From: Crocosphaera sp. UHCC 0190
GTDB taxonomy: Bacteria; Cyanobacteriota; Cyanobacteriia; Cyanobacteriales; Microcystaceae
Length of the DNA: 64,000 bases
Assembly (NCBI RefSeq): GCF_034932065.1
Contig: NZ_JAYGHP010000004.1
Coordinates: 1-64,000 of the forward strand
Reading direction: 5' to 3'
Part shown: positions 1-64,000 of the stretch, in pieces
Layout: every line of letters begins with the position of its first letter
Position numbering within the stretch: the stretch's first letter is position 1
Program-made: the position numbers and the translations under genes
The notes under the pieces: generated by a model
What the model saw: only the letters and a program-made list of their open reading frames with translations
Told to the model about the DNA's origin: nothing
Databases searched by the model: none

Positions 1-120
1 GTTTATTGGTAATTTAATTTGATATTAATATATTTTTAATTATAATTTATTTAAGTTAAAAATATACATTGAAAAAGATAATGGTTTAGGTTCATAAAAC
101 TCTATCAATAGATAATATTC
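1..120. other. AT-rich non-coding edge
   Basis: Very AT-rich sequence downstream of the PsiE-like gene. I see no gene, convincing hairpin or repeat here. Confidence 0.5.
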
Positions 121-558
121 TTAGGGAGAAGTACGATTACTTAGTCTGATTAATAGATAACTGGTTGCTAAAGCTAAAGCGGCTACTGCTAGGGCAATAA
201 TATCGGATTTTTCATATTTACCTGGATCAAAAATAATAATTTTTCTGGCTACTGCAATTAAAGCTGTTACGACGACTAATTCAACTTGAACAATATGTTT
301 TCTGAGATAAGCGGTAATATTTTCTAATAATTCTAAGGCAATTAATATATTTAAGAAAAGACCAAAAAGCTCTAAAAGCGTTTTGTTAAAAAATCCTATG
401 GGTTCCGTTGTAAATAAATCTTGACACAAAACAACCATTAAATCAAAAATAGAAACCCCGATTACAATAATTAGGGCAATCGATAAAATTTTAGAAACAA
501 TATTTTCAACTAAATGAATAAATTTTAGGAAATTTTCATCTTTAAACATTCTTTTCAT
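121..558 (-). CDS. PsiE-like membrane protein
   Basis: Small integral membrane protein of 145 residues that resembles the phosphate-starvation-inducible PsiE family, whose biochemical role is unknown. About four hydrophobic segments are visible (roughly residues 24-46, 60-82, 90-106 and 120-137), with a charged stretch containing FDPGKYEKSD before the last one, which is typical of the family. The start is an ATG preceded by a charged N-terminus. It is the last gene of a leftward set: bicA, then the antiporter, then this gene 99 bp further on, so co-transcription with inorganic carbon uptake genes is possible but not shown. Family assignment is from sequence character and moderately sure. Confidence 0.7.
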   Translation of the reverse strand: MKRMFKDENFLKFIHLVENIVSKILSIALIIVIGVSIFDLMVVLCQDLFTTEPIGFFNKTLLELFGLFLNILIALELLENITAYLRKHIVQVELVVVTALIAVARKIIIFDPGKYEKSDIIALAVAALALATSYLLIRLSNRTSP

Positions 559-657
559 AAGTGATAATTTAAATCATAAAATTTTATTATTGTTATGGAA
601 GATAACCAGGAAAAATCATTAATTATTCTCTGTATTTTTCCTGGCTTTTAATAGAAA

Positions 658-2052
658 TTACTTGACTAAATCAACTGCTTTGCTTGGTTCAACTGTTGCT
701 TCTTCACTCGATTCCTTAAAGGCAAATCTTAATAAAGGAGGTGCCATAAAAGTTGTGAAAATTACCATCACAATAATCGCCGCATCTAACGCAGGACTTA
801 AGACACCACTTGCTGAACCAATACCCGCAAAAACCAAGCCAACTTCACCCCTAGGAATCATCCCAAAACCAATAGCTAAACGGTTAATTTTTTCTTGCCC
901 TGTGACTACCCATCCAGTAATTACTTTACCGAAAATTGCCACAACCATTAAAAAGGTAGCAATGATTAAACCTTCGCGATTTTCAGGCACAATAGGATTC
1001 AAAACCCCTAAATCAACTTTTGCTCCAACACTCACAAAGAAAATAGGAACTAAAATATCAGCAATGGGAATTATTTGTTGATCCAATTCTTTGCGTTTAT
1101 CCGTCTCATCTAAGACTAACCCTGCGGCAAAAGCTCCTAAAATTGCTTCCAGATGAATCACATTCGCTAAAAAAGCCATTAAGAAGGCAAAAATTAAGGC
1201 AGGAATCACTAATTTGCCGCGAGTTTGTAAGCGTTCAGAAATGGCAACAAAAGACTTATTAAAGAACTTTCCTAAGAAAATTGATCCCAGTAAAAAGGCC
1301 GTGGCACTAATAATTAAATAGACCACATTCAGCACATCAACGGTTCCCGTTTTCGCTAAACTAGCAACAACAGCTAAGACAATAATGCCTAACACATCGT
1401 CAATAACGGCTGCACCGACAATGATTTGACCTTCTTTGGACTTAAGATGACCTAATTCCGAGAGAACCTTAGACGTAATACCGATACTGGTAGCTGTTAA
1501 CGCAGCCCCGGCAAAAATCGCGGGAATTGCTGGAATACCAAACAATAACATCAGTCCGACGGTTCCTGCCGCAAAGGGGGCCGCTACCCCAACAACAGCC
1601 ACGATCGCCGCTTGATAGCCTACCCGTTGCAACTCCTTCAAATCCGATTCTAGCCCAATTTCAAACAGGAGGATAATCACCCCTAATTCCGCTAAAACGG
1701 AGACAACTTCGCTTTGGGTGTTAAACACTTCCACCACAGCGTCAGGGGTTAAACCAGCAACTAATTGTAAAAAACTTATTAAAACGGAATCCGTTGCTGT
1801 TGCGCCACTTTCAGGGAATACTAATAAATGAAGGGCTGAAGCACCGACAAGGACACCACCAACTAATTCCCCTAAAACGGGGGGTAAATTGAGGTATCTT
1901 GATAATTCTCCCCCTAATTTACTGGCTAAATAAACAATGACTAAACTGAGTAAAACCCCTGCCAAAATCATTGGGCCATTCTCAGCAGTGGTTTCTGTTG
2001 CAAGTAGGGGAAACGGAGCAAAAAATTGAGTCAATGGTGAACCTAGCATCAT
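658..2052 (-). CDS. nhaS3: Na+/H+ antiporter, NhaS3/NapA type (CPA2)
   Basis: Membrane cation/proton antiporter of 464 residues, the usual length for cyanobacterial NhaS3. About a dozen hydrophobic segments are visible. The ion-binding double aspartate of CPA2 antiporters lies in the motif VIDDVLG (about residue 217), preceded by ATSIGIT. Its likely role is to expel Na+ in exchange for H+, which restores the sodium gradient. It lies 132 bp downstream of bicA on the same strand. BicA is a Na+-dependent symporter, and pairing of bicA with a Na+/H+ antiporter gene is known in other cyanobacteria, so the neighbour supports a role in sodium recycling during bicarbonate uptake. Two consecutive ATG codons are possible starts. 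The nhaS3 name rests on resemblance and context. Confidence 0.82.
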   Translation of the reverse strand: MMLGSPLTQFFAPFPLLATETTAENGPMILAGVLLSLVIVYLASKLGGELSRYLNLPPVLGELVGGVLVGASALHLLVFPESGATATDSVLISFLQLVAGLTPDAVVEVFNTQSEVVSVLAELGVIILLFEIGLESDLKELQRVGYQAAIVAVVGVAAPFAAGTVGLMLLFGIPAIPAIFAGAALTATSIGITSKVLSELGHLKSKEGQIIVGAAVIDDVLGIIVLAVVASLAKTGTVDVLNVVYLIISATAFLLGSIFLGKFFNKSFVAISERLQTRGKLVIPALIFAFLMAFLANVIHLEAILGAFAAGLVLDETDKRKELDQQIIPIADILVPIFFVSVGAKVDLGVLNPIVPENREGLIIATFLMVVAIFGKVITGWVVTGQEKINRLAIGFGMIPRGEVGLVFAGIGSASGVLSPALDAAIIVMVIFTTFMAPPLLRFAFKESSEEATVEPSKAVDLVK

Positions 2053-2184
2053 TGTGTTTAATTATGTGGATAATATGGCGGAAGTCAGACTTGTAATGAG
2101 CAATGTCGAAGTAAGTCAGAAGTCGTAGGGGTAGGTTTTTGACAAAACTTGATGATTTTCATACATAAACCAGCCCCACAGAAC

Positions 2185-3948
2185 TTATTTAAGATTGCGA
2201 TCGCTAGAAGATGTCTGATTAGTTGCGTCAGTATCATTAGCTGTAGAGACGTAAGAACTATCCATCCCCATCTCTTGTTGAATCTGTTCTAAAGTGTATC
2301 CTTTAAGTTGAGCAACGGCTAATTGTAAGGCAGCAACGCGAGTTTGTACACGGTTTTGTTGAGGCACTCGATCTAAGATATCGAACTTTCTCAAGCGTTC
2401 CTTAACTTTACCTTCTCCACCGACGATAAACACTTTTAAGTTCTTCGCGTAAGCATCTTCTACCATTTTTTCAATGGCTAAGGTAGCAGTCACCCCCAAC
2501 AAAGGCACATGGGTTAAATCAATAATCAGCATCTCATAGTTTTCGACAATGCTTTGACGCTGAGTAATCGCTTTAGCAGCACCAAAACTCATGGGGCCAG
2601 CTAAATCTAAGAGTAAAATACGTCCATTAGCTTCTCTCATTAAGTGTCTTGCTTCTTGAGTCGCCAAAGCATCATCATCATGACTATCAACAGCTTTAAC
2701 CCGATCTGCTTGAATATCAGCCAAACGTTGAATAGTTAAGATGTTAGCAACAAAAATCCCAATACCGACAGCGATAATTAAATCATAGAAGACGGTAAGC
2801 AACATCACCCCATACATGATGGCTGCGGCTTTCCAGGACAGATTATGAGCGCGTTTGAGGAATTTCCAGTCAATAATATCGATACCCACCTTAAAGGCAA
2901 TACCCGCTAATACTGCTAAGGGAATACTTTGGGTTAAAGGGGCAGCCCACAAGACAACAATTAACAGAATAAAGGCACGGGTTAAACCAGATAGGGCGGT
3001 AGTTCCCCCAGCTTGAATATTAACAACGGTTCCCATGGTGGCACCCGCACCAGGTAGGCCCCCACATAAACCAGAGACTAAGTTACCAAGTCCTTGACCA
3101 ATTAATTCTTTATCGGAGTTATGTTGAGTTTGGGTTAAACTATCGGCAATTACAGCCGTTAACAGGGCATCAATACACCCTAACATCCCTAACACTAAGC
3201 CATCAATAATCATGGTATTGACTTGCTCTAGGGTGAAGGTGGGCATGACTAAGGTAGGAAGTCCGGTGCTGAATTCAGGAATGGTTTTGATGCCACCACC
3301 AGAAAAGAAGACCAACGATAACACAGTACAACCAATTAAGGCTACTAATTGAGGGGGTACATATTTCTTGAGTTGGGCCGGCATCAAGAATAAAACCGCC
3401 ACCGTTAACAGCCCTAATGTTACTTCTCCCATGTGACTACTAATATGAGTCAAGACATCGGGGGCATTTTTCAAAGCTGCAACGACACCACCTTTGGGGT
3501 TGCTTGCCCCCAATAATGGACCAAATTGCAGAATTACTAGAATTAGCCCAATACCCGACATAAAGCCAGAAATAACGGTATAGGGCATCAAGGTAATATA
3601 TTTACCCAGTTTCAAGACCCCGAAGATGATTTGAAAAATACCTGCTAACATGACCACTGTAAAGGCCATGGCTAAGCCATTTTCAGGATCACTTGCCGTC
3701 ATTTTGGTGACAATGGCGGTCATAACAACCGTCATGGGCCCCGTCGGTTCAGAAATCAGGGTCGGTGTTCCCCCAAATAAGGCAGCAAAGAAACCGACTA
3801 AAACTGCACCCCATAAACCGGCCGCTGGCCCAGCACCAGAGGCAACCCCGAAGGCGAGGGCCATGGGTAGAGCAATAACGGTGGCAGTGATCCCACCAAA
3901 AATATCGCCCCTGACATTTCTAAAGTGAATACGATTGGTTATCTGCAT
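2185..3948 (-). CDS. bicA: BicA Na+-dependent bicarbonate transporter (SulP family)
   Basis: Low-affinity, high-flux Na+/HCO3- symporter of the plasma membrane, part of the CO2-concentrating mechanism. The protein (587 aa) opens with MQITNRIHFRNVRGD, very like known BicA. A SulP transmembrane domain follows (about residues 10-420, with TLISEPTGPMTVV and a GLGNLVSGLCGGLPGAGATMGT region). A cytosolic STAS domain lies at about 430-545 (GRILLLDLAGPMSFGAAKAI and a LIIDLTHVPLLGVTATLAIE-like segment). I chose the ATG at 3948 because it matches the conserved N-terminus; a TTG two codons upstream is in frame but less likely. It heads a leftward set with the antiporter and PsiE-like gene. An inverted repeat lies 60-95 bp upstream. 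Confidence 0.93.
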   Translation of the reverse strand: MQITNRIHFRNVRGDIFGGITATVIALPMALAFGVASGAGPAAGLWGAVLVGFFAALFGGTPTLISEPTGPMTVVMTAIVTKMTASDPENGLAMAFTVVMLAGIFQIIFGVLKLGKYITLMPYTVISGFMSGIGLILVILQFGPLLGASNPKGGVVAALKNAPDVLTHISSHMGEVTLGLLTVAVLFLMPAQLKKYVPPQLVALIGCTVLSLVFFSGGGIKTIPEFSTGLPTLVMPTFTLEQVNTMIIDGLVLGMLGCIDALLTAVIADSLTQTQHNSDKELIGQGLGNLVSGLCGGLPGAGATMGTVVNIQAGGTTALSGLTRAFILLIVVLWAAPLTQSIPLAVLAGIAFKVGIDIIDWKFLKRAHNLSWKAAAIMYGVMLLTVFYDLIIAVGIGIFVANILTIQRLADIQADRVKAVDSHDDDALATQEARHLMREANGRILLLDLAGPMSFGAAKAITQRQSIVENYEMLIIDLTHVPLLGVTATLAIEKMVEDAYAKNLKVFIVGGEGKVKERLRKFDILDRVPQQNRVQTRVAALQLAVAQLKGYTLEQIQQEMGMDSSYVSTANDTDATNQTSSSDRNLK

Positions 3949-4007
3949 GATCAAATGTTAGTAAGTCCTAACCTGGGTTTAGTTGTCTATAATTTGATTT
4001 ATCTGAT

Positions 4008-4043
4008 TTAAAAGATGTCATCGATAGTGATGAGATCTTTTAA
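4008..4043. promoter_or_regulatory. inverted repeat upstream of bicA
   Basis: Perfect 9-bp arms TTAAAAGAT (4008-4016) and ATCTTTTAA (4035-4043) enclose a second small stem CATC/GATG. It lies 60-95 bp upstream of the bicA start on the divergent side, where an operator or 5' leader hairpin would be expected. LysR-type regulators control several bicarbonate transporter genes in cyanobacteria, but I cannot say which protein, if any, binds here. Confidence 0.4.
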
Positions 4044-4199
4044 CGGTCATTTAATAGACTAACTTCTATTATTTTTTGTAAAAGCATAGTCTAATTACTA
4101 TCGAAAGTATATAACTAGCTATAGGGATTCGTCAACCCCTTTTATATTAAGGTTTTCTTATTGTTTGTTATAAATTTGATTATCAATTGCAATGACTAG

Positions 4200-4227
4200 G
4201 TAGAGGCGAACATCTGTTCGCCTCTAC
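4200..4227. repeat. dispersed palindrome (GTAGAGGCG type)
   Basis: Perfect 13-bp arms GTAGAGGCGAACA and TGTTCGCCTCTAC separated by TC. It belongs to the same style of short intergenic palindrome seen at 15601-15628, 26498-26521, 32122-32147 and 46132-46157. It could act as a terminator hairpin. Confidence 0.75.
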
Positions 4228-4264
4228 CCTGATTCGACAAAAAATTGAACTTATTGGCAAGGTC

Positions 4265-4335
4265 TATTTTTGAGGTCTTTGACATCCTCACGCGCCCTCC
4301 ACTATCGCTCAAGGGCGGTGATTCCTCACCACGCC
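4265..4335 (-). mobile_element. orphan IS200/IS605-like element end
   Basis: Contains GACATCCTCACG, the stem CGCCCT...AGGGCG (around 4292-4318) and a second small stem GGTGA/TCACC. The layout matches the transposon-end sequence downstream of tnpB at 55200-55250 (GACATACTCCC, long hairpin, GGGCTTCTTACC). Ends of this kind in cyanobacterial IS200/IS605 elements carry the hairpin recognised by the transposase and the 3' part of the TnpB guide RNA. No transposase or TnpB gene lies next to this copy, so it is a solo or decayed end. Assignment is by pattern. Confidence 0.5.
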
Positions 4336-4341
4336 ACTTTT

Positions 4342-5823
4342 TTAGGATTTTTTTCTGCGGGAAGCCAAACCACCTAAACCAGCGATCGCCAACAAACCTA
4401 ATGTTGTGGAAGGTTCGGGGACAGAGGTAGAATCAGATACAACGGTTCCATCGGGTAAAGTACCAGAAAAACCGTTCAAAGAACCGAGTTGATTTTGGTT
4501 AATATTGGCATTGAGTAGATTAACATTGACGAAATTCCCACCCATTAAATTTGCTCCGTCAAAATTGGAATCAGTGAGATCCGTATCGGTAAACGAACTG
4601 TCTCCCAGATTAGCTCCAGAAAAATTACTTCCAGGAATATTACTGTTTATCACTTCAACAGAGATTAAACTAGTATTGGTAAAATCAGGAGGAGTCGGTT
4701 CGTTTGCGTTAGTCGTGAAAAGACTATTTATACTCAGTGGGTCAATAACAATACCTACTTCCAAAGTTGCATTATCAATACGGGCGTAGTCAATTATCGC
4801 ATTAGAAAAGTTAGTTCCATTCAAGTTACTATCAGAAATCACAGCTAACAGTAGGTCAGATCCAGAAAAATTGGCATTAGTCAGGTTACTGCCAACATAG
4901 GCAGTGTTTCTAGCAACTGTATTAGAAAAGTTGGCATTGGTAAGATCGGCACGAGAAAAATTACTAAAGTTGACATTAGAATTAGCAAAGTTGGCTCCAG
5001 AGAGATCCGCTAGAATGTAACGCACCCCACCTAGTACACCATTATTAGAAAGGTTAGCGCCAGAAAGATTAGCTCGATCAAAGATAGCACCATTGATTAT
5101 AGCCAAGCCCAGATCAATGACTTCGGCGCGATTTAAGACAGCAAAAGAAGCATCGGAAAAATTCGCTCCAGCTAGATTAGCACCTACGAAGTTGGAACCA
5201 GCTAAGTTAATCCCTGTGAAGTCATAACCAGGAAGGTTAAACCCAGAGAAGTCCATCTCGACTAGCTTCGCTCCTGTCAGATCATTGTTTAGGAAAAAAT
5301 TCTCATTAATGTTGTCAAAGATAGGGCTAATAAAGAGTGCAGTTGGATCAGTTAGAACGGAAATAATATCAACATTAGATCCATTAAAAGTAGGACCGTT
5401 AAATACTGCATTCGTAAGGGTATTGTTAGAAAAATTAGTATTACTAAAATCACCAATCATAATTGAATCAGTGAAATTTGTATTGATGAAGGTCGATTGT
5501 TCAAACAGTCCAGTGGACTGGGCCTTAGTGAAGTTAGCGTTGGTAAAATTGGAGTTTATATAGATGGGAAAATCATCTATAACGTCCGAGAAATTAGCCC
5601 CTGTAAAGTCAGAATCAGAAACAAAATTTCCAGAAAATTGACGACCGGAAAAATCAGCCCCAGAAAGGTCACATCCTGAACAGAAACCAGTAGTTAAAAA
5701 CGTTTGCAGGTCATTTTCATTAAAGGCTTGTACTTGGGCTGAACCCGCAAATCCTAAAAGGAAAGTAATCGCTGAAATAGTTCCTATCTTCCGTGAATTG
5801 AGATTGTTAAAAGAATTGAGCAT
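4342..5823 (-). CDS. secreted pentapeptide-repeat protein with PEP-CTERM signal
   Basis: 493-residue protein. An N-terminal signal peptide is visible (hydrophobic core FLLGFAGSAQVQA, ending near residue 33). Most of the rest is a long run of A(N/D)FxxxxF-type pentapeptide repeats such as SGADFSGRQFSG and LAGANFSDAS, which fold as a right-handed beta-helix. The C-terminus carries a PEP-CTERM sorting signal: VPEPST, a hydrophobic segment and the basic end SRRKKS, recognised by exosortase systems. It should therefore be exported and cell-surface or matrix associated. Partner and function are unknown. An IS200/IS605-like end lies just after the stop codon, and the gene stands alone between bicA and the amidohydrolase gene. 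Confidence 0.88.
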   Translation of the reverse strand: MLNSFNNLNSRKIGTISAITFLLGFAGSAQVQAFNENDLQTFLTTGFCSGCDLSGADFSGRQFSGNFVSDSDFTGANFSDVIDDFPIYINSNFTNANFTKAQSTGLFEQSTFINTNFTDSIMIGDFSNTNFSNNTLTNAVFNGPTFNGSNVDIISVLTDPTALFISPIFDNINENFFLNNDLTGAKLVEMDFSGFNLPGYDFTGINLAGSNFVGANLAGANFSDASFAVLNRAEVIDLGLAIINGAIFDRANLSGANLSNNGVLGGVRYILADLSGANFANSNVNFSNFSRADLTNANFSNTVARNTAYVGSNLTNANFSGSDLLLAVISDSNLNGTNFSNAIIDYARIDNATLEVGIVIDPLSINSLFTTNANEPTPPDFTNTSLISVEVINSNIPGSNFSGANLGDSSFTDTDLTDSNFDGANLMGGNFVNVNLLNANINQNQLGSLNGFSGTLPDGTVVSDSTSVPEPSTTLGLLAIAGLGGLASRRKKS

Positions 5824-5894
5824 GATGGTTAATCCTGAAAAAAACTAAATGTGTTGTAAAGCATTGCTCCGAGGCAGAAGAAGGATAAATTAGA

Positions 5895-6989
5895 CTACCT
5901 TTTTAACTGTTGTAAATTGTTTGTCATATCCTCAATAGGCTGTTGCCCTTCGGTACTTAATACTTTTATCGTTATGTCTTTAGTTAACATCAGCTTGTTC
6001 AAGTCAACCATACGAATTGTTTGATCATCGTAGGTTTTCCAGTAAAAGCGTAGATTTTGAGGATCACGGGCTGTTGTTAGCATGGTATAGTCTGTCTCAT
6101 GTTCTGCTATTGCCACTCCAACAGGAATATCAAAGTTGTTAAGAATGTGGAATACTTGTTCAATCCCCTTTTCAATCGTTGCTGAAGGGACTGCTGTTTG
6201 GCTGAAAACGGCAGCACGGACAAACCTTGCAGGTGGGGTAAAATCACCCGGCATACCTAACATTCCACTCCCTTGACCGAATTGTGAGAAGGTTTCACCA
6301 ACGATGTCTATTGCTGGTACGTTGCGAGGATTTAGGGCAATATAGTTACGAAGATTCGTCATGTGCCAATCAAATGTGGGGGAATTTGTGATAACGCCGA
6401 GAGGGTTTTCATGAACGATGAGTTCACCCCCAACGGGTTCGATAACAATACTTTTTCCTGTTTGCTCATAAATCACATAGTGAAGCGTTAAGGGATCATG
6501 TTCAAGCACTTTTCCGTCTACTTCAGGAATTGATTTAATAATGGCAACTGCTTTATTTTTAATTGCATTTTTGACTTCTTCAACACTTTTAAAATTGGCT
6601 ACAATCCACCCGGTGAAGTCATGAGGGGCAAGTCCTTTACTTTGATTTTCTGGAGATAATGTTTGATACTCTGCATAGGAGGGAAAGTAGAAGATTCCAG
6701 CAGCTAGTCCTTCTTCGTTGAGTCCATCAAAACAATTAACATCTTCAAATTTTATGTCGGGACCCATATCTTTTGCCCATGCTCCAACGAAGGCGTATTT
6801 AGACTCATAAGTCATTCCTTTCTGAGTTAGTCCATCACCTACTTTGCTGGTGAAAGTATTCCCTGCCGAAGCATAGACAATATCTGTATTGATTTTAATA
6901 CCAAATTCAAGGGTTCGACCATGTACAATGGCTTTTGCTTCTTTGGTTTGGGGATTGGGATCAACTTTCAATCTTATTCCAGTACACAT
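5895..6989 (-). CDS. choloylglycine hydrolase family amidase (Ntn hydrolase)
   Basis: 364-residue enzyme of the linear amide C-N hydrolase family (penicillin V acylase / bile-salt hydrolase). The chain starts MCTGIRL, so removal of Met exposes Cys2 as the N-terminal nucleophile expected of this family. This also fixes the start codon. GRTLEFG (about 24-30) supplies the conserved Arg, and ITNSPTFDWHMTNLRNY (about 197-213) carries the conserved Asn region. No signal peptide is visible, so it is probably cytoplasmic. The true substrate in cyanobacteria is unknown; N-acyl amides such as acyl-homoserine lactones are possible for this family, but nothing here proves it. It stands divergent to the kinase gene at 7227. 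Confidence 0.87.
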   Translation of the reverse strand: MCTGIRLKVDPNPQTKEAKAIVHGRTLEFGIKINTDIVYASAGNTFTSKVGDGLTQKGMTYESKYAFVGAWAKDMGPDIKFEDVNCFDGLNEEGLAAGIFYFPSYAEYQTLSPENQSKGLAPHDFTGWIVANFKSVEEVKNAIKNKAVAIIKSIPEVDGKVLEHDPLTLHYVIYEQTGKSIVIEPVGGELIVHENPLGVITNSPTFDWHMTNLRNYIALNPRNVPAIDIVGETFSQFGQGSGMLGMPGDFTPPARFVRAAVFSQTAVPSATIEKGIEQVFHILNNFDIPVGVAIAEHETDYTMLTTARDPQNLRFYWKTYDDQTIRMVDLNKLMLTKDITIKVLSTEGQQPIEDMTNNLQQLKR

Positions 6990-7090
6990 GAAATGAATAC
7001 TCCATTGTTTTGTTCACACTGAAAACATATCACGATAAATATGGAGATTTCCGCCCAAAAAGTATTGATTTTGAGAGAAGACTTGCCTTT

Positions 7091-7115
7091 AAAGTATAGA
7101 AAGTCTAAAAAGTAT
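7091..7115. promoter_or_regulatory. three 9-bp direct repeats upstream of kinase gene
   Basis: Three tandem copies of AAAGTMT with a strict 9-bp period (G at 7094, 7103 and 7112), in the divergent intergenic region between the amidase and the histidine kinase gene. The same motif and period recur at 12220-12280. A similar single copy, AAAAGTATTG, lies at 7057-7066. It looks like a binding site for an oligomeric regulator; the protein is unknown. Confidence 0.5.
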
Positions 7116-7226
7116 GATCCCGATTGGTGATAAGATTAAAACTTACTCACTCCCTACTTTCTCTTGTTCTAGGAGACAAGTATTAAAAGAGGTTGGGGCA
7201 TCTAAAATTTCAAATGGTAGTATGGT

Positions 7227-8246
7227 ATGGATATAGAAGTTGCCATTAATCTAGTAGATAAGCTTGTTTTTCAAAAAAAAAATCAACATCTAAGTTGTCT
7301 TCAAATCAATTTATTACGAAGCGTTTGGTTCAATAAGTCTTACGAAGAACTAGCAGAAATTTGTTATTGTTCAGTTTCTAATATCAAGATGGTAGGCTCA
7401 GTATTTTGGACAGAATTATCGCAAATTTTGGGAGAAAAAGTGACTAAAAGAACAGTGCGGGCAATTTTAGAATCCTATCACCAAGATTTAAAACAGGGGA
7501 AGTTAAGAAGAACAACAATTAAGACGGGCAATAATAATAATAATAATAATAATAATAATTTACGCAAAACAGCTAATACCATAAAAACAATAAAATCTGA
7601 GGAAATACCTGATTCTTGGTTTGATTCTGAGATATTATTTCGACTGACTGAGAGATTAGATAATTCTTTAAAGACGATTTATACTAATTGTAATACGGAT
7701 CTCATTCCCATTAAGTCCTTTTCAGAAAAACTCCGACTGATACATATTTTAAGCAGACAAAAATATTCTCTAAATCGAACTTCTTTAGATATTATCAATA
7801 TTTGTCGCAATTTAATTAATGATTTTAACGTTCATTATCCTAACCGAACGATTATTCTTTCACTTTTTGAAGAACCTGTTTTACCTCATTATGATCTCAG
7901 TGTCAGTACTTTGATAGATGAAAAGTTAGTACAAAATATTCTCAAAAATTTACTCTCAAATGCCTTACAATATTCTAATCCTGAAAGTATCATTACTCTT
8001 GATCTAAATGTAGAAGAACAGAAGGGAATTTTTACAGTGATAGATGAGGGAATTGGTATTCCTCCAGATGAATTAGAACAGGTTTTTCAGCCCTGTTATT
8101 CTGCGACTAATGCTCGTCAATGGTCTGGAGATGGTTTAGGATTAACCATTGTGGAAAAAAGTGTTAGATTGCATCAAGGCCAGCTTTCTGTAGCTAGTCA
8201 GCTAAAACATGGTTCTACTTTTATCGTTGTGTTACCAGTTGTTTGA
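7227..8246 (+). CDS. histidine-kinase-like protein with N-terminal HTH domain
   Basis: 339 residues. Residues 1-95 form a helical domain (LSCLQINLLRSVWFNKSYEELAEI) resembling the HTH domain found at the front of many cyanobacterial signalling NTPase and WD40 proteins (vMAP type). A linker with ten consecutive Asn follows (about 102-111). The C-terminal half is a HATPase_c domain with N-box (NILKNLLSNALQYS), G1 (DEGIGIPPDE) and G2 (GDGLGLTIVEK). I do not see a standard H-box with HELRTP, so the phosphoacceptor His is missing or unusual. It may act with the hybrid kinase 72 bp downstream on the same strand. The start at 7227 is preceded by an out-of-frame ATG at 7222. Repeated 9-bp motifs lie about 110 bp upstream. 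Confidence 0.75.
   Translation: MDIEVAINLVDKLVFQKKNQHLSCLQINLLRSVWFNKSYEELAEICYCSVSNIKMVGSVFWTELSQILGEKVTKRTVRAILESYHQDLKQGKLRRTTIKTGNNNNNNNNNNLRKTANTIKTIKSEEIPDSWFDSEILFRLTERLDNSLKTIYTNCNTDLIPIKSFSEKLRLIHILSRQKYSLNRTSLDIINICRNLINDFNVHYPNRTIILSLFEEPVLPHYDLSVSTLIDEKLVQNILKNLLSNALQYSNPESIITLDLNVEEQKGIFTVIDEGIGIPPDELEQVFQPCYSATNARQWSGDGLGLTIVEKSVRLHQGQLSVASQLKHGSTFIVVLPVV
7530..7559 (+). repeat. (AAT)10 trinucleotide microsatellite in coding sequence
   Basis: Ten perfect AAT units encode ten Asn in the linker between the HTH and ATPase domains of the kinase-like protein. Gain or loss of units by slippage would change linker length without breaking the frame. Confidence 0.95.
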
Positions 8247-8318
8247 ACTATTTAGTTAAATCAACTATAACAATCTTACATACAGATGTAAACGCTATAA
8301 TAGATGAATAAATAAATT

Positions 8319-11117
8319 ATGCCTAATTACGCCAAACTAATAAGAGAAAATCAGAAAAGAATTAGATTACTAAGCTTATTATTAGCTTTTTTATTAGCTT
8401 TTTTACTCTTGTTAACTTTAGGACAAAATAAGAGCTATAGCTATTCGGTTAAATCAGAAAATAGACCCATTATTTTAAAAAGCAATAAAATTAAATATCC
8501 TATTAGCTTAAATTTAGATATCTTAGAAGATAAAAGTCGTGAATTAACGATTAAGGAGATTATTTCTCCAGAATATTCGAGTCAATTTATACCAAACCAT
8601 CAAGAAACGCCTAACTTGGGTTTTTCTAAAAGTAATTTCTGGGTAAGATTTTCAGTTAAAAATGAAGCAGATATAGAAAAAAAGTGGTTATTGGTACTCA
8701 GTGATGCTCGGATGACTTATATTCAGTTTTATGTACCTTCTCAGAATAAATCAGGTTTTGTTGTCAAAGAAACAGGTAAAGCTTTTCCTTTTAAATCGAG
8801 AGATATTCCTCATCATAGTTTTGTTTTCAATCTCCCCCTAGCACAAGGAGAAGAAACCACATTTTATCTACGATTTAGTAGTATTTCAACTGTATTTGTT
8901 CCTTTAACAGTTTGGCAAAGAGAAGCTTTTTTCTTGGTAGAAAATCAACAACTTTTTTTCTTAGGACTATGCTACGGAATGCTAATAATCATGGTAGCTT
9001 ATAATCTCTTTTTATTTCTTGCTTTGCAAGATCAAAGCTATCTTTACTATGTATTATTTGTGATTGGTTTAACTTTACATCAGTCTCTTCGTCAAGGTTT
9101 TTTTGAACAGTATATAATATCTGAATATTCTAATAAATTATCAATACATTTATTTAGTATTATTGCTATAATTTTAGCTTTAAAATTTGCCACCACTTTT
9201 CTTGATCTTAAAAGTACCATTCCTCTCTTGTATAAAATTATATTAGGATTACAGGTTGTAGAGTTTATACAACTATTCTTATTACCAATATTTCCTCATT
9301 TAATCGCAGAATTTCATACATTTTTGATTTTATTTGTAATTCAAATACTTTTAATTAGTGGCATATTATCATATAAAAGAGGATACCGACCAGCTAGATT
9401 TTATTTACTGGCAATGATTGTTCCTTTTGTTTCTTTTTTTATTTCAAATTTATCTAGTTTTCATCTAATTCCGACTACCTCATGGATATTTGACAGTCAG
9501 TTAACATCTGTTGTTATCTTAGTATTATTTTATTCTTTAGCTTTAGCAGATAGAATCAATTTAATCAAAAAAGAGAAAACTGAAGCCTTATTTTTAGCCT
9601 TAGAAACCTCTCAGAAACATGAAAAATTAATCCAAGAACAAAATATTATCTTAGAAAACAAAGTTAATCAACGCACTCAAAAATTACAGAAAAGAGAAAT
9701 ACAGTTAAGAAAATCGAAAGAAAAAGCAGAAGCGGCCAATCAAGCTAAAAATATTTTTATTGCGAATATGAGCCATGAATTGCGGACTCCTTTGAATGCG
9801 ATTTTAGGCTTTAGTCAATTAATGAATCGTTCAGACAAATTATCCCCTGATTATCAAGAAAATATTAATATTATTTATCACAGTGGCGAATATTTACTCA
9901 CTTTAATTAATCATGTTCTTAATTTGTCAAAAATTGAAGCAGGTAAATTTGTTCTTGATTTGACAAATATTGATTTTCATGAATTACTTGATGAATTAAA
10001 AAATATTTTTATTCTTTCTGCTAGAAATAAAGGTTTAAACTTACGGTTTACTAAAGAACCTAATGTTCCCCAATGGATTAAAACAGATGTCACTAAATTA
10101 AAAGAAGTCTTAATTAATATTTTGGGTAATGCCATTAAATTTACGCCTTCTGGTAGCGTATCCTTACGAGTTAGTAGAGAAAAAAATAACCTAATTTTTG
10201 AGATCGAAGATACAGGAATTGGAATTGCTCAAGCAGAACTGGAAAATATTTTTAAATCTTTTTACCAATGTCAAAATTATCCTCAATCCCAAGAAGGAAC
10301 AGGCTTAGGCTTGACGATAAGTGACAATTTTATTAAGTTAATGGGAGGTAAAATTACGGTTCAAAGTGTGATTGGTAAAGGAACGACTTTTCGCTTTTTT
10401 ATCGAACTAATTGAAGTTAAGCATCATGAAATAAAAAGTCCAGTCAATCAACAACGAGTGATAGGTTTAGAACCCAAGCAACCCCACTACAAAATTTTAA
10501 TTGTAGATGATAATATAGCCAATCGTCGGTTATTATTGAAACTGCTACAACCCCTAGAATTTTCTCTCAAAGAAGCTGCTAATGGACAAGAAGCTATTGA
10601 AATTTGGCAAGAATGGCATCCTGATTTAATTTTTATGGATATAAGAATGCCTGTAATGGATGGTTTTGAAGCAACCAAACAAATTAAAGCCACATCGCAA
10701 GAAAACAAGACAATTATTATTGCTGTTACTGCCAGTGTATTAGAAGAAAAAGAAACATTGATTTATGAAGTCGGGTGTGATGGATTGATTCGCAAACCTT
10801 TTAATGATATCGAAATCTTTGAAGCGTTACATCAATATTTAGGGGTGCGTTATGTTTATGAATCTTCTGTAGAGACTCAACTATTACCAACTTCGGAAGA
10901 CTTCCTGACTCCTCAAGATTTAAAACAGTTACCGCAAGCATGGTTAGATAAAATGTATGAAGCTATTTATAAAGGTGATATTATGTTAGCCTCAGAACTA
11001 ATTACCGAAATTAGTCGTGATTATCCTGTTTTGGGGCAACAATTGACACAATTACTAGATAATTACGAGTTTGAACAACTATTAACCTTAACTGAACAGG
11101 GTATCAAGAAGAACTGA
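8319..11117 (+). CDS. hybrid histidine kinase, 7TMR-DISM sensor
   Basis: 932-residue membrane sensor. An N-terminal hydrophobic segment lies at about 15-33. An extracytoplasmic 7TMR-DISM type domain follows (about 55-200, with NFWVRFSVKN and TTFYLRFSSIS), then seven hydrophobic helices (about 210-410) and a coiled coil. HisKA has FIANMSHELRTPLN with His486, and HATPase_c has N-box NILGNAIKFTPSG and G-boxes DTGIGI and GTGLGL. The receiver domain has phosphoacceptor Asp774 (FMDIRMPVMDG) and the conserved Lys in RKPF. About 65 residues follow the receiver, with no domain I recognise. DISM ectodomains are thought to bind carbohydrates or other small ligands, but the ligand here is unknown. The output may pass to the nearby single-domain response regulator (12306). 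A MITE begins 14 bp after the stop. Confidence 0.92.
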   Translation: MPNYAKLIRENQKRIRLLSLLLAFLLAFLLLLTLGQNKSYSYSVKSENRPIILKSNKIKYPISLNLDILEDKSRELTIKEIISPEYSSQFIPNHQETPNLGFSKSNFWVRFSVKNEADIEKKWLLVLSDARMTYIQFYVPSQNKSGFVVKETGKAFPFKSRDIPHHSFVFNLPLAQGEETTFYLRFSSISTVFVPLTVWQREAFFLVENQQLFFLGLCYGMLIIMVAYNLFLFLALQDQSYLYYVLFVIGLTLHQSLRQGFFEQYIISEYSNKLSIHLFSIIAIILALKFATTFLDLKSTIPLLYKIILGLQVVEFIQLFLLPIFPHLIAEFHTFLILFVIQILLISGILSYKRGYRPARFYLLAMIVPFVSFFISNLSSFHLIPTTSWIFDSQLTSVVILVLFYSLALADRINLIKKEKTEALFLALETSQKHEKLIQEQNIILENKVNQRTQKLQKREIQLRKSKEKAEAANQAKNIFIANMSHELRTPLNAILGFSQLMNRSDKLSPDYQENINIIYHSGEYLLTLINHVLNLSKIEAGKFVLDLTNIDFHELLDELKNIFILSARNKGLNLRFTKEPNVPQWIKTDVTKLKEVLINILGNAIKFTPSGSVSLRVSREKNNLIFEIEDTGIGIAQAELENIFKSFYQCQNYPQSQEGTGLGLTISDNFIKLMGGKITVQSVIGKGTTFRFFIELIEVKHHEIKSPVNQQRVIGLEPKQPHYKILIVDDNIANRRLLLKLLQPLEFSLKEAANGQEAIEIWQEWHPDLIFMDIRMPVMDGFEATKQIKATSQENKTIIIAVTASVLEEKETLIYEVGCDGLIRKPFNDIEIFEALHQYLGVRYVYESSVETQLLPTSEDFLTPQDLKQLPQAWLDKMYEAIYKGDIMLASELITEISRDYPVLGQQLTQLLDNYEFEQLLTLTEQGIKKN

Positions 11118-11130
11118 AGCTAACATTTAT

Positions 11131-11318
11131 GGTTCTACGGAACTTGCCATGTAAAATTAATAAATGAATACAGGCTAAAGCCTTATTCTATAAGCACAAA
11201 GGCTGTCTACACAGCCTAATTTTAAGCCTGGCTACCCAGGCTTAGTTCCTATAGCTTAACCCGATCGGGTTTAAGCCTGTAATTTTTAATCGTTTTACAT
11301 CCTAGGTTCGGTAGAGCC
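11131..11318 (+). mobile_element. 188-bp MITE, copy 1
   Basis: Nearly identical (about seven differences in 188 bp), in opposite orientation, to 45925-46112. The ends are imperfect inverted repeats: GGTTCTACGGAAC...ATGTAAAA on the left against GGCTCTACCGAAC...ATGTAAAA read from the right. The interior is full of small palindromes (GGCTGTCTACACAGCC, AAGCCTGG...CCAGGCTT). Flanking octamers ACATTTAT and ACATTAAT match 7 of 8, suggesting an 8-bp target duplication. It has no coding capacity. GG ends plus an 8-bp duplication would fit mobilisation by an ISL3-like transposase, which is inference. It sits between the hybrid kinase stop and the actin stop. Confidence 0.85.
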
Positions 11319-11329
11319 ACATTAATTAG

Positions 11330-12127
11330 CTATTGAAAACACTTGTCGTGAACAATCTTTGCCCCGTACTGTTGATACTCTTGCTTAGTAATCCAAGAAC
11401 CATTCTCATTAAGGAGCGGTGCCATCTTATCTCCTCCGCGCCAAGCTGCATTTTCCGGTTCATTTGCTTCAACAATTTTTACTGTTGCATTTGGTGGTGC
11501 TAATGCTGCAACTCGATCCCGAAGTTTTGTAGAAATTCCTGTATACATAGAACTGCTACCAGTGAGGATAATATTGGAATAAAGGGAGTGACGTACATCG
11601 CTATCGCAACGAAAAATTGAAGCATAAACTCTGTCGGCGATATTTGCAACTTCTTGGTCGTTAATCTTGTTTTCTTTTAAAGAGTATTGAATTATGGCAT
11701 GGGTGAAAGGAGAGCCTTGATAGCAAGGGACTATAACGAGACAAGAACCATTCTCCCCAAAGTTTATGACAGTTCCGTTAAGGTTTCCCCCATCATAAAG
11801 GGCTAATAGTTCCCTCATTATTAAATAAAATCCTGATACCTTGAATGTCTCGAAGAAAATTTGCGTCATTTTTTCTCGATTGACTTCTGAGTTGAGAGGG
11901 GGTTCAGTAATAATGATAGAATGCTGGGATGGATCGACACCTAGTTGCTTAAAGGTATGAGATAAAACATCCTTCATACCATCCCAGTTTGTCACCATAC
12001 CATAAGCATCCATTGGAGCTTTCGATGTAACAGAATTAGTCGGGAAGACGACCGTAGGCGTATCACCACTTGATAACCCTGCTCTAGTATAATCAGGTTT
12101 ACTGTCGATAACGATCGGTGAGTTCAT
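11330..12127 (-). CDS. eukaryotic-type mini-actin lacking subdomains 2 and 4
   Basis: 265 residues clearly derived from eukaryotic actin, not MreB or ParM. Residues 83-95 (NREKMTQIFFETF) and 44-50 (MVTNWDG), and the C-terminus WITKQEY (245-251) with IVHDKCF (258-264), are near-identical to actin. The protein is about 110 residues shorter than actin (375). About 32 residues covering the D-loop/subdomain 2 are absent between VFPT (27-30) and MVTNWD. About 80-85 residues covering subdomain 4 are absent between HAI (143-145) and FRCDSDVR (172-179). Catalytic Gln137 of actin is Arg105 here and Asp154 is Asn122. The first phosphate loop is SKPD instead of NGSG, so ATP binding is probably lost. ActM of Microcystis aeruginosa PCC 7806 is the known precedent for cyanobacterial actin. 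It is divergent from a response regulator gene, with shared 9-bp repeats between them. It is an intact reading frame with host-like codon use. Confidence 0.9.
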   Translation of the reverse strand: MNSPIVIDSKPDYTRAGLSSGDTPTVVFPTNSVTSKAPMDAYGMVTNWDGMKDVLSHTFKQLGVDPSQHSIIITEPPLNSEVNREKMTQIFFETFKVSGFYLIMRELLALYDGGNLNGTVINFGENGSCLVIVPCYQGSPFTHAIIQYSLKENKINDQEVANIADRVYASIFRCDSDVRHSLYSNIILTGSSSMYTGISTKLRDRVAALAPPNATVKIVEANEPENAAWRGGDKMAPLLNENGSWITKQEYQQYGAKIVHDKCFQ

Positions 12128-12216
12128 AATTTTTTACCCCAGTATTTGGTTGATTTGGTGTGTGGTGTTTAACTGAATCTTACTGGGCCAATAATATCAG
12201 AAACCATTCAGAAATT

Positions 12217-12280
12217 TTAGTCTAAAAAGTATAAATTTTACAAAAAAATCCCCGGAAAGTATAAAAAGTATAAAAAGTAG
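12217..12280. promoter_or_regulatory. 9-bp direct repeats between actin and response regulator genes
   Basis: Two copies (G at 12220 and 12229) and then three copies (G at 12259, 12268 and 12277) of AAAGTMTAA-like units, each array with a 9-bp period, lie in the divergent promoter region. The three-copy array ends about 25 bp before the response regulator start. The same array stands upstream of the kinase gene (7091-7115), suggesting shared control of both sides of the island. The binding protein is unknown. Confidence 0.5.
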
Positions 12281-12305
12281 AATCTACAAAATCGAAGGAT
12301 AAATG

Positions 12306-12716
12306 ATGACAGAAAAGAACATTAAACAAGCCAAAATTTTAATCATTGATGATAATCCTAGCAATCTAAAATTATTAACAAAAATTTTAGTTGAACAAAA
12401 TTACCGTGTACGAATTGCCCCTAGTGCCAAATTAGGAATTAATAGCGTTATGGCTGAAGCTCCTGATTTGATTCTTTTAGACATTAAAATGCCAGATATG
12501 GATGGTTATAACATCTGCCAGCAATTCAAAGCTAATGAACAAACCCGTGATATTCCCATAATTTTTGTTAGTGGATTGGAAGATGTTATGGATAAAGTCA
12601 AAGCGTTTAAGATGGGAGGCGTTGATTATATTGTGAAGCCTTTTGCTACGGAAGAAGTTATCGCTAGAGTAGAAAATCAATTACAAATTATTAAAAAACT
12701 GCAAGAAAACAAATAG
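12306..12716 (+). CDS. single-domain response regulator (CheY-like receiver)
   Basis: 136-residue receiver domain with no output domain. The acidic pair is in LIIDDN (about 12-17), the phosphoacceptor is Asp59 in LLDIKMPDMDG, the conserved Ser lies in FVSG and the conserved Lys in VKPF. A short charged tail with a coiled-coil look follows (ARVENQLQIIKKLQENK). It probably takes phosphate from a histidine kinase; the hybrid kinase at 8319 is the nearest candidate. I chose the second of two adjacent ATGs because GAAGGA lies 6 nt upstream of it. It is divergent from the mini-actin gene, and the 9-bp repeats lie in the shared promoter region. How a receiver without output and an actin-like protein would connect is unknown. 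Confidence 0.92.
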   Translation: MTEKNIKQAKILIIDDNPSNLKLLTKILVEQNYRVRIAPSAKLGINSVMAEAPDLILLDIKMPDMDGYNICQQFKANEQTRDIPIIFVSGLEDVMDKVKAFKMGGVDYIVKPFATEEVIARVENQLQIIKKLQENK

Positions 12717-13014
12717 AGGTCTAATCTTGTAGATTGCTTTTGAAAATAAATCTAAAATAATTGCCCTACAAAAAATTAAGATTTTCTTTAGAAATAGACT
12801 CATTAACAATCAACAGTTAAGCTGAGTGGAGTTAGGGTTGATTTAGATACAGAAATCTCAGATGAAAACGTGCTAAATTAGCCAGAGGGGAATCCAATCT
12901 TTTAAATTTGTCATCATTATATTACAATTCCCAATTCCCCAAAAACTGTCCTAGCTTTCAACGCTACTCTATCAACGGCTAAGGGACAAAAGCAACTTTA
13001 ATCAGGTATTTTCT
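12717..13014. other. intergenic region before GH57 gene
   Basis: About 300 bp without a recognisable gene. It contains an AATTCCC-type tandem (12925-12940) common in cyanobacterial spacers and presumably the promoter of the GH57 gene. I see no further structured element. Confidence 0.5.
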
Positions 13015-15594
13015 ATGACATATCTTGCCGATCAGAATACGACTACCCAGGCTAATTTAGGGGCAGAAAATGTTAACCCCTTAACCACAGCGACAGGGGT
13101 TTATGTCACCCTTCATGGTCACTTTTATCAACCTCCCAGGGAAAACCCCTATTTAGATACCATTGAACGACAACCCAGTGCTTATCCGTTTCGTAACTGG
13201 AATGAACGCATTGCCCATGAATGTTATCGTACCAATGCTTTTGCGAGAATTTTCAACCCACAAGGGGAATTAATCGGTATTGTTAATAATTTTGAGTATT
13301 TAAGCTTCAATATCGGCCCTACTTTGATGTCCTGGTTACAAACCCATGATCTCGAAACTTACCAGCGCATTATTGAAGCCGATCACAAGAGTTGTCAACG
13401 GTTGAATGGTCATGGCAATGCGATCGCTCAAGTCTACAATCATATTATCCTGCCCTTAGCCAACAAACAGGACAAATACACCCAAATTCGTTGGGGAAAA
13501 GCTGATTTTCGTCATCGTTTTGGTCGTAACCCCGAAGGAATGTGGTTAGCCGAGACAGCCGTTGATTATGCCACCTTAGAGGTGTTAATCGATGAAGACA
13601 TCAAATTCATCGTTTTAGCTCCAACTCAAGCCGAGAGATGCCGTCCCTTTGCCACAGAGGAAACCTCTGACCCCGAATGGCATGAAGTGGGCGGGGGACA
13701 AATTGATCCCACCCGTCCCTATCGCTGTTTTATTAAAGATGGACGTTATATTGATATATTCTTCTATGATGGCCCGATTTCCGGTGATATTGGCTTTGGG
13801 GATGTGTTGGAGAGTTCCCAACATTTAGCAGGAAGAATTGGCCGCGCTGTCAAAGGGGATCATCGCAAGTCTCAAATTATCAGCATTGGCACCGACGGCG
13901 AAACCTTTGGTCATCATAAGCGAGACAAAGAAAGATGTATTGCCTATGCTTTTACGGTCGAATTTCCCCAAAGAAACTGGACTGTCACCAATTACGCCCA
14001 TTATTTAAGCATTTGTCCCCCCGTTTGGGAAGTAGAATTAAAGCCCGTCACCGCCTGGAGTTGTATGCACGGGGTTGATCGTTGGCAAGATGACTGTGGT
14101 TGCGGTGGTGGTGGGGAATGGCACCAAAAATGGCGGCGACCCCTCAGAGATACCTTAAACTGGTTAAGAGATCAATTAATTCCCACCTATGAACAGGCAG
14201 CAGGACAGATATTTAATGAGCCTTGGCGAGCAAGAGATGAATATATCAATGTAATTTTGGATCGCTCTGTGGAAAATGTCGAAGAATTCCTCAGTCGCCA
14301 TCAACGTCATACCCTTTCCCCCGCGGAACAAATTGATGCTTTACGATTATTAGAAGTGCAGCGTCATTCGTTATTAATGTATACCAGTTGTGGCTGGTTT
14401 TTTGAGGAAATTTCTCGTCCTGAAGGAACCCAAATTTTACGCTATGCGGCCCGGGCTTTAGAATTAGCTGGAGAGGTAGCAGGGGTTAATTTAGAGAAGG
14501 AATTTATTAACCGTTTAGCTGCTGCGCCGAGTAATGTAGAAACCTACAAAGATGGGGCAGATGTTTACTATGATTTGGTGGTTTCTTCTCAGGTTAATTT
14601 CCAACAAGTAGCGGCTCATTATGCCATCAGTTCCCTGTTTACTAACTACCTGCCCCAAGAAAAAGTTTACTGTTATGATGCCCAACAATTTGATTATGAA
14701 AGACAACAGTTGGGAACCTTAACTTTAGCGGTAGGACAGGTAAAATTAACCTCTAAAATTACTTGGGAAAGTCATCATTTTACCTTTGCCGTCTTACATT
14801 TAGGGGGTTGGGACTTCCATTGTTGTATTCAACCCTTTAATGGACGTTTATCCTATGCTGAGATTAAGGATCAATTATTTGATCTCTTTGAACAAGCAAG
14901 TGCGGCCCAAATTATCTTAGCCATGGCTAAACTGTTTGGGGAACAATCTTTTAGTTTACAACACTTGTTCGCAGAAGAACGTCACCGTATTATGAACCTA
15001 TTAACGGTGAAAACTAAGCAACATTTGGATCAACTTTATACCCAAGTTTATCGAGATAATTACAGCATTTTAGCGGCCTTTCATCGGGATGAAATACCTG
15101 TTCCGAAAGAGTTACAAGTCGCTGCCGAAATCGCCTTATCTCATCGCTGTTTAACGACAGTTCGGGCCTTAGAAAAAAGTCTTGAAGATCAAACAGCAAC
15201 GGATACATATTTAGGGGAATTAACCGTCATTGCCACAGAAGCAAGTCATCTTTCTTGTGTCTTAGATGTTCCCGAAGCAAAACAAACCCTAGAACGGTTA
15301 ATTCTCAAGATTTTATGGCAGGTTTTAAATGATGAAAGTTCGGTTGATTTAGAGCAGGAAATTAAGCCCTTAGAACGGATGATTGAACTTGGTAAACAAC
15401 TGAAGCTAGACTTATCTTTGGATCAAGTACAAGAGCTTTATTATCAGTTCTTGTATGAACAATTTGTGCCGAATTGTGTTGACAGTAATGGAAGCAAAGA
15501 AAGTCGTCCCGCTTGTCGTTGGACTCCTTCTCAACTCTGTCCCTTACTCAATTTAGGGCCAACTTTAGGCATTAATGTTAGTCCTTGGTTGTAA
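13015..15594 (+). CDS. glycoside hydrolase family 57 protein with DUF3536
   Basis: 859-residue cytoplasmic enzyme. The N-terminal GH57 barrel begins with YVTLHGHFYQPPRENP (about 24-39) and contains FGRNPEGMWLAETAVDY (about 176-192) and the conserved SIGTDGETFGHH (about 291-302). The C-terminal half (about 450-720) matches the DUF3536 extension seen in cyanobacteria. GH57 enzymes act on alpha-glucans such as amylose or branching substrates; the exact specificity cannot be read from sequence here. No signal peptide is present, so an intracellular glycogen-related substrate is likely. The gene is monocistronic or followed by the SemiSWEET gene 120 bp later, with a perfect palindrome in between that may terminate transcription. 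Confidence 0.88.
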   Translation: MTYLADQNTTTQANLGAENVNPLTTATGVYVTLHGHFYQPPRENPYLDTIERQPSAYPFRNWNERIAHECYRTNAFARIFNPQGELIGIVNNFEYLSFNIGPTLMSWLQTHDLETYQRIIEADHKSCQRLNGHGNAIAQVYNHIILPLANKQDKYTQIRWGKADFRHRFGRNPEGMWLAETAVDYATLEVLIDEDIKFIVLAPTQAERCRPFATEETSDPEWHEVGGGQIDPTRPYRCFIKDGRYIDIFFYDGPISGDIGFGDVLESSQHLAGRIGRAVKGDHRKSQIISIGTDGETFGHHKRDKERCIAYAFTVEFPQRNWTVTNYAHYLSICPPVWEVELKPVTAWSCMHGVDRWQDDCGCGGGGEWHQKWRRPLRDTLNWLRDQLIPTYEQAAGQIFNEPWRARDEYINVILDRSVENVEEFLSRHQRHTLSPAEQIDALRLLEVQRHSLLMYTSCGWFFEEISRPEGTQILRYAARALELAGEVAGVNLEKEFINRLAAAPSNVETYKDGADVYYDLVVSSQVNFQQVAAHYAISSLFTNYLPQEKVYCYDAQQFDYERQQLGTLTLAVGQVKLTSKITWESHHFTFAVLHLGGWDFHCCIQPFNGRLSYAEIKDQLFDLFEQASAAQIILAMAKLFGEQSFSLQHLFAEERHRIMNLLTVKTKQHLDQLYTQVYRDNYSILAAFHRDEIPVPKELQVAAEIALSHRCLTTVRALEKSLEDQTATDTYLGELTVIATEASHLSCVLDVPEAKQTLERLILKILWQVLNDESSVDLEQEIKPLERMIELGKQLKLDLSLDQVQELYYQFLYEQFVPNCVDSNGSKESRPACRWTPSQLCPLLNLGPTLGINVSPWL

Positions 15595-15600
15595 TTAGTA

Positions 15601-15628
15601 GTAGAGACGTTTCATGAAACGTCTCTAC
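15601..15628. repeat. perfect 28-bp palindrome after GH57 gene
   Basis: Half-site GTAGAGACGTTTCA followed directly by its exact reverse complement, 7 bp after the GH57 stop. Same family style as 4200-4227 and 26498-26521. Probably works as a transcription terminator or RNA-stabilising hairpin. Confidence 0.8.
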
Positions 15629-15714
15629 ATTGGTTTATGTTACTAATAAACAGTCTGAAAAGTCAACAAAATGTAAACTAAAAAAAATCAAAAATAATCG
15701 ATAACTTAGTCTCC

Positions 15715-15969
15715 ATGGATTCTATTACCTGGATTGGTCTAATTGCTGGTACATTAACAACAATTTCCTTTTTTCCTCAATTCCTAAAAACCTTGAAAAC
15801 TCGCTCAACTAAAGATATTTCCTTGGAAATGTTTCTCCTCTTTTGTACGGGACTTATACTGTGGATAATTTATGGCGTATTTCTCCAAAATCTTCCTGTT
15901 ATTATGACCAATGTTGCTACCTTTATTCTTGCATTTCCGATCTTAGTTTTGAAACTTAAATATAAATAA
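15715..15969 (+). CDS. SemiSWEET sugar transporter
   Basis: 84-residue membrane protein of the SemiSWEET/MtN3 family, in which one three-helix bundle dimerises to make a sugar pore. Three hydrophobic helices are visible (about 5-22, 38-56 and 62-80). The PQ-loop signature SFFPQFLKTLKTRSTKDIS lies between helix 1 and helix 2, and the length is typical. It follows a GH57 alpha-glucan enzyme, so a link to sugar handling is plausible but is inference. A long inverted repeat follows the stop. Confidence 0.93.
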   Translation: MDSITWIGLIAGTLTTISFFPQFLKTLKTRSTKDISLEMFLLFCTGLILWIIYGVFLQNLPVIMTNVATFILAFPILVLKLKYK

Positions 15970-15979
15970 TTCAAAAAAA

Positions 15980-16035
15980 ATCCCGCATCTTAAACTGATT
16001 AAACTGAAAAAAAATTAATCAAGTTTGTGCGGGAT
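15980..16035. terminator. bidirectional terminator-like hairpin
   Basis: Arms ATCCCGCA (15980-15987) and TGCGGGAT (16028-16035) enclose a second inverted pair, AAACT..TTAA and TTAAT..AGTTT. It lies between convergent genes (SemiSWEET ending 15969 and the small protein ending 16059), with T-rich sequence on one side and A-rich on the other. Confidence 0.65.
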
Positions 16036-16058
16036 AAATTTACTAAGTCTAAGGAAAT

Positions 16059-16397
16059 CTAATCTTCGTCACGGGCCGGAAAAGCTTCCTCAATTTTCCA
16101 TATAATGTTTTTATGATCAATAAACCAACTGCGGGTTTCAGGGGTTAATTGTTCCCAGATAATATCGATGGGAATATGAGGAGAAGCATATTGATATTTT
16201 TGTCCTAATTGCCTCAAATTGTCGATCACATGATTGGATAAACCAAACACAGACAAATCAACCTGAAACTGTCTACCGAAGACTCCCCCACTGGGATCAA
16301 AAATGAGTTGTGAGGCTCTCAATAAATCAGCAAAATGCTTGGGTTTAAGTCCTGTCACTTGCTGAATTTCCATCGCTCGGCTATTTGTTGACTTCAT
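16059..16397 (-). CDS. conserved hypothetical protein, helical N-terminus
   Basis: 112-residue soluble protein that I do not recognise. Residues 8-32 (MEIQQVTGLKPKHFADLLRASQLIF) look like a helix-turn-helix. The rest is acidic and rich in aromatics, with DIIWEQLTPETRSWFIDHKNI near the end. There are no membrane segments or signal peptide. It is read convergently with the SemiSWEET gene and divergently from the P450 gene. The coding pattern is plausible and the codon use is normal for this window, but the function is unknown. Confidence 0.65.
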   Translation of the reverse strand: MKSTNSRAMEIQQVTGLKPKHFADLLRASQLIFDPSGGVFGRQFQVDLSVFGLSNHVIDNLRQLGQKYQYASPHIPIDIIWEQLTPETRSWFIDHKNIIWKIEEAFPARDED

Positions 16398-16572
16398 AGC
16401 GACCTTCCTTGGATAGAATTCTGTAGCTATTGTAACCTATTGAGGGAAATATCCTCTTTTTTAAAGTCTGCGAATGATGACTAATTATCGAATTATTAAG
16501 GTTATAATAGATTGATGACATTTGGGTAAAAAGTAATAACCAAATCTTAACAAAATAAATTCTAACTTAATT

Positions 16573-17913
16573 ATGACTCTACCTCCTTTTGTCAATACTC
16601 CCCGATTCCTAAGACTGTTTAAACTGATTTTTTATCCCCTAAATTATTTAGATGATTATGGTCAAAAATATGGAGATATATTTGCTGTAGGAAATCAGAA
16701 AAATCCCTTAGTTTATGTGAGTAATCCTCAAGGTATTCAGGCAATTTTTAGTGCAGATAAAACTCTTTTTAAGTCTGGGGGAGGCGGGGGATTTATTCAA
16801 ACTCTATTGGGGGATAATTCTTTACTGCTTCTACAGGGAGAAAAACATCAGCGAGAACGTAAATTATTAACCCCCCCTTTTCATGGAGAAAGATTACAAA
16901 CCTATGGTAAATTAATTTGTGATATTACTCAAGATGTGACCCAAAAATTAAAGGTTAATCAATCTTTTTTAGTTCGTGAGGTGATGCAAGATATTACTCT
17001 GAAAGTTATTTTGCAAGCAGTATTTGGACTCTATTCAGGAGAGCGTTATGAGCAATTACAGCAGTTATTAGGGTCAATGCTGGAATTTTTTAGTTATCCA
17101 GGCAATGGAGCAATTATCTTTTTTAGTTCCTTACAAAAAGATTGGGGAAACTGGACACCTTGGGGACGTTTTTTACGAACAAAAGCAAAAGTTGATGAAT
17201 TACTTTATGCTGAAATTCGAGAACGTCGTCAACAGCAAAATTATTCAGGTGATGATATTTTAACCCTGTTAATGTTGGCGACAGATGAAACAGCAAAACC
17301 CATGAGTGATGAAGAATTACATGATGAATTAATTACTCTTTTAATTGCTGGTCATGAAACCACTGCTTCAACCTTGAGTTGGGCCTTATATTGGATTCAT
17401 TATTACCCAAAAATTGAAGAAAAATTGCGATCACATCTTTTAAACTTAGGTGAGGCTCCTAATTTATATGACATTCTAAAATTGCCCTATTTAGAAGCAA
17501 TTTGTAACGAAACCTTAAGGATTTATCCTGTTGTCTTAAACACATTTTTTCGTATGCTTCAAGAACCCTTAGAATTAATGGGATATCAATTTGAACCAGG
17601 AACCGTATTTGCTCCATCAATTTATTTAGTTCATCATCGAGAAGATATCTATCCCCAACCGAAACAATTTCGACCAGAAAGGTTCCTCGAAAAGCAATTT
17701 TCTCCCTATGAATACTTACCCTTTGGTGGAGGAATTCGTCGCTGTATTGGCATGGAATTAGCTAAGATGGAAATGAAGTTAGTTTTAGCCACTATTTTGT
17801 CTCAGTTTTGCTTAAAACTTACTTCCCGTCGTTCCCTTAAACCTGTGCGTCGTGGGTTAACTGTTGCTCCTCCGACTCGATTTAAAATGGTTGTCTGCAA
17901 TCAGATATTTTAG
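16573..17913 (+). CDS. cytochrome P450, CYP110-like
   Basis: 446-residue heme monooxygenase. The heme-binding Cys lies in FGGGIRRCIGMELA (about 380-393). The oxygen-binding I-helix has AGHETTAS (about 257-264) and the K-helix has ETLR. The N-terminus (LPPFVNTPRFLRLFKLIFYPL) resembles CYP110, a family widespread in cyanobacteria and linked to fatty-acid or terpenoid oxidation; the substrate here is unknown. No N-terminal anchor of the eukaryotic type is present. It stands alone, with a stem-loop between it and the downstream membrane module. Confidence 0.93.
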   Translation: MTLPPFVNTPRFLRLFKLIFYPLNYLDDYGQKYGDIFAVGNQKNPLVYVSNPQGIQAIFSADKTLFKSGGGGGFIQTLLGDNSLLLLQGEKHQRERKLLTPPFHGERLQTYGKLICDITQDVTQKLKVNQSFLVREVMQDITLKVILQAVFGLYSGERYEQLQQLLGSMLEFFSYPGNGAIIFFSSLQKDWGNWTPWGRFLRTKAKVDELLYAEIRERRQQQNYSGDDILTLLMLATDETAKPMSDEELHDELITLLIAGHETTASTLSWALYWIHYYPKIEEKLRSHLLNLGEAPNLYDILKLPYLEAICNETLRIYPVVLNTFFRMLQEPLELMGYQFEPGTVFAPSIYLVHHREDIYPQPKQFRPERFLEKQFSPYEYLPFGGGIRRCIGMELAKMEMKLVLATILSQFCLKLTSRRSLKPVRRGLTVAPPTRFKMVVCNQIF

Positions 17914-18030
17914 ACTTAATTTGCTCAACTGTTCATTTAGCTTATGCACGTCATCAACAACTCATCTATATTGAGTTAACAATACTTATCAAAAATATTT
18001 AAAAATTGATGTGATTTTGTATAATTAGTT

Positions 18031-18059
18031 GCCTTACTTGTTATACTGAAAAGTAAGGC
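18031..18059. terminator. hairpin between P450 and YqiJ-like gene
   Basis: Perfect 9-bp arms GCCTTACTT and AAGTAAGGC with an 11-nt loop, 118 bp after the P450 stop and 25 bp before the next start codon. The T-run after it is weak (TAATTTATT). It could be the P450 terminator or a 5' leader hairpin of the next gene. Confidence 0.5.
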
Positions 18060-18083
18060 TAATTTATTGGTCATTGAACACCA

Positions 18084-18827
18084 ATGTTATTCCATCCAGC
18101 TAATATTCTCTATTGGGTTTTGATCAGCTTTGGAGTCGCTTTCTTTCTCCTGATTATTGTGTCTGGGGGAGGGGATGAAGGTGGGGATATTGAGCTTAAT
18201 CTTGATAGTAATGGATTCAGCTTAGATGCAGATGTGGATGCAGATATCGATGGTGACATTGATGGTGATGGAGACGACTTTACCCCATTACAAATATTAG
18301 GATGGTTTGGCATTGGGAAAGCACCCTTAATGATTTTATTAGCCATTGATTTTAGTACCTGGGGAATGACTGGCTGGATATTAAATACAATTTTAGGGCA
18401 GTTAACAGGGACAATTCCTGATGGTTTATGGGGGTGGGGAGGACTGGTTTTTATAACTTCCTTAAGTACAGGATTATTCATGGGAAAACTATTATCAAAT
18501 CCCCTCGGAAAGATATTTGCTTCCTTTGGAGAAGATGTCAGTAGTGAACGTTTAATTGGTTGTGTGGGAATTGTTACCTCGAAGACGATTCCTTATTTAA
18601 CAGAGGGAAAAATCGGACAAGCTGATGTTTATGATTTAGCGGGGAATTTAGTTACTATTAGTATCTGTTTACCCCACTGGGCAAATGTCATTCCTCATCA
18701 TGGACAAGCCATTTTAATTATTGATCGTCAAGAGCATAGTTATCTGGGAATTACTAAAGATAGTTCCGATGAAGATAAATGGCTCAATGGAACAAGTTTA
18801 CCACAAGATTTTTTAGGAGAAATATAA
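18084..18827 (+). CDS. YqiJ/NfeD-like membrane protein, flotillin partner
   Basis: 247 residues: an N-terminal hydrophobic helix (about 8-28), an Asp-rich stretch (about 45-67, with DADVDADIDGDIDGDGDD), two further membrane segments (about 78-98 and 118-140), and a C-terminal soluble domain (about 150-235) consistent with the OB-fold of NfeD/YqiJ proteins. It directly precedes a flotillin gene, with its stop 3 bp before that start, matching the known yqiJ-yqiK / NfeD-flotillin gene pairing in bacterial membrane microdomains. The acidic stretch could bind Ca2+, which is inference. Confidence 0.75.
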   Translation: MLFHPANILYWVLISFGVAFFLLIIVSGGGDEGGDIELNLDSNGFSLDADVDADIDGDIDGDGDDFTPLQILGWFGIGKAPLMILLAIDFSTWGMTGWILNTILGQLTGTIPDGLWGWGGLVFITSLSTGLFMGKLLSNPLGKIFASFGEDVSSERLIGCVGIVTSKTIPYLTEGKIGQADVYDLAGNLVTISICLPHWANVIPHHGQAILIIDRQEHSYLGITKDSSDEDKWLNGTSLPQDFLGEI

Positions 18828-18829
18828 CA

Positions 18830-20881
18830 ATGAACCCAAAACTAGAACTAGAAATTATTAAGGCTTTACCTAAAACTTTCTCTTTTGATGAAGAATTAAA
18901 CCTAGAGAATAAGCAAAATAATTTGTTAAAAACCGACTCTAATACTGTGGTTTTAGGACAAAATATTCCTGTAAATTCCGCTTATTTGAGTCAATTGGGA
19001 GGGGCGACTAATAGTTTACCCTTTGTGGGAATTTTAGGCAGTATTGGCATCTTATTATTCCTATTATTATTAAGTGTTTGGATTTATACTAGGTTTTATG
19101 TCATTGCCCCTAATAATGAAGCATTAGTGAGGACAGGGGGCATTTTTCAAAAGAGTAAACGAGTTATTTTGAATGGGGGATGTATTGTCATTCCTGGGTT
19201 TCATGAAATTACCCGCGTACCTTTAAGAGAAATTTCAATTGATGTCGTCAGATCGGGAAATTTAGCCGTTAGAACCCAAGATTATTTACGAGCAAATATG
19301 CGGGTCACATTTTATGTTTGTATTGCCCAAGAAGAGAAAGATATCTTATCAGCAGCAGCCAGATTATCTAAACAAGGAAAAATATCAGAAAGTGATATCA
19401 AAGATGCCATTGAAAAAAGGGCTGATGATGCTATTAGAGCAGCAGCAAAGAAAAAGCGTATTGCCGAAATTGATTCTGATAAATTAGGATTTGCTGAAGC
19501 CGTTTTAAACTTAATTCAACAGGATCTTAAAAAGGTAGGGTTAACTCTTAATAATATTGCGATCTCAGAAATTGAAGAAAGCGATACTTATGATGAAAAT
19601 AACTTTTTTGATGCTCAAGGGGTACGTCTGAGAACAGAAACTATTCAACGAGCTATCCAACAAAAACGAGAAGTTGAACTCGAAACAAAAGTTGCAATTG
19701 AACAACGAGAATTAGACGCAGAAAAACAAACCCTAGAAATTGCCAAACAAAAAGAAGATGCGAATTTAACTCAACAAAAAGATATTGAATTTTTCAAGGC
19801 GCAACAACAACGGGAAATTCAAGAAACTAAAGATAAAGAAGCGGCTAAAATTGAGAGAAATAAAATCCTACAAGAACAAGCAATTGAAGAAGAACGTATT
19901 CAAAAACAGTTAGTTATTCAACAAAAAAATATTGCTGCTAATATTGAATTAGAGGAACAGAACAAACAACTAAAAGTTGCCCAAATCCTGCAAAAACAAG
20001 AGGCTGAAGTAGCAGAAATTACCCGTCAAAAAATGATTCAATCTTCTCAATTAGAAGCCCAAGCAGAAATAGCCGCCGCTGAACAAAAATCTAAAATTAC
20101 TCAACAACAAGCGGCGATTGCTATTGCCCAAAAAGAACGGGAACGCTTTGAATCTGAGGCCGAAAAAGCTCAAGCAGAAGCAGCAGTTGTTACTGCCCAA
20201 GAAGTGGAAAAAGCCCAACGGGAACAAAAGTTAGTGGTGATTTTAGCAGAACAAGAAGCCCAAAAAATTCAGATTTCTGAGCAAAATGTGGTGGAGCTTG
20301 ATGTTTTTCGTCGCCGTCGTCAAGCGGAAATTGCTCGTCAAGCGGCTGAATTAGAAGCTGCTTCGATCCGAACCCTGGCGGATGCAGATAAATACAAAAT
20401 GTTAGCTGAAGCCCAGTCTAAACAAGCTCTGATTGAAGCAGAAAATGCTTTCAGCAATGCAAATCGGACTGCTGATCTGATAAAAACCATTTGGCCAGAA
20501 TTAGCCAGCCAATTGCCTCAAATTGTCAAATCTTTAGCCCCTCAACCTGGGGTCTTAGGAGATGCGCGAATTTATGCTTTTCCTGGGTTGAATGGTAACA
20601 ATGGCAAGGGTTCATCCAGTACGGGAGATATTAACAAATTATTGTTATCAACTAGCGGCTTATCTTTGATTAATACCTTGTTAGATGAAGGAAAATTAGG
20701 CAGCTTATTAAATCAAGTGAAAACGATGTTAAGTTCTGAGGAAAAAACCGAAGTTAAATCAACAGTAGCAGCAACACCTTCTAATAATAATCCTGACCTA
20801 TCAACGGATACTTTGCAAACAGAAAATATCGAGGAATCTTTGCCTATCAATAAAATCCCCCGTTCAGGGAGCGGGGGATAA
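18830..20881 (+). CDS. flotillin-like SPFH-domain protein (YqiK type)
   Basis: 683 residues. A single N-terminal transmembrane helix (about 62-84) is followed by an SPFH domain (about 90-270: FYVIAPNNEALVRTGG, VIPGFHEITRVPL, RVTFYV). A long Ala/Glu/Gln-rich coiled coil (about 280-560) and a Ser/Gly tail follow. It probably organises membrane microdomains together with the YqiJ-like protein upstream. I chose the ATG at 18830 because AGGAG lies 10 nt before it and an earlier in-frame start would overlap the upstream gene by 49 bp. The final codons (IPRSGSGG) are encoded by a G/C-rich hairpin, so the C-terminus may have been shaped by a palindrome inserted at the gene end. Confidence 0.88.
   Translation: MNPKLELEIIKALPKTFSFDEELNLENKQNNLLKTDSNTVVLGQNIPVNSAYLSQLGGATNSLPFVGILGSIGILLFLLLLSVWIYTRFYVIAPNNEALVRTGGIFQKSKRVILNGGCIVIPGFHEITRVPLREISIDVVRSGNLAVRTQDYLRANMRVTFYVCIAQEEKDILSAAARLSKQGKISESDIKDAIEKRADDAIRAAAKKKRIAEIDSDKLGFAEAVLNLIQQDLKKVGLTLNNIAISEIEESDTYDENNFFDAQGVRLRTETIQRAIQQKREVELETKVAIEQRELDAEKQTLEIAKQKEDANLTQQKDIEFFKAQQQREIQETKDKEAAKIERNKILQEQAIEEERIQKQLVIQQKNIAANIELEEQNKQLKVAQILQKQEAEVAEITRQKMIQSSQLEAQAEIAAAEQKSKITQQQAAIAIAQKERERFESEAEKAQAEAAVVTAQEVEKAQREQKLVVILAEQEAQKIQISEQNVVELDVFRRRRQAEIARQAAELEAASIRTLADADKYKMLAEAQSKQALIEAENAFSNANRTADLIKTIWPELASQLPQIVKSLAPQPGVLGDARIYAFPGLNGNNGKGSSSTGDINKLLLSTSGLSLINTLLDEGKLGSLLNQVKTMLSSEEKTEVKSTVAATPSNNNPDLSTDTLQTENIEESLPINKIPRSGSGG
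20855..20879. terminator. hairpin overlapping the flotillin stop codon
   Basis: Arms ATCCCCCG (20855-20862) and CGGGGGAT (20872-20879) lie in the last codons of the flotillin gene, and the TAA stop begins in the last base pair. It is not followed by a long T-run on either strand. It may terminate or stabilise the flotillin mRNA. Confidence 0.55.
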
Positions 20882-20922
20882 CTAAAAAGCGTCAGAAAGT
20901 ATTGAGAAAATCTTTAGTTTAA

Positions 20923-21153
20923 TTAGCTGCTGGGTAAGTTTTGGCTGCCATAAGCGTCAATTTGGAAGGCAGGTGTGCGATCGCTATCGATACCTTTCCC
21001 TGTCACTGACTTGGCTAAGGTTTCAAAAGACTCAGAACGCCAGTTTCTTTCGTGAATGGGTTTGGTTTGTTCTCCGCGAAAATAAGCCTGGGTTCCGATC
21101 ACAGCCGCCGCGAGCCAGCCGACAACGAATAAGGAAATAACTAAGGTTAACAT
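20923..21153 (-). CDS. psb34: Psb34, PSII assembly factor (Ssl1498 family)
   Basis: 76-residue single-span protein. One N-terminal hydrophobic helix (about 2-24) is followed by the conserved QTKPIHERNWRSESFE motif and a polar tail. This matches the cyanobacterial Ssl1498 / Psb34 family, a light-harvesting-like small protein found on photosystem II assembly intermediates in the thylakoid membrane. Length is normal. It is divergent from the Kef-type antiporter gene and ends 41 bp from the flotillin gene end (convergent). The assignment rests on the motif, which I recognise with fair certainty. Confidence 0.82.
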   Translation of the reverse strand: MLTLVISLFVVGWLAAAVIGTQAYFRGEQTKPIHERNWRSESFETLAKSVTGKGIDSDRTPAFQIDAYGSQNLPSS

Positions 21154-21441
21154 AATAATTTACTCCGTTTGTTAAGTTTATTTAACTCTTATGTAAATAA
21201 ATGTAACAAAATATTGCAAAAGAAGTCAACCTGATCTTTGTACGGTTTTTACACCAGATATAGCAACCGCCCGTGATAGGACGTTTTCAAACTTCAAACC
21301 TAATCGCAGTAAGCTTTTAACCTTCTGCCTCCTGTCTCCTGCCTCCTGCTATAGCTACGAGGTCAGCTTCTGACCGTAACCGTAACCTTTTAACATTTGT
21401 ATCAATTATGATCCGAGTAGTCCCTTAGTCCATCCCACAAC
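21154..21441. other. divergent promoter region with short tandem repeats
   Basis: Spacer between psb34 and the antiporter gene. It holds CCTCCTG-type heptamer repeats (about 21323-21349, STRR style), a small palindrome GGTCAG/CTGACC (21361-21375) and GTAACC repeats (about 21376-21387). No gene is visible. Confidence 0.55.
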
Positions 21442-23541
21442 ATGGAAAATTTTGTCTCCCTTTTGCGTCACAACCCCCTTGTCTCTTTCACCATTCTTTT
21501 ATTGGTGATTTTAACCTTACCGCCTATTTTTGAGCGGTTACGACTACCTGGGTTAGTTGGGTTATTATTTGCGGGGGTTGTCCTAGGTCAAGATGGCTTA
21601 AACCTATTAGATCATGACTCAGAAAGTATCAAACTCCTAGCAGACATTGGCAAAATTTATCTAATGTTTGTGGCAGGATTAGAGATTGATATGGTGGAGT
21701 TTCGCAAAAACAAAGATCGTTCTTTGGGTTTTGGGTTGCTGACTTTTGCGGTTCCCATGATTGCTGGGGCGATGGTAGGAAAATATTTTGGGTTTAGCTG
21801 GAATACTGCCATTCTGATTGGTTCTCTTTTGGCCTCTCATACCCTCTTAGGTTATCCCATTGTGCAACGTTTAGGGGTAGTGAGAAATGAAGCTGTCATG
21901 GTAACAATTGGTGCGACAATTTTTACAGATATTTCTGCTTTGTTGGTGTTAGCGATTTGTGTTTCTATTCATGGGGGAGATTTTTCGGCAAGTAGCTTAG
22001 TCATTCAATTAGTTTCTTTAGGCATTTATTCATTAATTGTCTTGTTTGGCTTTGATTGGTTAGGAAAAGAATATTTTCGTCGTACTGGGGATGAAGAAAG
22101 CAATCAATTTTTATTTGTTTTATTGGCTTTATTTATGGCTGCAGTGGGGGCTCAGGCGATTAATGTTGATAAAATTGTTGGTGCATTTTTGGCAGGATTA
22201 GCGGTTAATGATGTGGTGGGAGAAGGGCCGGTTAAAGAAAAGGTCGAATTTGTGGGAGGAACTCTTTTTATTCCTTTCTTTTTTGTCGGCATGGGCTTAT
22301 TGTTAGATATTCCTGCCTTTATTAACACTATTCAATTTCAATTTCCTCTCGTACTTGGTATTGTTGGGGGATTAATTGCTTCAAAATTTATTGCTGCTTT
22401 TATGGCTCAGGTAATCTATCGTTATAGTTGGCAAGAAGGACTAACCATGGGGTCTTTATCTTTGCCTCAAGTCGCCGCAACTCTAGCAGCAGCTTTAGTA
22501 GCTTATGAAGCAAAAAATGCTTTAGGAGAAAGGTTAATTAATGATGCAGTTTTTAATAGTATCATTGTTTTAATGTTAGTGACTTCTATTTTAGGCCCGG
22601 TTTTAACCGCACAATTTGCCAGAAATTTACCCCTGCCTAAAGTCCAAAAAGAAGGGGAATCTGAAATTCCGGCGGTGACTTTAGAGGAGTGGTTGCCCCA
22701 GCTACAATCGGAAACTTCTACCTCACCTTTTACTGTTGTCATTCCGATTTATAATCCTTATACCCAAAGGGATTTAATTGCTATGGGTGCTTTATTAGCG
22801 AAGCGAGAATCTGGTATTATTATTCCGGTTTCTATTGCGATCGCCCATGTCCACATGGATGATTCTCAATTAAATAGTAACTTAAAAAAGAGTCACACTT
22901 TACTGGATAGGGCCTTAAGTATTAGCCAGGAATTTGAAGTCAAAACCAAACCTGTTATCCGTATTGATGATGATGTAGCGAGGGGAATTAGTCGCACGGC
23001 TAGGGAAAAAGATGCTAATTTAATCATCATGGGATGGAGTGAAAATACAGGGTTACGGGCCCGACTTTTTGGGAATGTGATTGATAGTGTTTTTTGGTCT
23101 TCTCATTGTCCCGTAGCGGTGATGCGTTTATTAGATCATCCTGTCAATTTACATCGTATTTTAGTCCCGATTAAAAATTTGACCCCTTCTACCCTGGAAA
23201 CATTGAGGTTTGCTCAATTATTTGTTGATGCAAATCAAGGAACAATTACTTTATTACATATTTGCGATCGTCAAACCTCTCCTCAACAAATTACGGACTT
23301 TAAAGAAGAGTTGTCACAAATTATTGCCGAAAGTCCCTTTTCAGTGAAGACGAAAATTAAAATTGTTACCCATGAAGATGCCCCAAAGGTAATCATTAGG
23401 GCAGCCCAAAATTTTGATTTAGTGGTTTTAAGATCATTCCGTCGTCGCACTGCGGGGGGTTTAGCCGTTAGTGATGTGACAACAGAAGTCTTGAAAAAGT
23501 TAACTTGTTCTTTAGTCTTATTTGGGGAACCCCATTCTTAA
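21442..23541 (+). CDS. Kef-type cation/proton antiporter with USP domains
   Basis: 699 residues: a CPA2 transmembrane domain (about 1-400) with roughly a dozen helices, followed by two cytoplasmic universal-stress-protein-like domains (about 430-560 and 570-695, with DANLIIMGWSENTG and FDLVVLRSFRRRT nucleotide-site-like segments). Such fusions couple ion antiport (Na+ or K+ against H+) to a ligand signal from the USP domains; the ion is not readable from sequence. It differs from the NhaS3-type protein at 658 and the NhaP-type at 24927, giving the window three separate antiporters. A strong terminator follows. Confidence 0.85.
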   Translation: MENFVSLLRHNPLVSFTILLLVILTLPPIFERLRLPGLVGLLFAGVVLGQDGLNLLDHDSESIKLLADIGKIYLMFVAGLEIDMVEFRKNKDRSLGFGLLTFAVPMIAGAMVGKYFGFSWNTAILIGSLLASHTLLGYPIVQRLGVVRNEAVMVTIGATIFTDISALLVLAICVSIHGGDFSASSLVIQLVSLGIYSLIVLFGFDWLGKEYFRRTGDEESNQFLFVLLALFMAAVGAQAINVDKIVGAFLAGLAVNDVVGEGPVKEKVEFVGGTLFIPFFFVGMGLLLDIPAFINTIQFQFPLVLGIVGGLIASKFIAAFMAQVIYRYSWQEGLTMGSLSLPQVAATLAAALVAYEAKNALGERLINDAVFNSIIVLMLVTSILGPVLTAQFARNLPLPKVQKEGESEIPAVTLEEWLPQLQSETSTSPFTVVIPIYNPYTQRDLIAMGALLAKRESGIIIPVSIAIAHVHMDDSQLNSNLKKSHTLLDRALSISQEFEVKTKPVIRIDDDVARGISRTAREKDANLIIMGWSENTGLRARLFGNVIDSVFWSSHCPVAVMRLLDHPVNLHRILVPIKNLTPSTLETLRFAQLFVDANQGTITLLHICDRQTSPQQITDFKEELSQIIAESPFSVKTKIKIVTHEDAPKVIIRAAQNFDLVVLRSFRRRTAGGLAVSDVTTEVLKKLTCSLVLFGEPHS

Positions 23542-23584
23542 GATTTTGATGGTTTTTCTAGTGGCTTAACCTTTGTCTTTTTAT

Positions 23585-23604
23585 CCCCAGGGTTCAACCT
23601 GGGG
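23585..23604. terminator. bidirectional terminator between antiporter and trxA
   Basis: CCCCAGG and CCTGGGG arms with a 6-nt loop between convergent genes, followed on the plus strand by TTAGCTTTTAATTAA. Well placed to end the antiporter and trxA transcripts. Confidence 0.7.
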
Positions 23605-23622
23605 TTAGCTTTTAATTAATCT

Positions 23623-23943
23623 TTAAAGATGCTTTTCTAGGGCTTCGCTAAAGGTATTATAAGGAGATTTACCAACGAGATTTTCCACAACTTCTCCATC
23701 TTTGAAAATCAGCACACAGGGAATACTCCGAATGCCATATTTTTTGGCATTATCTTTATTTTGATCGATGTCAATTTTAACCACATTGGCCCGCCCTTCA
23801 TATTCTCCTGCTAATTGATCAATCAAAGGACTAATAACGCGGCAAGGGCCACACCAAGTGGCCGTATAATCAACAACCAATGGGAGAGATTCAATTAATA
23901 GGTTTTCAAACTCTTCCCCTTGGACAAAATTCGCTTTTGACAC
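23623..23943 (-). CDS. trxA: thioredoxin
   Basis: 106-residue thioredoxin with the redox-active site WCGPCR (about 30-35), upstream YTAT, the cis-Pro motif SIPCVLIFKDG (about 73-83) and the usual length. It reduces disulfides in the cytoplasm with electrons from thioredoxin reductase. The Ile-Pro-Cys sequence next to the cis-Pro is a variation from the common Ile-Pro-Thr; the extra Cys could modulate activity, as in some cyanobacterial thioredoxins. The gene is monocistronic, and its upstream region also serves the convergent 24114 gene end. Confidence 0.95.
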   Translation of the reverse strand: MSKANFVQGEEFENLLIESLPLVVDYTATWCGPCRVISPLIDQLAGEYEGRANVVKIDIDQNKDNAKKYGIRSIPCVLIFKDGEVVENLVGKSPYNTFSEALEKHL

Positions 23944-24113
23944 GATAATTTTCCTCTAATTATTGTTACTAATTTTTCACGATCAAATCCTAATAAAATA
24001 GGGCTTGAATCATGAGCAGTATTCTTTCGACATTTCTGTTAAAATCTAATAAATCGGGATTAGAGACAGATGTTGAGTCCCATTCTATCTCTCTTTTGTC
24101 CCTTTCAATACTA

Positions 24114-24698
24114 CTAATGAGTGTAATCTAATAAAGCTAACCATAAACGACGATGGCCATTGTCTACACTGTAAAATAATAAATCTACCAGCAGTTTTGA
24201 GGCCAGTTTCTTGGGTTGGGGAAGCTCTATCAGCCGAGTTGCTCCCATAGCAATTTGATAATATTCGTTAAATTTTTGCAAATAATTACCCAACAAGGTA
24301 ACTTTGCCTGGATCTTTATTTTGCGCCGTCATTTGTTCCAATAAGGTGACTGCACGGCGGATTAATTCTTGATGTTGGCCTGCAATATAACAAATAATCA
24401 AAATCAGCGATCGCGTTTGTTCTACGGAGAGAGTTGTGAGCAGAATTTCCTCCCCATTATCTGCTCGGTTTGACCACAAAGTGACTGCTGCCATGAGGGT
24501 ACTGCTAATTTCTAAATCTAAGGCTGCTTGTAGCACCATATCTTGATCAATGGGAATTAATGATTCTAGGGCCAATAGCATCAAATCAATGTGGGTTTGA
24601 ATTAAGGCCAGTTGTTGGGGGGTGGGGGTATTGGTGAGGGGTAAATTTTCCCAATTCGGCACAGAGGAAGGGAGATTAACAGTTGATGTCATAACCAT
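24114..24698 (-). CDS. conserved cyanobacterial protein (possibly DUF3038)
   Basis: 194-residue mostly alpha-helical soluble protein without signal peptide or membrane spans. It resembles a cyanobacteria-specific conserved family that I believe is DUF3038, but I cannot confirm the number. The start MVMTSTVN has a second in-frame ATG at codon 3. The gene stands alone between trxA and the CPA1 antiporter. The function is unknown. Confidence 0.65.
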   Translation of the reverse strand: MVMTSTVNLPSSVPNWENLPLTNTPTPQQLALIQTHIDLMLLALESLIPIDQDMVLQAALDLEISSTLMAAVTLWSNRADNGEEILLTTLSVEQTRSLILIICYIAGQHQELIRRAVTLLEQMTAQNKDPGKVTLLGNYLQKFNEYYQIAMGATRLIELPQPKKLASKLLVDLLFYSVDNGHRRLWLALLDYTH

Positions 24699-24926
24699 AA
24701 GCGTTAGTTTAGTATAAGTTATTTATTTTGTTCTTCGTATTTTAAACTGACTGACGAAAAGTGTGGGGAAAAAGTTTTTATTTTTTCGGATAAGTAAGTC
24801 AGCAAAAATAAAGTTAACATATCCTAGGATAGTCGTCGTTCTAACAAGAGTATTGACTATACTTACCTTTGTCTGTTTAATTGTAACCACAGACTAACTC
24901 ACCTTGTCATCTTTAGGAATTATCTC

Positions 24927-26492
24927 ATGAGTTTAGAAGCTAGTGTTGCTGATATTACAATCAAGGAAAATTTGGAACAATTTTTAGTGGTTTTATGTGT
25001 TTCCTTAAGTGTGGCCACAATTTCCCGTGTTTTTGCTTGGTTTCGTCAAATTCCCTACACCCTGCTTTTGGTAATTGTCGGCTTAGGATTGGCGTTTATT
25101 GATGTTCGCTTGGTCAATCTTTCTCCTGAATTAATTTTAGAGATTTTTTTACCGCCTTTACTATTTGAAGCTGCTTGGAATGTTCGCTGGCGAGAATTAA
25201 AAGCTAATTGGATTCCTATCGTTTTATTTGCGATCATTGGGGTCATTGTTTCTGTCATTGGTATTTCTTTAGCACTCAGTAATTTAACGAATTTAGCCTT
25301 GCCAATTGCTTTATTAGTAGGAGCAAGTTTATCGGCAACTGATCCGGTTTCGGTGGTGGCTTTATTTCGAGAATTAGGAGCTAGTAAAAAGTTAACCATT
25401 CTCATGGAAGGAGAAAGTTTATTTAATGATGGGGTGGCGGTTGTTGCTTTCTTACTTTTGGTGGGTATTCCTTTAGGAACTGAGGTTTTTTCTTTACCTG
25501 AAACGATTGCAAGTTTCTTTACTTTTGTAGGTATTGGCATTGGTTTAGGCTGTTTGGTTGGCTTTGGAATTTCCTATCTTACCCAACGCTTTGATCTACC
25601 TTTAGTTGAACAATCTTTAACGTTAGTATCTGCCTATGGAGCCTACTTAATGACTGAAGAATTAGGGGGTTCTGGGGTCATTGCTGTGGTAACAGTTGGT
25701 ATTATTTTAGGCAATTTTGGCTCTAGAATTGGCATGAATCCGAGAACCCGTTTATTGGTGTCTGAGTTTTGGGAATTTTTGGCGTTTTTTGTTAACTCAA
25801 TTGTCTTTTTATTAATTGGTGATCAGATACATTTTGAGAGTTTAAGAAGCAATTTAGGCATTATTGCCATTGCTATTGTTGCTGTTTTAATCACTCGTTT
25901 TATTTCAATTTACGGACTAGCAAGTTTAAGCAATAAATTTACTGATGTAGATATTAGTTTGCCTGAGCAAACTGTGTTATGGTGGGGCGGTTTAAGGGGT
26001 TCTGTTTCTATTGCTTTAGCCTTAAGTGTTCCAGTTTCATTAGTTGGACGAGAGGAAATTATTGATACTGTGTTTGGCGTTGTTTTATTTACTCTCTTAA
26101 TTCAAGGGTTAAGCACTCAATGGGTTCTCAAAAAATTAGATTTAATTGGAGATCAACCTTTGCGTCAAGAATATACTGAATTATTGGCGCGAAGAACTGC
26201 CATTCAAAGAGTGTTAGACTATCTTAAAGAGCTAGATATTTCTCCCGATATTGATCAGGAATTATATCGTTATAAGCGAGAATTAGTTCAAGGAGAGTTT
26301 AAAAGTATTGAGGAAAATATTTATAAGTTTCAACAGGAATATCCTCAATTAAAAACCTTAGCAGGGGAACAATTACAAGAAACATTACTCGACATTGAAG
26401 CTGATACCTATGCAGAATTAATTCGCAATGGGAAATTGAGTAATAATCTTTCTCCTTTGTTATTAGAGATTTTAGCAGAAGCGGGAGATTAA
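24927..26492 (+). CDS. NhaP-type Na+/H+ antiporter (CPA1)
   Basis: 521 residues: a transmembrane domain of about 12 helices (about 15-410) with the CPA1 signature GESLFNDGVAVVAF (about 160-173) and ASLSATDPVSVVALF (about 133-147), and a cytoplasmic helical tail (about 415-521). It exchanges Na+ (or Li+/K+) for H+ at the plasma or thylakoid membrane, giving salt and pH homeostasis. The start is at a clean ATG with the first helix about 20 residues later. A GAGACGTT hairpin follows 5 bp after the stop. Confidence 0.92.
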   Translation: MSLEASVADITIKENLEQFLVVLCVSLSVATISRVFAWFRQIPYTLLLVIVGLGLAFIDVRLVNLSPELILEIFLPPLLFEAAWNVRWRELKANWIPIVLFAIIGVIVSVIGISLALSNLTNLALPIALLVGASLSATDPVSVVALFRELGASKKLTILMEGESLFNDGVAVVAFLLLVGIPLGTEVFSLPETIASFFTFVGIGIGLGCLVGFGISYLTQRFDLPLVEQSLTLVSAYGAYLMTEELGGSGVIAVVTVGIILGNFGSRIGMNPRTRLLVSEFWEFLAFFVNSIVFLLIGDQIHFESLRSNLGIIAIAIVAVLITRFISIYGLASLSNKFTDVDISLPEQTVLWWGGLRGSVSIALALSVPVSLVGREEIIDTVFGVVLFTLLIQGLSTQWVLKKLDLIGDQPLRQEYTELLARRTAIQRVLDYLKELDISPDIDQELYRYKRELVQGEFKSIEENIYKFQQEYPQLKTLAGEQLQETLLDIEADTYAELIRNGKLSNNLSPLLLEILAEAGD

Positions 26493-26497
26493 AAAAA

Positions 26498-26521
26498 AGA
26501 GACGTTATCCTAAACGTCTCT
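26498..26521. terminator. hairpin after CPA1 antiporter gene
   Basis: Arms AGAGACGTT (26498-26506) and AACGTCTCT (26513-26521), perfect 9 bp, between the antiporter stop and the convergent Spy-like gene. It resembles the GTAGAGACG palindrome family. Confidence 0.65.
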
Positions 26522-26562
26522 CAATTAAACCATGAAAAAACTTGTAAACTAGCCAAACTTAT

Positions 26563-26967
26563 TTAACGATTTCTTCCTCTATTTTTCTTCATTTCACCCC
26601 AAATTTTTTGTTGCTCTGGGGTTAAAATAGCTTGCATTTGTTGACGAGTTTCCTGTGTAATGGTTCGCATTTTTGTTTTTTGCTCCTCAGTTAAATTAAG
26701 CTCGCGCCAATTTTTCCCCCGTCCCTGTTGCGGGGTATTTTCTAATTGTTTCTGTTGTTCTGGTGTTAAAATGGCAAGGATGCGATCACGGCTAGATTTT
26801 TTAATTTCTTGCCATTGATTTTTTTGAGACTCGCTTAAGTTAAGTTTTTCAGCAAACCTTTCTCCCCGTTGCTCTGTATTGGGTGTAGATTGGGAAAAAG
26901 CGGGAGGAACAAAGTAAAAAGGGAGTGAAACTAAAAGGAAACTCGATAATATTAAGGTTCGCTTCAT
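26563..26967 (-). CDS. Spy/CpxP-like periplasmic protein
   Basis: 134 residues. The N-terminal signal peptide has the core LILSSFLLVSLPFYFVPPAFS (cleavage near residue 25). The mature part repeats LTxxQ-type motifs: LSESQKNQW, LTPEQQKQL, LTEEQKTKM and LTPEQQKIW, typical of the Spy/CpxP family of periplasmic chaperones or stress sensors, and it is basic at the end. The gene is monocistronic and convergent to the antiporter. Function by family: protection against envelope stress, possibly metal related. Confidence 0.85.
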   Translation of the reverse strand: MKRTLILSSFLLVSLPFYFVPPAFSQSTPNTEQRGERFAEKLNLSESQKNQWQEIKKSSRDRILAILTPEQQKQLENTPQQGRGKNWRELNLTEEQKTKMRTITQETRQQMQAILTPEQQKIWGEMKKNRGRNR

Positions 26968-27194
26968 AGTCTGACGCTATTAGTTATGTGTTTATTCATT
27001 ACGTGGGTTTAGACTGGTAAGGATTGATAAAGGTTCAATTAAAAATTTTTTTTTGTTATTATCTATAATCCTAAAAGCCCTCTAATGATTGGTCAAAGAC
27101 ATTTTTAATTGTTATCTAATGTAGAATATTGTACTGCAACTGTGATACAATTGTAGGCTAGGCGGCTGCACTATATATTTTTAGTGTTTTTGTA

Positions 27195-27557
27195 ATGAAT
27201 AGAATTCTTAAAATATTGCAACATCGAGGACATCATGACTTAGTTAAGTTGCTTAGTGACGCACATTATAAAATTGATGAAAGTTCAACATACGGTAGCT
27301 ATCTTTTCTCCACCTTAAGCACTGTTGACATTTATGTCCCTTTAGAAGCACATGATGAAATCGTGTTACTTCCAGAGGATAAAAAACAAGCAGTATTAAA
27401 GGCATTTCTTTCTTTATACCCTCCAAAAGCACACTCTATAGAAATAACTCATGTCCAATTTTATGTAGATCCAAGCTTTGATGTAGTCAGAATGGATCAA
27501 GGAGTTGGTCTAATCTTATTAGCTGGTGGTCTAATCTTACTAAAACCGATAGATTAG
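27195..27557 (+). pseudogene. defence-type protein, N-terminal part (frameshifted)
   Basis: 120 residues that look like the N-terminal half of a larger protein. The segment (RGHHDLVKLLSDAHYKIDESSTYGS and FYVDPSFDVV) resembles the N-terminal domain of AbiJ-like abortive-infection proteins. The frame stops at 27555-27557, after which the nuclease-like half continues in another frame from 27482 onwards with no clean start. I therefore read 27195-28018 as one gene broken by a one-base change between 27482 and 27557. Direct repeats TGGTCTAATCTTA, 21 bp apart (27506 and 27527), lie in this overlap and point to slippage. Family naming is tentative. Confidence 0.55.
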
Positions 27558-28018
27558 ATCCTGAGACTGAAAGGAACTTGTATAGTCGCCTTGATAGTTC
27601 ACTTGGATCTGAACCAGAGAAGTTATTATTTTTCACTTATTTTGCCAGGCTTCGTTCAGAATTAGGTGAACATCTACCTGCGCTAATACCGCAAGTATAT
27701 CTACATTATGACCCGTATACGATACGTCAGTTAGGGGGTGTTCAACGATTGACAAGACAACGAATGGATTTTCTATTCCTCTTCTCCAATTATCAACGAG
27801 TTGTTATTGAAGTAGACGGTAAGCAACACTATTCAAATGGAGATCAAGCAAGCCCCCAAAAATATGCCGAGATGGTTGCCGCAGATCGCTCATTAAGATT
27901 AGCAGGTTACGAAATTTATAGATTTGGAGGCTATGAATTGCGAGGAGAACCAGGCAAAGAATTAGTGGATGAATTTTTTCGTAGCCTTCTACGAAAACAT
28001 GGAGTAGCACTAAGATAA
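27482..28018 (+). pseudogene. nuclease-like C-terminal part of the broken gene
   Basis: Frame open from 27482, apparently missing its own start (only a TTG at 27578). The product contains RLRQRMDFLF-like elements: TRQRMDFLFLFSNYQRVVIEVDGKQHY (27746-27826) with Asp, Glu and Lys of a PD-(D/E)xK / DUF559-type nuclease core, then YAEMVAADRSLRLAGYEIYRFGGYEL, which is characteristic of these endonuclease-like domains. It reads as the C-terminal half of the gene starting at 27195. A programmed frameshift is possible, but I see no classic slippery heptamer, so decay is more likely. Confidence 0.6.
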
Positions 28019-28080
28019 ACTTGACTATAAGCTTCTCGATATGATGGATATAAGCCAATACTTTTACCATATAAAACTTT

Positions 28081-28326
28081 GTGAACTACCAAGACATCAT
28101 CACAATTGAACCCGGAAAACGCAGTGTTAAACCATGTATTCGAGGAATGCGAATCACTGTGTACGACATATTGGAATATCTCGCAGGTGGAATGACCGAA
28201 GCAGAAATTCTAGAAGATTTTTCTGAACTTACCTCAGAAGATATCAAAGCTTGTCTTGCTTTTGCAGCAGACCGTGAGAAAAAGTTATCATATCTGAATA
28301 TTTATAACTTAATCCCCAAAACTTGA
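28081..28326 (+). CDS. DUF433-family antitoxin, orphan
   Basis: 81 residues starting at GTG, with the DUF433 motif KPCIRGMRITVYDILEYLAGGMTEAEILEDF. These are antitoxins usually followed by a PIN-like DUF5615 toxin. Here the expected toxin gene is absent: the next gene is smc on the opposite strand. The last 25 bp overlap the smc stop region in antisense, so the C-terminus (LSYLNIYNLIPKT) may be foreign to the original antitoxin. Such solitary antitoxins may be remnants or may neutralise distant toxins. It is a recognisable but orphan gene. Confidence 0.7.
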   Translation: MNYQDIITIEPGKRSVKPCIRGMRITVYDILEYLAGGMTEAEILEDFSELTSEDIKACLAFAADREKKLSYLNIYNLIPKT

Positions 28327-31300
28327 GTATAGGCCCCCCTCGCTTGAGTAACACCAATAGTTCTTTGAGATGCTTCAATCATGGGACGACGTAAACTAAC
28401 CACAATAAACTGCGCTTGTTGTGCCTGTTGTCGTATCATTTTAGAGAGTTTTTCTACATTGGCCCCATCTAAAAACATATCTACTTCATCGAACGCATAA
28501 AAGGGTGAGGGACGATATCTTTGTAGGGCAAAAATAAAGCTTAAAGCGGTTAATGATTTTTCTCCCCCTGACATGGAACTTAATCGTTGTACGGGTTTTC
28601 CTTTAGGGTGTGCAACTAAGTTTAATCCTCCTTCAAAGGGATCTTCTGTATTATCTAATTGTAAGTATCCATCTCCATCTGAAAGAGTGGCAAAAATGCC
28701 CTGAAAATTCTCATTAACGGCATCAAAAGCTTCTTTAAATGACCGAAATCTTAAGGTTGTAAAGTTCTCTATTCTTAAGAGTAATTCGGTTCTTTCTCCT
28801 TGAATGGTGGTTAATTTTTCCGTGAGTTCATTTAACCTTTCTTCGGTTTTTTGATGTTCTTCTAAAGCTAACATATTTACGGGTTCCATCGCTTCTAGGC
28901 GTTTTTGTCCGTTACGAATTTCTTTTTGTAATTCTTCAATATGAGGGTTTAAATCTGTAATATTTTCATCTATTTCTGATAATAATGGGACTTCGGGTAA
29001 GGGTTCAGGAAGTTCATTTTCTTGAGTTTCTAGTTCCTCTTTAATCTTAAATAATGCTTGTTTTCTTTCCTGTTGAGTAGTTTGTAATTTTTCTAATTGC
29101 CAGGTTTTTTGTTGATGATTTTTTTGAGATGCTGTTAATAATTCTTCCGTGCGATCACGTTCTTTTTTTGTTTCTCCTAATTTTAAAGTAAGTTCCTCTA
29201 ATAAACTTTCTAAGGTATTAATTTTACTATCAATCTTTTCTAACTTATCTTTAACCTCTACTTGTTCATGATTGAGGTTGACAATCTGCTGTTTTTGTGA
29301 TCCTACTTTTTGCTGTCCTTCTTGAATTTTCTCCCCTAAATTCTGACATTGGGTTTGCATTTCTTGTAGTTTACTTTCTCCTTGACGGAGTTCAGTTTCT
29401 CTTGCTTGTAACTGGGTTTCTTGACTTTTAATTAAGCTTTGAATTTCTTGCCATTCACTATGAGTCTGGGACTTTTCTAATTCCCGTAAACGCGCCTGTT
29501 TTTGCTGTAATTCTACTTCTAAATGAGGAATTTCTACGGCAATAATTTTCAGTTGACTGTCTACAGTTTCTACTTCTTGTCTATGACGAGATAACTGTAA
29601 ACTTAATTTTTCTTCTTGACCGATTAAACGTTGTATTTCTTTCTCTAACTGTTGACGTTTTAATTGTTGCTCTCTCCCATCTTGTCTTGCATCAGTTAAT
29701 GCTGTAGATAATTGTTGAATTTGCTCTGATTTTTGTCTTAACCCTATCTCATTACGAGATAATAAGTCTTCTAAATCTTTTAATCTTTGTTTGAGGGACT
29801 TTGCTTCTTGGGACTCTCCTTGGATCATGTTTCCAAAACGAATAGAAGATCGTTTTGGTTTACTTCCTCCTGTCATGGCCCCACTGGTTTCCAAAAGATC
29901 TCCATCTAAGGTAATAATGCGCTGTTTCCCTAAATGAGTTCTCGCATCATTTAAGGTTTCAAAAACAACAGTATTACCAAAAACATAAGCAAAGATTTTC
30001 TCAAATTCTGGCTGACAAAGCACTAAATTAACTGCTAAGTCAATAAACCCTTGTGCCTGGCGTAAACTACCAGGATCTTGTCTTCTATAGGGTTGAATTT
30101 TTGTTAGTGGTAAAAAGGTCGCTCGTCCTGCTTTTGCCTGTTTTAATAGCTGAATTCCCGCAGATGCAATCGTATCATCTTCGACTACGACAAACCCTAA
30201 TCTTGCTCCTGCTGCAATTTCTAACGCTAATTGATAACGGGGGTTTACCTGTCCTAATTGAGCGACTAACCCACAGACACCAGGGAGATCAGATGTTAAA
30301 ATAAGTTGGGTTGCATAGGTTCCTTGGGCTTCTTGTTGGGCCTGTTGGGAAGCTTCTAAACGATCTAATTGTCGTTGTTTTTCTCTGTACTCTTTATCTA
30401 AACGGGTTTGGGTTTCTTGTAAAATACTTTTATCTTGTTCTGCGGTGGCTAATTGTTGGGCAAGATTTTGTATTTTTTCTGCCGAAGGAATAGATGATTC
30501 TGCTAACTCTTGCCGTTGACTGTTTAATTCTGTTTCAATTATTTCTAACTGTTTTGTTTCATCAGTGATGGTATTTTTTAACTGTTGATGACGTTCTGTG
30601 AGTTTAGCCCGTTGTGTTAATTGGGGGTTTAAAGTATCCTGTAAAATGGAAATATTACGGCTTAAATTGGCTTGTTCTTGTACCCAAGCATCAGACGCTT
30701 CTGCAACTGCATTTGCTTGTTTCCTGACCATTTCTAGAGTGTGAAGGTTGCGATCGCGTTGTTCTTTTAAGAAAGGTAAACTATCTTGTTCTAAGCGGTT
30801 ACTTTCTTGAGTCAGTTGGGTTAAATTATATTTTTGTTGTGTAATTGTTATCTCAGTTTGAGAAATTTCTATAGTAGTTTGTTGAACTAAATTATTTAAT
30901 TCCTCTTGTCGTTGTTGCAGTTGGTTTCGTTGTGCTTTTTGGGTAGCAAGTTGAGATGCAACTGTCAGTTGTTCATCTTCTCCTAATGCTTTGACTTGAC
31001 GGTTAAGATCATCGAGTTTAGCAGTAATTTCTGTTATGTGTTGGGATAGGTTGCTTAAGTCTTGAATCAGTTGTTTTTCTTCTTGCTCCCCTGTTATAAT
31101 TTGCTGATTGAGACGGGAAACTTGTTGTTGCAAAGACTTCCAAACTAAGACAGTTTCCCATCCTTGTTTTTGCTGAATTTGCACCTTTAACTTTTGATAC
31201 TTTTCTGCTTTAATCCGATCTGATGCTAAACGATCTAAAGATCGTTTTAATTCTGTTTCAATTATCTGACATCTTTCTTCCCTATCTCTAACTTCTTCGA

Positions 31301-31976
31301 GAGTTTCTTTGGTTTTTTCAATTTTACGATCAAATTCGGCAACCCCCGCTAATTCATCAATTATTTGCCGCCTTTCCTTAGAATTCATACTGATAATGCG
31401 AGTAACATCTCCTTGTAATACCACATTATACCCTTCAGGATAAATTCGGAGACGGTTTAATTGTTCATGGAGTTCACTAACATTACAAGCTTCATCATTA
31501 ATGTAATAAGTTGAGGAATAACTTCCCCCTTTTGTCACCCGTAACCGTCGCGTTACTGTCCATTCACTGCTACTAATAATATTTTTTTTATTTATACTAT
31601 CTGACTCATTATCAATATGATGTCCATTCCCATTACTCTGATTATTCTCAGCTAATTCTAGCTTAGTCGTCGGCGGATTATCAGGACTAAATTCCCTTAA
31701 TTCTAAGAGATCAGACAGATCAAAAGTAACAGAAACACTCGCTTCTTGCGTTTTGCGATTATTGCTATGATTATTATTAACTAAATCAGGAAGACGTTCT
31801 GCACGCATTCCTTTTGAGGTGGCCAGTCCCAGACAAAACAGCAAGGCATCGAGTATATTAGATTTACCCGACCCATTAGGGCCAGATACCACCGTAAACC
31901 CAGGTAAAAATGGAATGGCAGTGGTGCCGCCAAAGGATTTAAAATGAGACAATTCGATGCGCTTGATATGAACCAT
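28302..31976 (-). CDS. smc: SMC chromosome segregation ATPase
   Basis: 1224-residue SMC protein. The N-terminal Walker A is in GPNGSGKSN (about 33-41), followed by coiled coil and the hinge (about 540-660, with RYQLALEIAAGARLGFVVVEDD and TLDGDLLETSGAMTGG). A second coiled coil follows, then the C-terminal ABC signature SGGEKSLTALS and Walker B FYAFDEVDMFLDGAN (about 1140-1165). It is normal in length and works as a homodimer with ScpA and ScpB to compact and segregate the chromosome. It has Ser/Asn-rich inserts near residues 95-130 (NNQSNGNGHHIDNESDS), which are unusual and probably a flexible loop. The ATG at 31974-31976 is followed directly by the conserved MVHIKRIELSHFKSFGG. Confidence 0.95.
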   Translation of the reverse strand: MVHIKRIELSHFKSFGGTTAIPFLPGFTVVSGPNGSGKSNILDALLFCLGLATSKGMRAERLPDLVNNNHSNNRKTQEASVSVTFDLSDLLELREFSPDNPPTTKLELAENNQSNGNGHHIDNESDSINKKNIISSSEWTVTRRLRVTKGGSYSSTYYINDEACNVSELHEQLNRLRIYPEGYNVVLQGDVTRIISMNSKERRQIIDELAGVAEFDRKIEKTKETLEEVRDREERCQIIETELKRSLDRLASDRIKAEKYQKLKVQIQQKQGWETVLVWKSLQQQVSRLNQQIITGEQEEKQLIQDLSNLSQHITEITAKLDDLNRQVKALGEDEQLTVASQLATQKAQRNQLQQRQEELNNLVQQTTIEISQTEITITQQKYNLTQLTQESNRLEQDSLPFLKEQRDRNLHTLEMVRKQANAVAEASDAWVQEQANLSRNISILQDTLNPQLTQRAKLTERHQQLKNTITDETKQLEIIETELNSQRQELAESSIPSAEKIQNLAQQLATAEQDKSILQETQTRLDKEYREKQRQLDRLEASQQAQQEAQGTYATQLILTSDLPGVCGLVAQLGQVNPRYQLALEIAAGARLGFVVVEDDTIASAGIQLLKQAKAGRATFLPLTKIQPYRRQDPGSLRQAQGFIDLAVNLVLCQPEFEKIFAYVFGNTVVFETLNDARTHLGKQRIITLDGDLLETSGAMTGGSKPKRSSIRFGNMIQGESQEAKSLKQRLKDLEDLLSRNEIGLRQKSEQIQQLSTALTDARQDGREQQLKRQQLEKEIQRLIGQEEKLSLQLSRHRQEVETVDSQLKIIAVEIPHLEVELQQKQARLRELEKSQTHSEWQEIQSLIKSQETQLQARETELRQGESKLQEMQTQCQNLGEKIQEGQQKVGSQKQQIVNLNHEQVEVKDKLEKIDSKINTLESLLEELTLKLGETKKERDRTEELLTASQKNHQQKTWQLEKLQTTQQERKQALFKIKEELETQENELPEPLPEVPLLSEIDENITDLNPHIEELQKEIRNGQKRLEAMEPVNMLALEEHQKTEERLNELTEKLTTIQGERTELLLRIENFTTLRFRSFKEAFDAVNENFQGIFATLSDGDGYLQLDNTEDPFEGGLNLVAHPKGKPVQRLSSMSGGEKSLTALSFIFALQRYRPSPFYAFDEVDMFLDGANVEKLSKMIRQQAQQAQFIVVSLRRPMIEASQRTIGVTQARGAYTQVLGIKL

Positions 31977-32174
31977 GGGCGCGATATAGCCAACTTCCCA
32001 GAACGTTTAAAATAATACCTAGTTGATCTAGTCTAGCAAGTGACGACCCTTTTGAGGGTACAAAAGTTGCAACTATACCCCTAGAGGTTAGGCAATTGTT
32101 CAACTCCGTTCACCAGTCAAGTAGGGGTCAACGGCCGTTGACCCCTAACAATGTCAGTTGATGAAGATAACAGG
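31977..32174. other. spacer between smc and aroF promoter
   Basis: About 200 bp, non-coding. It contains a perfect palindrome at 32122-32147, described separately. I see nothing else here. Confidence 0.6.
32122..32147. repeat. perfect 26-bp palindrome upstream of aroF
   Basis: Half-site TAGGGGTCAACGG followed exactly by its reverse complement. Same family style as the other short dispersed palindromes. It lies about 30 bp upstream of the predicted aroF promoter. Confidence 0.75.
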
Positions 32175-32203
32175 TTGACCGCAAAAGTTTTGTCTGCTAT
32201 TGT
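32175..32203 (+). promoter_or_regulatory. predicted sigma-70 promoter for aroF leader
   Basis: TTGACC (32175-32180) and TATTGT (32198-32203) with a 17-bp spacer. The -35 matches 5 of 6 and the -10 matches 4 of 6 of the consensus. Transcription would start near 32210, about 33 nt before the leader peptide and 330 nt before aroF. Confidence 0.5.
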
Positions 32204-32242
32204 TAAAAGTAGTAAGAAATAACAATTTTTCTCAAAATCTCT

Positions 32243-32299
32243 ATGTCTACCCGTCGTGCTAGTTATTTTTATTGGTTTAGCTTGGTTCACCGAAAGTGA
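32243..32299 (+). CDS. putative aromatic-rich leader peptide of aroF
   Basis: 18-residue reading frame MSTRRASYFYWFSLVHRK followed by TGA. Five of six consecutive codons (SYFYWF) are Tyr-Phe-Tyr-Trp-Phe after one Ser, an arrangement of aromatic codons reminiscent of trpL and pheL leader peptides. The stop codon lies inside hairpin 1 (32284-32331). The encoded gene downstream makes the first enzyme of aromatic amino acid synthesis. The Shine-Dalgarno is weak. The 18 codons are too few for codon statistics, so this stands on position, codon content and the coupled hairpins. I do not know of a described attenuator of this sort for cyanobacterial aroF. Confidence 0.6.
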   Translation: MSTRRASYFYWFSLVHRK

Positions 32300-32331
32300 G
32301 TCCAGTGATATCTGGTGACTCTCGGTGAACC
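32284..32331 (+). promoter_or_regulatory. hairpin 1 (anti-terminator) of aroF leader
   Basis: Arms GGTTCACCGA (32284-32293) and TCGGTGAACC (32322-32331), perfect 10 bp, with an inner stem GAGTCCAG / CTGG-T-GACTC. The left arm overlaps the last leader-peptide codons and the stop codon sits in this hairpin. Its right arm shares GAACC (32327-32331) with hairpin 2, so the two cannot form together. If ribosomes stall at the Tyr/Phe/Trp codons, this hairpin is free to form and would block hairpin 2. Confidence 0.6.
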
Positions 32332-32364
32332 GCAGTAAATAGGCACTGCGGTTCTTTAATTTTT
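32327..32364 (+). terminator. hairpin 2 (terminator) of aroF leader
   Basis: Arms GAACCGCAGT (32327-32336) and ACTGCGGTTC (32345-32354), perfect 10 bp with an 8-nt loop, followed by TTTAATTTTT. It has the shape of a Rho-independent terminator lying between the leader peptide and aroF. When ribosomes reach the leader stop codon, hairpin 1 is covered and this terminator should form. Confidence 0.6.
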
Positions 32365-32432
32365 GGAACTATCGGAACATGATTCCCATTAAGACTTGGT
32401 TTAACAGCTTTTATTTTACCTGGCGCAGCAAA

Positions 32433-32511
32433 GGTTCCGGGTAGATTTAGGTTATTATTCCTTTCTTCTGTTCATCTTACCCCGGAACCCTCAAAAAGTT
32501 TCGGGTTTTTT
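32433..32511 (+). promoter_or_regulatory. second competing hairpin pair in aroF leader
   Basis: GGTTCCGGG (32433-32441) pairs perfectly with CCCGGAACC (32481-32489). The right arm overlaps a second potential terminator stem, AACCC (32486-32490) with GGGTT (32503-32507), and six T's (32506-32511). It could be a second decision point before aroF. The five-base-pair terminator stem is weak, so confidence is modest. Confidence 0.4.
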
Positions 32512-32545
32512 ACTGTTTATCTGCGATCATTTGGAGATTAATCCC

Positions 32546-33397
32546 ATGTTTAAGACAAAATTAGCCACTAAATCCCATCCTAATCACGTTAACCCCGTTT
32601 CCATCTCTGATAATGTCTGTTTTGGTCAAGAAGAAATTGTTATTATTGCGGGCCCCTGCGCGGTAGAAAGTTGGGAACAAATGGAAAATGTGGCCCGTCA
32701 AATGAACTCGGCACCTGTTCAAGCGTTGAGGGGAGGGGCTTTCAAACCGAGAACCTCCCCCTACTCTTTCCAAGGTCTGGGACTTGAAGGGTTAGAGATA
32801 CTTTCTGGCATCAGCAAAAAATATAAGATGCCAGTGGTAACAGAGGTGATGTCTATTGAACAAATAGAGGCAGTAGCGAGTCATGCAGATATGCTCCAGG
32901 TGGGGAGTCGTAATATGCAAAATTTTGACCTCCTGAAAGCCTTAGGACAAGCAAATAAACCTATCCTCCTGAAGCGGGGTTTAGCTGCTACCCTGGAGGA
33001 ATTTGTTGGTGCTGCCGAATATATTTTAAGTGAAGGTAATAGCCAGGTTGTTCTCTGTGAACGGGGAATTCGCAGTTTTGATAATTATACCCGTAATGTC
33101 CTCGATTTGGGGGCGGTGGTTGCCCTCAAACAAATTACCTGTTTACCTGTTATTGTTGATCCTTCCCATGCCGCAGGTAGACGGGAATTGATTGAACCTT
33201 TAGCAAAAGCGGCGATCGCAGCAGGGGCCGATGGTTTAATTATTGAATGTCATCCCCATCCTAATGAGTCGGTTTCTGATGCTAATCAAGCGTTATCTTT
33301 AGAGGAAATGGTCAATTTAGCTTACAATTTAGAACCCATTGCTGTTGCAGTGGGTCGTTGTTTATCTGTCCCTGCTAATTCTTTATTGGCCGCATAA
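32546..33397 (+). CDS. aroF: DAHP synthase (3-deoxy-7-phosphoheptulonate synthase), class I-beta type
   Basis: 283 residues from the ATG at 32546, with GGAG at 32533-32536 nine bases upstream; a TTG at 32531 is in frame but poorly placed. It catalyses the condensation of phosphoenolpyruvate and erythrose-4-phosphate, the first step of the shikimate pathway, in the cytoplasm. Visible motifs: IIAGPCAVES (about 33-42), ALRGGAFKPRTSPYSFQGLG, VGSRNMQNFDLL, ILLKRGL, CERGIRSFDNYTRN, VDPSHAAGRR and ADGLIIECHPHP. No chorismate-mutase domain is attached, so feedback control is not built in, and control by the leader (32175-32545) would fit. The gene is monocistronic, with a palindrome 23 bp after the stop. 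Confidence 0.95.
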   Translation: MFKTKLATKSHPNHVNPVSISDNVCFGQEEIVIIAGPCAVESWEQMENVARQMNSAPVQALRGGAFKPRTSPYSFQGLGLEGLEILSGISKKYKMPVVTEVMSIEQIEAVASHADMLQVGSRNMQNFDLLKALGQANKPILLKRGLAATLEEFVGAAEYILSEGNSQVVLCERGIRSFDNYTRNVLDLGAVVALKQITCLPVIVDPSHAAGRRELIEPLAKAAIAAGADGLIIECHPHPNESVSDANQALSLEEMVNLAYNLEPIAVAVGRCLSVPANSLLAA

Positions 33398-33419
33398 TCT
33401 AAGTCCTATTTTTTAGTAA

Positions 33420-33436
33420 GGTGGGCATTGCCCACC
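33420..33436. repeat. short palindrome after aroF
   Basis: GGTGGGCA-T-TGCCCACC, 23 bp downstream of aroF. Almost the same sequence occurs at 34333-34349 after the 2-oxoglutarate decarboxylase gene. Likely terminator or dispersed element. Confidence 0.6.
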
Positions 33437-33589
33437 CTACCACTTGAAGTATTCAAAATAATGGTTTACTAACCTTGGAATTAACTTACAACAACTGTTT
33501 ATTTGTAGCCAATTATTCACTCACATACTTTGGTTGATGAGTGAAACGATTAATATAAGGTGAAATATTAGCAACAAACTAATATTTTA

Positions 33590-34162
33590 TTAGGTTTGTT
33601 TGTTATTCTTAGAAGCTAATAAACCTGCGCCTACCACAAGGAAACCAAACACAGTGACAGGTTCGGGAGTGGAGGGCATTTCGATTACTTGGCTAGAGGT
33701 TAGGCTGTCATTTGTAACAAAAGTGGCACTGGCAGGAATGGGAGAACCATTTTGAAATAAGGCTTGAACTACACCAGATCCAAAGCCAAAACCAGAGGAA
33801 CTCAATCCCCAATCTTGTCCAGTTGTAGTATTCGTATTTCCTCCTAGCACAAATGTCTCCGTGGTGGTGTCGAAGTTAAAATTAAACGAACCCCCGTCAC
33901 TGGGTTGCCAAGTTCCTAAAGAAGTCGAATTCTGAAAAAATTCAATCATAAAAGAGTCCAGGGAACTACCCGTAATTGCACCAGTACCGATTAATACATC
34001 ATCATAGCTAAACATCCCTGTCATGGTATAGCCACCCCCACCCGTCCAGTTAATGTTAAAGGAGATAGCATGGACGGGGGAAGGCGTGACCCCTTCAGAC
34101 AACATAATCGAACCAGCCAATCCGATTATGGGCAAGAGAGTGGTTAAGGTGTTTTTTCTCAT
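33590..34162 (-). CDS. secreted PEP-CTERM protein
   Basis: 190 residues. The N-terminal signal peptide (about 1-32, ending PSPVHA) and the C-terminal PEP-CTERM signal (STPEPVTVFGF, hydrophobic helix, SKNNKQT) mark it as exported and sorted. The mature region is Gly/Ser/Thr/Asn rich and probably a beta-sandwich; I do not recognise a catalytic motif. Extracellular matrix or surface role is likely by family. It is read convergently with aroF. Confidence 0.82.
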   Translation of the reverse strand: MRKNTLTTLLPIIGLAGSIMLSEGVTPSPVHAISFNINWTGGGGYTMTGMFSYDDVLIGTGAITGSSLDSFMIEFFQNSTSLGTWQPSDGGSFNFNFDTTTETFVLGGNTNTTTGQDWGLSSSGFGFGSGVVQALFQNGSPIPASATFVTNDSLTSSQVIEMPSTPEPVTVFGFLVVGAGLLASKNNKQT

Positions 34163-34332
34163 GTCTTTAAGTTGCTTAATGTCCCTAATTGTCCCATCTT
34201 ATATTGAAATAATATATAGCTTGACAACAAAAATTAACATCGAGAAAATGCTTAAAAACCTTAACAAATAGATCAATAAAACCGAGAAAATACTCAACAG
34301 GATCTGATAATTTCCCCCGATGTACCTAAAAA

Positions 34333-34349
34333 GGTGGGCAATGCCCACC
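34333..34349. repeat. short palindrome after 2-oxoglutarate decarboxylase gene
   Basis: GGTGGGCA-A-TGCCCACC, 24 bp downstream of the stop at 34373 on the minus strand. It matches the copy at 33420-33436 with one different loop base. Confidence 0.6.
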
Positions 34350-34372
34350 CAAACATTAAAATTAGGATAGAA

Positions 34373-36025
34373 TTATTCCCAAATTTGACAACTTAAATCG
34401 CCAGCTTTTTGAGAGAAACGGATATTTTCTCCATAATCAACGGGACAATCAATCACGGCTGGAACATCCTGTGCTAAAGCCATTTTCAAAGTAGGAACTA
34501 AATCTGCTGCTGACTCAACACGATAACCTTTTAATCCCATACTTTCGGCAAACTTAACAAAATCAGGATTAGTAAATTTAATGAAAGCAGACTCACCAAA
34601 TTGATTAATTTGTTTCCATTCAATTAAGCCATAACCACTGTCATTGAAAATCAGAGTAACAAACGGGGTTCCTACTCGTAAAGCGGTTTCTAACTCTTGA
34701 CAGTTCATCATAAAACCGCCGTCTCCTGTCACCGCTACCACCTTCTTATCAGGGGCCACAAATTTAGCGGCGATCGCCCCAGGAATAGCAATACCCATGG
34801 CCGCAAACCCATTAGAAATAATACAGGTATTAGGACAATCAGAATGATAATGACGGGCCATCCACATTTTATGGGCCCCCACATCAGAAATGACGATATC
34901 TTCAGGCCCCATTACCTGACGCAGATCGTAGATGATCTTTTGAGGTTTAATAGGAAACCCGTCATCATTAGCATAGCGTTCGTATTCCGTCACCAATTCT
35001 GTGCGTAACCCTGCGGCCACGGAGGTAGATTTTCCTTGGCGATCGGCCCGTTTTAAAATATCCATCAAAGAGTCAGAAATATCCCCCACTACCTCCACCA
35101 AAGGAATATAACTGCTGTCAATTTCTGCCGGGGCCATGCCAATATGAATAATTGGGGTTGTGCCTTCAGGATTCCATTTTTTGGGGGAATATTCAATCAA
35201 ATCATACCCCACAGCAATCACCAGATCACTTTGTTCAAAAGCGCAGGTAATTAAATCTCGTTGTTGCAGGCCAACTGTCCATAATGATAAGGGATGAGTA
35301 TAAGGAACGGCCCCTTTGCCCATAAAGGTATTAGCCACCGGAATATTTAAGCTAGTGACAAACTCCGTTAACGCTTCACTGGCCTTGGCCCGAATTGTCC
35401 CATTCCCGACTAAAATTAAGGGGTTCTTCGCCTTAGAAATCGCCATAGCTGCCGCATTTAAACTGCGATAAGAGGCATAAGTTTTCTCTTGTGCGTCCCG
35501 TTGTAAGGGGTGGCCAACTACAGGCATGGCGGCAATATTTTCCGGCAAATCAATATGAACTGCCCCAGGTTTCTCACTTTCGGCCACTTTAAAGGCTTTA
35601 CGGGTGACTTCTGGGGTAATACTTGGCCGCACAATTTGCTTATTCCATTTGGTGACAGGGGCAAACATGGCCACTAAATCGAGATATTGATGGGATTCAA
35701 TGTGCATTCGATCCGTTCCCACCTGTCCCGTAATAGCCACTAAAGGCGCACCATCTAGATTAGCATCAGCCACCCCTGTCATCAAGTTGGTGGCCCCTGG
35801 CCCCAAGGTGGAGAGACAAACTCCGGCCTTCCCTGTCAGTCGTCCGTAAACATCGGCCATAAAAGCGGCTCCTTGTTCGTGACGGGTGGTGATAAATTTG
35901 ATGGAAGAATTCTTTAAAGCTTCAAGAACGTGTAAATTCTCTTCACCAGGTAATCCAAAAATGTACTCGACTCCCTCATTCTCTAGACACTGAACCAGTA
36001 ATTCAGCGGTGTTCATTTCCCCCAT
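34373..36025 (-). CDS. 2-oxoglutarate decarboxylase (acetolactate-synthase-like)
   Basis: 550-residue ThDP-dependent enzyme. The N-terminal pyrimidine-binding domain has GLPGEENLHVLEAL and the catalytic Glu region TRHEQGAAFMADVYGR. The central domain is about 190-330, and the ThDP pyrophosphate motif GDGGFMMNCQELETALRVGTPFVTLIFN lies at about 438-465. By sequence it would be called acetolactate synthase. In Synechococcus 7002 the homologue next to a succinate-semialdehyde dehydrogenase gene was shown to be 2-oxoglutarate decarboxylase, which closes the cyanobacterial TCA cycle. The same gene pair stands here, so I infer that function. A second possible start is three codons later (MNTAELL). 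Confidence 0.82.
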   Translation of the reverse strand: MGEMNTAELLVQCLENEGVEYIFGLPGEENLHVLEALKNSSIKFITTRHEQGAAFMADVYGRLTGKAGVCLSTLGPGATNLMTGVADANLDGAPLVAITGQVGTDRMHIESHQYLDLVAMFAPVTKWNKQIVRPSITPEVTRKAFKVAESEKPGAVHIDLPENIAAMPVVGHPLQRDAQEKTYASYRSLNAAAMAISKAKNPLILVGNGTIRAKASEALTEFVTSLNIPVANTFMGKGAVPYTHPLSLWTVGLQQRDLITCAFEQSDLVIAVGYDLIEYSPKKWNPEGTTPIIHIGMAPAEIDSSYIPLVEVVGDISDSLMDILKRADRQGKSTSVAAGLRTELVTEYERYANDDGFPIKPQKIIYDLRQVMGPEDIVISDVGAHKMWMARHYHSDCPNTCIISNGFAAMGIAIPGAIAAKFVAPDKKVVAVTGDGGFMMNCQELETALRVGTPFVTLIFNDSGYGLIEWKQINQFGESAFIKFTNPDFVKFAESMGLKGYRVESAADLVPTLKMALAQDVPAVIDCPVDYGENIRFSQKAGDLSCQIWE

Positions 36026-36169
36026 GATGTTTGTCCCCTTGTGTTGGTTGATAAGGACTCCCGAAATAACGATCTTGGTTGATCTAATTCTTCGGGAGTT
36101 TGCCGATGGATGATTAATCTAATTTAACGAAAGATCCTTGACAGAAACGACTCTATGGGATCAGATTGT

Positions 36170-37537
36170 TTACTTAATCCATACCGTTTTAACATTGAGG
36201 AATTCTTGCATTCCTTGAATGCTTAATTCTCTTCCATATCCCGATCGCTTGATTCCCCCGAAAGGTAAACGGGGGTCGGATTTGACCATACCATTGATAA
36301 AGACACATCCGGCTTCAATTTCCTCGATTAAGCGTTCTTGTTGAGCCGGATCATTGGTCCAACCACTGGCCCCTAATCCAAAGATGGTACTATTGGCTAA
36401 TTCAATAGCTTCGTCGATATCTTTTACCCGAAAGAGTAAAGCAACGGGCCCAAAGAATTCATCGCTATAACCAGGGGAATCTACGGGAATATCCGTTAAT
36501 ATAGTAGGCGGATAAAAGTTACCAGGGCGATCGCTGATCACTTGACCCCCTGTTAAAATTTTCCCTCCTTTTGTCACCGTTTCTTGAACTTGTTGGCTAA
36601 TTTCCAATAACATGGACGGGGTGGCTAAGGGGCCAATGTCTGTGTCTTCTAACATCGGATCACCGACTTTTAAGGCTTGGAATTTTTCCACTAATAATTG
36701 CTCGAAGCGATCGGCTACGGACTCGACTAGGATAAAGCGTTTGGCCGCAATACAAGATTGTCCATTATTGAGAAGCCTTGCCGTAACCGCTGTGGTGGCA
36801 GCAGCTTCAATATCAGCACTTTCTAAAACGATAAAGGGGTCGCTTCCCCCTAATTCTAAAACAGTTTTCTTAATCTGTTTGCCCGCCGTCGCAGCTAAAC
36901 TGGCCCCTGCGGGTTCACTTCCGGTTAAGGTGGCAGCTTTGACCCGATCATCCTTCATGATAGACTCTACTTGAGAGGCCCCAATCAGCAATGTTTGGAA
37001 GGCTCCGGCGGGAAAACCTGCTTCTGTGAGAATGGCTTCAATGGCTAAGGCACTTTGGGGGACGTTAGAAGCGTGTTTGAGAATGCCTACGTTTCCGGCC
37101 ATCAAAGCAGGGGCGGCAAAGCGAAACACCTGCCAAAATGGGTAATTCCAAGGCATGACCGCTAAGATTATGCCCATGGGTTGATAGCGGATGAAACTAC
37201 GACTCCCGTCGGTGGTAACGGGGACATCTTTGAGAAAGTCAGCAGCATGGTCAGCGTAGTAACGACACACTAAGGCGCATTTGTTGACTTCGGCGATCGC
37301 GCTTTTAATGGGTTTTCCCATTTCTAGGGTCATTATTTCCCCAAATTTGCGCTGATCTCGCTCTAAAATGTCGGCGGCTGCTTTTAACCATTGACTCCTT
37401 TGTTCTAGGGAAATCTTGCGGTACTGTTTAAAGGTGGCTTCTCCCAAAGCGAGTTTGACTTCGATCTCCTCGGCACTGAGGGGTTCAAAGATTTTTAGCG
37501 TTTCTCCCGTTGCTGGGTTAACTGTGGCGATACCCAT
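36170..37537 (-). CDS. gabD: succinate-semialdehyde dehydrogenase
   Basis: 455-residue NAD(P)+-dependent aldehyde dehydrogenase. Conserved segments: GIATVNPATGE at the start, VMPWNYPFWQVFR (about 128-140), GLU-containing VLELGGSDPFIV (about 229-240), catalytic Cys in NNGQSCIAAKRF (about 263-274) and EFFGPVALLFRV. It oxidises succinic semialdehyde to succinate. It is the upstream gene of the pair with 2-oxoglutarate decarboxylase, 144 bp apart on the same strand, so together they carry 2-oxoglutarate to succinate. Length and motifs match SSADH rather than betaine-aldehyde enzymes, but this is by resemblance. Confidence 0.9.
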   Translation of the reverse strand: MGIATVNPATGETLKIFEPLSAEEIEVKLALGEATFKQYRKISLEQRSQWLKAAADILERDQRKFGEIMTLEMGKPIKSAIAEVNKCALVCRYYADHAADFLKDVPVTTDGSRSFIRYQPMGIILAVMPWNYPFWQVFRFAAPALMAGNVGILKHASNVPQSALAIEAILTEAGFPAGAFQTLLIGASQVESIMKDDRVKAATLTGSEPAGASLAATAGKQIKKTVLELGGSDPFIVLESADIEAAATTAVTARLLNNGQSCIAAKRFILVESVADRFEQLLVEKFQALKVGDPMLEDTDIGPLATPSMLLEISQQVQETVTKGGKILTGGQVISDRPGNFYPPTILTDIPVDSPGYSDEFFGPVALLFRVKDIDEAIELANSTIFGLGASGWTNDPAQQERLIEEIEAGCVFINGMVKSDPRLPFGGIKRSGYGRELSIQGMQEFLNVKTVWIK

Positions 37538-37830
37538 TCGTTCCTCCTAATTCCCGTACTCTTCTACGATCATATATTGACCTTCCCTAGTCTGCCCTTG
37601 CTTATCTAACGGATAGGGTCTTTTTTGGGAATTTTTAAGATCTATCTCTAGCTTCACTCTCTAGAGAGGAGACAGACGATAATTTTAACATTTTGATACA
37701 TAAGTTTGTTTATTGCAACAGAATACTGGGATTGCTATAGTTAACCTGTAATGCAGCCTTGGCACGACTCGCACCAGCAAGATAGTATAATAGTATTTAT
37801 TAGGAAGAAAATGTCTGATAAAATAGATGA
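37538..37830. other. upstream region of gabD with unannotated spacer
   Basis: About 290 bp without a gene. A plus-strand sequence CCCTTGC...GGATAGGGTC with six T's (about 37594-37627) looks like a weak terminator but has no gene in front of it. Nothing else is clear. Confidence 0.4.
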
Positions 37831-37965
37831 ATGAGTGAAGCTATTGTCGGTATTAATCCTAAAATTTTGAAATGGGCAAGAGAAAGGGCTAAGTATTCTC
37901 TTGAAGATGTTGCGTCGAAGTTTAAAAAAGATATTAATATAATAAATGGAAATTTAATATCAGTA
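37831..37965 (+). pseudogene. truncated HTH/ImmA-IrrE-type gene remnant
   Basis: The product begins MSEAIVGINPKILKWARERAKYSLEDVASKFKKDI, matching the N-terminal helix-turn-helix of XRE/ImmA-IrrE type toxin-antitoxin metallopeptidases. After about 40 residues the similarity ends and the rest of the frame (to 38043) is hydrophobic nonsense, with no HExxH motif in reach. It is read as a 5' remnant of such a gene. Confidence 0.5.
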
Positions 37966-38052
37966 AATTTGCCAGATAATTGCATTTTTGCTATTTTCGT
38001 GATAACATTTTATGTGATAGGGTGGGGGGATGCTTCTGACTAAAAAGGCTCT

Positions 38053-38076
38053 AAAAAGGGCAAAACCCTTATTTTT
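38053..38076. terminator. hairpin before DUF4340 gene end
   Basis: AAAAAGGG-caaaa-CCCTTATTTTT: a short G/C stem flanked by A- and T-rich arms between the remnant and the convergent DUF4340 gene end. Possible bidirectional terminator. Confidence 0.5.
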
Positions 38077-38094
38077 GCGTTGTTTACCTCTATA

Positions 38095-38736
38095 TTATGG
38101 CCGAGTTGTCGATGACTTTGGTTCCTGAGTTGGTTTAGGGTCTTGATTAGTGTTAGTTTTAGATTCATCGGTTTTAGGCTCTGATAGCATCCATTCTTCG
38201 GGTGTTCTTTCTAAGGCATATTGAAAACTTTTCGGCACTAAACCGATGGTAATTTTACCTTCGGGTTGAGTATTGAAATCAATTTGTGCATATAATAATT
38301 CTCCCTGAAAATCTGGATTTCCGATAATGATTTGATGGCTTTTATTGTTGTCTAATACAACTTTTATAGTGGCTAATGGTTGATCTAAACCATACTCTGC
38401 CTTCTGATTTTTGTCAATGGTAAAAGTTCTATCTATGTCACTACTTACCAATAAATTAGTTAAAAAAGAAACAACGGCATCATTGGCTATTTTATCTTTG
38501 GGTTTGGTCATTTTCCAAGGTTGCTTATTATCTTCAGTTTTCTCAAATTTTAGGATTTGTGATTGAGTTTCAATGGTTAATAGTTTAATATCTTTTTCTT
38601 GAAAATCAAAAATTTTTTTAGTCTGAGACTTTATTTCTTCCTGTTTAGGATTAATTTGTGATTCATAAAAATAGACTATTCCTGCTAAGAAAATAGCCGT
38701 AATTAAAAACCCCCAAGTTGTTTTTTGTAATTTCAT
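38095..38736 (-). CDS. DUF4340 domain protein of Gld-type export operon
   Basis: 213 residues with one N-terminal membrane anchor (about 8-26) and a periplasmic DUF4340 domain (about 40-180, with DIKLLTIETQ, YGLDQPLATIKVVL, SHQIIIGNPDF). The tail is rich in Lys, Glu, Pro and Thr. It is the last gene of a four-gene leftward set with GldG, permease and ATPase, where DUF4340 proteins commonly sit. Function is unknown beyond that association. Confidence 0.8.
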   Translation of the reverse strand: MKLQKTTWGFLITAIFLAGIVYFYESQINPKQEEIKSQTKKIFDFQEKDIKLLTIETQSQILKFEKTEDNKQPWKMTKPKDKIANDAVVSFLTNLLVSSDIDRTFTIDKNQKAEYGLDQPLATIKVVLDNNKSHQIIIGNPDFQGELLYAQIDFNTQPEGKITIGLVPKSFQYALERTPEEWMLSEPKTDESKTNTNQDPKPTQEPKSSTTRP

Positions 38737-38769
38737 TATTCACCTCATTTATGTTTACCACTAAATTAT

Positions 38770-40431
38770 TTATCGTCTACGCCACCAGGTTACTACAGCA
38801 GCAACTAAAGCAGACAAAGGAAAGATAACTAATGCAAGTAATGCTAATAGATTAACTTGTAGAGAAGACAAATTAATGCGTCTATTTTTAGCTTCTTTGG
38901 GACGAATTGATAGGGGTTGCTCATCTTGACTTCCCAACCATTGGACTGAATTTAAAAAGACATCTCCATTTAATTGTTGACCAAATAAATTATTAGTTGC
39001 AAATATTGAATTACCAATGATAATTAAACGTGATTCAGTTTTTTTGGGCTTTTCATTATTAGAAGAAGGGGAAGGAGAAGGGGAGGAGTTTGTGTTTTCT
39101 TTCTTTTCTTCTACTTTGTTACCATTAGCATCATTATTTTTCTCCGTTGGATTAATTTTGCGGGTTAAAGCAACACCTAAGTCAAATGGGCCAGAAATAT
39201 CCGTTTTAGGGTCAAATGTTACCTCTCCAGATTCTAAATCATTTTCGGCCCACATTTTGTCACTGGTAACAATAAGAGAAGTTGCTTCCACCCCTTTTAC
39301 CTCAACTGTATCAATAGGACGAGAGAGGGGATAAAAAGAAATTCCGTTAGCAAACTCTTTAGTAATAGGATGATTGCCATAAGTAGTAATAAAAGGAGTT
39401 GTTGGGCCCAAACCCACCACATCTCCGGCCCCTGAACCATCAATAATGATACGATTATCTAGTTTAATTCCCCAGTCTTTAAATAGAGGTTCTAATCCTG
39501 GATCTGTGTTAGGATCAAGTAATAATAATAAATTGCCGCCTTCTTCTGAATAGGTTTTTAAGGCTTGAACTTCTTGGTCAAATAATTTACGTTTGGGACT
39601 GGCAATAATAATCGCATCTGCATCAGTGGGAATACCAAAACTCTCCACTAAATTTAAGGGTTTAACATTGTATCCTTTGTTTTCTAAGCTACTAACTGCC
39701 TCAGAAAGACTTCCTTGTTCAGCATTTTCTTTTTCCAAGGAATATTCTCCATGGCCTTGTAGTAAATAAATGGTCGGTATATAATCTTTTTTAATTTTTT
39801 CAATGGCATTAGTAAGTTTAATTTCTGATAAAGCTTCTCGGTTATTAAAAGCAATTAAGGTTTGAACCAGTTGTTTTTTATTCCCATATTTTAAGTAAAC
39901 ATCTCCTAATGATTTGACATTGAATTCCTTAGTTAGTCCAACTTTTACATCAGGATCAACAATTTCAAATTCAAACTTATTATTATAGCGTTTATAGTTT
40001 TCTAATAAGTCTTTATCCTGGGGATTTGTTTCTTTATCAAAAATAAGAACTTTGATAGGTTGTTGCAGATTTTCAACAATTGATTGAGTTTCTGCGGATA
40101 GGGTATAAAGTTGATTATCCGTTAAATCAATACGGGGAAAATAGCGAATGGCAATAAAATTAATTAATCCTAAAATTATGAATAAAGAGAGAGTAGAAAT
40201 TAAAGCATTTGTTCCTGCTTGTGTTGAACGTTTTTGCCAAAAACTTTGTCCCGTGATTAAAATAAATAATAACCAAATAACTAAACAAATACCTCCAATA
40301 ACAACTAAACCTATATAGAATGCTCCCCAGGTTTTTGTCGTAAAACCAGCTACTAAACCAGCAACTGTTAAGATTAAACCAGGAATAAAAAGATATTGAA
40401 AAATTTTCCGATAATTTAGCAATTTTGTCAT
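38770..40431 (-). CDS. GldG-like ABC transporter auxiliary protein
   Basis: 553 residues. Two N-terminal membrane helices (about 14-35 and 37-58) and a further one at about 76-98, then a large extracytoplasmic domain (about 100-500) of the GldG family (DNQLYTLSAETQSIVENLQQPIKVLIF and YSEEGGNLLLLLDPNTDPGLEPLF), and a C-terminal helix ending in RRR. GldG works with GldA and GldF in an ABC transporter that in Bacteroidetes is linked to gliding; in cyanobacteria the substrate is unknown. A low-complexity Ser/Pro/Asn/Lys segment lies at about 435-470 (GNKVEEKKENTNSSPSPSP). The gene lies 37 bp after the permease. Confidence 0.85.
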   Translation of the reverse strand: MTKLLNYRKIFQYLFIPGLILTVAGLVAGFTTKTWGAFYIGLVVIGGICLVIWLLFILITGQSFWQKRSTQAGTNALISTLSLFIILGLINFIAIRYFPRIDLTDNQLYTLSAETQSIVENLQQPIKVLIFDKETNPQDKDLLENYKRYNNKFEFEIVDPDVKVGLTKEFNVKSLGDVYLKYGNKKQLVQTLIAFNNREALSEIKLTNAIEKIKKDYIPTIYLLQGHGEYSLEKENAEQGSLSEAVSSLENKGYNVKPLNLVESFGIPTDADAIIIASPKRKLFDQEVQALKTYSEEGGNLLLLLDPNTDPGLEPLFKDWGIKLDNRIIIDGSGAGDVVGLGPTTPFITTYGNHPITKEFANGISFYPLSRPIDTVEVKGVEATSLIVTSDKMWAENDLESGEVTFDPKTDISGPFDLGVALTRKINPTEKNNDANGNKVEEKKENTNSSPSPSPSSNNEKPKKTESRLIIIGNSIFATNNLFGQQLNGDVFLNSVQWLGSQDEQPLSIRPKEAKNRRINLSSLQVNLLALLALVIFPLSALVAAVVTWWRRR

Positions 40432-40467
40432 GTTAATTCACTCACTAATTGGCTTAGATTTGTATAG

Positions 40468-41253
40468 TTAAGAGCGTTGAAAGCGGAAGGCTTCTATGGA
40501 CTGTGCAGTTAAGAAAATTCCCAAAAATATATAACTTGCCAACAAAACTAAACTACTGATATCTAAAACTCCTTTCACTAAGTCAGTATAACGATCAAAT
40601 AGAGAAAGATGGGATAAAATGGTACTAAAAGGTTCCTTTGTGTTATTGGCGATCGCATCCATAATCCACAAAAACAAAACTAACACAAAGGTCAAAATAT
40701 AAGCTAAAATTCCACTATCTGTCAAAGAAGAAATAAACATTCCCAGGGAAAGAATCGCTGTAGCAATAAGAATTAAAGAAGCATGAGCTAAGAGAATCAC
40801 TTGTAAATTGACGGGAGGACTTGCATTGCTAAAGACGATAATTTCATAAATCCAAATAGGAATCATTAAAACCAGAAAAAAGGCAACGACTCCCAATAAT
40901 TTTCCCACAGCGACTACCCAATTTGTAACAGGAGAAGTGGCTAATAATTCTAGAGTTCCCCGCTTCCTTTCCTCGGAATAGAGTCCCATAGATAAAGCCG
41001 GTAATAGCACCAATAATAAGGAAGTTAGAACCCCAAAAAACTCCTCTAAAAATTGACTAGGAACATCTACAGACTGGGGTAATTGTCCACTTTGTTCTAA
41101 AAAGGACAGGGTTTGCAACAGTTGATCAAGAATGGCCCCAAAAAAGAAGCCAGAGAGTAACCAAAAAACCGCAGCAATAATATAAGCAAAGGGTGAGGTA
41201 AAATAACTTTGAAATTCTTTACGGAAGATAGCAATTAAGTTAGTAAGTATCAT
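40468..41253 (-). CDS. ABC-2 type permease (GldF-like)
   Basis: About 261 residues with six hydrophobic segments (about 16-40, 70-95, 110-135, 140-165, 170-195 and 225-250), typical of ABC-2/GldF permeases (LALLLALPALSMGLYSEERKRGTLELLATSPVTNW-like core around 95-115). I chose the ATG at 41253 rather than the TTG at 41265 that abuts the ATPase stop. With the upstream ATPase it forms the transporter core. Substrate unknown. Confidence 0.87.
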   Translation of the reverse strand: MILTNLIAIFRKEFQSYFTSPFAYIIAAVFWLLSGFFFGAILDQLLQTLSFLEQSGQLPQSVDVPSQFLEEFFGVLTSLLLVLLPALSMGLYSEERKRGTLELLATSPVTNWVVAVGKLLGVVAFFLVLMIPIWIYEIIVFSNASPPVNLQVILLAHASLILIATAILSLGMFISSLTDSGILAYILTFVLVLFLWIMDAIANNTKEPFSTILSHLSLFDRYTDLVKGVLDISSLVLLASYIFLGIFLTAQSIEAFRFQRS

Positions 41254-41265
41254 TATAAATATCAA

Positions 41266-42276
41266 TTAGGAAGGATTTTCACTGTCAAAATTATCAGAGG
41301 TTTCAACCGATTTTTCTGGATTTTCAACACTTGATTCTTCGGTGATTAACTCTAAGAAAACATCCTCTAAGGAGGCGCGGGTTCGCCGCATTTCATAGAG
41401 TCCCAAACCCTGACTAATAATTAAGGCAGCAATGTCTTTGCCAATTTCTCGCTCTGAATCTGTCGTCAAGTGGATGAAATGACGTTGCTCATCATTATCT
41501 TTGAGTTCAGAATTAATCTCAACCTTGGCAATACCAGACATTTCTTTTAAACTCGGTTCAAGATTTGATATATCCCCCTCAATATCTAATTCATATCCTC
41601 CTCTTGCGGTTAAATGGGACATTAAATTATCAGGAGTATCTGTAGCAATAACTTTCCCCCGATTAATAATAGTAACGCGATCGCAAGTCATACTCACTTC
41701 CGGCAAAATATGAGTTGATAAAATGATCGTATGTTCCCCCGCTAAACTCTTAATCAGATTGCGAACTTCAATGATTTGTTTCGGGTCAAGTCCCACTGTC
41801 GGTTCATCCAAAATAATCGCAGGAGGATCATGAACAATCGCTTGAGCAATGCCTACCCGTTGTTTATAGCCCTTAGAAAGCTTGCGAATTAAGACTTTAC
41901 GCTTATCTCCCAACTGACAGCGTTCCATCGCCCAGTTTACCCTAGAAACGCGATCGCCTGCTACCACTCCTTTAATGCGTGCGACAAACAGCAAAAACCC
42001 TTCTACCGTCATATCAGGGTACAAAGGAGGTGTTTCGGGAAGATACCCGATGCGTCGTCGCACTTCCATCGACTGTTCATGGACATCATACCCTGCTATT
42101 TTAGCGGTTCCGGTGGTGGCAGGGAGATAACCGCTTAAAATTCGCATGGTGGTGGTTTTTCCTGCCCCATTTGGCCCTAAAAAACCGAGAATTTCCCCAC
42201 TTTCAACGGAAAAATCTACATCTTGAATGGCAGCAGTTGACCCGTAAATTTTGCTGAGGTGTTCGACTTCAATCAT
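41266..42276 (-). CDS. ABC transporter ATPase (GldA-like)
   Basis: 336 residues. Walker A GPNGAGKTT (about 34-42), Q-loop, signature LSKGYKQRVGIAQAI (about 133-147), Walker B IILDEPTVGLDP (about 152-163) and the H-loop with STHIL are all present. A C-terminal extension (about 215-336) is typical of ABC-2 export ATPases. First gene of the leftward Gld-type set; the permease follows at once. Its energy comes from ATP; the cargo is not known. Confidence 0.92.
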   Translation of the reverse strand: MIEVEHLSKIYGSTAAIQDVDFSVESGEILGFLGPNGAGKTTTMRILSGYLPATTGTAKIAGYDVHEQSMEVRRRIGYLPETPPLYPDMTVEGFLLFVARIKGVVAGDRVSRVNWAMERCQLGDKRKVLIRKLSKGYKQRVGIAQAIVHDPPAIILDEPTVGLDPKQIIEVRNLIKSLAGEHTIILSTHILPEVSMTCDRVTIINRGKVIATDTPDNLMSHLTARGGYELDIEGDISNLEPSLKEMSGIAKVEINSELKDNDEQRHFIHLTTDSEREIGKDIAALIISQGLGLYEMRRTRASLEDVFLELITEESSVENPEKSVETSDNFDSENPS

Positions 42277-42415
42277 AAATCATGAATTGATAGACACTTG
42301 AGGATTGATTATGCCTCAATTGTTACATACCTTAGATATTTTTTTCTTGCCTTAGTATGAGACTGGTTATTTTAGTCAAAAGTTTCAATCCAATTTTTAA
42401 GATTTTTCTTATACT

Positions 42416-43414
42416 CTATGTCTTAAAACAAGTTCTAAAAGTTTGATTTAAACTCTTCAAATTGCCTGTTCTAATTCTCCAGGAATTCACCGCAAATTGT
42501 AAAGAGGAAGATAACCAAGAATCATATTGAGGATAAATCGGTAGACGAGGCACTAATTGCCATCCGTTTGTGGCTAAAAGATTAATTAATCCTTGATGAG
42601 TGTGATGGGGATAATCAGGATTTACTTCATCTTTGGGGCCAATTCCTCCTAAATCTCTAGCCCCTGCTGCTAAACAGTCTAATAAACATTGAGGTTCAGT
42701 AATTAAATTAGGGGGGATTTGTAAGGTAATAGACTCAGGTAAAATTTCCTTTGCTTTAGCAATAATTTCTGGTAATTGATGATAATTAAAAGCAGGGGTA
42801 ATCAACGTTTGTTTTTGACCAGGACTATGAGGTTGTAAGATGACTTCTTGGATATGATGCCAACGGTGATGAATTTGGCTGATCACGTCTAAGGTTTCCC
42901 AACAATCCTTTAAAGTTTCTCCAATTCCTAATAAAAGACCTGTCGTGAAAGGGATTTTTAATTTCCCTGCCCATTCTAACTGTTGTAAACGCAATTCAGG
43001 GCGTTTACTCGGTGCATAATTATGAACTGTTTGTAACAGTTTTGGGCTTATTTGTTCTACCATTAATCCCATTGACACATTAACGGTTTTTAAAGTTTCC
43101 ATTTCAGTAAAACTTAAGGGACCGACATTGGTATGGGGCAAAAATCCCAGAGATAACGCTAATTGACAAAGATCATAAATTCGTTGAAACCAAGCTTTTC
43201 TTCTTGAAGACTGAGGATGAACTTCTCCACTAAGAATAAGAATTTCACAAATAGATTGATGTTGTAATTTCTGTAAGATTTTTTCCGCTTTTTCTAAGGT
43301 TAACCAATCATCTTGATCAGGAGCAACCCGAAAATTACAATAGGTACAACGGTTAAAACATTCATAGGTAGGTACTAAGGTATAAGCAGGACTATAAGTA
43401 ATTTGCTTAGACAT
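42416..43414 (-). CDS. cofG: CofG, FO synthase subunit 1
   Basis: 332-residue radical SAM enzyme with the 4Fe-4S motif CFNRCTYC (Cys19, Cys23, Cys26). Together with CofH it makes 7,8-didemethyl-8-hydroxy-5-deazariboflavin (FO), an antenna of DNA photolyases and the F420 precursor. Conserved segments include SGEVHPQSSRR, TGLLLGIGET and PHSPGQKQ. No cofH is next to it in this window. It is divergent from the TgpA-like gene. Confidence 0.9.
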   Translation of the reverse strand: MSKQITYSPAYTLVPTYECFNRCTYCNFRVAPDQDDWLTLEKAEKILQKLQHQSICEILILSGEVHPQSSRRKAWFQRIYDLCQLALSLGFLPHTNVGPLSFTEMETLKTVNVSMGLMVEQISPKLLQTVHNYAPSKRPELRLQQLEWAGKLKIPFTTGLLLGIGETLKDCWETLDVISQIHHRWHHIQEVILQPHSPGQKQTLITPAFNYHQLPEIIAKAKEILPESITLQIPPNLITEPQCLLDCLAAGARDLGGIGPKDEVNPDYPHHTHQGLINLLATNGWQLVPRLPIYPQYDSWLSSSLQFAVNSWRIRTGNLKSLNQTFRTCFKT

Positions 43415-43587
43415 GGTTTCTTCCTCAACTTAAATGAACATGACAATTAATATAAAAAACGTAATAAATCTAATTGACTAATCGAGGTAAACTGGTGACA
43501 GTAGGAGGCAAAAGAAAATTAAAATCTGTTGTGATTCTTGAATTTAAAGACATAACAGCTTTGATCCCCCATCAACTTTCTTGTTCT

Positions 43588-45900
43588 ATGAAAAATAACC
43601 CCACTAAACCATTATCCCTATTAGAAAAATTTCGGCAAACAATCGCAGCAATGCCGAAAATGCAGACGGAAGAGTCCTTAATGCTGCGAATTTTAGTCCA
43701 GGGATTAGTGATTATCGGGATTATTGCCACAGATGTGGCCGCCCAAACCCAGATGAGTTTATGGGCAATTCCTTTAAGTATCGCGGGGTCAACTTGGAGT
43801 TGGTATCGTCGAAAACATCGCAACATCACGGTTAAATTTTTCCTGGCCATTGCTATGCTGGGGGTACTTTTTTTCTTTTTAATTAATTTAGCCCAAAATC
43901 TTAATGATAGTCGTTTGGCCCTAGCAGGGTTATTAGTTCAACTTCAAGTTCTCCACAGTTTTGATTTACCAAGACGGAAAGATTTAGGTTATTCAATGGT
44001 AATTGGCCTGATTTTATTGGGAGTTGCTGGTACCATTTCTCAAACCTTAGCTTTTGCCCCTTGGTTATTATTATTTTTAGGTTTCGCTATTCCTACCTTA
44101 ATTTTAGATTATCGTTCTCGTTTGGGACTTGAAGCCATTGATAGTAGACTTAATTTAGGGTTTCGTTCCCGTCGTACTGCTAATTCTGTTATCACTTATT
44201 CTCCCTTTTCTATTAAAAAATTAAGTTTTATTATTGGTCTTACTTTGGTATTAGGATTAACAATTTTTATGTTAATGCCACGCTTTCCAGGGTATCAATT
44301 ACAAACCTTTCCCGTGAGTAGTCCTTTAGATGCAGATAGTCAAAAGTTTAATGGACAAAATAACGGGATTATTAATCCAGGATATACGAATAAACAACAA
44401 TCCAAAAGTTCAGGGGGACAAGGCAAAACTCCAACGGAAGGACAAGGGGAAATCGATAATACTTATTATTATGGATTTAATACCAAAATCAATCAGAATT
44501 TACGGGGAAATATGACCCCAAAAATTGTGATGCGGGTACGTTCTCAAGCACCCGGATTTTGGAAAGCATTATCTTTTGATCATTATACAGGACAAGGTTG
44601 GGAAATTTCTAATGATCAAGATCTTAAAATGATTGAACGTGATCCTTGGTCTTACAAATTCTTTTTATCATCACCAGCTACTCGTATGAAAACGAAGCAG
44701 GTGATTCAAAGTTATACAGCCGTCACTAATTTGCCAAATGTAATTCCTTCCCTTGCTATTCCCAATTCTCTTTATTTTCCTGCCAAAGAAATTGGCATCG
44801 ATCAACGGGGAAATTTGCGATCACCTGTGGGTTTAATTGAAGGATTAACCTATACCGTTATTTCAGAAGTTCCTTATCGAGATCGTACCATTTTAAGAAC
44901 ATCTCCTTATGAATATCCTGAAAGAATCATCAAAAATTACTTACAAATTCCCCCTGAAATTGAAGAAAAAGTTCGTCAAAAAACCTTGGAATTATTAGCA
45001 AAATCACCCAACCCAATTAACTCAACCTATGAAGCGGCTTTGTTTTTAACACAAACGGTTAAACAACAGTATCAAATTAAACCAGATTTACCGTTTTTTG
45101 ATGAGAATGAAGATTTAGTTACTGCATTTCTCTTTAAACATGAAGGGGGTTATCCCGATCACTTTTCTACTGTTTTAACCATGATGTTACGATCCATTGG
45201 TATTCCCGCAAGATTAACGGTAGGATTTGGCCCAGGAAAATTTAATCCTTTTACTGGATTTTATGTGGTTAAAAATACTGACGCTTATGGGTTAACAGAA
45301 GTTTACTTTACTAAATTTGGCTGGTATACTTTTGATCCCATTCCTGGCCATGAATTAATCCCTCCTTCGGTTGAAGAAGAACAAACTTTTGGGGTTTTAA
45401 AGCAATTTTGGAATTGGATAGCCAGTTGGTTGCCTTCTCCTGTAACCAGCTTTTTTAACATAATTTGGACTCAGATAATTGGCGGATTTATTAATCTTTT
45501 GGTGTGGTTATGGCGGTTTATTTCAGGAAGTTTAATCGGGGTATTTGTGGGATTATTCTTAGGAGTTGGGTTAGGATTATTGGGTTGGTTAGGTTGGGGA
45601 CAATTAAGTAAATTGGGGTTTTATCGTCGCTTGGCTAAATTACCACCAATTGTGAGATTATATCAAGAAATGTTAGGAATTTTAAAAAGTAAGGGATATC
45701 CCAAACATCCGGCTCAAACCCCTTTAGAATATGTAGAAATTTCTTATCAACAACATCCCCATGAACAAGCGGCAATTATTGAGGAAATTTCTCAAGCTTA
45801 TGTAAGTTGGCGATATGGAGAAAATAGTCAAAATTTTGACTATTTGCAACAACAATTTAAAGCATTAGTTAAGAGTTTAAAGAAAAAAAAATCAGATTAA
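43588..45900 (+). CDS. TgpA-like transglutaminase membrane protein
   Basis: About 770 residues from the ATG at 43588 (an upstream in-frame TTG start would add a basic extension without homology). The N-terminal part has five to six membrane helices (DUF3488-like, about 25-225). The transglutaminase-core domain lies at about 410-560 with the Cys-replaced region GGYPDHFSTVLTMMLRSIGIPARLTVGFGPG and TEVYFTKFGWYTFDP. Note that the catalytic position is Asp-His in GYPDHFS where homologues have Cys in the GxCxxFA motif; the catalytic Cys seems missing, so it may not be an active transglutaminase. Two further helices (about 610-660) and a C-terminal DUF4129-like segment follow. Function unknown; family members act on peptides or surface proteins. 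Confidence 0.82.
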   Translation: MKNNPTKPLSLLEKFRQTIAAMPKMQTEESLMLRILVQGLVIIGIIATDVAAQTQMSLWAIPLSIAGSTWSWYRRKHRNITVKFFLAIAMLGVLFFFLINLAQNLNDSRLALAGLLVQLQVLHSFDLPRRKDLGYSMVIGLILLGVAGTISQTLAFAPWLLLFLGFAIPTLILDYRSRLGLEAIDSRLNLGFRSRRTANSVITYSPFSIKKLSFIIGLTLVLGLTIFMLMPRFPGYQLQTFPVSSPLDADSQKFNGQNNGIINPGYTNKQQSKSSGGQGKTPTEGQGEIDNTYYYGFNTKINQNLRGNMTPKIVMRVRSQAPGFWKALSFDHYTGQGWEISNDQDLKMIERDPWSYKFFLSSPATRMKTKQVIQSYTAVTNLPNVIPSLAIPNSLYFPAKEIGIDQRGNLRSPVGLIEGLTYTVISEVPYRDRTILRTSPYEYPERIIKNYLQIPPEIEEKVRQKTLELLAKSPNPINSTYEAALFLTQTVKQQYQIKPDLPFFDENEDLVTAFLFKHEGGYPDHFSTVLTMMLRSIGIPARLTVGFGPGKFNPFTGFYVVKNTDAYGLTEVYFTKFGWYTFDPIPGHELIPPSVEEEQTFGVLKQFWNWIASWLPSPVTSFFNIIWTQIIGGFINLLVWLWRFISGSLIGVFVGLFLGVGLGLLGWLGWGQLSKLGFYRRLAKLPPIVRLYQEMLGILKSKGYPKHPAQTPLEYVEISYQQHPHEQAAIIEEISQAYVSWRYGENSQNFDYLQQQFKALVKSLKKKKSD

Positions 45901-45924
45901 GAGGTAAGCAGTTTATATTTTTTA

Positions 45925-46112
45925 GGCTCTACCGAACCTAGGATGTAAAACGATTAAAAATTACAGGCTTAAACCCGATCAGGTTAAGCTATAGGAACTA
46001 AGCCTGGCTACCCAGGCTTAAAATTAGGCTGTTTAGACAGCCTTTGTGCTTATAGAATAAGGCTTTAGCCTGTATTCATTTATTAATTTTACATGACAAG
46101 TTCGGTAGAACC
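45925..46112 (-). mobile_element. 188-bp MITE, copy 2
   Basis: Second copy of the element at 11131-11318, opposite orientation, same 188-bp length, about 96 percent identical. It is flanked by a perfect 8-bp direct repeat ATTTTTTA (45917-45924 and 46113-46120), the mark of a transposition event. It has no gene of its own. Confidence 0.92.
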
Positions 46113-46131
46113 ATTTTTTAGAGTATTTATG

Positions 46132-46157
46132 TAGGGGCAATTTATGAATTGTCCCTA
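46132..46157. repeat. palindrome after solute-binding protein gene
   Basis: TAGGGGCAATT-TATG-AATTGTCCCTA, one mismatch in the arms, 7 bp downstream of the lipoprotein gene stop (minus strand). Same family style as the other dispersed palindromes. Confidence 0.65.
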
Positions 46158-46163
46158 GAGAAT

Positions 46164-47327
46164 TTAACTTTTTCTCATTTCCTTCCAAAGATTAAGATAC
46201 TCTGCTTGAACCTTATCTGGTAAAGGCTCTAAAAATTCGCATTTATCGAAAATTTCGGGCTTTATTAATAATAAAGGATTATCTTGAACTTCCTTTGAAA
46301 GTTGATTTTTATCAATGGTATTAATCATAGGAGAAGCCCCATCAGCAAACAAGGAAATTAGATCAGCAGCTTGAGGTTGCCAACAAAAATCAAGCCATTG
46401 TTTCGCTGATTTTGATAACTCTAATTTTCCAGTTTTTGCTTTAGGTTTAACCCAAATATCTGACCAAATAGCAGTCCCAGAAGCAGGTATTACAGCCTTA
46501 AGACCTCGATTTTTAGCAATTAGGGGTAAAATCTCATTAGACCAACCCACACTTAACCAAGCATCTCCCACCAATAAGGGTTGTAAATAATGACGAGAAC
46601 TGTAATATTTAACTTGTTTTTGTAGAGACAAAAGTTCAGATTTTAAACGAGGAACTGAGGCTAAATCTTTTGTATTGTAAGACTGTCCTAATTTTTTTAA
46701 GGTTAATCCAATCACCTCTCTGGGTTGATCCAGCAAGGTAATGCGATCGCGTAATCGTTCATCCCATAAATCGTGCCAATCTGTCGGTTCCCAGTCTAAC
46801 TTATCCTCTTGGTAAACCATTAACGTTGTTCCCCAACGATAGGGAGCCCCCCAAATTTGTCCGTTTTCCTGGATATTTCCTTGTTGATCTCGTTTAACCA
46901 AGCGTTGCCAACGAGAGGGGAGTTTTTGCCAATTGGGGACATCAGCAAGCTCTAGGGGTTCAATTAAACCCTTTTGAATGCCTTCAGCTAACCAAGCATC
47001 TCCTAAAGTGACTAAATCACTGATCGGTGGTTCCTTGGGGTTAATGATGGGTATTTTGGGTAAATCACGCCATAAACCCGTTTTCTTGGCATCTTTACCT
47101 TGCCAAGTTTCCAATAACTCAAACAATTCTTTTAGCTGAGCTTGGGGAGTAAAGGAGAGAGAAGGCTGAGAGGATAATTGTTGACGAAAAGCAGTCAGTA
47201 ATTGGGGGGGTATGGAACCTTGTAACAACAAAACCCGCAAATCCTGCCCAGAATCACCGCATCCTGATAACAATTGCCCTAGTGCGACAGTCCCTGTACT
47301 GATCAAAAAAGAACGACGGCTAACCAT
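46164..47327 (-). CDS. Tat-exported lipoprotein, solute-binding protein (PotD-like)
   Basis: 387 residues. The N-terminus has the twin-arginine motif SRRSFL and a lipobox LSGC (Cys23), so it is exported folded and lipidated. The rest resembles family 1 extracellular solute-binding proteins (PotD or iron-binding type): SDLVTLGDAWLAEGIQKGLIEPL, WGAPYRWGTTLMVYQEDKL and VGWSNEILPLIAKNRGLKAVIPASGTAIWSDIW-like blocks. No permease or ATPase lies beside it, so it may use a transporter encoded elsewhere. The ligand is unknown; polyamine or metal ion are possible by family. Confidence 0.82.
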   Translation of the reverse strand: MVSRRSFLISTGTVALGQLLSGCGDSGQDLRVLLLQGSIPPQLLTAFRQQLSSQPSLSFTPQAQLKELFELLETWQGKDAKKTGLWRDLPKIPIINPKEPPISDLVTLGDAWLAEGIQKGLIEPLELADVPNWQKLPSRWQRLVKRDQQGNIQENGQIWGAPYRWGTTLMVYQEDKLDWEPTDWHDLWDERLRDRITLLDQPREVIGLTLKKLGQSYNTKDLASVPRLKSELLSLQKQVKYYSSRHYLQPLLVGDAWLSVGWSNEILPLIAKNRGLKAVIPASGTAIWSDIWVKPKAKTGKLELSKSAKQWLDFCWQPQAADLISLFADGASPMINTIDKNQLSKEVQDNPLLLIKPEIFDKCEFLEPLPDKVQAEYLNLWKEMRKS

Positions 47328-47450
47328 GGAATTTATTGTATCAAGGTTTACGGTTAATGAAGAGTAGTGAAGTAATCGTTAAATGAATCAGGAATCTGTA
47401 ACTATCAGTCTCAGTCACTTCTAGGATGAGAAATAGCACAGTTTTCAGTG

Positions 47451-47843
47451 ATGGGCATTCCTATGGATGGACTACAGCAGCAAATCAATGAACTTAATCA
47501 AAAAGTCAGTCAACTCCATCATATTGTTGAACAGATTGGCCAACAGATGGTGGGTTCTCGCCTGCCAACGGAAGTCATGGTTAACAACCAACAACCCTCT
47601 CTGCCTAGCATCTCCCGCCCGAACCCCATTGCGTCACCTCGTCATGGACATTATCAGTCCGTGATGGAGCATAAGGATATCCTACCAGATGAGAGTGAAA
47701 ATAGCACCCTCATCGCCCCTGAAGTGGAACCATTACTAACCACCGATCTTCAGGTGCGACGACTCACAGCACAGTTAACCGCCGCTTATAACCGTATTGC
47801 TGCCTTAGAAGAACAGTTACTCGCTTCTCGGATCATGCGGTAA
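47451..47843 (+). CDS. hypothetical coiled-coil protein
   Basis: 130 residues; start could also be GTG at 47448 or ATG at 47463. An N-terminal helix (QQQINELNQKVSQLHHIVEQIGQQM) and a C-terminal helix (TDLQVRRLTAQLTAAYNRIAALEEQLLASRI) have heptad spacing typical of coiled coils, joined by a Pro/Ser linker. I do not recognise it. It lies alone between the lipoprotein gene (divergent) and exbD (convergent). Confidence 0.6.
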   Translation: MGIPMDGLQQQINELNQKVSQLHHIVEQIGQQMVGSRLPTEVMVNNQQPSLPSISRPNPIASPRHGHYQSVMEHKDILPDESENSTLIAPEVEPLLTTDLQVRRLTAQLTAAYNRIAALEEQLLASRIMR

Positions 47844-47911
47844 AAAATAGGGGATATCGGTCAGGGAAACTATCGATAGCCTTGGGACGAGTGAACGGGA
47901 GCTTTGAGAAA

Positions 47912-48577
47912 TTAATTATTCGGCACAGTGGTTTGAGGAATTGTTGTAGAAGGGTTTAGAGGATTCCCTGGATAATTACCGACTCCATTGTTCGGGTTAG
48001 TTGGGATTGTCTGAGGAAGACTATTGGTGTAATTTCCTGGTAAACCTGTTCCTGATGGCAAGGGACTGAGGCTAGGATCACTCAAATTAGGGGTTTTCTC
48101 AGATTCACCTGGTAGGGTAGCTAAAGCAACTCGTTCACCACCGACTTCTCGCAACATATCCAGCACCTGAATGACTTCATTGTAACTCGCATTTCTTGAG
48201 GCATGAAGTACCATTAAGCCTTCGGGGTTAAATTGATGATAGCTCTTAATCGCGTCAAATAGCTGATTGCGAGTTACCAATTGCTTTTCAACGTAGACTT
48301 GGCCAAAATCATCGAGGCTAACCACCATCATTTCCCGCATTTGGGGAGTTCCGGAACCAGCCTTCGGTAAATCTAAGCTAATGGCCTGCTGACGAGATAA
48401 ACCAACTGCCCCCAAAATAAAGAAGGTCAAGATACAAAAAATCACATCAATCATTGGCAAAATTTCAATGCGAACTTCTTGTTCTTGAGATGAATTTTGC
48501 CAAAGTTTTAGCGGACGAGCATGGCCATGGGACAGATTTTTACGGGTTATTTTTTGATGATTCGTATTTTGGGTCAT
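47912..48577 (-). CDS. exbD: ExbD/TolR-type biopolymer transport protein
   Basis: 221 residues. A cytoplasmic N-terminus, one membrane helix with the conserved proton-relay Asp (MIDVIFCILTFFILGAV, about 42-58), and a periplasmic domain (about 65-150). A Pro/Asn/Gly-rich C-terminal extension (about 165-221) is unusual for the family, which normally ends near 140. It works with ExbB (33 bp upstream on the same strand) as a proton-driven motor. No tonB gene is in the window. Confidence 0.9.
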   Translation of the reverse strand: MTQNTNHQKITRKNLSHGHARPLKLWQNSSQEQEVRIEILPMIDVIFCILTFFILGAVGLSRQQAISLDLPKAGSGTPQMREMMVVSLDDFGQVYVEKQLVTRNQLFDAIKSYHQFNPEGLMVLHASRNASYNEVIQVLDMLREVGGERVALATLPGESEKTPNLSDPSLSPLPSGTGLPGNYTNSLPQTIPTNPNNGVGNYPGNPLNPSTTIPQTTVPNN

Positions 48578-48609
48578 GAGTGTCTGTTAAAAAGATGTTG
48601 TTTAGGTGC

Positions 48610-49299
48610 TTATTCGTCAAAAGTATCCTTAAATCTCGGTGCGACATTGCTTGGGAAAGTAGAGGGTTCACCATCAGTATCTAGCCAACGTTGACGATAA
48701 ATCACTTCTAATTCACTGCCCGTTTTACGGAATACCCGCACTTGGTTAAACCACAGAGATTGGAATATTCGGTAAAAAGTTAAGCTGATAATGGCAACAA
48801 TTAAACCCGTAGCCGTAGAAATTAACGCTTCACCGATTCCTAGGGTAACACCTGTGGTAGAAGATGTTCCCAAGTCGCTAATTTGGATGTTGCCCAAAGA
48901 GGCAATTAATCCTAAAACGGTTCCCAGTAATCCCAGCAGGGGAGACAGGGCAATCACTGCCTCTAACACCTTATCTCCCCGTCGCATCATGGCTAACTCG
49001 TCATCGGCGGAGGATTCTAGAGCCAAATGGAATACCTCCGGATCGGGGTTAATCAATCTCAGGGGGCCATAGAGGAACTTGCCCACGGGATGATTACTAT
49101 ATTCTTTGGCCACTTTTGGGGCCCCATCCCAGTTACGGGCCGCTGTCTCCAAAATCCGGTTCAGAATCTGTCCCTCTTTGAGCAGAAATCTCACCCAAAA
49201 CCAGGAGCGTTCAATAATGGTACTCAAGGCTAATACCGACAAAATGAGCAGGGGCCACATGGCTACCCCACCTTTTTCCATGATTTCTTGAATATTCAC
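48610..49299 (-). CDS. exbB: ExbB/TolQ/MotA-type proton channel protein
   Basis: 229 residues with three membrane helices (about 12-30, 112-135 and 148-172). The third holds the conserved Thr segment [21 protein letters not shown]. It forms the pentameric channel around ExbD. First gene of the pair. The ExbB-ExbD unit stands near a Tat lipoprotein gene and a serpin gene, but no clear functional link is visible. Confidence 0.92.
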
Positions 49300-49548
49300 C
49301 GTCTTGGCTGACCTCCGTTGCTTGTCCCCATCTTGAAAAAGTGTTGATAGTTGTAATTATTTATTTACAATTCTAAGGGTTTATGTTTAGTGATCAAGTA
49401 TATCCTCAGAGAAGGAGGATTTTTTTTTAATTCGGTGGACTCTATTCCCAAATTACCGTCAGAACAACATCATCAGTGCTTTGGGGCTTTTTAACCTTCA
49501 GGCTAAAAACGGTAAACATAGCTGTATCGTCAATCAGGATTAAGGGTG

Positions 49549-50838
49549 ATGAGGACTCAAAGAACCATGAGAGCCACATTGGGCTTTCTCTTGTTATTTT
49601 TCTTGAGTGGGTGGATCTCCTTCTCAAAAACTGACTTTCTGGACTTTCTGAGTATATTAGCAGACGCTCAGGGGTTACAAGAAGTTTCCCCTAGGATGAT
49701 TTTCCTGAAGTCGTCTCTCGATGAGAAACGGCTGGTTTCAGCCCATACACAGTTGGGATTTCAGTTGTTTTCAACCTTAGCTAAAGGGAATCAAGAGCAA
49801 AATATTTTTATCTCTCCAACCAGTGTGGCTTTGACTTTGTCGATGCTTTACAATGGCGCAACGGGAGATACTAAACAGGAAATTGCTCAAGTCTTAGGAA
49901 TTCAAGGGGTAGAAATTGATGCGCTAAATCGAGCAAATCAGGGGTTAGAAAGTCACTTAAATCTTGAGAATCCTCAATCTCCGTTAATTGTCGCTAATTC
50001 CCTTTGGGCAAGACAGGGCTTTACCTTTCGTTATCAGTTTCTTAAAAATAATCGAGATTATTATAACGATCAAATTACCAATTTGAATTTTGCTAGTGGT
50101 GAAGCGAGCGGTATTATTAATCGTTGGGTTACAGAAAACACTCAAGGAAAAATCAAAAATATTATTAATCAAATTCAAGCAGATGATGTTCTGTTTTTGA
50201 TCAACACAGCTTATTTTCAAGGAACTTTGCAAGTCGGTTTTGATCAAAAGCTCACGACAGAAAAATCCTTTCATTTAAGCCGCAATGTTAGTAAGCTTTA
50301 CCCTTTTATGTCTCGTCAAGGGACTTATAGCTATTTTGAAAATTCTCAATTTCAAGGGATTAAATTACCTTATGGTGATGGAAACTTGAGCTTTTCTCTG
50401 TTGTTGCCCAAAAAAACTGACCAATTGTCCCAAGTTTTTCAGGATTTAACCCTTAAGAAATGGCAAAAACTATCATCTAAGTTTCGGAAAACCAGTGGGT
50501 TGCTTCAGTTGCCTCGCTTCACTTTAAACTATGAAGTCGATCTCACGAAATCTTTACAGTCTTTAGGACTTTCTACTATGTTTAATCCATCTCAAGCTGG
50601 TTTTTCTAAATTAACGTCTCATTCCGCTTATATCAATAGCATTAAACATCAGGCATTACTAGAATTTAATGAAAAAGGCAAACAAGTCCCCTCCGTTAAA
50701 TCGATGAATCTTAAAGTAGCATCAATTATCTCGTCACCACCCCAATTTACGATGATTGTAGATCGTCCTTTTTTCTGTCTGATTCAAGATGATAATACGG
50801 GGGCAATTTTATTTATGGGTAGTATTTTTGAACCTTAG
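49549..50838 (+). CDS. serpin family protein, atypical hinge
   Basis: About 429 residues. N-terminal hydrophobic segment (signal or anchor) followed by a full serpin fold: QLFSTLAKGNQEQNIFISPTSVALTLSMLYNGATGDTK-type block and the C-terminal DRPFFCLIQDDNTGAILFMGSIFEP. Serpins trap serine proteases through a mobile reactive-centre loop. The hinge that normally reads like EEGTEAAAAT is here NEKGKQVPSVKS: Lys at the expected P14 position and Pro and Val where small Ala residues should be. Such changes are typical of non-inhibitory serpins, so inhibition is doubtful. Start may be 49549 or 49567. Convergent to the transporter gene at 50880. Confidence 0.85.
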   Translation: MRTQRTMRATLGFLLLFFLSGWISFSKTDFLDFLSILADAQGLQEVSPRMIFLKSSLDEKRLVSAHTQLGFQLFSTLAKGNQEQNIFISPTSVALTLSMLYNGATGDTKQEIAQVLGIQGVEIDALNRANQGLESHLNLENPQSPLIVANSLWARQGFTFRYQFLKNNRDYYNDQITNLNFASGEASGIINRWVTENTQGKIKNIINQIQADDVLFLINTAYFQGTLQVGFDQKLTTEKSFHLSRNVSKLYPFMSRQGTYSYFENSQFQGIKLPYGDGNLSFSLLLPKKTDQLSQVFQDLTLKKWQKLSSKFRKTSGLLQLPRFTLNYEVDLTKSLQSLGLSTMFNPSQAGFSKLTSHSAYINSIKHQALLEFNEKGKQVPSVKSMNLKVASIISSPPQFTMIVDRPFFCLIQDDNTGAILFMGSIFEP

Positions 50839-50857
50839 TTTTATTTATTTTTTCTTG

Positions 50858-50879
50858 GATAGTTTCTAAATGAACTATC
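50858..50879. terminator. hairpin between serpin and EamA transporter genes
   Basis: GATAGTT (50858-50864) and AACTATC (50873-50879), 7-bp perfect arms between convergent gene ends; weak T-run only. Confidence 0.35.
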
Positions 50880-51914
50880 TTAAATTCCTTTAAATCCGGC
50901 TTGAATATCCGCATCTTTTGTGTTAGAAATCATTAAGTTTTGTTGGTTTAATTGTCTCACACCAATTTGAGTTAACATAATTCCCATCATAATGATAGTG
51001 CCACCAATATATTGAGATGTGTTGGGAATTTCTCCTAAGATTAAATAAGCCGCAATAATCCCAAGGATAGGACTAAATGAAGTCGCCAAAGACACATCAG
51101 CTGCTTTTGTGGATTTTAAGCCCATAAACCAACACAATTGACCAGCCACGACAATAATAGCTCCATAAATCAACATCCATTGCCACAAAAATGGAGAAAA
51201 CACATCAGTAAAATGGATTAATCCATAGAGTTTAACGACGATTACAAAAAAGATAATTGTTCCTAATATATTCCTAATAATTGTAAAACTTCCTAGGGGG
51301 ATTTTATTAAGACTAACCTTACTAATAAGGTTAGCAATGGAAACAGAAATTGCTCCTAAAACGGCACATAATTCTCCTGTCCCAATTTCTAATTTTCCTC
51401 CCATCATGCTGATAGTTTCATCTGAGGATTGTAACCAAACGATGCTCAATACTCCCAGAAAGGAAATAAGTGAACCACATCCCACCCAATAATTAATTCT
51501 CGCCTTTAGTAACAAAACCGACAGTGTTAGGGTTAAAGGCGGTTCAATTCTTCCAATCAGAATAACATTATTGACAGAGGTTAAATCTAAGGCCAAAAAT
51601 CCCAAAGCGGGAGCCAAAGCTCCTGAAAAAATCCCCACACTAATTAGTCCAAACCAATCTTTGAGCGTAAATTGTTTGAAAATTTGCCAAGAAATTTGAC
51701 GGCCATAAATAAATATTAATAACAATAAAGCAGACAGATTACCCACAAATAAAAGATTACAAAATGAGATAGGATTTCTGCCATCAATAAGATGTTGTTT
51801 CCCTAAATCAATTAACTTGCGAGTCACAGGACTAGCTAACCCAAAAATGATTATACTAAGTAACAAATAAACTTTTCCAGGAACTCGATGAAAAATTGCT
51901 AATCTTTGATTCAT
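50880..51914 (-). CDS. EamA/DMT family transporter
   Basis: 344-residue membrane protein with about ten hydrophobic segments in two EamA halves (about 15-155 and 185-320), e.g. GIFSGALAPALGFLALDLTSVNNVILIGRIEPPLTL and ATSFSPILGIIAAYLILGEIP. Members export amino acids, metabolites or drugs; the substrate is unknown. Convergent with the serpin gene and alone in its transcription unit as far as can be seen. Confidence 0.88.
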   Translation of the reverse strand: MNQRLAIFHRVPGKVYLLLSIIIFGLASPVTRKLIDLGKQHLIDGRNPISFCNLLFVGNLSALLLLIFIYGRQISWQIFKQFTLKDWFGLISVGIFSGALAPALGFLALDLTSVNNVILIGRIEPPLTLTLSVLLLKARINYWVGCGSLISFLGVLSIVWLQSSDETISMMGGKLEIGTGELCAVLGAISVSIANLISKVSLNKIPLGSFTIIRNILGTIIFFVIVVKLYGLIHFTDVFSPFLWQWMLIYGAIIVVAGQLCWFMGLKSTKAADVSLATSFSPILGIIAAYLILGEIPNTSQYIGGTIIMMGIMLTQIGVRQLNQQNLMISNTKDADIQAGFKGI

Positions 51915-52081
51915 AAAAAACTTTTATTGACTTATCTTAGATTTTTATCTAAGGAAAAGTCATTGCAGGATTTACTACCAGGACAATTCTATCATAAGAT
52001 TTCTGGCAGAAGTCAGGGAACCAGATTAATTTTTTGGCGATAGCTATGTATGGCCTTTAGATTGTTACTGTTTAAGAGCAT

Positions 52082-53038
52082 TTAAGCATTGACTAACTTA
52101 AAAGAATCTCCTTTGAGAGATGTTGATACATTTAAAGAAGATGTCTGACTAAGAATTGGGTTCTTTTTAGGGAGGTTGGGAGACAAAACTAAGCTGATTA
52201 ATTCAACATCAAGCATCTGAGGATAATTTTGCACAATTTGAGAACAGGATTGAATAAAGGTTTTTAACCAAGCTTGTGACCATTGTAATTTAATCGATGT
52301 TATAGGTGTTTCTAATTCCCCGTTAAAAATTACTTGTCCTGCGGAATCAATCTCAAATTGATCTAACCATTCAAACAAAGGACGAGAAGATTCCCAATAC
52401 TTTTTTGTCATGGTTTTTCCTAGATAACGATAACTAATTTGATTGAGATAATTAAAAGTTTCTAGAAAGTCTTTGACAGTTATTTCTTGATGGATTTTTG
52501 GGGTTTCATTTTCTTCTATTTTTTCTGATTGATCAAAGTTCTGCTTTTTATCTTCTAGTTCTCTCATTTTGGCTTCTTGAGGATTAAAAGTCATCTCAAA
52601 TCTGGTTTGATTATTATAATAAGCACCTTCTAATTCGGCTCCGGCTAATTTCGCTCCATTCAAGTAAGCCTCACTAAAAATCGCTTCTTTAAAAGTGGAT
52701 TTTGTTAGGTAAGTTCCCGTTAAATATACCCTTTTAAAATTCGTTTGATAACAATTAGCTTTAATCAGATAAGCCTTGATTAAGGAAGCTCCCTCTAAGT
52801 TGGCTCCACTAAAATTGGCTCCGGTTAAATCTGCTTCATTCAGATAAGCTTCCCGTAAATCTGCCCCACTAAAATTAACATCTCTTAAATTAGCATAGCT
52901 GAGATCCACTCCCCGGAAATCTGTATTACTGAGGTCTAGTCCTCTTAAATTTGCACGCCGTAATTGATAGTCTTGAAAATTTCTTTGACCGGCTTGATAT
53001 TTTTGGGTAAGTTCAATCGCTTCTTGACTTTGAAACAT
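52082..53038 (-). CDS. pentapeptide-repeat protein
   Basis: 318 residues from the ATG at 53036-53038, which has a strong Shine-Dalgarno AGGAGG five bases upstream. An upstream in-frame extension (to 53272) is low-complexity hydrophobic sequence and unlikely to be coding. Residues 30-145 form tandem A(D/N)LxG pentapeptide repeats (RRANLRGLDLSNTDFRGVDLS-like) for a right-handed beta-helix. The C-terminal part (about 165-300) is helical with no recognised domain. No signal peptide, so cytoplasmic. Upstream of and divergent from pyrG. Confidence 0.85.
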   Translation of the reverse strand: MFQSQEAIELTQKYQAGQRNFQDYQLRRANLRGLDLSNTDFRGVDLSYANLRDVNFSGADLREAYLNEADLTGANFSGANLEGASLIKAYLIKANCYQTNFKRVYLTGTYLTKSTFKEAIFSEAYLNGAKLAGAELEGAYYNNQTRFEMTFNPQEAKMRELEDKKQNFDQSEKIEENETPKIHQEITVKDFLETFNYLNQISYRYLGKTMTKKYWESSRPLFEWLDQFEIDSAGQVIFNGELETPITSIKLQWSQAWLKTFIQSCSQIVQNYPQMLDVELISLVLSPNLPKKNPILSQTSSLNVSTSLKGDSFKLVNA

Positions 53039-53385
53039 TATTCCTCCTGGCTTTATTTCTAATGTATCTCTAGAAACATTCAATTTAAAAAAAGTAATAA
53101 ATTGTAATCTTATTAACTTATTATTTGTGTAAAAAAGTATGATAATTACATAATAAATTATCAACCGAACTGATGCGTAAATAGAGAATATTAATAGGTT
53201 AATTGATTTAGGTAATTCCTCGGAGTTGCTAATAAGTAAATTGTTCAAGTCTCTCTGGCCATATTGAATCAAAACTTAAACCGATAGGCAAGCTCAGCAG
53301 TCACCGTCTGAAGGTGATAGTTATCACAGTTAATAATTCATTAATCTTCGAGCAGTTCCGAGACGGAGCAGACAGGTTAAAATAA

Positions 53386-55077
<1,692 letters not shown>

Positions 55078-55199
55078 ACTGGATATTTATAATCCTGTAA
55101 TCCACAAAAGCGGTAGTAAGACACTAGCGTACATAGCTAATTTCCTGACACATAATATTTCTTAATCTCATTCTTAAATCAGTAAAAGGAAAGGGAAGT

Positions 55200-55250
55200 G
55201 ACATACTCCCAGCACTAAGTCGGAGTACCGACTATAGTGTGGGCTTCTTA
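55200..55250 (-). mobile_element. right end of TnpB element with guide-RNA-like hairpin
   Basis: A long imperfect hairpin (55208-55243: CCCA..CACTA with TAGTG.TGGG around AGTCGG-AGTA-CCGACT) overlaps the tnpB stop codon. In IS200/IS605 elements this place holds the transposon right end and the 3' scaffold of the TnpB guide RNA (reRNA), whose guide is the flanking sequence just beyond the end. It would read into about 55185-55205 on the minus strand. Confidence 0.6.
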
Positions 55251-56449
55251 CCAACTCCATCTATCGATTCGGATACTCGGTAAGCTTTAAGAACGGAATG
55301 CCCTACCGCCCTATATTTGATATTGATAGCCGCATTAAAATCCCGATCAATTGTTAATTGACAATGGGGACAAGAATGAACTCTATCTTTCAATTCTTTG
55401 GGAACTTTAACCCCGCATCCAGAGCAATCTTGTGTTGTACCATTAGGATTTACTTCGATTACCAACTGACCAGCTTTTTCAGCTTTCTCCTTGAGAATTG
55501 AAATAAATTGTCCCCATCCAGCATCATTAACACTTAAACTCAGTCTGCTTTTAGCTAATCCCTTTATGTTTAAATTTTCAATGGCTATAACTTCATTTTT
55601 TGCCAGTAAATGATTAGCTGTTTTAAAATGAAAGTCTTTTCTTTTATTGGCTACCTTCTGATGAAGTTTTGCCAATCTTTTAACTGCTTTGCGTCTATTT
55701 TTAGAACCTTTTTGCTGACGACTAACTCCCTTTTGAACTACCTTTAGCTGTTTTAATAACTTTCGATAGTGTTGGGGAATAGTTACATTTTCTCCCTCAC
55801 TGTCTACCAAAAATTCCTTTAATCCCAAATCAATACCTAGAGTGTTATTTAAACCAGGTTGAATATTAGGAGTAAAGTTAGGTACAGATTTATCTTCTAG
55901 AGATAAAATCACATACCAACCGTCAGCTTTACGGACAATAGTAGCTGTTTTAATTAGAAAACCACTAGGTAAAGGACGATGTTGAATCAGTTTTATCTTC
56001 CCAATAATAGGAAGATTAATATATTTTCCCTCTAAACAATTTTGTTTAACTTGAGGGAAAGTAAAAGAATGATAACGCCCTTCTCCTTTAAATCTTGGTC
56101 TTCCTGAACGCTTACCATTACTATCACCTTTTAGCCATTTTTGAAAAGTAAAATCAACCCGCTTAATACAGTCTTGTAACACTTGAGACTGTATATTTTT
56201 ATAATCAGGAAATAAGGCTTTAGTATTAATTAAATCCTTTTTCTGACTATAATAATCAGGCTTTTCTTTTAACTCAGGTAAATGGCATATTAAAGGACAA
56301 GAATTAACATCACAACGATTACGTTCCCACCAATTAAAACGTTCTGCTAGACGATAGTTGTACTGCCACCTTAAAAGGCTCAGCCAACTGTCAAATCTGG
56401 CAGTTTGTTCAGGAGTTGGGCGTAATCGATACTGATATGCTAGTCTCAT
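55232..56449 (-). CDS. tnpB: TnpB RNA-guided nuclease of IS200/IS605 family
   Basis: 405 residues. N-terminal helix-turn-helix/WED-like part (RLAYQYRLRPTPEQTARFD), RuvC motif I with the catalytic Asp in LGIDLGLKEFLVD (about 207), RuvC II Glu in AIENLNIKGLAKS (about 295), a zinc finger CSGCG...CPHC and RuvC III Asp in DRDFNAAINIKYRAVG. All catalytic residues are present. TnpB cuts DNA guided by a short RNA from the element end. No tnpA is next to it, so the element is non-autonomous. It stands between pyrG and efp. Confidence 0.93.
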   Translation of the reverse strand: MRLAYQYRLRPTPEQTARFDSWLSLLRWQYNYRLAERFNWWERNRCDVNSCPLICHLPELKEKPDYYSQKKDLINTKALFPDYKNIQSQVLQDCIKRVDFTFQKWLKGDSNGKRSGRPRFKGEGRYHSFTFPQVKQNCLEGKYINLPIIGKIKLIQHRPLPSGFLIKTATIVRKADGWYVILSLEDKSVPNFTPNIQPGLNNTLGIDLGLKEFLVDSEGENVTIPQHYRKLLKQLKVVQKGVSRQQKGSKNRRKAVKRLAKLHQKVANKRKDFHFKTANHLLAKNEVIAIENLNIKGLAKSRLSLSVNDAGWGQFISILKEKAEKAGQLVIEVNPNGTTQDCSGCGVKVPKELKDRVHSCPHCQLTIDRDFNAAINIKYRAVGHSVLKAYRVSESIDGVGKKPTL

Positions 56450-56830
56450 GGTAAAATTTTAGCAGATAAATCATAGGTGCTGACCGCGATTCATGAGGCA
56501 GCGCGGTCTTGGGGTCTCCCCAAGTTGAGCGACTGCCGTGCCGACGCTAACCCAAGGGTATAGCGCGGGGCTTCTCGCGGCGGAAGCTAAAACAATATCG
56601 CCAGCTTCTGGTGAGTTTTATGGGGGTAAAAATTGAGAGACATAATATTAACAACCACTAAGAGAAGAATATTTGATTAATCTTAAATTTTTTTCAAGTA
56701 TGGTAGTGTTAAATCTTGCAAAAATTGTCTTATTGTAAAAAAACTTATTAATAAAGGTGTAAATGACACATCCCCAGTCCCCAATCTCTTGTAAAATGAA
56801 TCTTGACTTTCTAAGCTCTAAAAGCCTTTC
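56450..56830. other. non-coding region between tnpB and efp
   Basis: About 380 bp without a gene. It contains the tnpB start region and left end (not precisely located), a repeat island at 56481-56600 and a T/A-rich stretch before efp. No gene can be supported. Confidence 0.55.
56481..56600. repeat. palindromic repeat island
   Basis: GACCGCG (56482-56488) pairs with CGCGGTC (56502-56508), followed directly by CTTGGGG-TCT-CCCCAAG (56508-56524), then GACTGCCGTGCCGACGC and GCTTC-TCGCGGCG-GAAGC (about 56570-56588). It is GC-rich in an AT-rich genome and of a kind I have seen repeated in cyanobacterial spacers. It may be part of the TnpB element left end or a separate repeat. Confidence 0.55.
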
Positions 56831-57391
56831 ATGATTTCTAGTAACGATTTTCGGAGCGGTGTCACCATTGAACTCGATGGCTCAGTGTGGCGTGTTATTG
56901 AATTCCTGCACGTTAAACCAGGCAAGGGTTCCGCCTTTGTGCGGACAAAATTAAAAAATGCCCAAACTGGAAGTGTGGTTGAAAAAACATTCCGCGCAGG
57001 GGAAACCGTTCCCCAAGCTACCCTGGAAAAGCGCACCATGCAACATACCTATAAAGAAGGGGATCAATACGTCTTTATGGATATGGAAACCTTTGAAGAA
57101 GCACGTCTAAATCCCAATCAAATGGGAACTGCTGTCAATTATGTCAAAGAAGAAATGTCCGCAGATATTGTCTTCTGGAACGATCAAGTGTTAGAAGTTC
57201 AATTACCGACTTCAGTCATTTTAGAAATAACTGAGACAGATCCAGGGGTTAAAGGAGATACAGCCACAGGGGGAACTAAACCCGCTATTGTGGAAACTGG
57301 GGCCCAAGTCATGGTTCCATTATTTATTTCCATTGGCGAAAGAATTAAAGTGGATACCCGTGATGGTTCCTATTTAGGACGGGAAACCTAA
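56831..57391 (+). CDS. efp: translation elongation factor P
   Basis: 186 residues with KOW-like N-terminal domain and two OB domains (about 65-125 and 130-186). The tip loop KPGKGSAFV (about 29-37) holds Lys32. It relieves ribosome stalling at polyproline stretches. It is followed 78 bp later by accB, a known cyanobacterial arrangement. A hairpin with a T-run lies between them. Confidence 0.97.
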
Positions 57392-57415
57392 CCCGTTAAT
57401 GTTAATGTTGAAATC

Positions 57416-57444
57416 GGTTGTCTGCATTGCGGCAACCTCTTTTT
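57416..57444 (+). terminator. attenuator-like hairpin between efp and accB
   Basis: GGTTGTC-tgcattgc-GGCAACC with one wobble pair, followed by TCTTTTT. It may reduce read-through from efp to accB. Confidence 0.5.
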
Positions 57445-57469
57445 GACCGTATTATGGGATGGATAATTT

Positions 57470-57946
57470 GTGTCAATTAATTTTAATGAACTGCGAGAAT
57501 TATTAGGGGCGATCGCTCAAACCGACATAGCAGAAGTCACTTTAAAAACAGAGACGTTTGAGTTAAAGGTACGTCGTGGGGTGACAGCTAGTTCTCCTCC
57601 CCCTGTTTTACCCTCAGAAGCGGTTATTACCCCTACTCATTCCCTTCCTGCTGTATCTACTCAAACACCAGCAGAAACGCCCCCACCTTCCCCAGCAGAG
57701 AAGAAATGGGTAGCGATCGCTTCTCCCATGGTAGGAACATTTTATCGCGCTCCGGCACCGGATGAAGCTGCCTTTGTAGAAGTAGGCGATCGCGTGAGTA
57801 ATGGCCAGACGGTTTGTATTATTGAAGCGATGAAATTGATGAATGAAATTGAGGCGGAAACCACAGGGGAAGTGATGGAAGTGGTAGTTGCTAATGGGGA
57901 ACCTGTCGAATATGGACAAACTTTAATGTGGGTGAATCCTAGTTAA
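57470..57946 (+). CDS. accB: biotin carboxyl carrier protein of acetyl-CoA carboxylase
   Basis: 158 residues. N-terminal helical region, a Pro/Thr/Ser-rich linker (about 46-80), and the C-terminal biotinyl domain with EAMKLMNEIEA, in which Lys122 carries biotin. It shuttles carboxyl groups from AccC to AccAD in fatty acid synthesis. Starts at GTG 57470. Directly downstream of efp. Confidence 0.96.
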   Translation: MSINFNELRELLGAIAQTDIAEVTLKTETFELKVRRGVTASSPPPVLPSEAVITPTHSLPAVSTQTPAETPPPSPAEKKWVAIASPMVGTFYRAPAPDEAAFVEVGDRVSNGQTVCIIEAMKLMNEIEAETTGEVMEVVVANGEPVEYGQTLMWVNPS

Positions 57947-57980
57947 CCTGAGTTCATAATATGAAATCGCGCTTATTTTT

Positions 57981-58033
57981 GCTACAAATGACTGGAAGGG
58001 AGCAAGGGGAACAATTATTTGTAGCATTTTTTT
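57981..58033 (+). terminator. terminator after accB
   Basis: Perfect 9-bp arms GCTACAAAT (57981-57989) and ATTTGTAGC (58017-58025) followed by A and seven T's. Good Rho-independent terminator shape with a long loop. Confidence 0.7.
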
Positions 58034-58085
58034 ACTTGATATTAGATGAATTATGAATTCTTTAGGAAAGGTTTCAATCCTTCGA

Positions 58086-59750
58086 TTAATGATTGCGATT
58101 AAATCGTTCTATGGACTGTTTTAAAGCGTCGGAAGACTTTTGAGTTATTAGGTAGGCTTTAAAGGGTTCTTTTTGGCTTAAATAGTTGGTATAAATGGCT
58201 TGAAGATAGGGAGCAAAGTCTGAATTTTTCGCAATATAGGTTTCAAAAAAGGCTAAAGTTAAGGCATTATTGTATTGACTTAATAATTCAGGACTGGGAA
58301 GAGTTAAATTAGGAACAGAACCAATTAAGTCGGTAATTCCTGCATCTAAATTTGAGAAATCAAGGTGAGCTTGTCCTTCAATTAGGACTAAATATTTATG
58401 GGGAGTGGTAAACCAAGGAAAAGAGCGAACCTGTTCAAAAATAGCGGGAGTCGCGGGATCATACGTTCCTGCTCCAATAAATACAGGGATCTGAATTTTA
58501 CTTAGTCCTTTTTGCCCAAAAATACTACTATTAACGGGGTTGACAGCTAAAATTGCTGTGACTCTTTCATCCCGAAAATCATAATCTTTCCTTTCTAATT
58601 TTAAGGCGCGACATTGAAGTAATAAGGAAGTATTTAAGTAACTCAATTCTTGGTTACATTCCTGTTTTAAATTATCAAAATTAAGGGTAGCTCCTGCAAT
58701 TGCTAAAGCAGTATAACCGCCGAAAGAATGCCCGACTACACCGACATTTTTTAAGTCTAATTTTCCCTCAAAGTCTATCTTATTGCGTCGCTCTAATTGG
58801 TCAATAACATAACTAATATCTTGAGGACGGTTGACAAATTCCTTAACCTCAAACACTTCCCTTCTGTACCCTTCTAAAAGATTTTGAATTTGTTGGTAAT
58901 CACTGCCTGGATGTTGAGGAATAACAACAACAAAACCATAGGATGCAAGATAGTTTGCTTCTTTCAAAAAATCTTCAGGACGAGAGGCTAACCCATGAGA
59001 AAAAATGATGACAGGTGTTTTATCTTGTCTCAACTTTTGGGGTCTATAAATATCAACATAAAAACGACGATTTCTTTTTTTATCAGTAAGTAACCAGGTT
59101 TGTTTGGGGGAAATGTCAAATTGTCCAGGTTTGGTAATATCTAGTAATTGACTAAAATAAACCTGGGGAGATTTTTTGGCTTCAAGGTTTGAAAGAATGG
59201 CAATTTCTTCTGTGAAAAATTCTGTTCCTTTAATCACAGTTTCTATAGCTTCAGATAAAGCGATAGAGGATTCAATATCAATTTGCATATTGGTAGGAAG
59301 TTTTTTGAGAAAATTAATTAGGGTTAATCCTTCCGGCTCAAAAGCTGCTTGTACCATCGCTCCTCGCAGGGCATATTTACCATTACGTCCCCCTTGAATA
59401 GCCACATAATTACCAAAAAGCTTGAGAATTTCTTCTCCAATTTCTGTATTAAAAAAACGAGAAAGTTGAACGGGACTCACGGGGGAAGCTTGAATCAGTG
59501 CTTGTCGAAAATTGGCTTTTTGTTCTTCATCAACCCCTGCCATATTAAGATAAAATTCTAAGTTGTCATCAATAATTCCCTCTCTGGCAAATTTTTCTAA
59601 AGAATTGACTCTAACTGATAGGTTTAATGAACCATAGATTAAGTAGATTTTTTCGGCTGCTTGGATAGGTAAAATTGTTAGTAAAATAGCTAGAATACTC
59701 AGGGGTAAAGAAATCAGAAACGGTTTAAATAACCAATAATTAAAAGCCAT
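58086..59750 (-). CDS. alpha/beta hydrolase with DUF1400 N-terminus
   Basis: 554 residues. The signal-like hydrophobic N-terminus (about 8-30) is followed by a DUF1400-type helical domain (about 30-150) found on cyanobacterial hydrolases, and then an alpha/beta hydrolase domain (about 210-510) with the oxyanion segment VIIFSHGLASRPED and the nucleophile Ser in GVVGHSFGGYTALA (about 343). The acid and His lie near GTYDPATP and GQAHLDFS. It resembles dienelactone-hydrolase or platelet-activating-factor-acetylhydrolase-like enzymes. Substrate unknown; probably an ester or lipid at the periplasmic side. Confidence 0.85.
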   Translation of the reverse strand: MAFNYWLFKPFLISLPLSILAILLTILPIQAAEKIYLIYGSLNLSVRVNSLEKFAREGIIDDNLEFYLNMAGVDEEQKANFRQALIQASPVSPVQLSRFFNTEIGEEILKLFGNYVAIQGGRNGKYALRGAMVQAAFEPEGLTLINFLKKLPTNMQIDIESSIALSEAIETVIKGTEFFTEEIAILSNLEAKKSPQVYFSQLLDITKPGQFDISPKQTWLLTDKKRNRRFYVDIYRPQKLRQDKTPVIIFSHGLASRPEDFLKEANYLASYGFVVVIPQHPGSDYQQIQNLLEGYRREVFEVKEFVNRPQDISYVIDQLERRNKIDFEGKLDLKNVGVVGHSFGGYTALAIAGATLNFDNLKQECNQELSYLNTSLLLQCRALKLERKDYDFRDERVTAILAVNPVNSSIFGQKGLSKIQIPVFIGAGTYDPATPAIFEQVRSFPWFTTPHKYLVLIEGQAHLDFSNLDAGITDLIGSVPNLTLPSPELLSQYNNALTLAFFETYIAKNSDFAPYLQAIYTNYLSQKEPFKAYLITQKSSDALKQSIERFNRNH

Positions 59751-59907
59751 AACTTAGCGGGTGAGAGGATAGCTAAAAAACAGGATTGACGTTTTTAGAC
59801 AAATTAAAAACATTCGTCTAAAATTGTTCTATTTACATTGTAAATTTTTTTCTGTAACTTGAATTAAAATTATGGGATGATGACCTATAATAATCTTTAA
59901 CTGTTAT

Positions 59908-60105
59908 ATGTTGATGACAATGTCTAAAAATTTATCTTATTGGTTATTAGGTCTATTATTGATTGTGACGACAACAACCATAACCCAATATTTTCAAGTA
60001 GGAATGATGGGATTAACTGTATTTATTTTAGCCTATTTAACCAAAGGAATGCGACGCAGTAAACTTAAAAATCACATTCCATCAAACGCGCGAGAAAAAA
60101 GTTAG
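59908..60105 (+). CDS. small hypothetical membrane protein
   Basis: 65 residues with two hydrophobic segments (about 11-27 and 33-48) and a basic tail (KGMRRSKLKNHIPSN). Start may be the ATG at 59908, 59914 or 59920. Its 3' end overlaps the convergent GUN4-domain gene by 41 bp. No family recognised; likely real because of the length and transmembrane pattern, but modest support. Confidence 0.5.
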   Translation: MLMTMSKNLSYWLLGLLLIVTTTTITQYFQVGMMGLTVFILAYLTKGMRRSKLKNHIPSNAREKS

Positions 60106-60652
60106 CTAATTTAGTTCCGTAGGGAGAAACCCACCATTGCATGGGTAATTGACCTTGGGGTGCGGATAAACTAAAATTCATAGTATCATAGTCTTTTAGT
60201 CCTAATTTCTTGGGGTCATCTTTCCAGCCAAATTTAAACGCAGCTTCCGATAAAACCTTAAAACTTCCTTCCATAACTGACTGAGGTGTTCCCCCCACTT
60301 CTTGATAAATTTTTAGTTGAATACTAAACCCAAAATGCTCATTACTATAGCTACACCATAGTCGATCAATAACTTTCAAGACATGACTTGGATAGGTTTT
60401 TAGATCTCCAGGAGTTAGATCGTCTTGTGAAGCTTTTCCTTCTACTTCTAACATAACTTTCATGGTTTCTTGATCTGCTTCTTTGAAGTTTCCTGCTGCT
60501 AATAATTCCTGTAATTTTTCATAGCGATAAACATCCGGTAATAACAACAGAACTTTCTCTAATCTTTGCTCTAGTTGTGTAATTCGTTTCGTCAATTCTA
60601 GTTCTTTTTGACTGGGTTCATTGAAGTCAATCTTAGAATCTAATTCGGTCAT
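60065..60652 (-). CDS. GUN4-domain protein, copy A
   Basis: 195 residues: a short coiled coil (about 15-40) and a GUN4 domain (about 40-190) with RYEKLQELLAAGNFKEADQETMKVML and VIDRLWCSYSNEHFGFSIQLKIYQEVGG. GUN4 binds porphyrins and stimulates Mg-chelatase in chlorophyll synthesis. This one lacks the N-terminal helical-bundle domain of the cyanobacterial Gun4, so it is a paralogue. It is the last gene of a leftward three-gene set with a secreted protein and another GUN4 protein. Porphyrin binding is inferred from the family only. Confidence 0.85.
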   Translation of the reverse strand: MTELDSKIDFNEPSQKELELTKRITQLEQRLEKVLLLLPDVYRYEKLQELLAAGNFKEADQETMKVMLEVEGKASQDDLTPGDLKTYPSHVLKVIDRLWCSYSNEHFGFSIQLKIYQEVGGTPQSVMEGSFKVLSEAAFKFGWKDDPKKLGLKDYDTMNFSLSAPQGQLPMQWWVSPYGTKLANFFLARLMECDF

Positions 60653-60670
60653 ATTTTAAAAATCCTAGGG

Positions 60671-61351
60671 TTAATTTAAAAGGCGAAAAGAATCGAAAAA
60701 GCTGAGAATATTGGTCGAAATTTGCTCAACATTATTATTTTGTCCAGCCGCCAAAACATAAATTTTTTGATTAATGAGATAAACCCGGAAACTAATAAGT
60801 TCATCTTCATGTTTCATGGTTAATTCTTGACCTAAATATTGTTGCCAAGTAATATCTTTATCTGTTAATAAAATAAAATTTGTCTGTTTAACAATACCCT
60901 CTCTTACTGCTAACAATAACTGAGTTGGGTTAGCCAGTTGAGAGGAGGATAAATCCTCAGAATAGGCAGCAACAAAGCGATAGGGTTTGGGTTGAGTAGC
61001 AAACACTTCAAAGGATAAATTACTCTTACCTAAATCTAGGATAATCGTTTCCAGACTTTGGATTCCTTGAGGCATCCAAACTGAAAAATTACCATCTCTA
61101 AAGAGAAATTTTTGCCATTGCAATTGTCCGCTATCAATGGTTAAAATTTGGGCCGGATGTTCAATTTCTGTTGCCGGGGTTTCCGGTTGTTGTTGCAGTC
61201 GTTGAATTTCCTGTTCCATTAATAGTTGTCCATCTCGAAAAAAAGTCGGACGATCAAATCTTCCTTGGGCCAAAACTTGACTTATGGGATCACACAAACA
61301 ACCTAAAATCAGAAGAAATCGTAAAAAATTCACACTTAAGCTAATTCGCAT
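60671..61351 (-). CDS. secreted hypothetical protein between GUN4 paralogues
   Basis: 226 residues with signal peptide (about 1-28, ending QVLAQ). The mature part contains LQWQKFLFRDGNFSVWMPQG and YRFVAAYSEDLSSSQLANP-type segments, suggesting a PsbP-like or DUF1795-like beta fold, which I cannot prove. It overlaps the upstream GUN4 gene by 16 bp and lies 18 bp before the downstream one, so the three genes are probably one operon. Function unknown. Confidence 0.7.
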   Translation of the reverse strand: MRISLSVNFLRFLLILGCLCDPISQVLAQGRFDRPTFFRDGQLLMEQEIQRLQQQPETPATEIEHPAQILTIDSGQLQWQKFLFRDGNFSVWMPQGIQSLETIILDLGKSNLSFEVFATQPKPYRFVAAYSEDLSSSQLANPTQLLLAVREGIVKQTNFILLTDKDITWQQYLGQELTMKHEDELISFRVYLINQKIYVLAAGQNNNVEQISTNILSFFDSFRLLN

Positions 61352-61917
61352 TCAATTAATCGCATAAAACAAAAAGTCGCCATTTTAAACCCATAAGGAG
61401 ACTTCCACCAAATTGCCGGAAAACAACCTACTGGAGCCGATAAGCTAAACTCTAAATTATCATAGTTATCCCCTTGCCATTGTCCATTTTTGCGCCAACC
61501 AACGCGATCGCCATATTTCTCCAGGATATCGACATTTTGACTGCGTAGGCTGTCTATATTGCCCCCGACTTCCTCATACAGACTCAACTGTACACTAAAC
61601 CCAAAGCGATCGCCGCTATAGTCTCGCCACAGTCTATCAATGACCTGGAGAATATTACAGGGCAATTTCGTCATATCATTAGGAGTCATGTTGTCTCGAT
61701 CTCTGTTGACTGCTTCGAGGATGACTTGGGTGGTTTCTTGATCTGCTTCTTTGAATTTTCCTGCTTTTAATAAGGCTTGTAATTGGCTATATCTGTCAAT
61801 ATCCGAGACTAATTTCAGTTTTTCTTCTAAATCAGCGACTCTATCCGTCAAAGCTTGCAATTGGGTGAAAATTTCGCATAATTCAGGGTGAGTTTCTAGG
61901 GTAAATGGGTCAGACAT
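61336..61917 (-). CDS. GUN4-domain protein, copy B
   Basis: 193 residues with the same build as copy A: an N-terminal coiled coil (about 12-38), and a GUN4 domain (about 40-190) with RYSQLQALLKAGKFKEADQETTQVIL and VIDRLWRDYSGDRFGFSVQLSLYEEVGG. It lacks the Gun4 N-terminal domain. First gene of the three-gene set. The paralogues share many residues across the GUN4 domain, a sign of duplication. Confidence 0.85.
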   Translation of the reverse strand: MSDPFTLETHPELCEIFTQLQALTDRVADLEEKLKLVSDIDRYSQLQALLKAGKFKEADQETTQVILEAVNRDRDNMTPNDMTKLPCNILQVIDRLWRDYSGDRFGFSVQLSLYEEVGGNIDSLRSQNVDILEKYGDRVGWRKNGQWQGDNYDNLEFSLSAPVGCFPAIWWKSPYGFKMATFCFMRLIECELA

Positions 61918-61970
61918 AATTAGGATGAAACCTCATATTGATGATATCTTAAGAAAGTTCAGACAAATCT

Positions 61971-62032
61971 CAGGAAATTCTCAGTTCTCCTCGTTTTAAT
62001 GATCTTACAACTTAAGCAGACAGGAAATTCTC
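61971..62032. promoter_or_regulatory. direct repeat CAGGAAATTCTC upstream of arsM
   Basis: CAGGAAATTCTC occurs at 61971-61982 and 62021-62032, 50 bp apart, about five helical turns, in the spacer between the GUN4 gene and arsM. AATGATC (61998-62004) and GATCATT (62044-62050) form an inverted pair around the second copy. Possible operator for arsM or the divergent operon; no regulator is identified. Confidence 0.4.
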
Positions 62033-62102
62033 GGCAGTTTGTTGATCATTTGAGCATTGCTTTTAATTTCTCTATTCTAGTTTACAAAAAGGAACGCATT
62101 CT

Positions 62103-63305
62103 GTGACTGATATGGTGACTTCCCAATCTTCCCTTAATTCTCCTCTTTATGATATCGAAAAAACTGTCTTTGAACGCTATCAAGAAGGGGCAAAAGTGCA
62201 ACAACCTAGTTTATGTTGTCCCACTGACTATGATGGTAAGTATTTAGAGATTTTACCCCAAGAAATTATTGAAAAAGATTATGGTTGTGGTGATCCAACT
62301 CGCTATGTATCTGAAGGGGAAACGGTTTTAGATTTGGGTTCGGGAACGGGAAAAAATTGCTACATTCTGGCCCAAAAAGTCGGTGCTAAGGGTCAGGTTA
62401 TTGGGGTTGATTTTAATGATGAAATGTTAAAAATTTCCCGCAAGTATCAACTGGAAATTGCTGACAAAATAGGTTATAAAAATACTCAATTTGTCAAGGG
62501 TAAAATACAAGATTTAACCTTAAATTTAGATCAAGTTCAGACTTGGTTATCTAACCATCCAATTCAATCAATTGAACAATTAAGTCAGTTTGAATCTGAA
62601 TGCGATCGCTTGCGTAAAAATTCCCCACTGATTGCTGATAATAGCATTGATGTGGTCATTTCTAATTGTGTTTTAAATTTAGTTCATCCCCAGGATAAAG
62701 CACAGCTATTTCAAGAGCTTTATCGGGTCTTAAAACGGGGAGGAAGGGCTGTTATTTCTGATATTGTTTGTGATGAAAATCCTACCGCAGAAATTCTCAA
62801 TGATCCCGATTTATGGAGTGGTTGTATTGCTGGTGCATTCCGTGAAGAAGAATTTTTAAAAATGTTTGAAAATGTGGGATTTTATGGCATTGAAATTCTC
62901 GCACGAGAGGAAACTCCTTGGCAGGTTATTGATGGGATTGAATTTCGTTCCATGACGGTTCGTGCTTATAAAGGGAAGGAAGGCCCTTGTTTAGAACGCA
63001 AGCAATCTATTATTTACAAAGGCCCTTGGAAACAGGTACAAGATGATGATGGACATATTTTTTGTCGGGGTGAAAGGATGGCAGTTTGTGACAAAACTTA
63101 TCAGATTTTAACTCGTCCTGAAAGTCCTTATCAAACAGAGATTATTCCCGTGCCTCCCTATCAAGAAATACCCCTAGAAGAAGCCACAGACTTTAGTTGT
63201 AAAAACAAAGCAATTCGTCATCCAAAAGAGACAAAAGGGGCCGATTATAAACTAACAGAAACCAACCCAGTAATGGACTGTTGTAGTCCAGGAGAATGTT
63301 GTTAA
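62103..63305 (+). CDS. arsM: arsenite S-adenosylmethionine methyltransferase ArsM
   Basis: 400 residues. Uses SAM to methylate arsenite. The Rossmann motif VLDLGSGTGKNCYIL (about 77-91) binds SAM, GVDFNDEML follows, and the arsenic-binding cysteines lie in SLCCPTDYD (Cys39, Cys40), ISNCVLNL and WSGCIAGAF. The C-terminus ends in a Cys-rich tail MDCCSPGECC, a feature of ArsM homologues. Starts at GTG 62103. Followed 80 bp later by arsS, together the arsenosugar pathway found in cyanobacteria. Confidence 0.92.
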   Translation: MTDMVTSQSSLNSPLYDIEKTVFERYQEGAKVQQPSLCCPTDYDGKYLEILPQEIIEKDYGCGDPTRYVSEGETVLDLGSGTGKNCYILAQKVGAKGQVIGVDFNDEMLKISRKYQLEIADKIGYKNTQFVKGKIQDLTLNLDQVQTWLSNHPIQSIEQLSQFESECDRLRKNSPLIADNSIDVVISNCVLNLVHPQDKAQLFQELYRVLKRGGRAVISDIVCDENPTAEILNDPDLWSGCIAGAFREEEFLKMFENVGFYGIEILAREETPWQVIDGIEFRSMTVRAYKGKEGPCLERKQSIIYKGPWKQVQDDDGHIFCRGERMAVCDKTYQILTRPESPYQTEIIPVPPYQEIPLEEATDFSCKNKAIRHPKETKGADYKLTETNPVMDCCSPGECC

Positions 63306-63320
63306 TTAATGAATCAGAAT

Positions 63321-63353
63321 GAGAAGAATTTTAGATAAATTACTATTCTTCTC
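63321..63353 (+). terminator. hairpin between arsM and arsS
   Basis: Perfect arms GAGAAGAAT (63321-63329) and ATTCTTCTC (63345-63353) followed by TTAATTATTT. It may be a partial terminator lowering arsS relative to arsM. Confidence 0.5.
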
Positions 63354-63385
63354 TTAATTATTTATCATGATTTTTAGGAATAAAG

Positions 63386-64000
63386 ATGGTTACTTTAAAT
63401 TCTCAATCAATTATCCCATTTACTCAAACAACAAAGCAACCCCTTACTAAACAAAAAATTACAGTATTACAAATCAATTTAGGGAAACGTTGTAATCTTG
63501 CTTGTAACCATTGTCATGTAGAAGCAGGGCCAAAACGAACAGAAGAATTATCCCCTGAAATTTGTCAACAATTAATCGAATTAATTAACCGTTTTCCTCA
63601 AATAAAAACCGTTGATTTAACGGGAGGCGCACCAGAAATGAATTATGGGTTTCGTCCCTTGGTAGAAGCGGCTAAAAAAGCCCAAAAAGAGGTAATTGTA
63701 CGCTCTAACTTAACCATCTATTTTGAGCCTAATTTTGAAGATTTACCAGAATATTTTGCTAAAAATAAATTAAGAATCATTGCTTCTTTACCTTGCTATT
63801 TAGAGGGAAATGTGGATAAACAAAGGGGTAAAGGAGTTTATAATGAGTCAATTCATGCTATTCAACTATTAAATAAATTAGGGTATGGAAACGATTCTAA
63901 TTTAGTGTTAGATTTAGTTTATAATCCCCCTATCCCTAGAAATGAAAACTTTTCTTTAACCCCTGACCAAATTAAATTAGAAAAGGACTATAAAACATTC
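63386..64000 (+). CDS. arsS: arsenosugar biosynthesis radical SAM protein ArsS (partial)
   Basis: The window ends inside this gene; 205 codons are visible with no stop. The radical SAM motif CNLACNHC (about 37-44) is followed by HVEAGPKRTEE and DLTGGAPEMNYGFRPLV, the family signature of ArsS, which adds a ribose-derived group to methylated arsenic to make arsenosugars. The start ATG at 63386 has AGGAA ten bases upstream. Partner of arsM directly upstream. Confidence 0.9.
   Translation, partial: MVTLNSQSIIPFTQTTKQPLTKQKITVLQINLGKRCNLACNHCHVEAGPKRTEELSPEICQQLIELINRFPQIKTVDLTGGAPEMNYGFRPLVEAAKKAQKEVIVRSNLTIYFEPNFEDLPEYFAKNKLRIIASLPCYLEGNVDKQRGKGVYNESIHAIQLLNKLGYGNDSNLVLDLVYNPPIPRNENFSLTPDQIKLEKDYKTF

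Follow-up and report, generated by a model that had tools for sequence, protein, structure and literature searches.

What remains of an actin from which subdomains 2 and 4 have been removed? Actin is among the most conserved of eukaryotic proteins, and the ATP clamp formed by its four subdomains is generally regarded as a unit that cannot be divided. Subdomains 2 and 4 give the pointed-end face and the D-loop for stacking, and they close the nucleotide cleft. The question is raised by a gene of the cyanobacterium Crocosphaera sp. UHCC 0190, found in the stretch of DNA analysed here (contig NZ_JAYGHP010000004.1, positions 1 to 64,000; these 64,000 nucleotides are called the window below). A preliminary description of this DNA had claimed that the gene encodes, in an intact frame, a eukaryotic-type actin reduced to subdomains 1 and 3. 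In this report, we found that the alignment gaps, the Pfam and PDB matches and the predicted fold all bear out that claim.

The gene lies on the minus strand at 11330-12127; it starts with ATG, has no internal stops, and encodes 265 amino acids before the stop codon. The protein matches the Pfam Actin family (PF00022) with 189.6 bits (E 9.4e-56), against a curated cut-off of 27. By comparison, Salactin scores 15.8 bits and Volactin 13.2 bits, both under the cut-off. Further, 159 distinct PDB sequences match the protein at E <= 0.001 (best E 3.1e-54), and the best 60 of these 159 are actins throughout. To judge from these matches, the protein is a eukaryotic-type actin, as against MreB, ParM or salactin. 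Assembly contamination as its source was rejected: the gene sits on a contig of 337,811 bases, and the genome (4.43 Mb in 38 contigs) is 99.96% complete and 0% contaminated. The parts of the gene, and one element beyond it, are as follows.

11330-12127, minus strand: whole two-subdomain actin gene, 265 amino acids and stop (open reading frame, PDB and Pfam matches)
12041-12124, minus strand: first piece of subdomain 1, residues 2-29, with the former phosphate loop S-K-P-D; 26/28 identical in cyanobacterium ESFC-1
12017-12040, minus strand: eight-residue linker replacing subdomain 2, the D-loop subdomain (actin 34-62 gone)
11792-12016, minus strand: middle piece of subdomain 1, residues 38-112, full length
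11678-11791, minus strand: first piece of subdomain 3, residues 113-150, second phosphate loop degenerate
11654-11677, minus strand: eight-residue linker replacing subdomain 4 (actin 188-268 gone)
11450-11653, minus strand: second piece of subdomain 3, residues 159-226
11336-11449, minus strand: C-terminal piece of subdomain 1, residues 227-264, ending in HDKCF(Q)
11200-11217, minus strand: putative terminator hairpin, about 110 bases past the stop codon (weak; from a comparison with shuffles)

A 375-residue cyanobacterial actin (L015) served as the ruler for gaps and residue numbers. Within its positions 5-375, the only gaps of at least five residues are 34-62 (29 residues) and 188-268 (81 residues). 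The preliminary description had put these losses at about 32 and 80-85 residues; both losses are real, and the second estimate stands, but the D-loop gap is the smaller 29. With subdomain 2 taken by us as actin 33-69 and subdomain 4 as 181-269, the remnants are 8/37 and 8/89 residues, respectively. The canonical four-subdomain architecture is absent, in that subdomains 2 and 4 are not present. The rest is complete: the three pieces of subdomain 1 retain 28/28 (actin 5-32), 75/75 and 38/38 residues, and those of subdomain 3 have 38 (36 in the ruler) and 68/68. An AlphaFold2 monomer model, made with an 18-sequence alignment of the Crocosphaera protein and its relatives, has a pLDDT of 92.7 and a pTM of 0.89. 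It superposes on subdomains 1 and 3 of a solved actin (VIA-align) with a Z of 33.7 and 1.8 Å over 259/265 residues, model 2-264 lying on actin 5-375 at 39% identity; because the alignment included full-length homologues, the predicted fold is partly inherited from them. A second actin without subdomains 2 and 4, from Planktothrix, models likewise (pLDDT 89.9; Z 35.6; 1.2-1.5 Å over 252-255 residues).

The nucleotide site has not survived the trimming. We take the ATP-site positions of actin to be the phosphate loops, Q137, H161, 210/213/214, G301-G302-T303 and K336. The first phosphate loop, at 12-15, is S-K-P-D in place of NGSG. Position 137 is Arg, 154 Asn, 157 Glu, 158 Asn, 161 Val, 302-303 Ser-Ser and 336 Glu, and the adenine contacts 210/213/214 fall inside the missing subdomain 4; D11, G156 and G301 are retained. 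Three of these substitutions (Gln137 to Arg, Asp154 to Asn, NGSG to SKPD) had been named in the preliminary description, and all three hold in ruler numbering. Judged by these positions, the canonical ATPase motif set of actin is lost. Actin-type filament growth and ATP cycling are not expected, because subdomains 2 and 4 supply the stacking face and the closure of the cleft.

A close counterpart exists in the filamentous cyanobacterium ESFC-1 (genome G165). Its copy is 59% identical to that of Crocosphaera and has the same gaps, 34-62 and 188-268, to the residue; the two copies form one branch with support of 100/100. Their divergence evidently postdates a common deletion. When a 12-kb Crocosphaera stretch was compared by blastn with the 12.8-kb ESFC-1 locus, actin alone was in common (69% over 771 columns). 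The identity of the pair is unevenly spread, at 107/140 in subdomain 1 and 41/102 in subdomain 3 (Fisher p 1.4e-8). This difference of 0.36 compares with a mean of 0.00 and a maximum of 0.177 among 231 pairs of 22 full-length actins, and dN is 0.143 in subdomain 1 and 0.492 in subdomain 3. Within subdomain 1, the N-terminal 28 positions stand out, with 26/28 identical and a dN of 0.03 (dS undefined), although most of the phosphate loop there is derived. Indeed, 53 residues common to both copies are rare (<= 10%) in the 22 full-length actins, and S-K-P-D-Y is included among them. This pattern suggests that the old phosphate loop was rebuilt and then frozen, having probably acquired a new task.

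The same contrast between subdomains is shown by three actins without subdomain 4 from the class of a Leptospiraceae metagenome-assembled genome (MAG), at 109/141 vs 39/98, 83/141 vs 21/97 and 82/141 vs 18/97. It is absent when trimmed and full-length actins are compared for Planktothrix (91/141 and 63/100), for the cyanobacterial genome G229 (113/141 and 80/104) and for Saprospiraceae (56/137 and 43/104), and two copies that lack subdomain 2 alone show the opposite (94/140 in subdomain 1, 85/102 in subdomain 3). The notion that subdomain 3 is relaxed in every trimmed actin was dropped for this reason. In the Crocosphaera clade, however, of which two members were found, giving one pair to compare, the best-kept part is, by residue identity, subdomain 1 and not the pair of subdomains 1 and 3; purifying selection, too, is strongest there.

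We consider it most likely, with a probability of roughly 0.55, that the Crocosphaera protein acts in the cytosol as a binding module centred on subdomain 1, independently of ATP and without forming filaments. This reading draws on the sequence and the model. A eukaryotic-type actin gene would have entered a bacterium, subdomains 2 and 4 would have been lost in frame before the Crocosphaera and ESFC-1 gene lineages split, and the trimmed gene would then have been retained as a working protein. Such a protein would lack both the nucleotide clamp and the pointed-end surface on which actins stack. The interaction would fall to subdomain 1, including the first phosphate loop in its rebuilt form, and subdomain 3 would be mainly a scaffold. 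Its partner would be neither another actin nor a profilin of the Crocosphaera genome.

Three other explanations compete with such a binding module. The one to which we give least credence is that the gene is a decaying remnant in the course of being lost. Carriers are sparse, any such actin being found in 13/388 genomes drawn from the order; one relative (G179) has a cut actin copy; and in subdomain 3 dN is 0.49 vs a dS of 0.94, which could betray early decay. Yet the frame has stayed open in both Crocosphaera and ESFC-1 since their common deletion, and two more double-trimmed copies exist in other genomes. Over the whole gene, the pair has a dN of 0.28, a dS of 1.29 and a dN/dS of 0.22 by NG86 (bootstrap 0.135-0.34); this ratio comes from one pair whose dS is high (2.47 for subdomain 1, with no defined value for the first piece of it), and YN00 gave no estimate. 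When neutral point substitutions were simulated to the same distance, both frames stayed open in 0/2000 runs, and the highest identity reached was 53% vs the 59% observed. A pseudogene or a recent deletion is thus unlikely, because the ESFC-1 copy has the same gaps and has diverged under purifying selection. The preliminary description had named two results that would speak against it: a predicted fold that does not lie on actin subdomains 1 and 3, and a full-length allele in close relatives beside signs of recent deletion or pseudogene evolution (dN/dS near 1) in this copy. The fold superposes, and ESFC-1 has the same deletions at a ratio far below 1; the comparison covered a single genome of the Crocosphaera genus (1/1), and a sister strain may still carry a full-length allele.

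The other two explanations turn on binding faces. ActM, the actin of Microcystis aeruginosa PCC 7806, makes sheets and a hollow shell together with the profilin PfnM (PMC3254629). An unlikely, though better, rival is that the two-subdomain actin assembles itself, independently of ATP, into sheets or a shell in which subdomains 1 and 3 touch side by side, much like the ActM shell in simpler form. That both of these subdomains are of full length agrees with this, as does the double-trimmed actin of Planktothrix, which adjoins a profilin gene (115/139 residues identical to the Microcystis profilin) and keeps 17/20 positions of the profilin face (p 0.04). The Crocosphaera genome, however, has no profilin at E <= 1 (PF00235), and its actin matches the ruler at only 10 of the 20 positions that we take to be profilin contacts (vs 96/224 elsewhere; p 0.35). 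Further, subdomain 3, which would carry the barbed-end contacts, is the least constrained part. The third explanation is a mimic that acts on the actin of a eukaryotic grazer or neighbour, for example by binding the pointed ends of its filaments or, once the cell has been ingested, by titrating its actin-binding proteins. The retained half is the barbed-end half, and trimmed actins of the Leptospiraceae-MAG class have signal-peptide-like leaders, some of them looking exported. We nonetheless regard such mimicry as improbable: the Crocosphaera protein has no leader (it starts MNSPIVID), and the faces to which eukaryotic proteins would bind are degraded, whereas a mimic should have kept them.

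Two functions suggested in the preliminary description have lost ground by the same evidence. One was to cap or accompany the actin filaments of its own cell. The protein is unlikely to do so, because the genome contains neither profilin (E <= 1) nor a second PF00022 match at E <= 0.001, the two pieces found being this one gene. The other was the binding of ordinary actin-binding proteins, which is weakened by the 10/20 profilin face and by changes at cleft positions 341, 345 and 355.

Profilin itself is patchily distributed among the organisms with eukaryotic-type actins. It scores over the cut-off in 2/13 carriers of the order, a Microcystis genome (G029) and Planktothrix (G272), and the ESFC-1 genome is without it. 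It does so likewise in 2/13 other carriers, both of the Polyangia type (G671, G676), with one weak match in G675. The profilin face matches the ruler at 9/20 positions in ESFC-1 (p 0.45) and 9/20 in cyanobacterial genome G149 (p 0.09), and at all 20 in two Polyangia-type copies (L037 and L044, from the profilin-bearing genomes G671 and G676; enriched, p 0.0004 and 0.001). On these few numbers, trimmed actins accompanied by profilin have preserved the face well, and the Crocosphaera lineage has preserved it poorly. A simple rule that the face is kept wherever profilin is kept was dropped, since Microcystis G029, which has profilin, retains 14/20 (p 0.39) and Microcoleus, without it, 17/20.

The Crocosphaera actin is, as far as sequence comparison can tell, one of a series of trimmed eukaryotic-type actins in bacteria. 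Of 388 genomes drawn from its order, 13 carry an actin of this type. Four carriers lack subdomains 2 and 4 (Crocosphaera, ESFC-1, Planktothrix PCC 11201 and G149), one lacks subdomain 4 (G229), seven have full-length actins (subdomain 2 being 27/37 residues in two of these, L017 and L018), and one copy is cut short (G179). When the order was drawn again, 12/363 genomes matched and no carrier was added to the list; a draw of the phylum gave matches in 3/386, including a marginal one in G617 (E 6e-5, within a frame of 12,803 residues). Within the family of Crocosphaera, 8/50 genomes match at E <= 10, and only the Crocosphaera genome and G029 at E <= 0.001; matches were found in 4/13 genomes of the ESFC-1 family and 3/61 of the family of G229. 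Beyond the phylum, 5/317 genomes match in the class of a Polyangia MAG, where the copy of G676 (L044) lacks subdomain 2, and 7/48 in the class of the Leptospiraceae MAG.

Genomes of 84,980 species, one per species, were also scanned through alignments, and 29 loci emerged from 113 stretches; the scan used two short patterns and was not exhaustive, so these counts are lower bounds. Eighteen loci are of full length, including two archaeal ones (Baldrarchaeota). Two lack subdomains 2 and 4 (ESFC-1, Planktothrix), two lack subdomain 4 (Saprospiraceae and Leptospiraceae MAGs), and three lack subdomain 2 (the Polyangia MAG and two MAGs titled “bacterium”, grouped with 100/99). In these three (L037, L038, L044), residues 38-67 are missing and nothing else. 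The remainder comprises two broken frames that resemble eukaryotic contaminants and two fragments at contig ends. A protein-only scan of genome contigs gave no confirmed loci.

The class of the Leptospiraceae MAG holds further forms: three copies without subdomain 4, four that consist of subdomains 1 and 2 only, and one fragment at a contig edge. The four short copies (L103, L104, L106 and L107, in G1013, G1035, G1005 and G1015) have 201-206 amino acids, and actin 136-334 is missing from them. All seven complete copies bear N-terminal extensions of 26-52 residues (starts chosen by hand) that contain a hydrophobic stretch and are, by eye, signal-peptide-like. In G1015 (L110), the short actin (2574-3179, minus strand) and an actin without subdomain 4 (5299-6423, plus strand) lie about 2.1 kb apart, with a metallophosphoesterase-like ORF (by eye) between them. 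Seven reduced forms, namely four copies from this class and those of ESFC-1, Planktothrix and G149, all exceed the Pfam Actin cut-off. The G149 copy (L022; L111 4984-5733) has 249 amino acids and 26% identity to that of Crocosphaera, and is followed by a transposase-like ORF (by eye). The cut actin of G179 (L021, C13:68461-68745) ends after about 174 residues beside another such ORF (again by eye) and resembles a disrupted full-length copy.

The trimmed actins of ESFC-1, Planktothrix PCC 11201, G149, G229, the Leptospiraceae MAG class, Polyangia and Saprospiraceae thus resemble the Crocosphaera protein in that whole subdomains are absent in frame and subdomain 1 is retained. They differ from it in which subdomains are missing and where the gaps end; only ESFC-1 matches exactly. 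A broader generalization, to which we lend slightly less than even odds, is that bacterial eukaryotic-type actins have repeatedly been trimmed around a never-lost subdomain 1 (without 2, 4, 2 and 4, or 3 and 4). They would survive as small binding proteins that are neither ATPases nor filaments, cytosolic in cyanobacteria and apparently exported in the Leptospiraceae relatives. If this is true, actin can leave its filament and ATPase roles and yet stay under selection, and the Crocosphaera gene is a clean example.

How often did such losses happen? Trees were built from 245 alignment columns that cover subdomains 1 and 3, and we infer the donor and the direction of transfer, because no certified eukaryotic actin is included in them. 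Several sequences were kept outside the trees: L053 and L059 (broken frames, probably eukaryotic introns), L058 and L062 (contig ends), L021 (cut gene), L063 and L080 (weak), L086 (second copy of G781), L105 (contig edge), and duplicate locus ids. The G229 copy, which lacks subdomain 4, groups with two full-length Verrucomicrobiota MAG actins (100/99, 100/100). In AU tests, whose clades were named after inspection of the tree, a clade of the G229, Crocosphaera, ESFC-1 and Planktothrix copies was rejected (p 2.5e-8), as was a single clade of all seven subdomain-4-less sequences in the tree (p 5e-6). Because these joint clades were rejected, subdomain 4 has evidently been lost at least twice. 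Monophyly of the four double-trimmed copies is absent from the best tree but is not rejected, with a p-AU of 0.478, and neither is a clade of the Crocosphaera/ESFC-1 pair with the three subdomain-2-less copies, with a p-AU of 0.485. On these values, we dropped the ideas that the four double-trimmed actins arose by separate losses and that the Polyangia type lost subdomain 2 on its own. The placement of the G149 copy, at the end of a very long branch, is unsure.

Planktothrix PCC 11201 (L035 5983-6756) and its congener G229 (L112 4799-5710) share a locus with recN-, Uma2-, HigA- and restriction-like genes (by eye), in which segments of more than 100 bases are 92-98% identical. The actins at this locus belong to different clades (joint clade rejected, p 3.6e-5), and both are without subdomain 4.

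Loss of subdomain 4 has a precedent in AlfA, a ParM-like, plasmid-borne, filament-forming actin without subdomain IIB, i.e., 4. Unlike the Crocosphaera protein, AlfA is not of the eukaryotic type, and it has subdomain 2. Among the closest known systems is ActM/PfnM, likewise built on a eukaryotic-type actin in a cyanobacterium; ActM, compared here by description, polymerizes into filaments stained by phalloidin and has profilin as its partner (PMC3254629). A full-length relative, that of G029 (same contig as Microcystis aeruginosa LEGE 91341), occurs in the family of the Crocosphaera genome. The Crocosphaera protein is unlike ActM in having neither subdomains 2 and 4 nor the ATP motifs, and in coming from a genome without profilin. 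Two further bacterial proteins, BARP from Haliangium ochraceum and an actin from Candidatus Uab amorphum, are grouped with the actins of eukaryotes and Asgard archaea (PMC6906331); the passages on which we base the comparison with them do not mention missing subdomains. Among the matches listed in the open-licence PMC literature, titles and the starts of abstracts contain no description of actins without subdomains 2 and 4. The family is known from ActM and BARP, and the form without these subdomains appears to be new.

The 2012 paper states that ActM occurs solely in one Microcystis strain and that PfnM is the only known prokaryotic profilin homologue (PMC3254629). Our surveys suggest that bacterial eukaryotic-type actins are more widespread than that. 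Full-length examples in Thiosymbion, Thiobius and Thiodictyon records (L039, L045, L060) are seemingly real bacterial genes, and the gene of one such sulfur bacterium, an ectosymbiotic Thiosymbion, sits on a contig of 2 Mb. A selected two-subdomain actin and its differently trimmed relatives amount to natural deletion experiments on which part of actin does what.

The Crocosphaera gene has two-component signalling genes on its flanks. Carriage by a mobile element was considered and set aside, since plasmid and phage records gave 0 matches at E 1e-5; one viral contig matched the actin query, with a full-length actin. An Rfam search for conserved RNA gave no match. One promoter-like site was found near the gene (mean of 3.6 in shuffles), and the region has four terminator-like sites vs a mean of 1.1 (weak). 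Elsewhere in the window, the proteins at 4342-5823 and 33590-34162 have C-terminal ends that look by eye like PEP-CTERM-type sorting signals, the former being pentapeptide-repeat-like, and a TnpB-like ORF with a zinc-finger C-terminus (by eye) lies at 55232-56449 on the minus strand.
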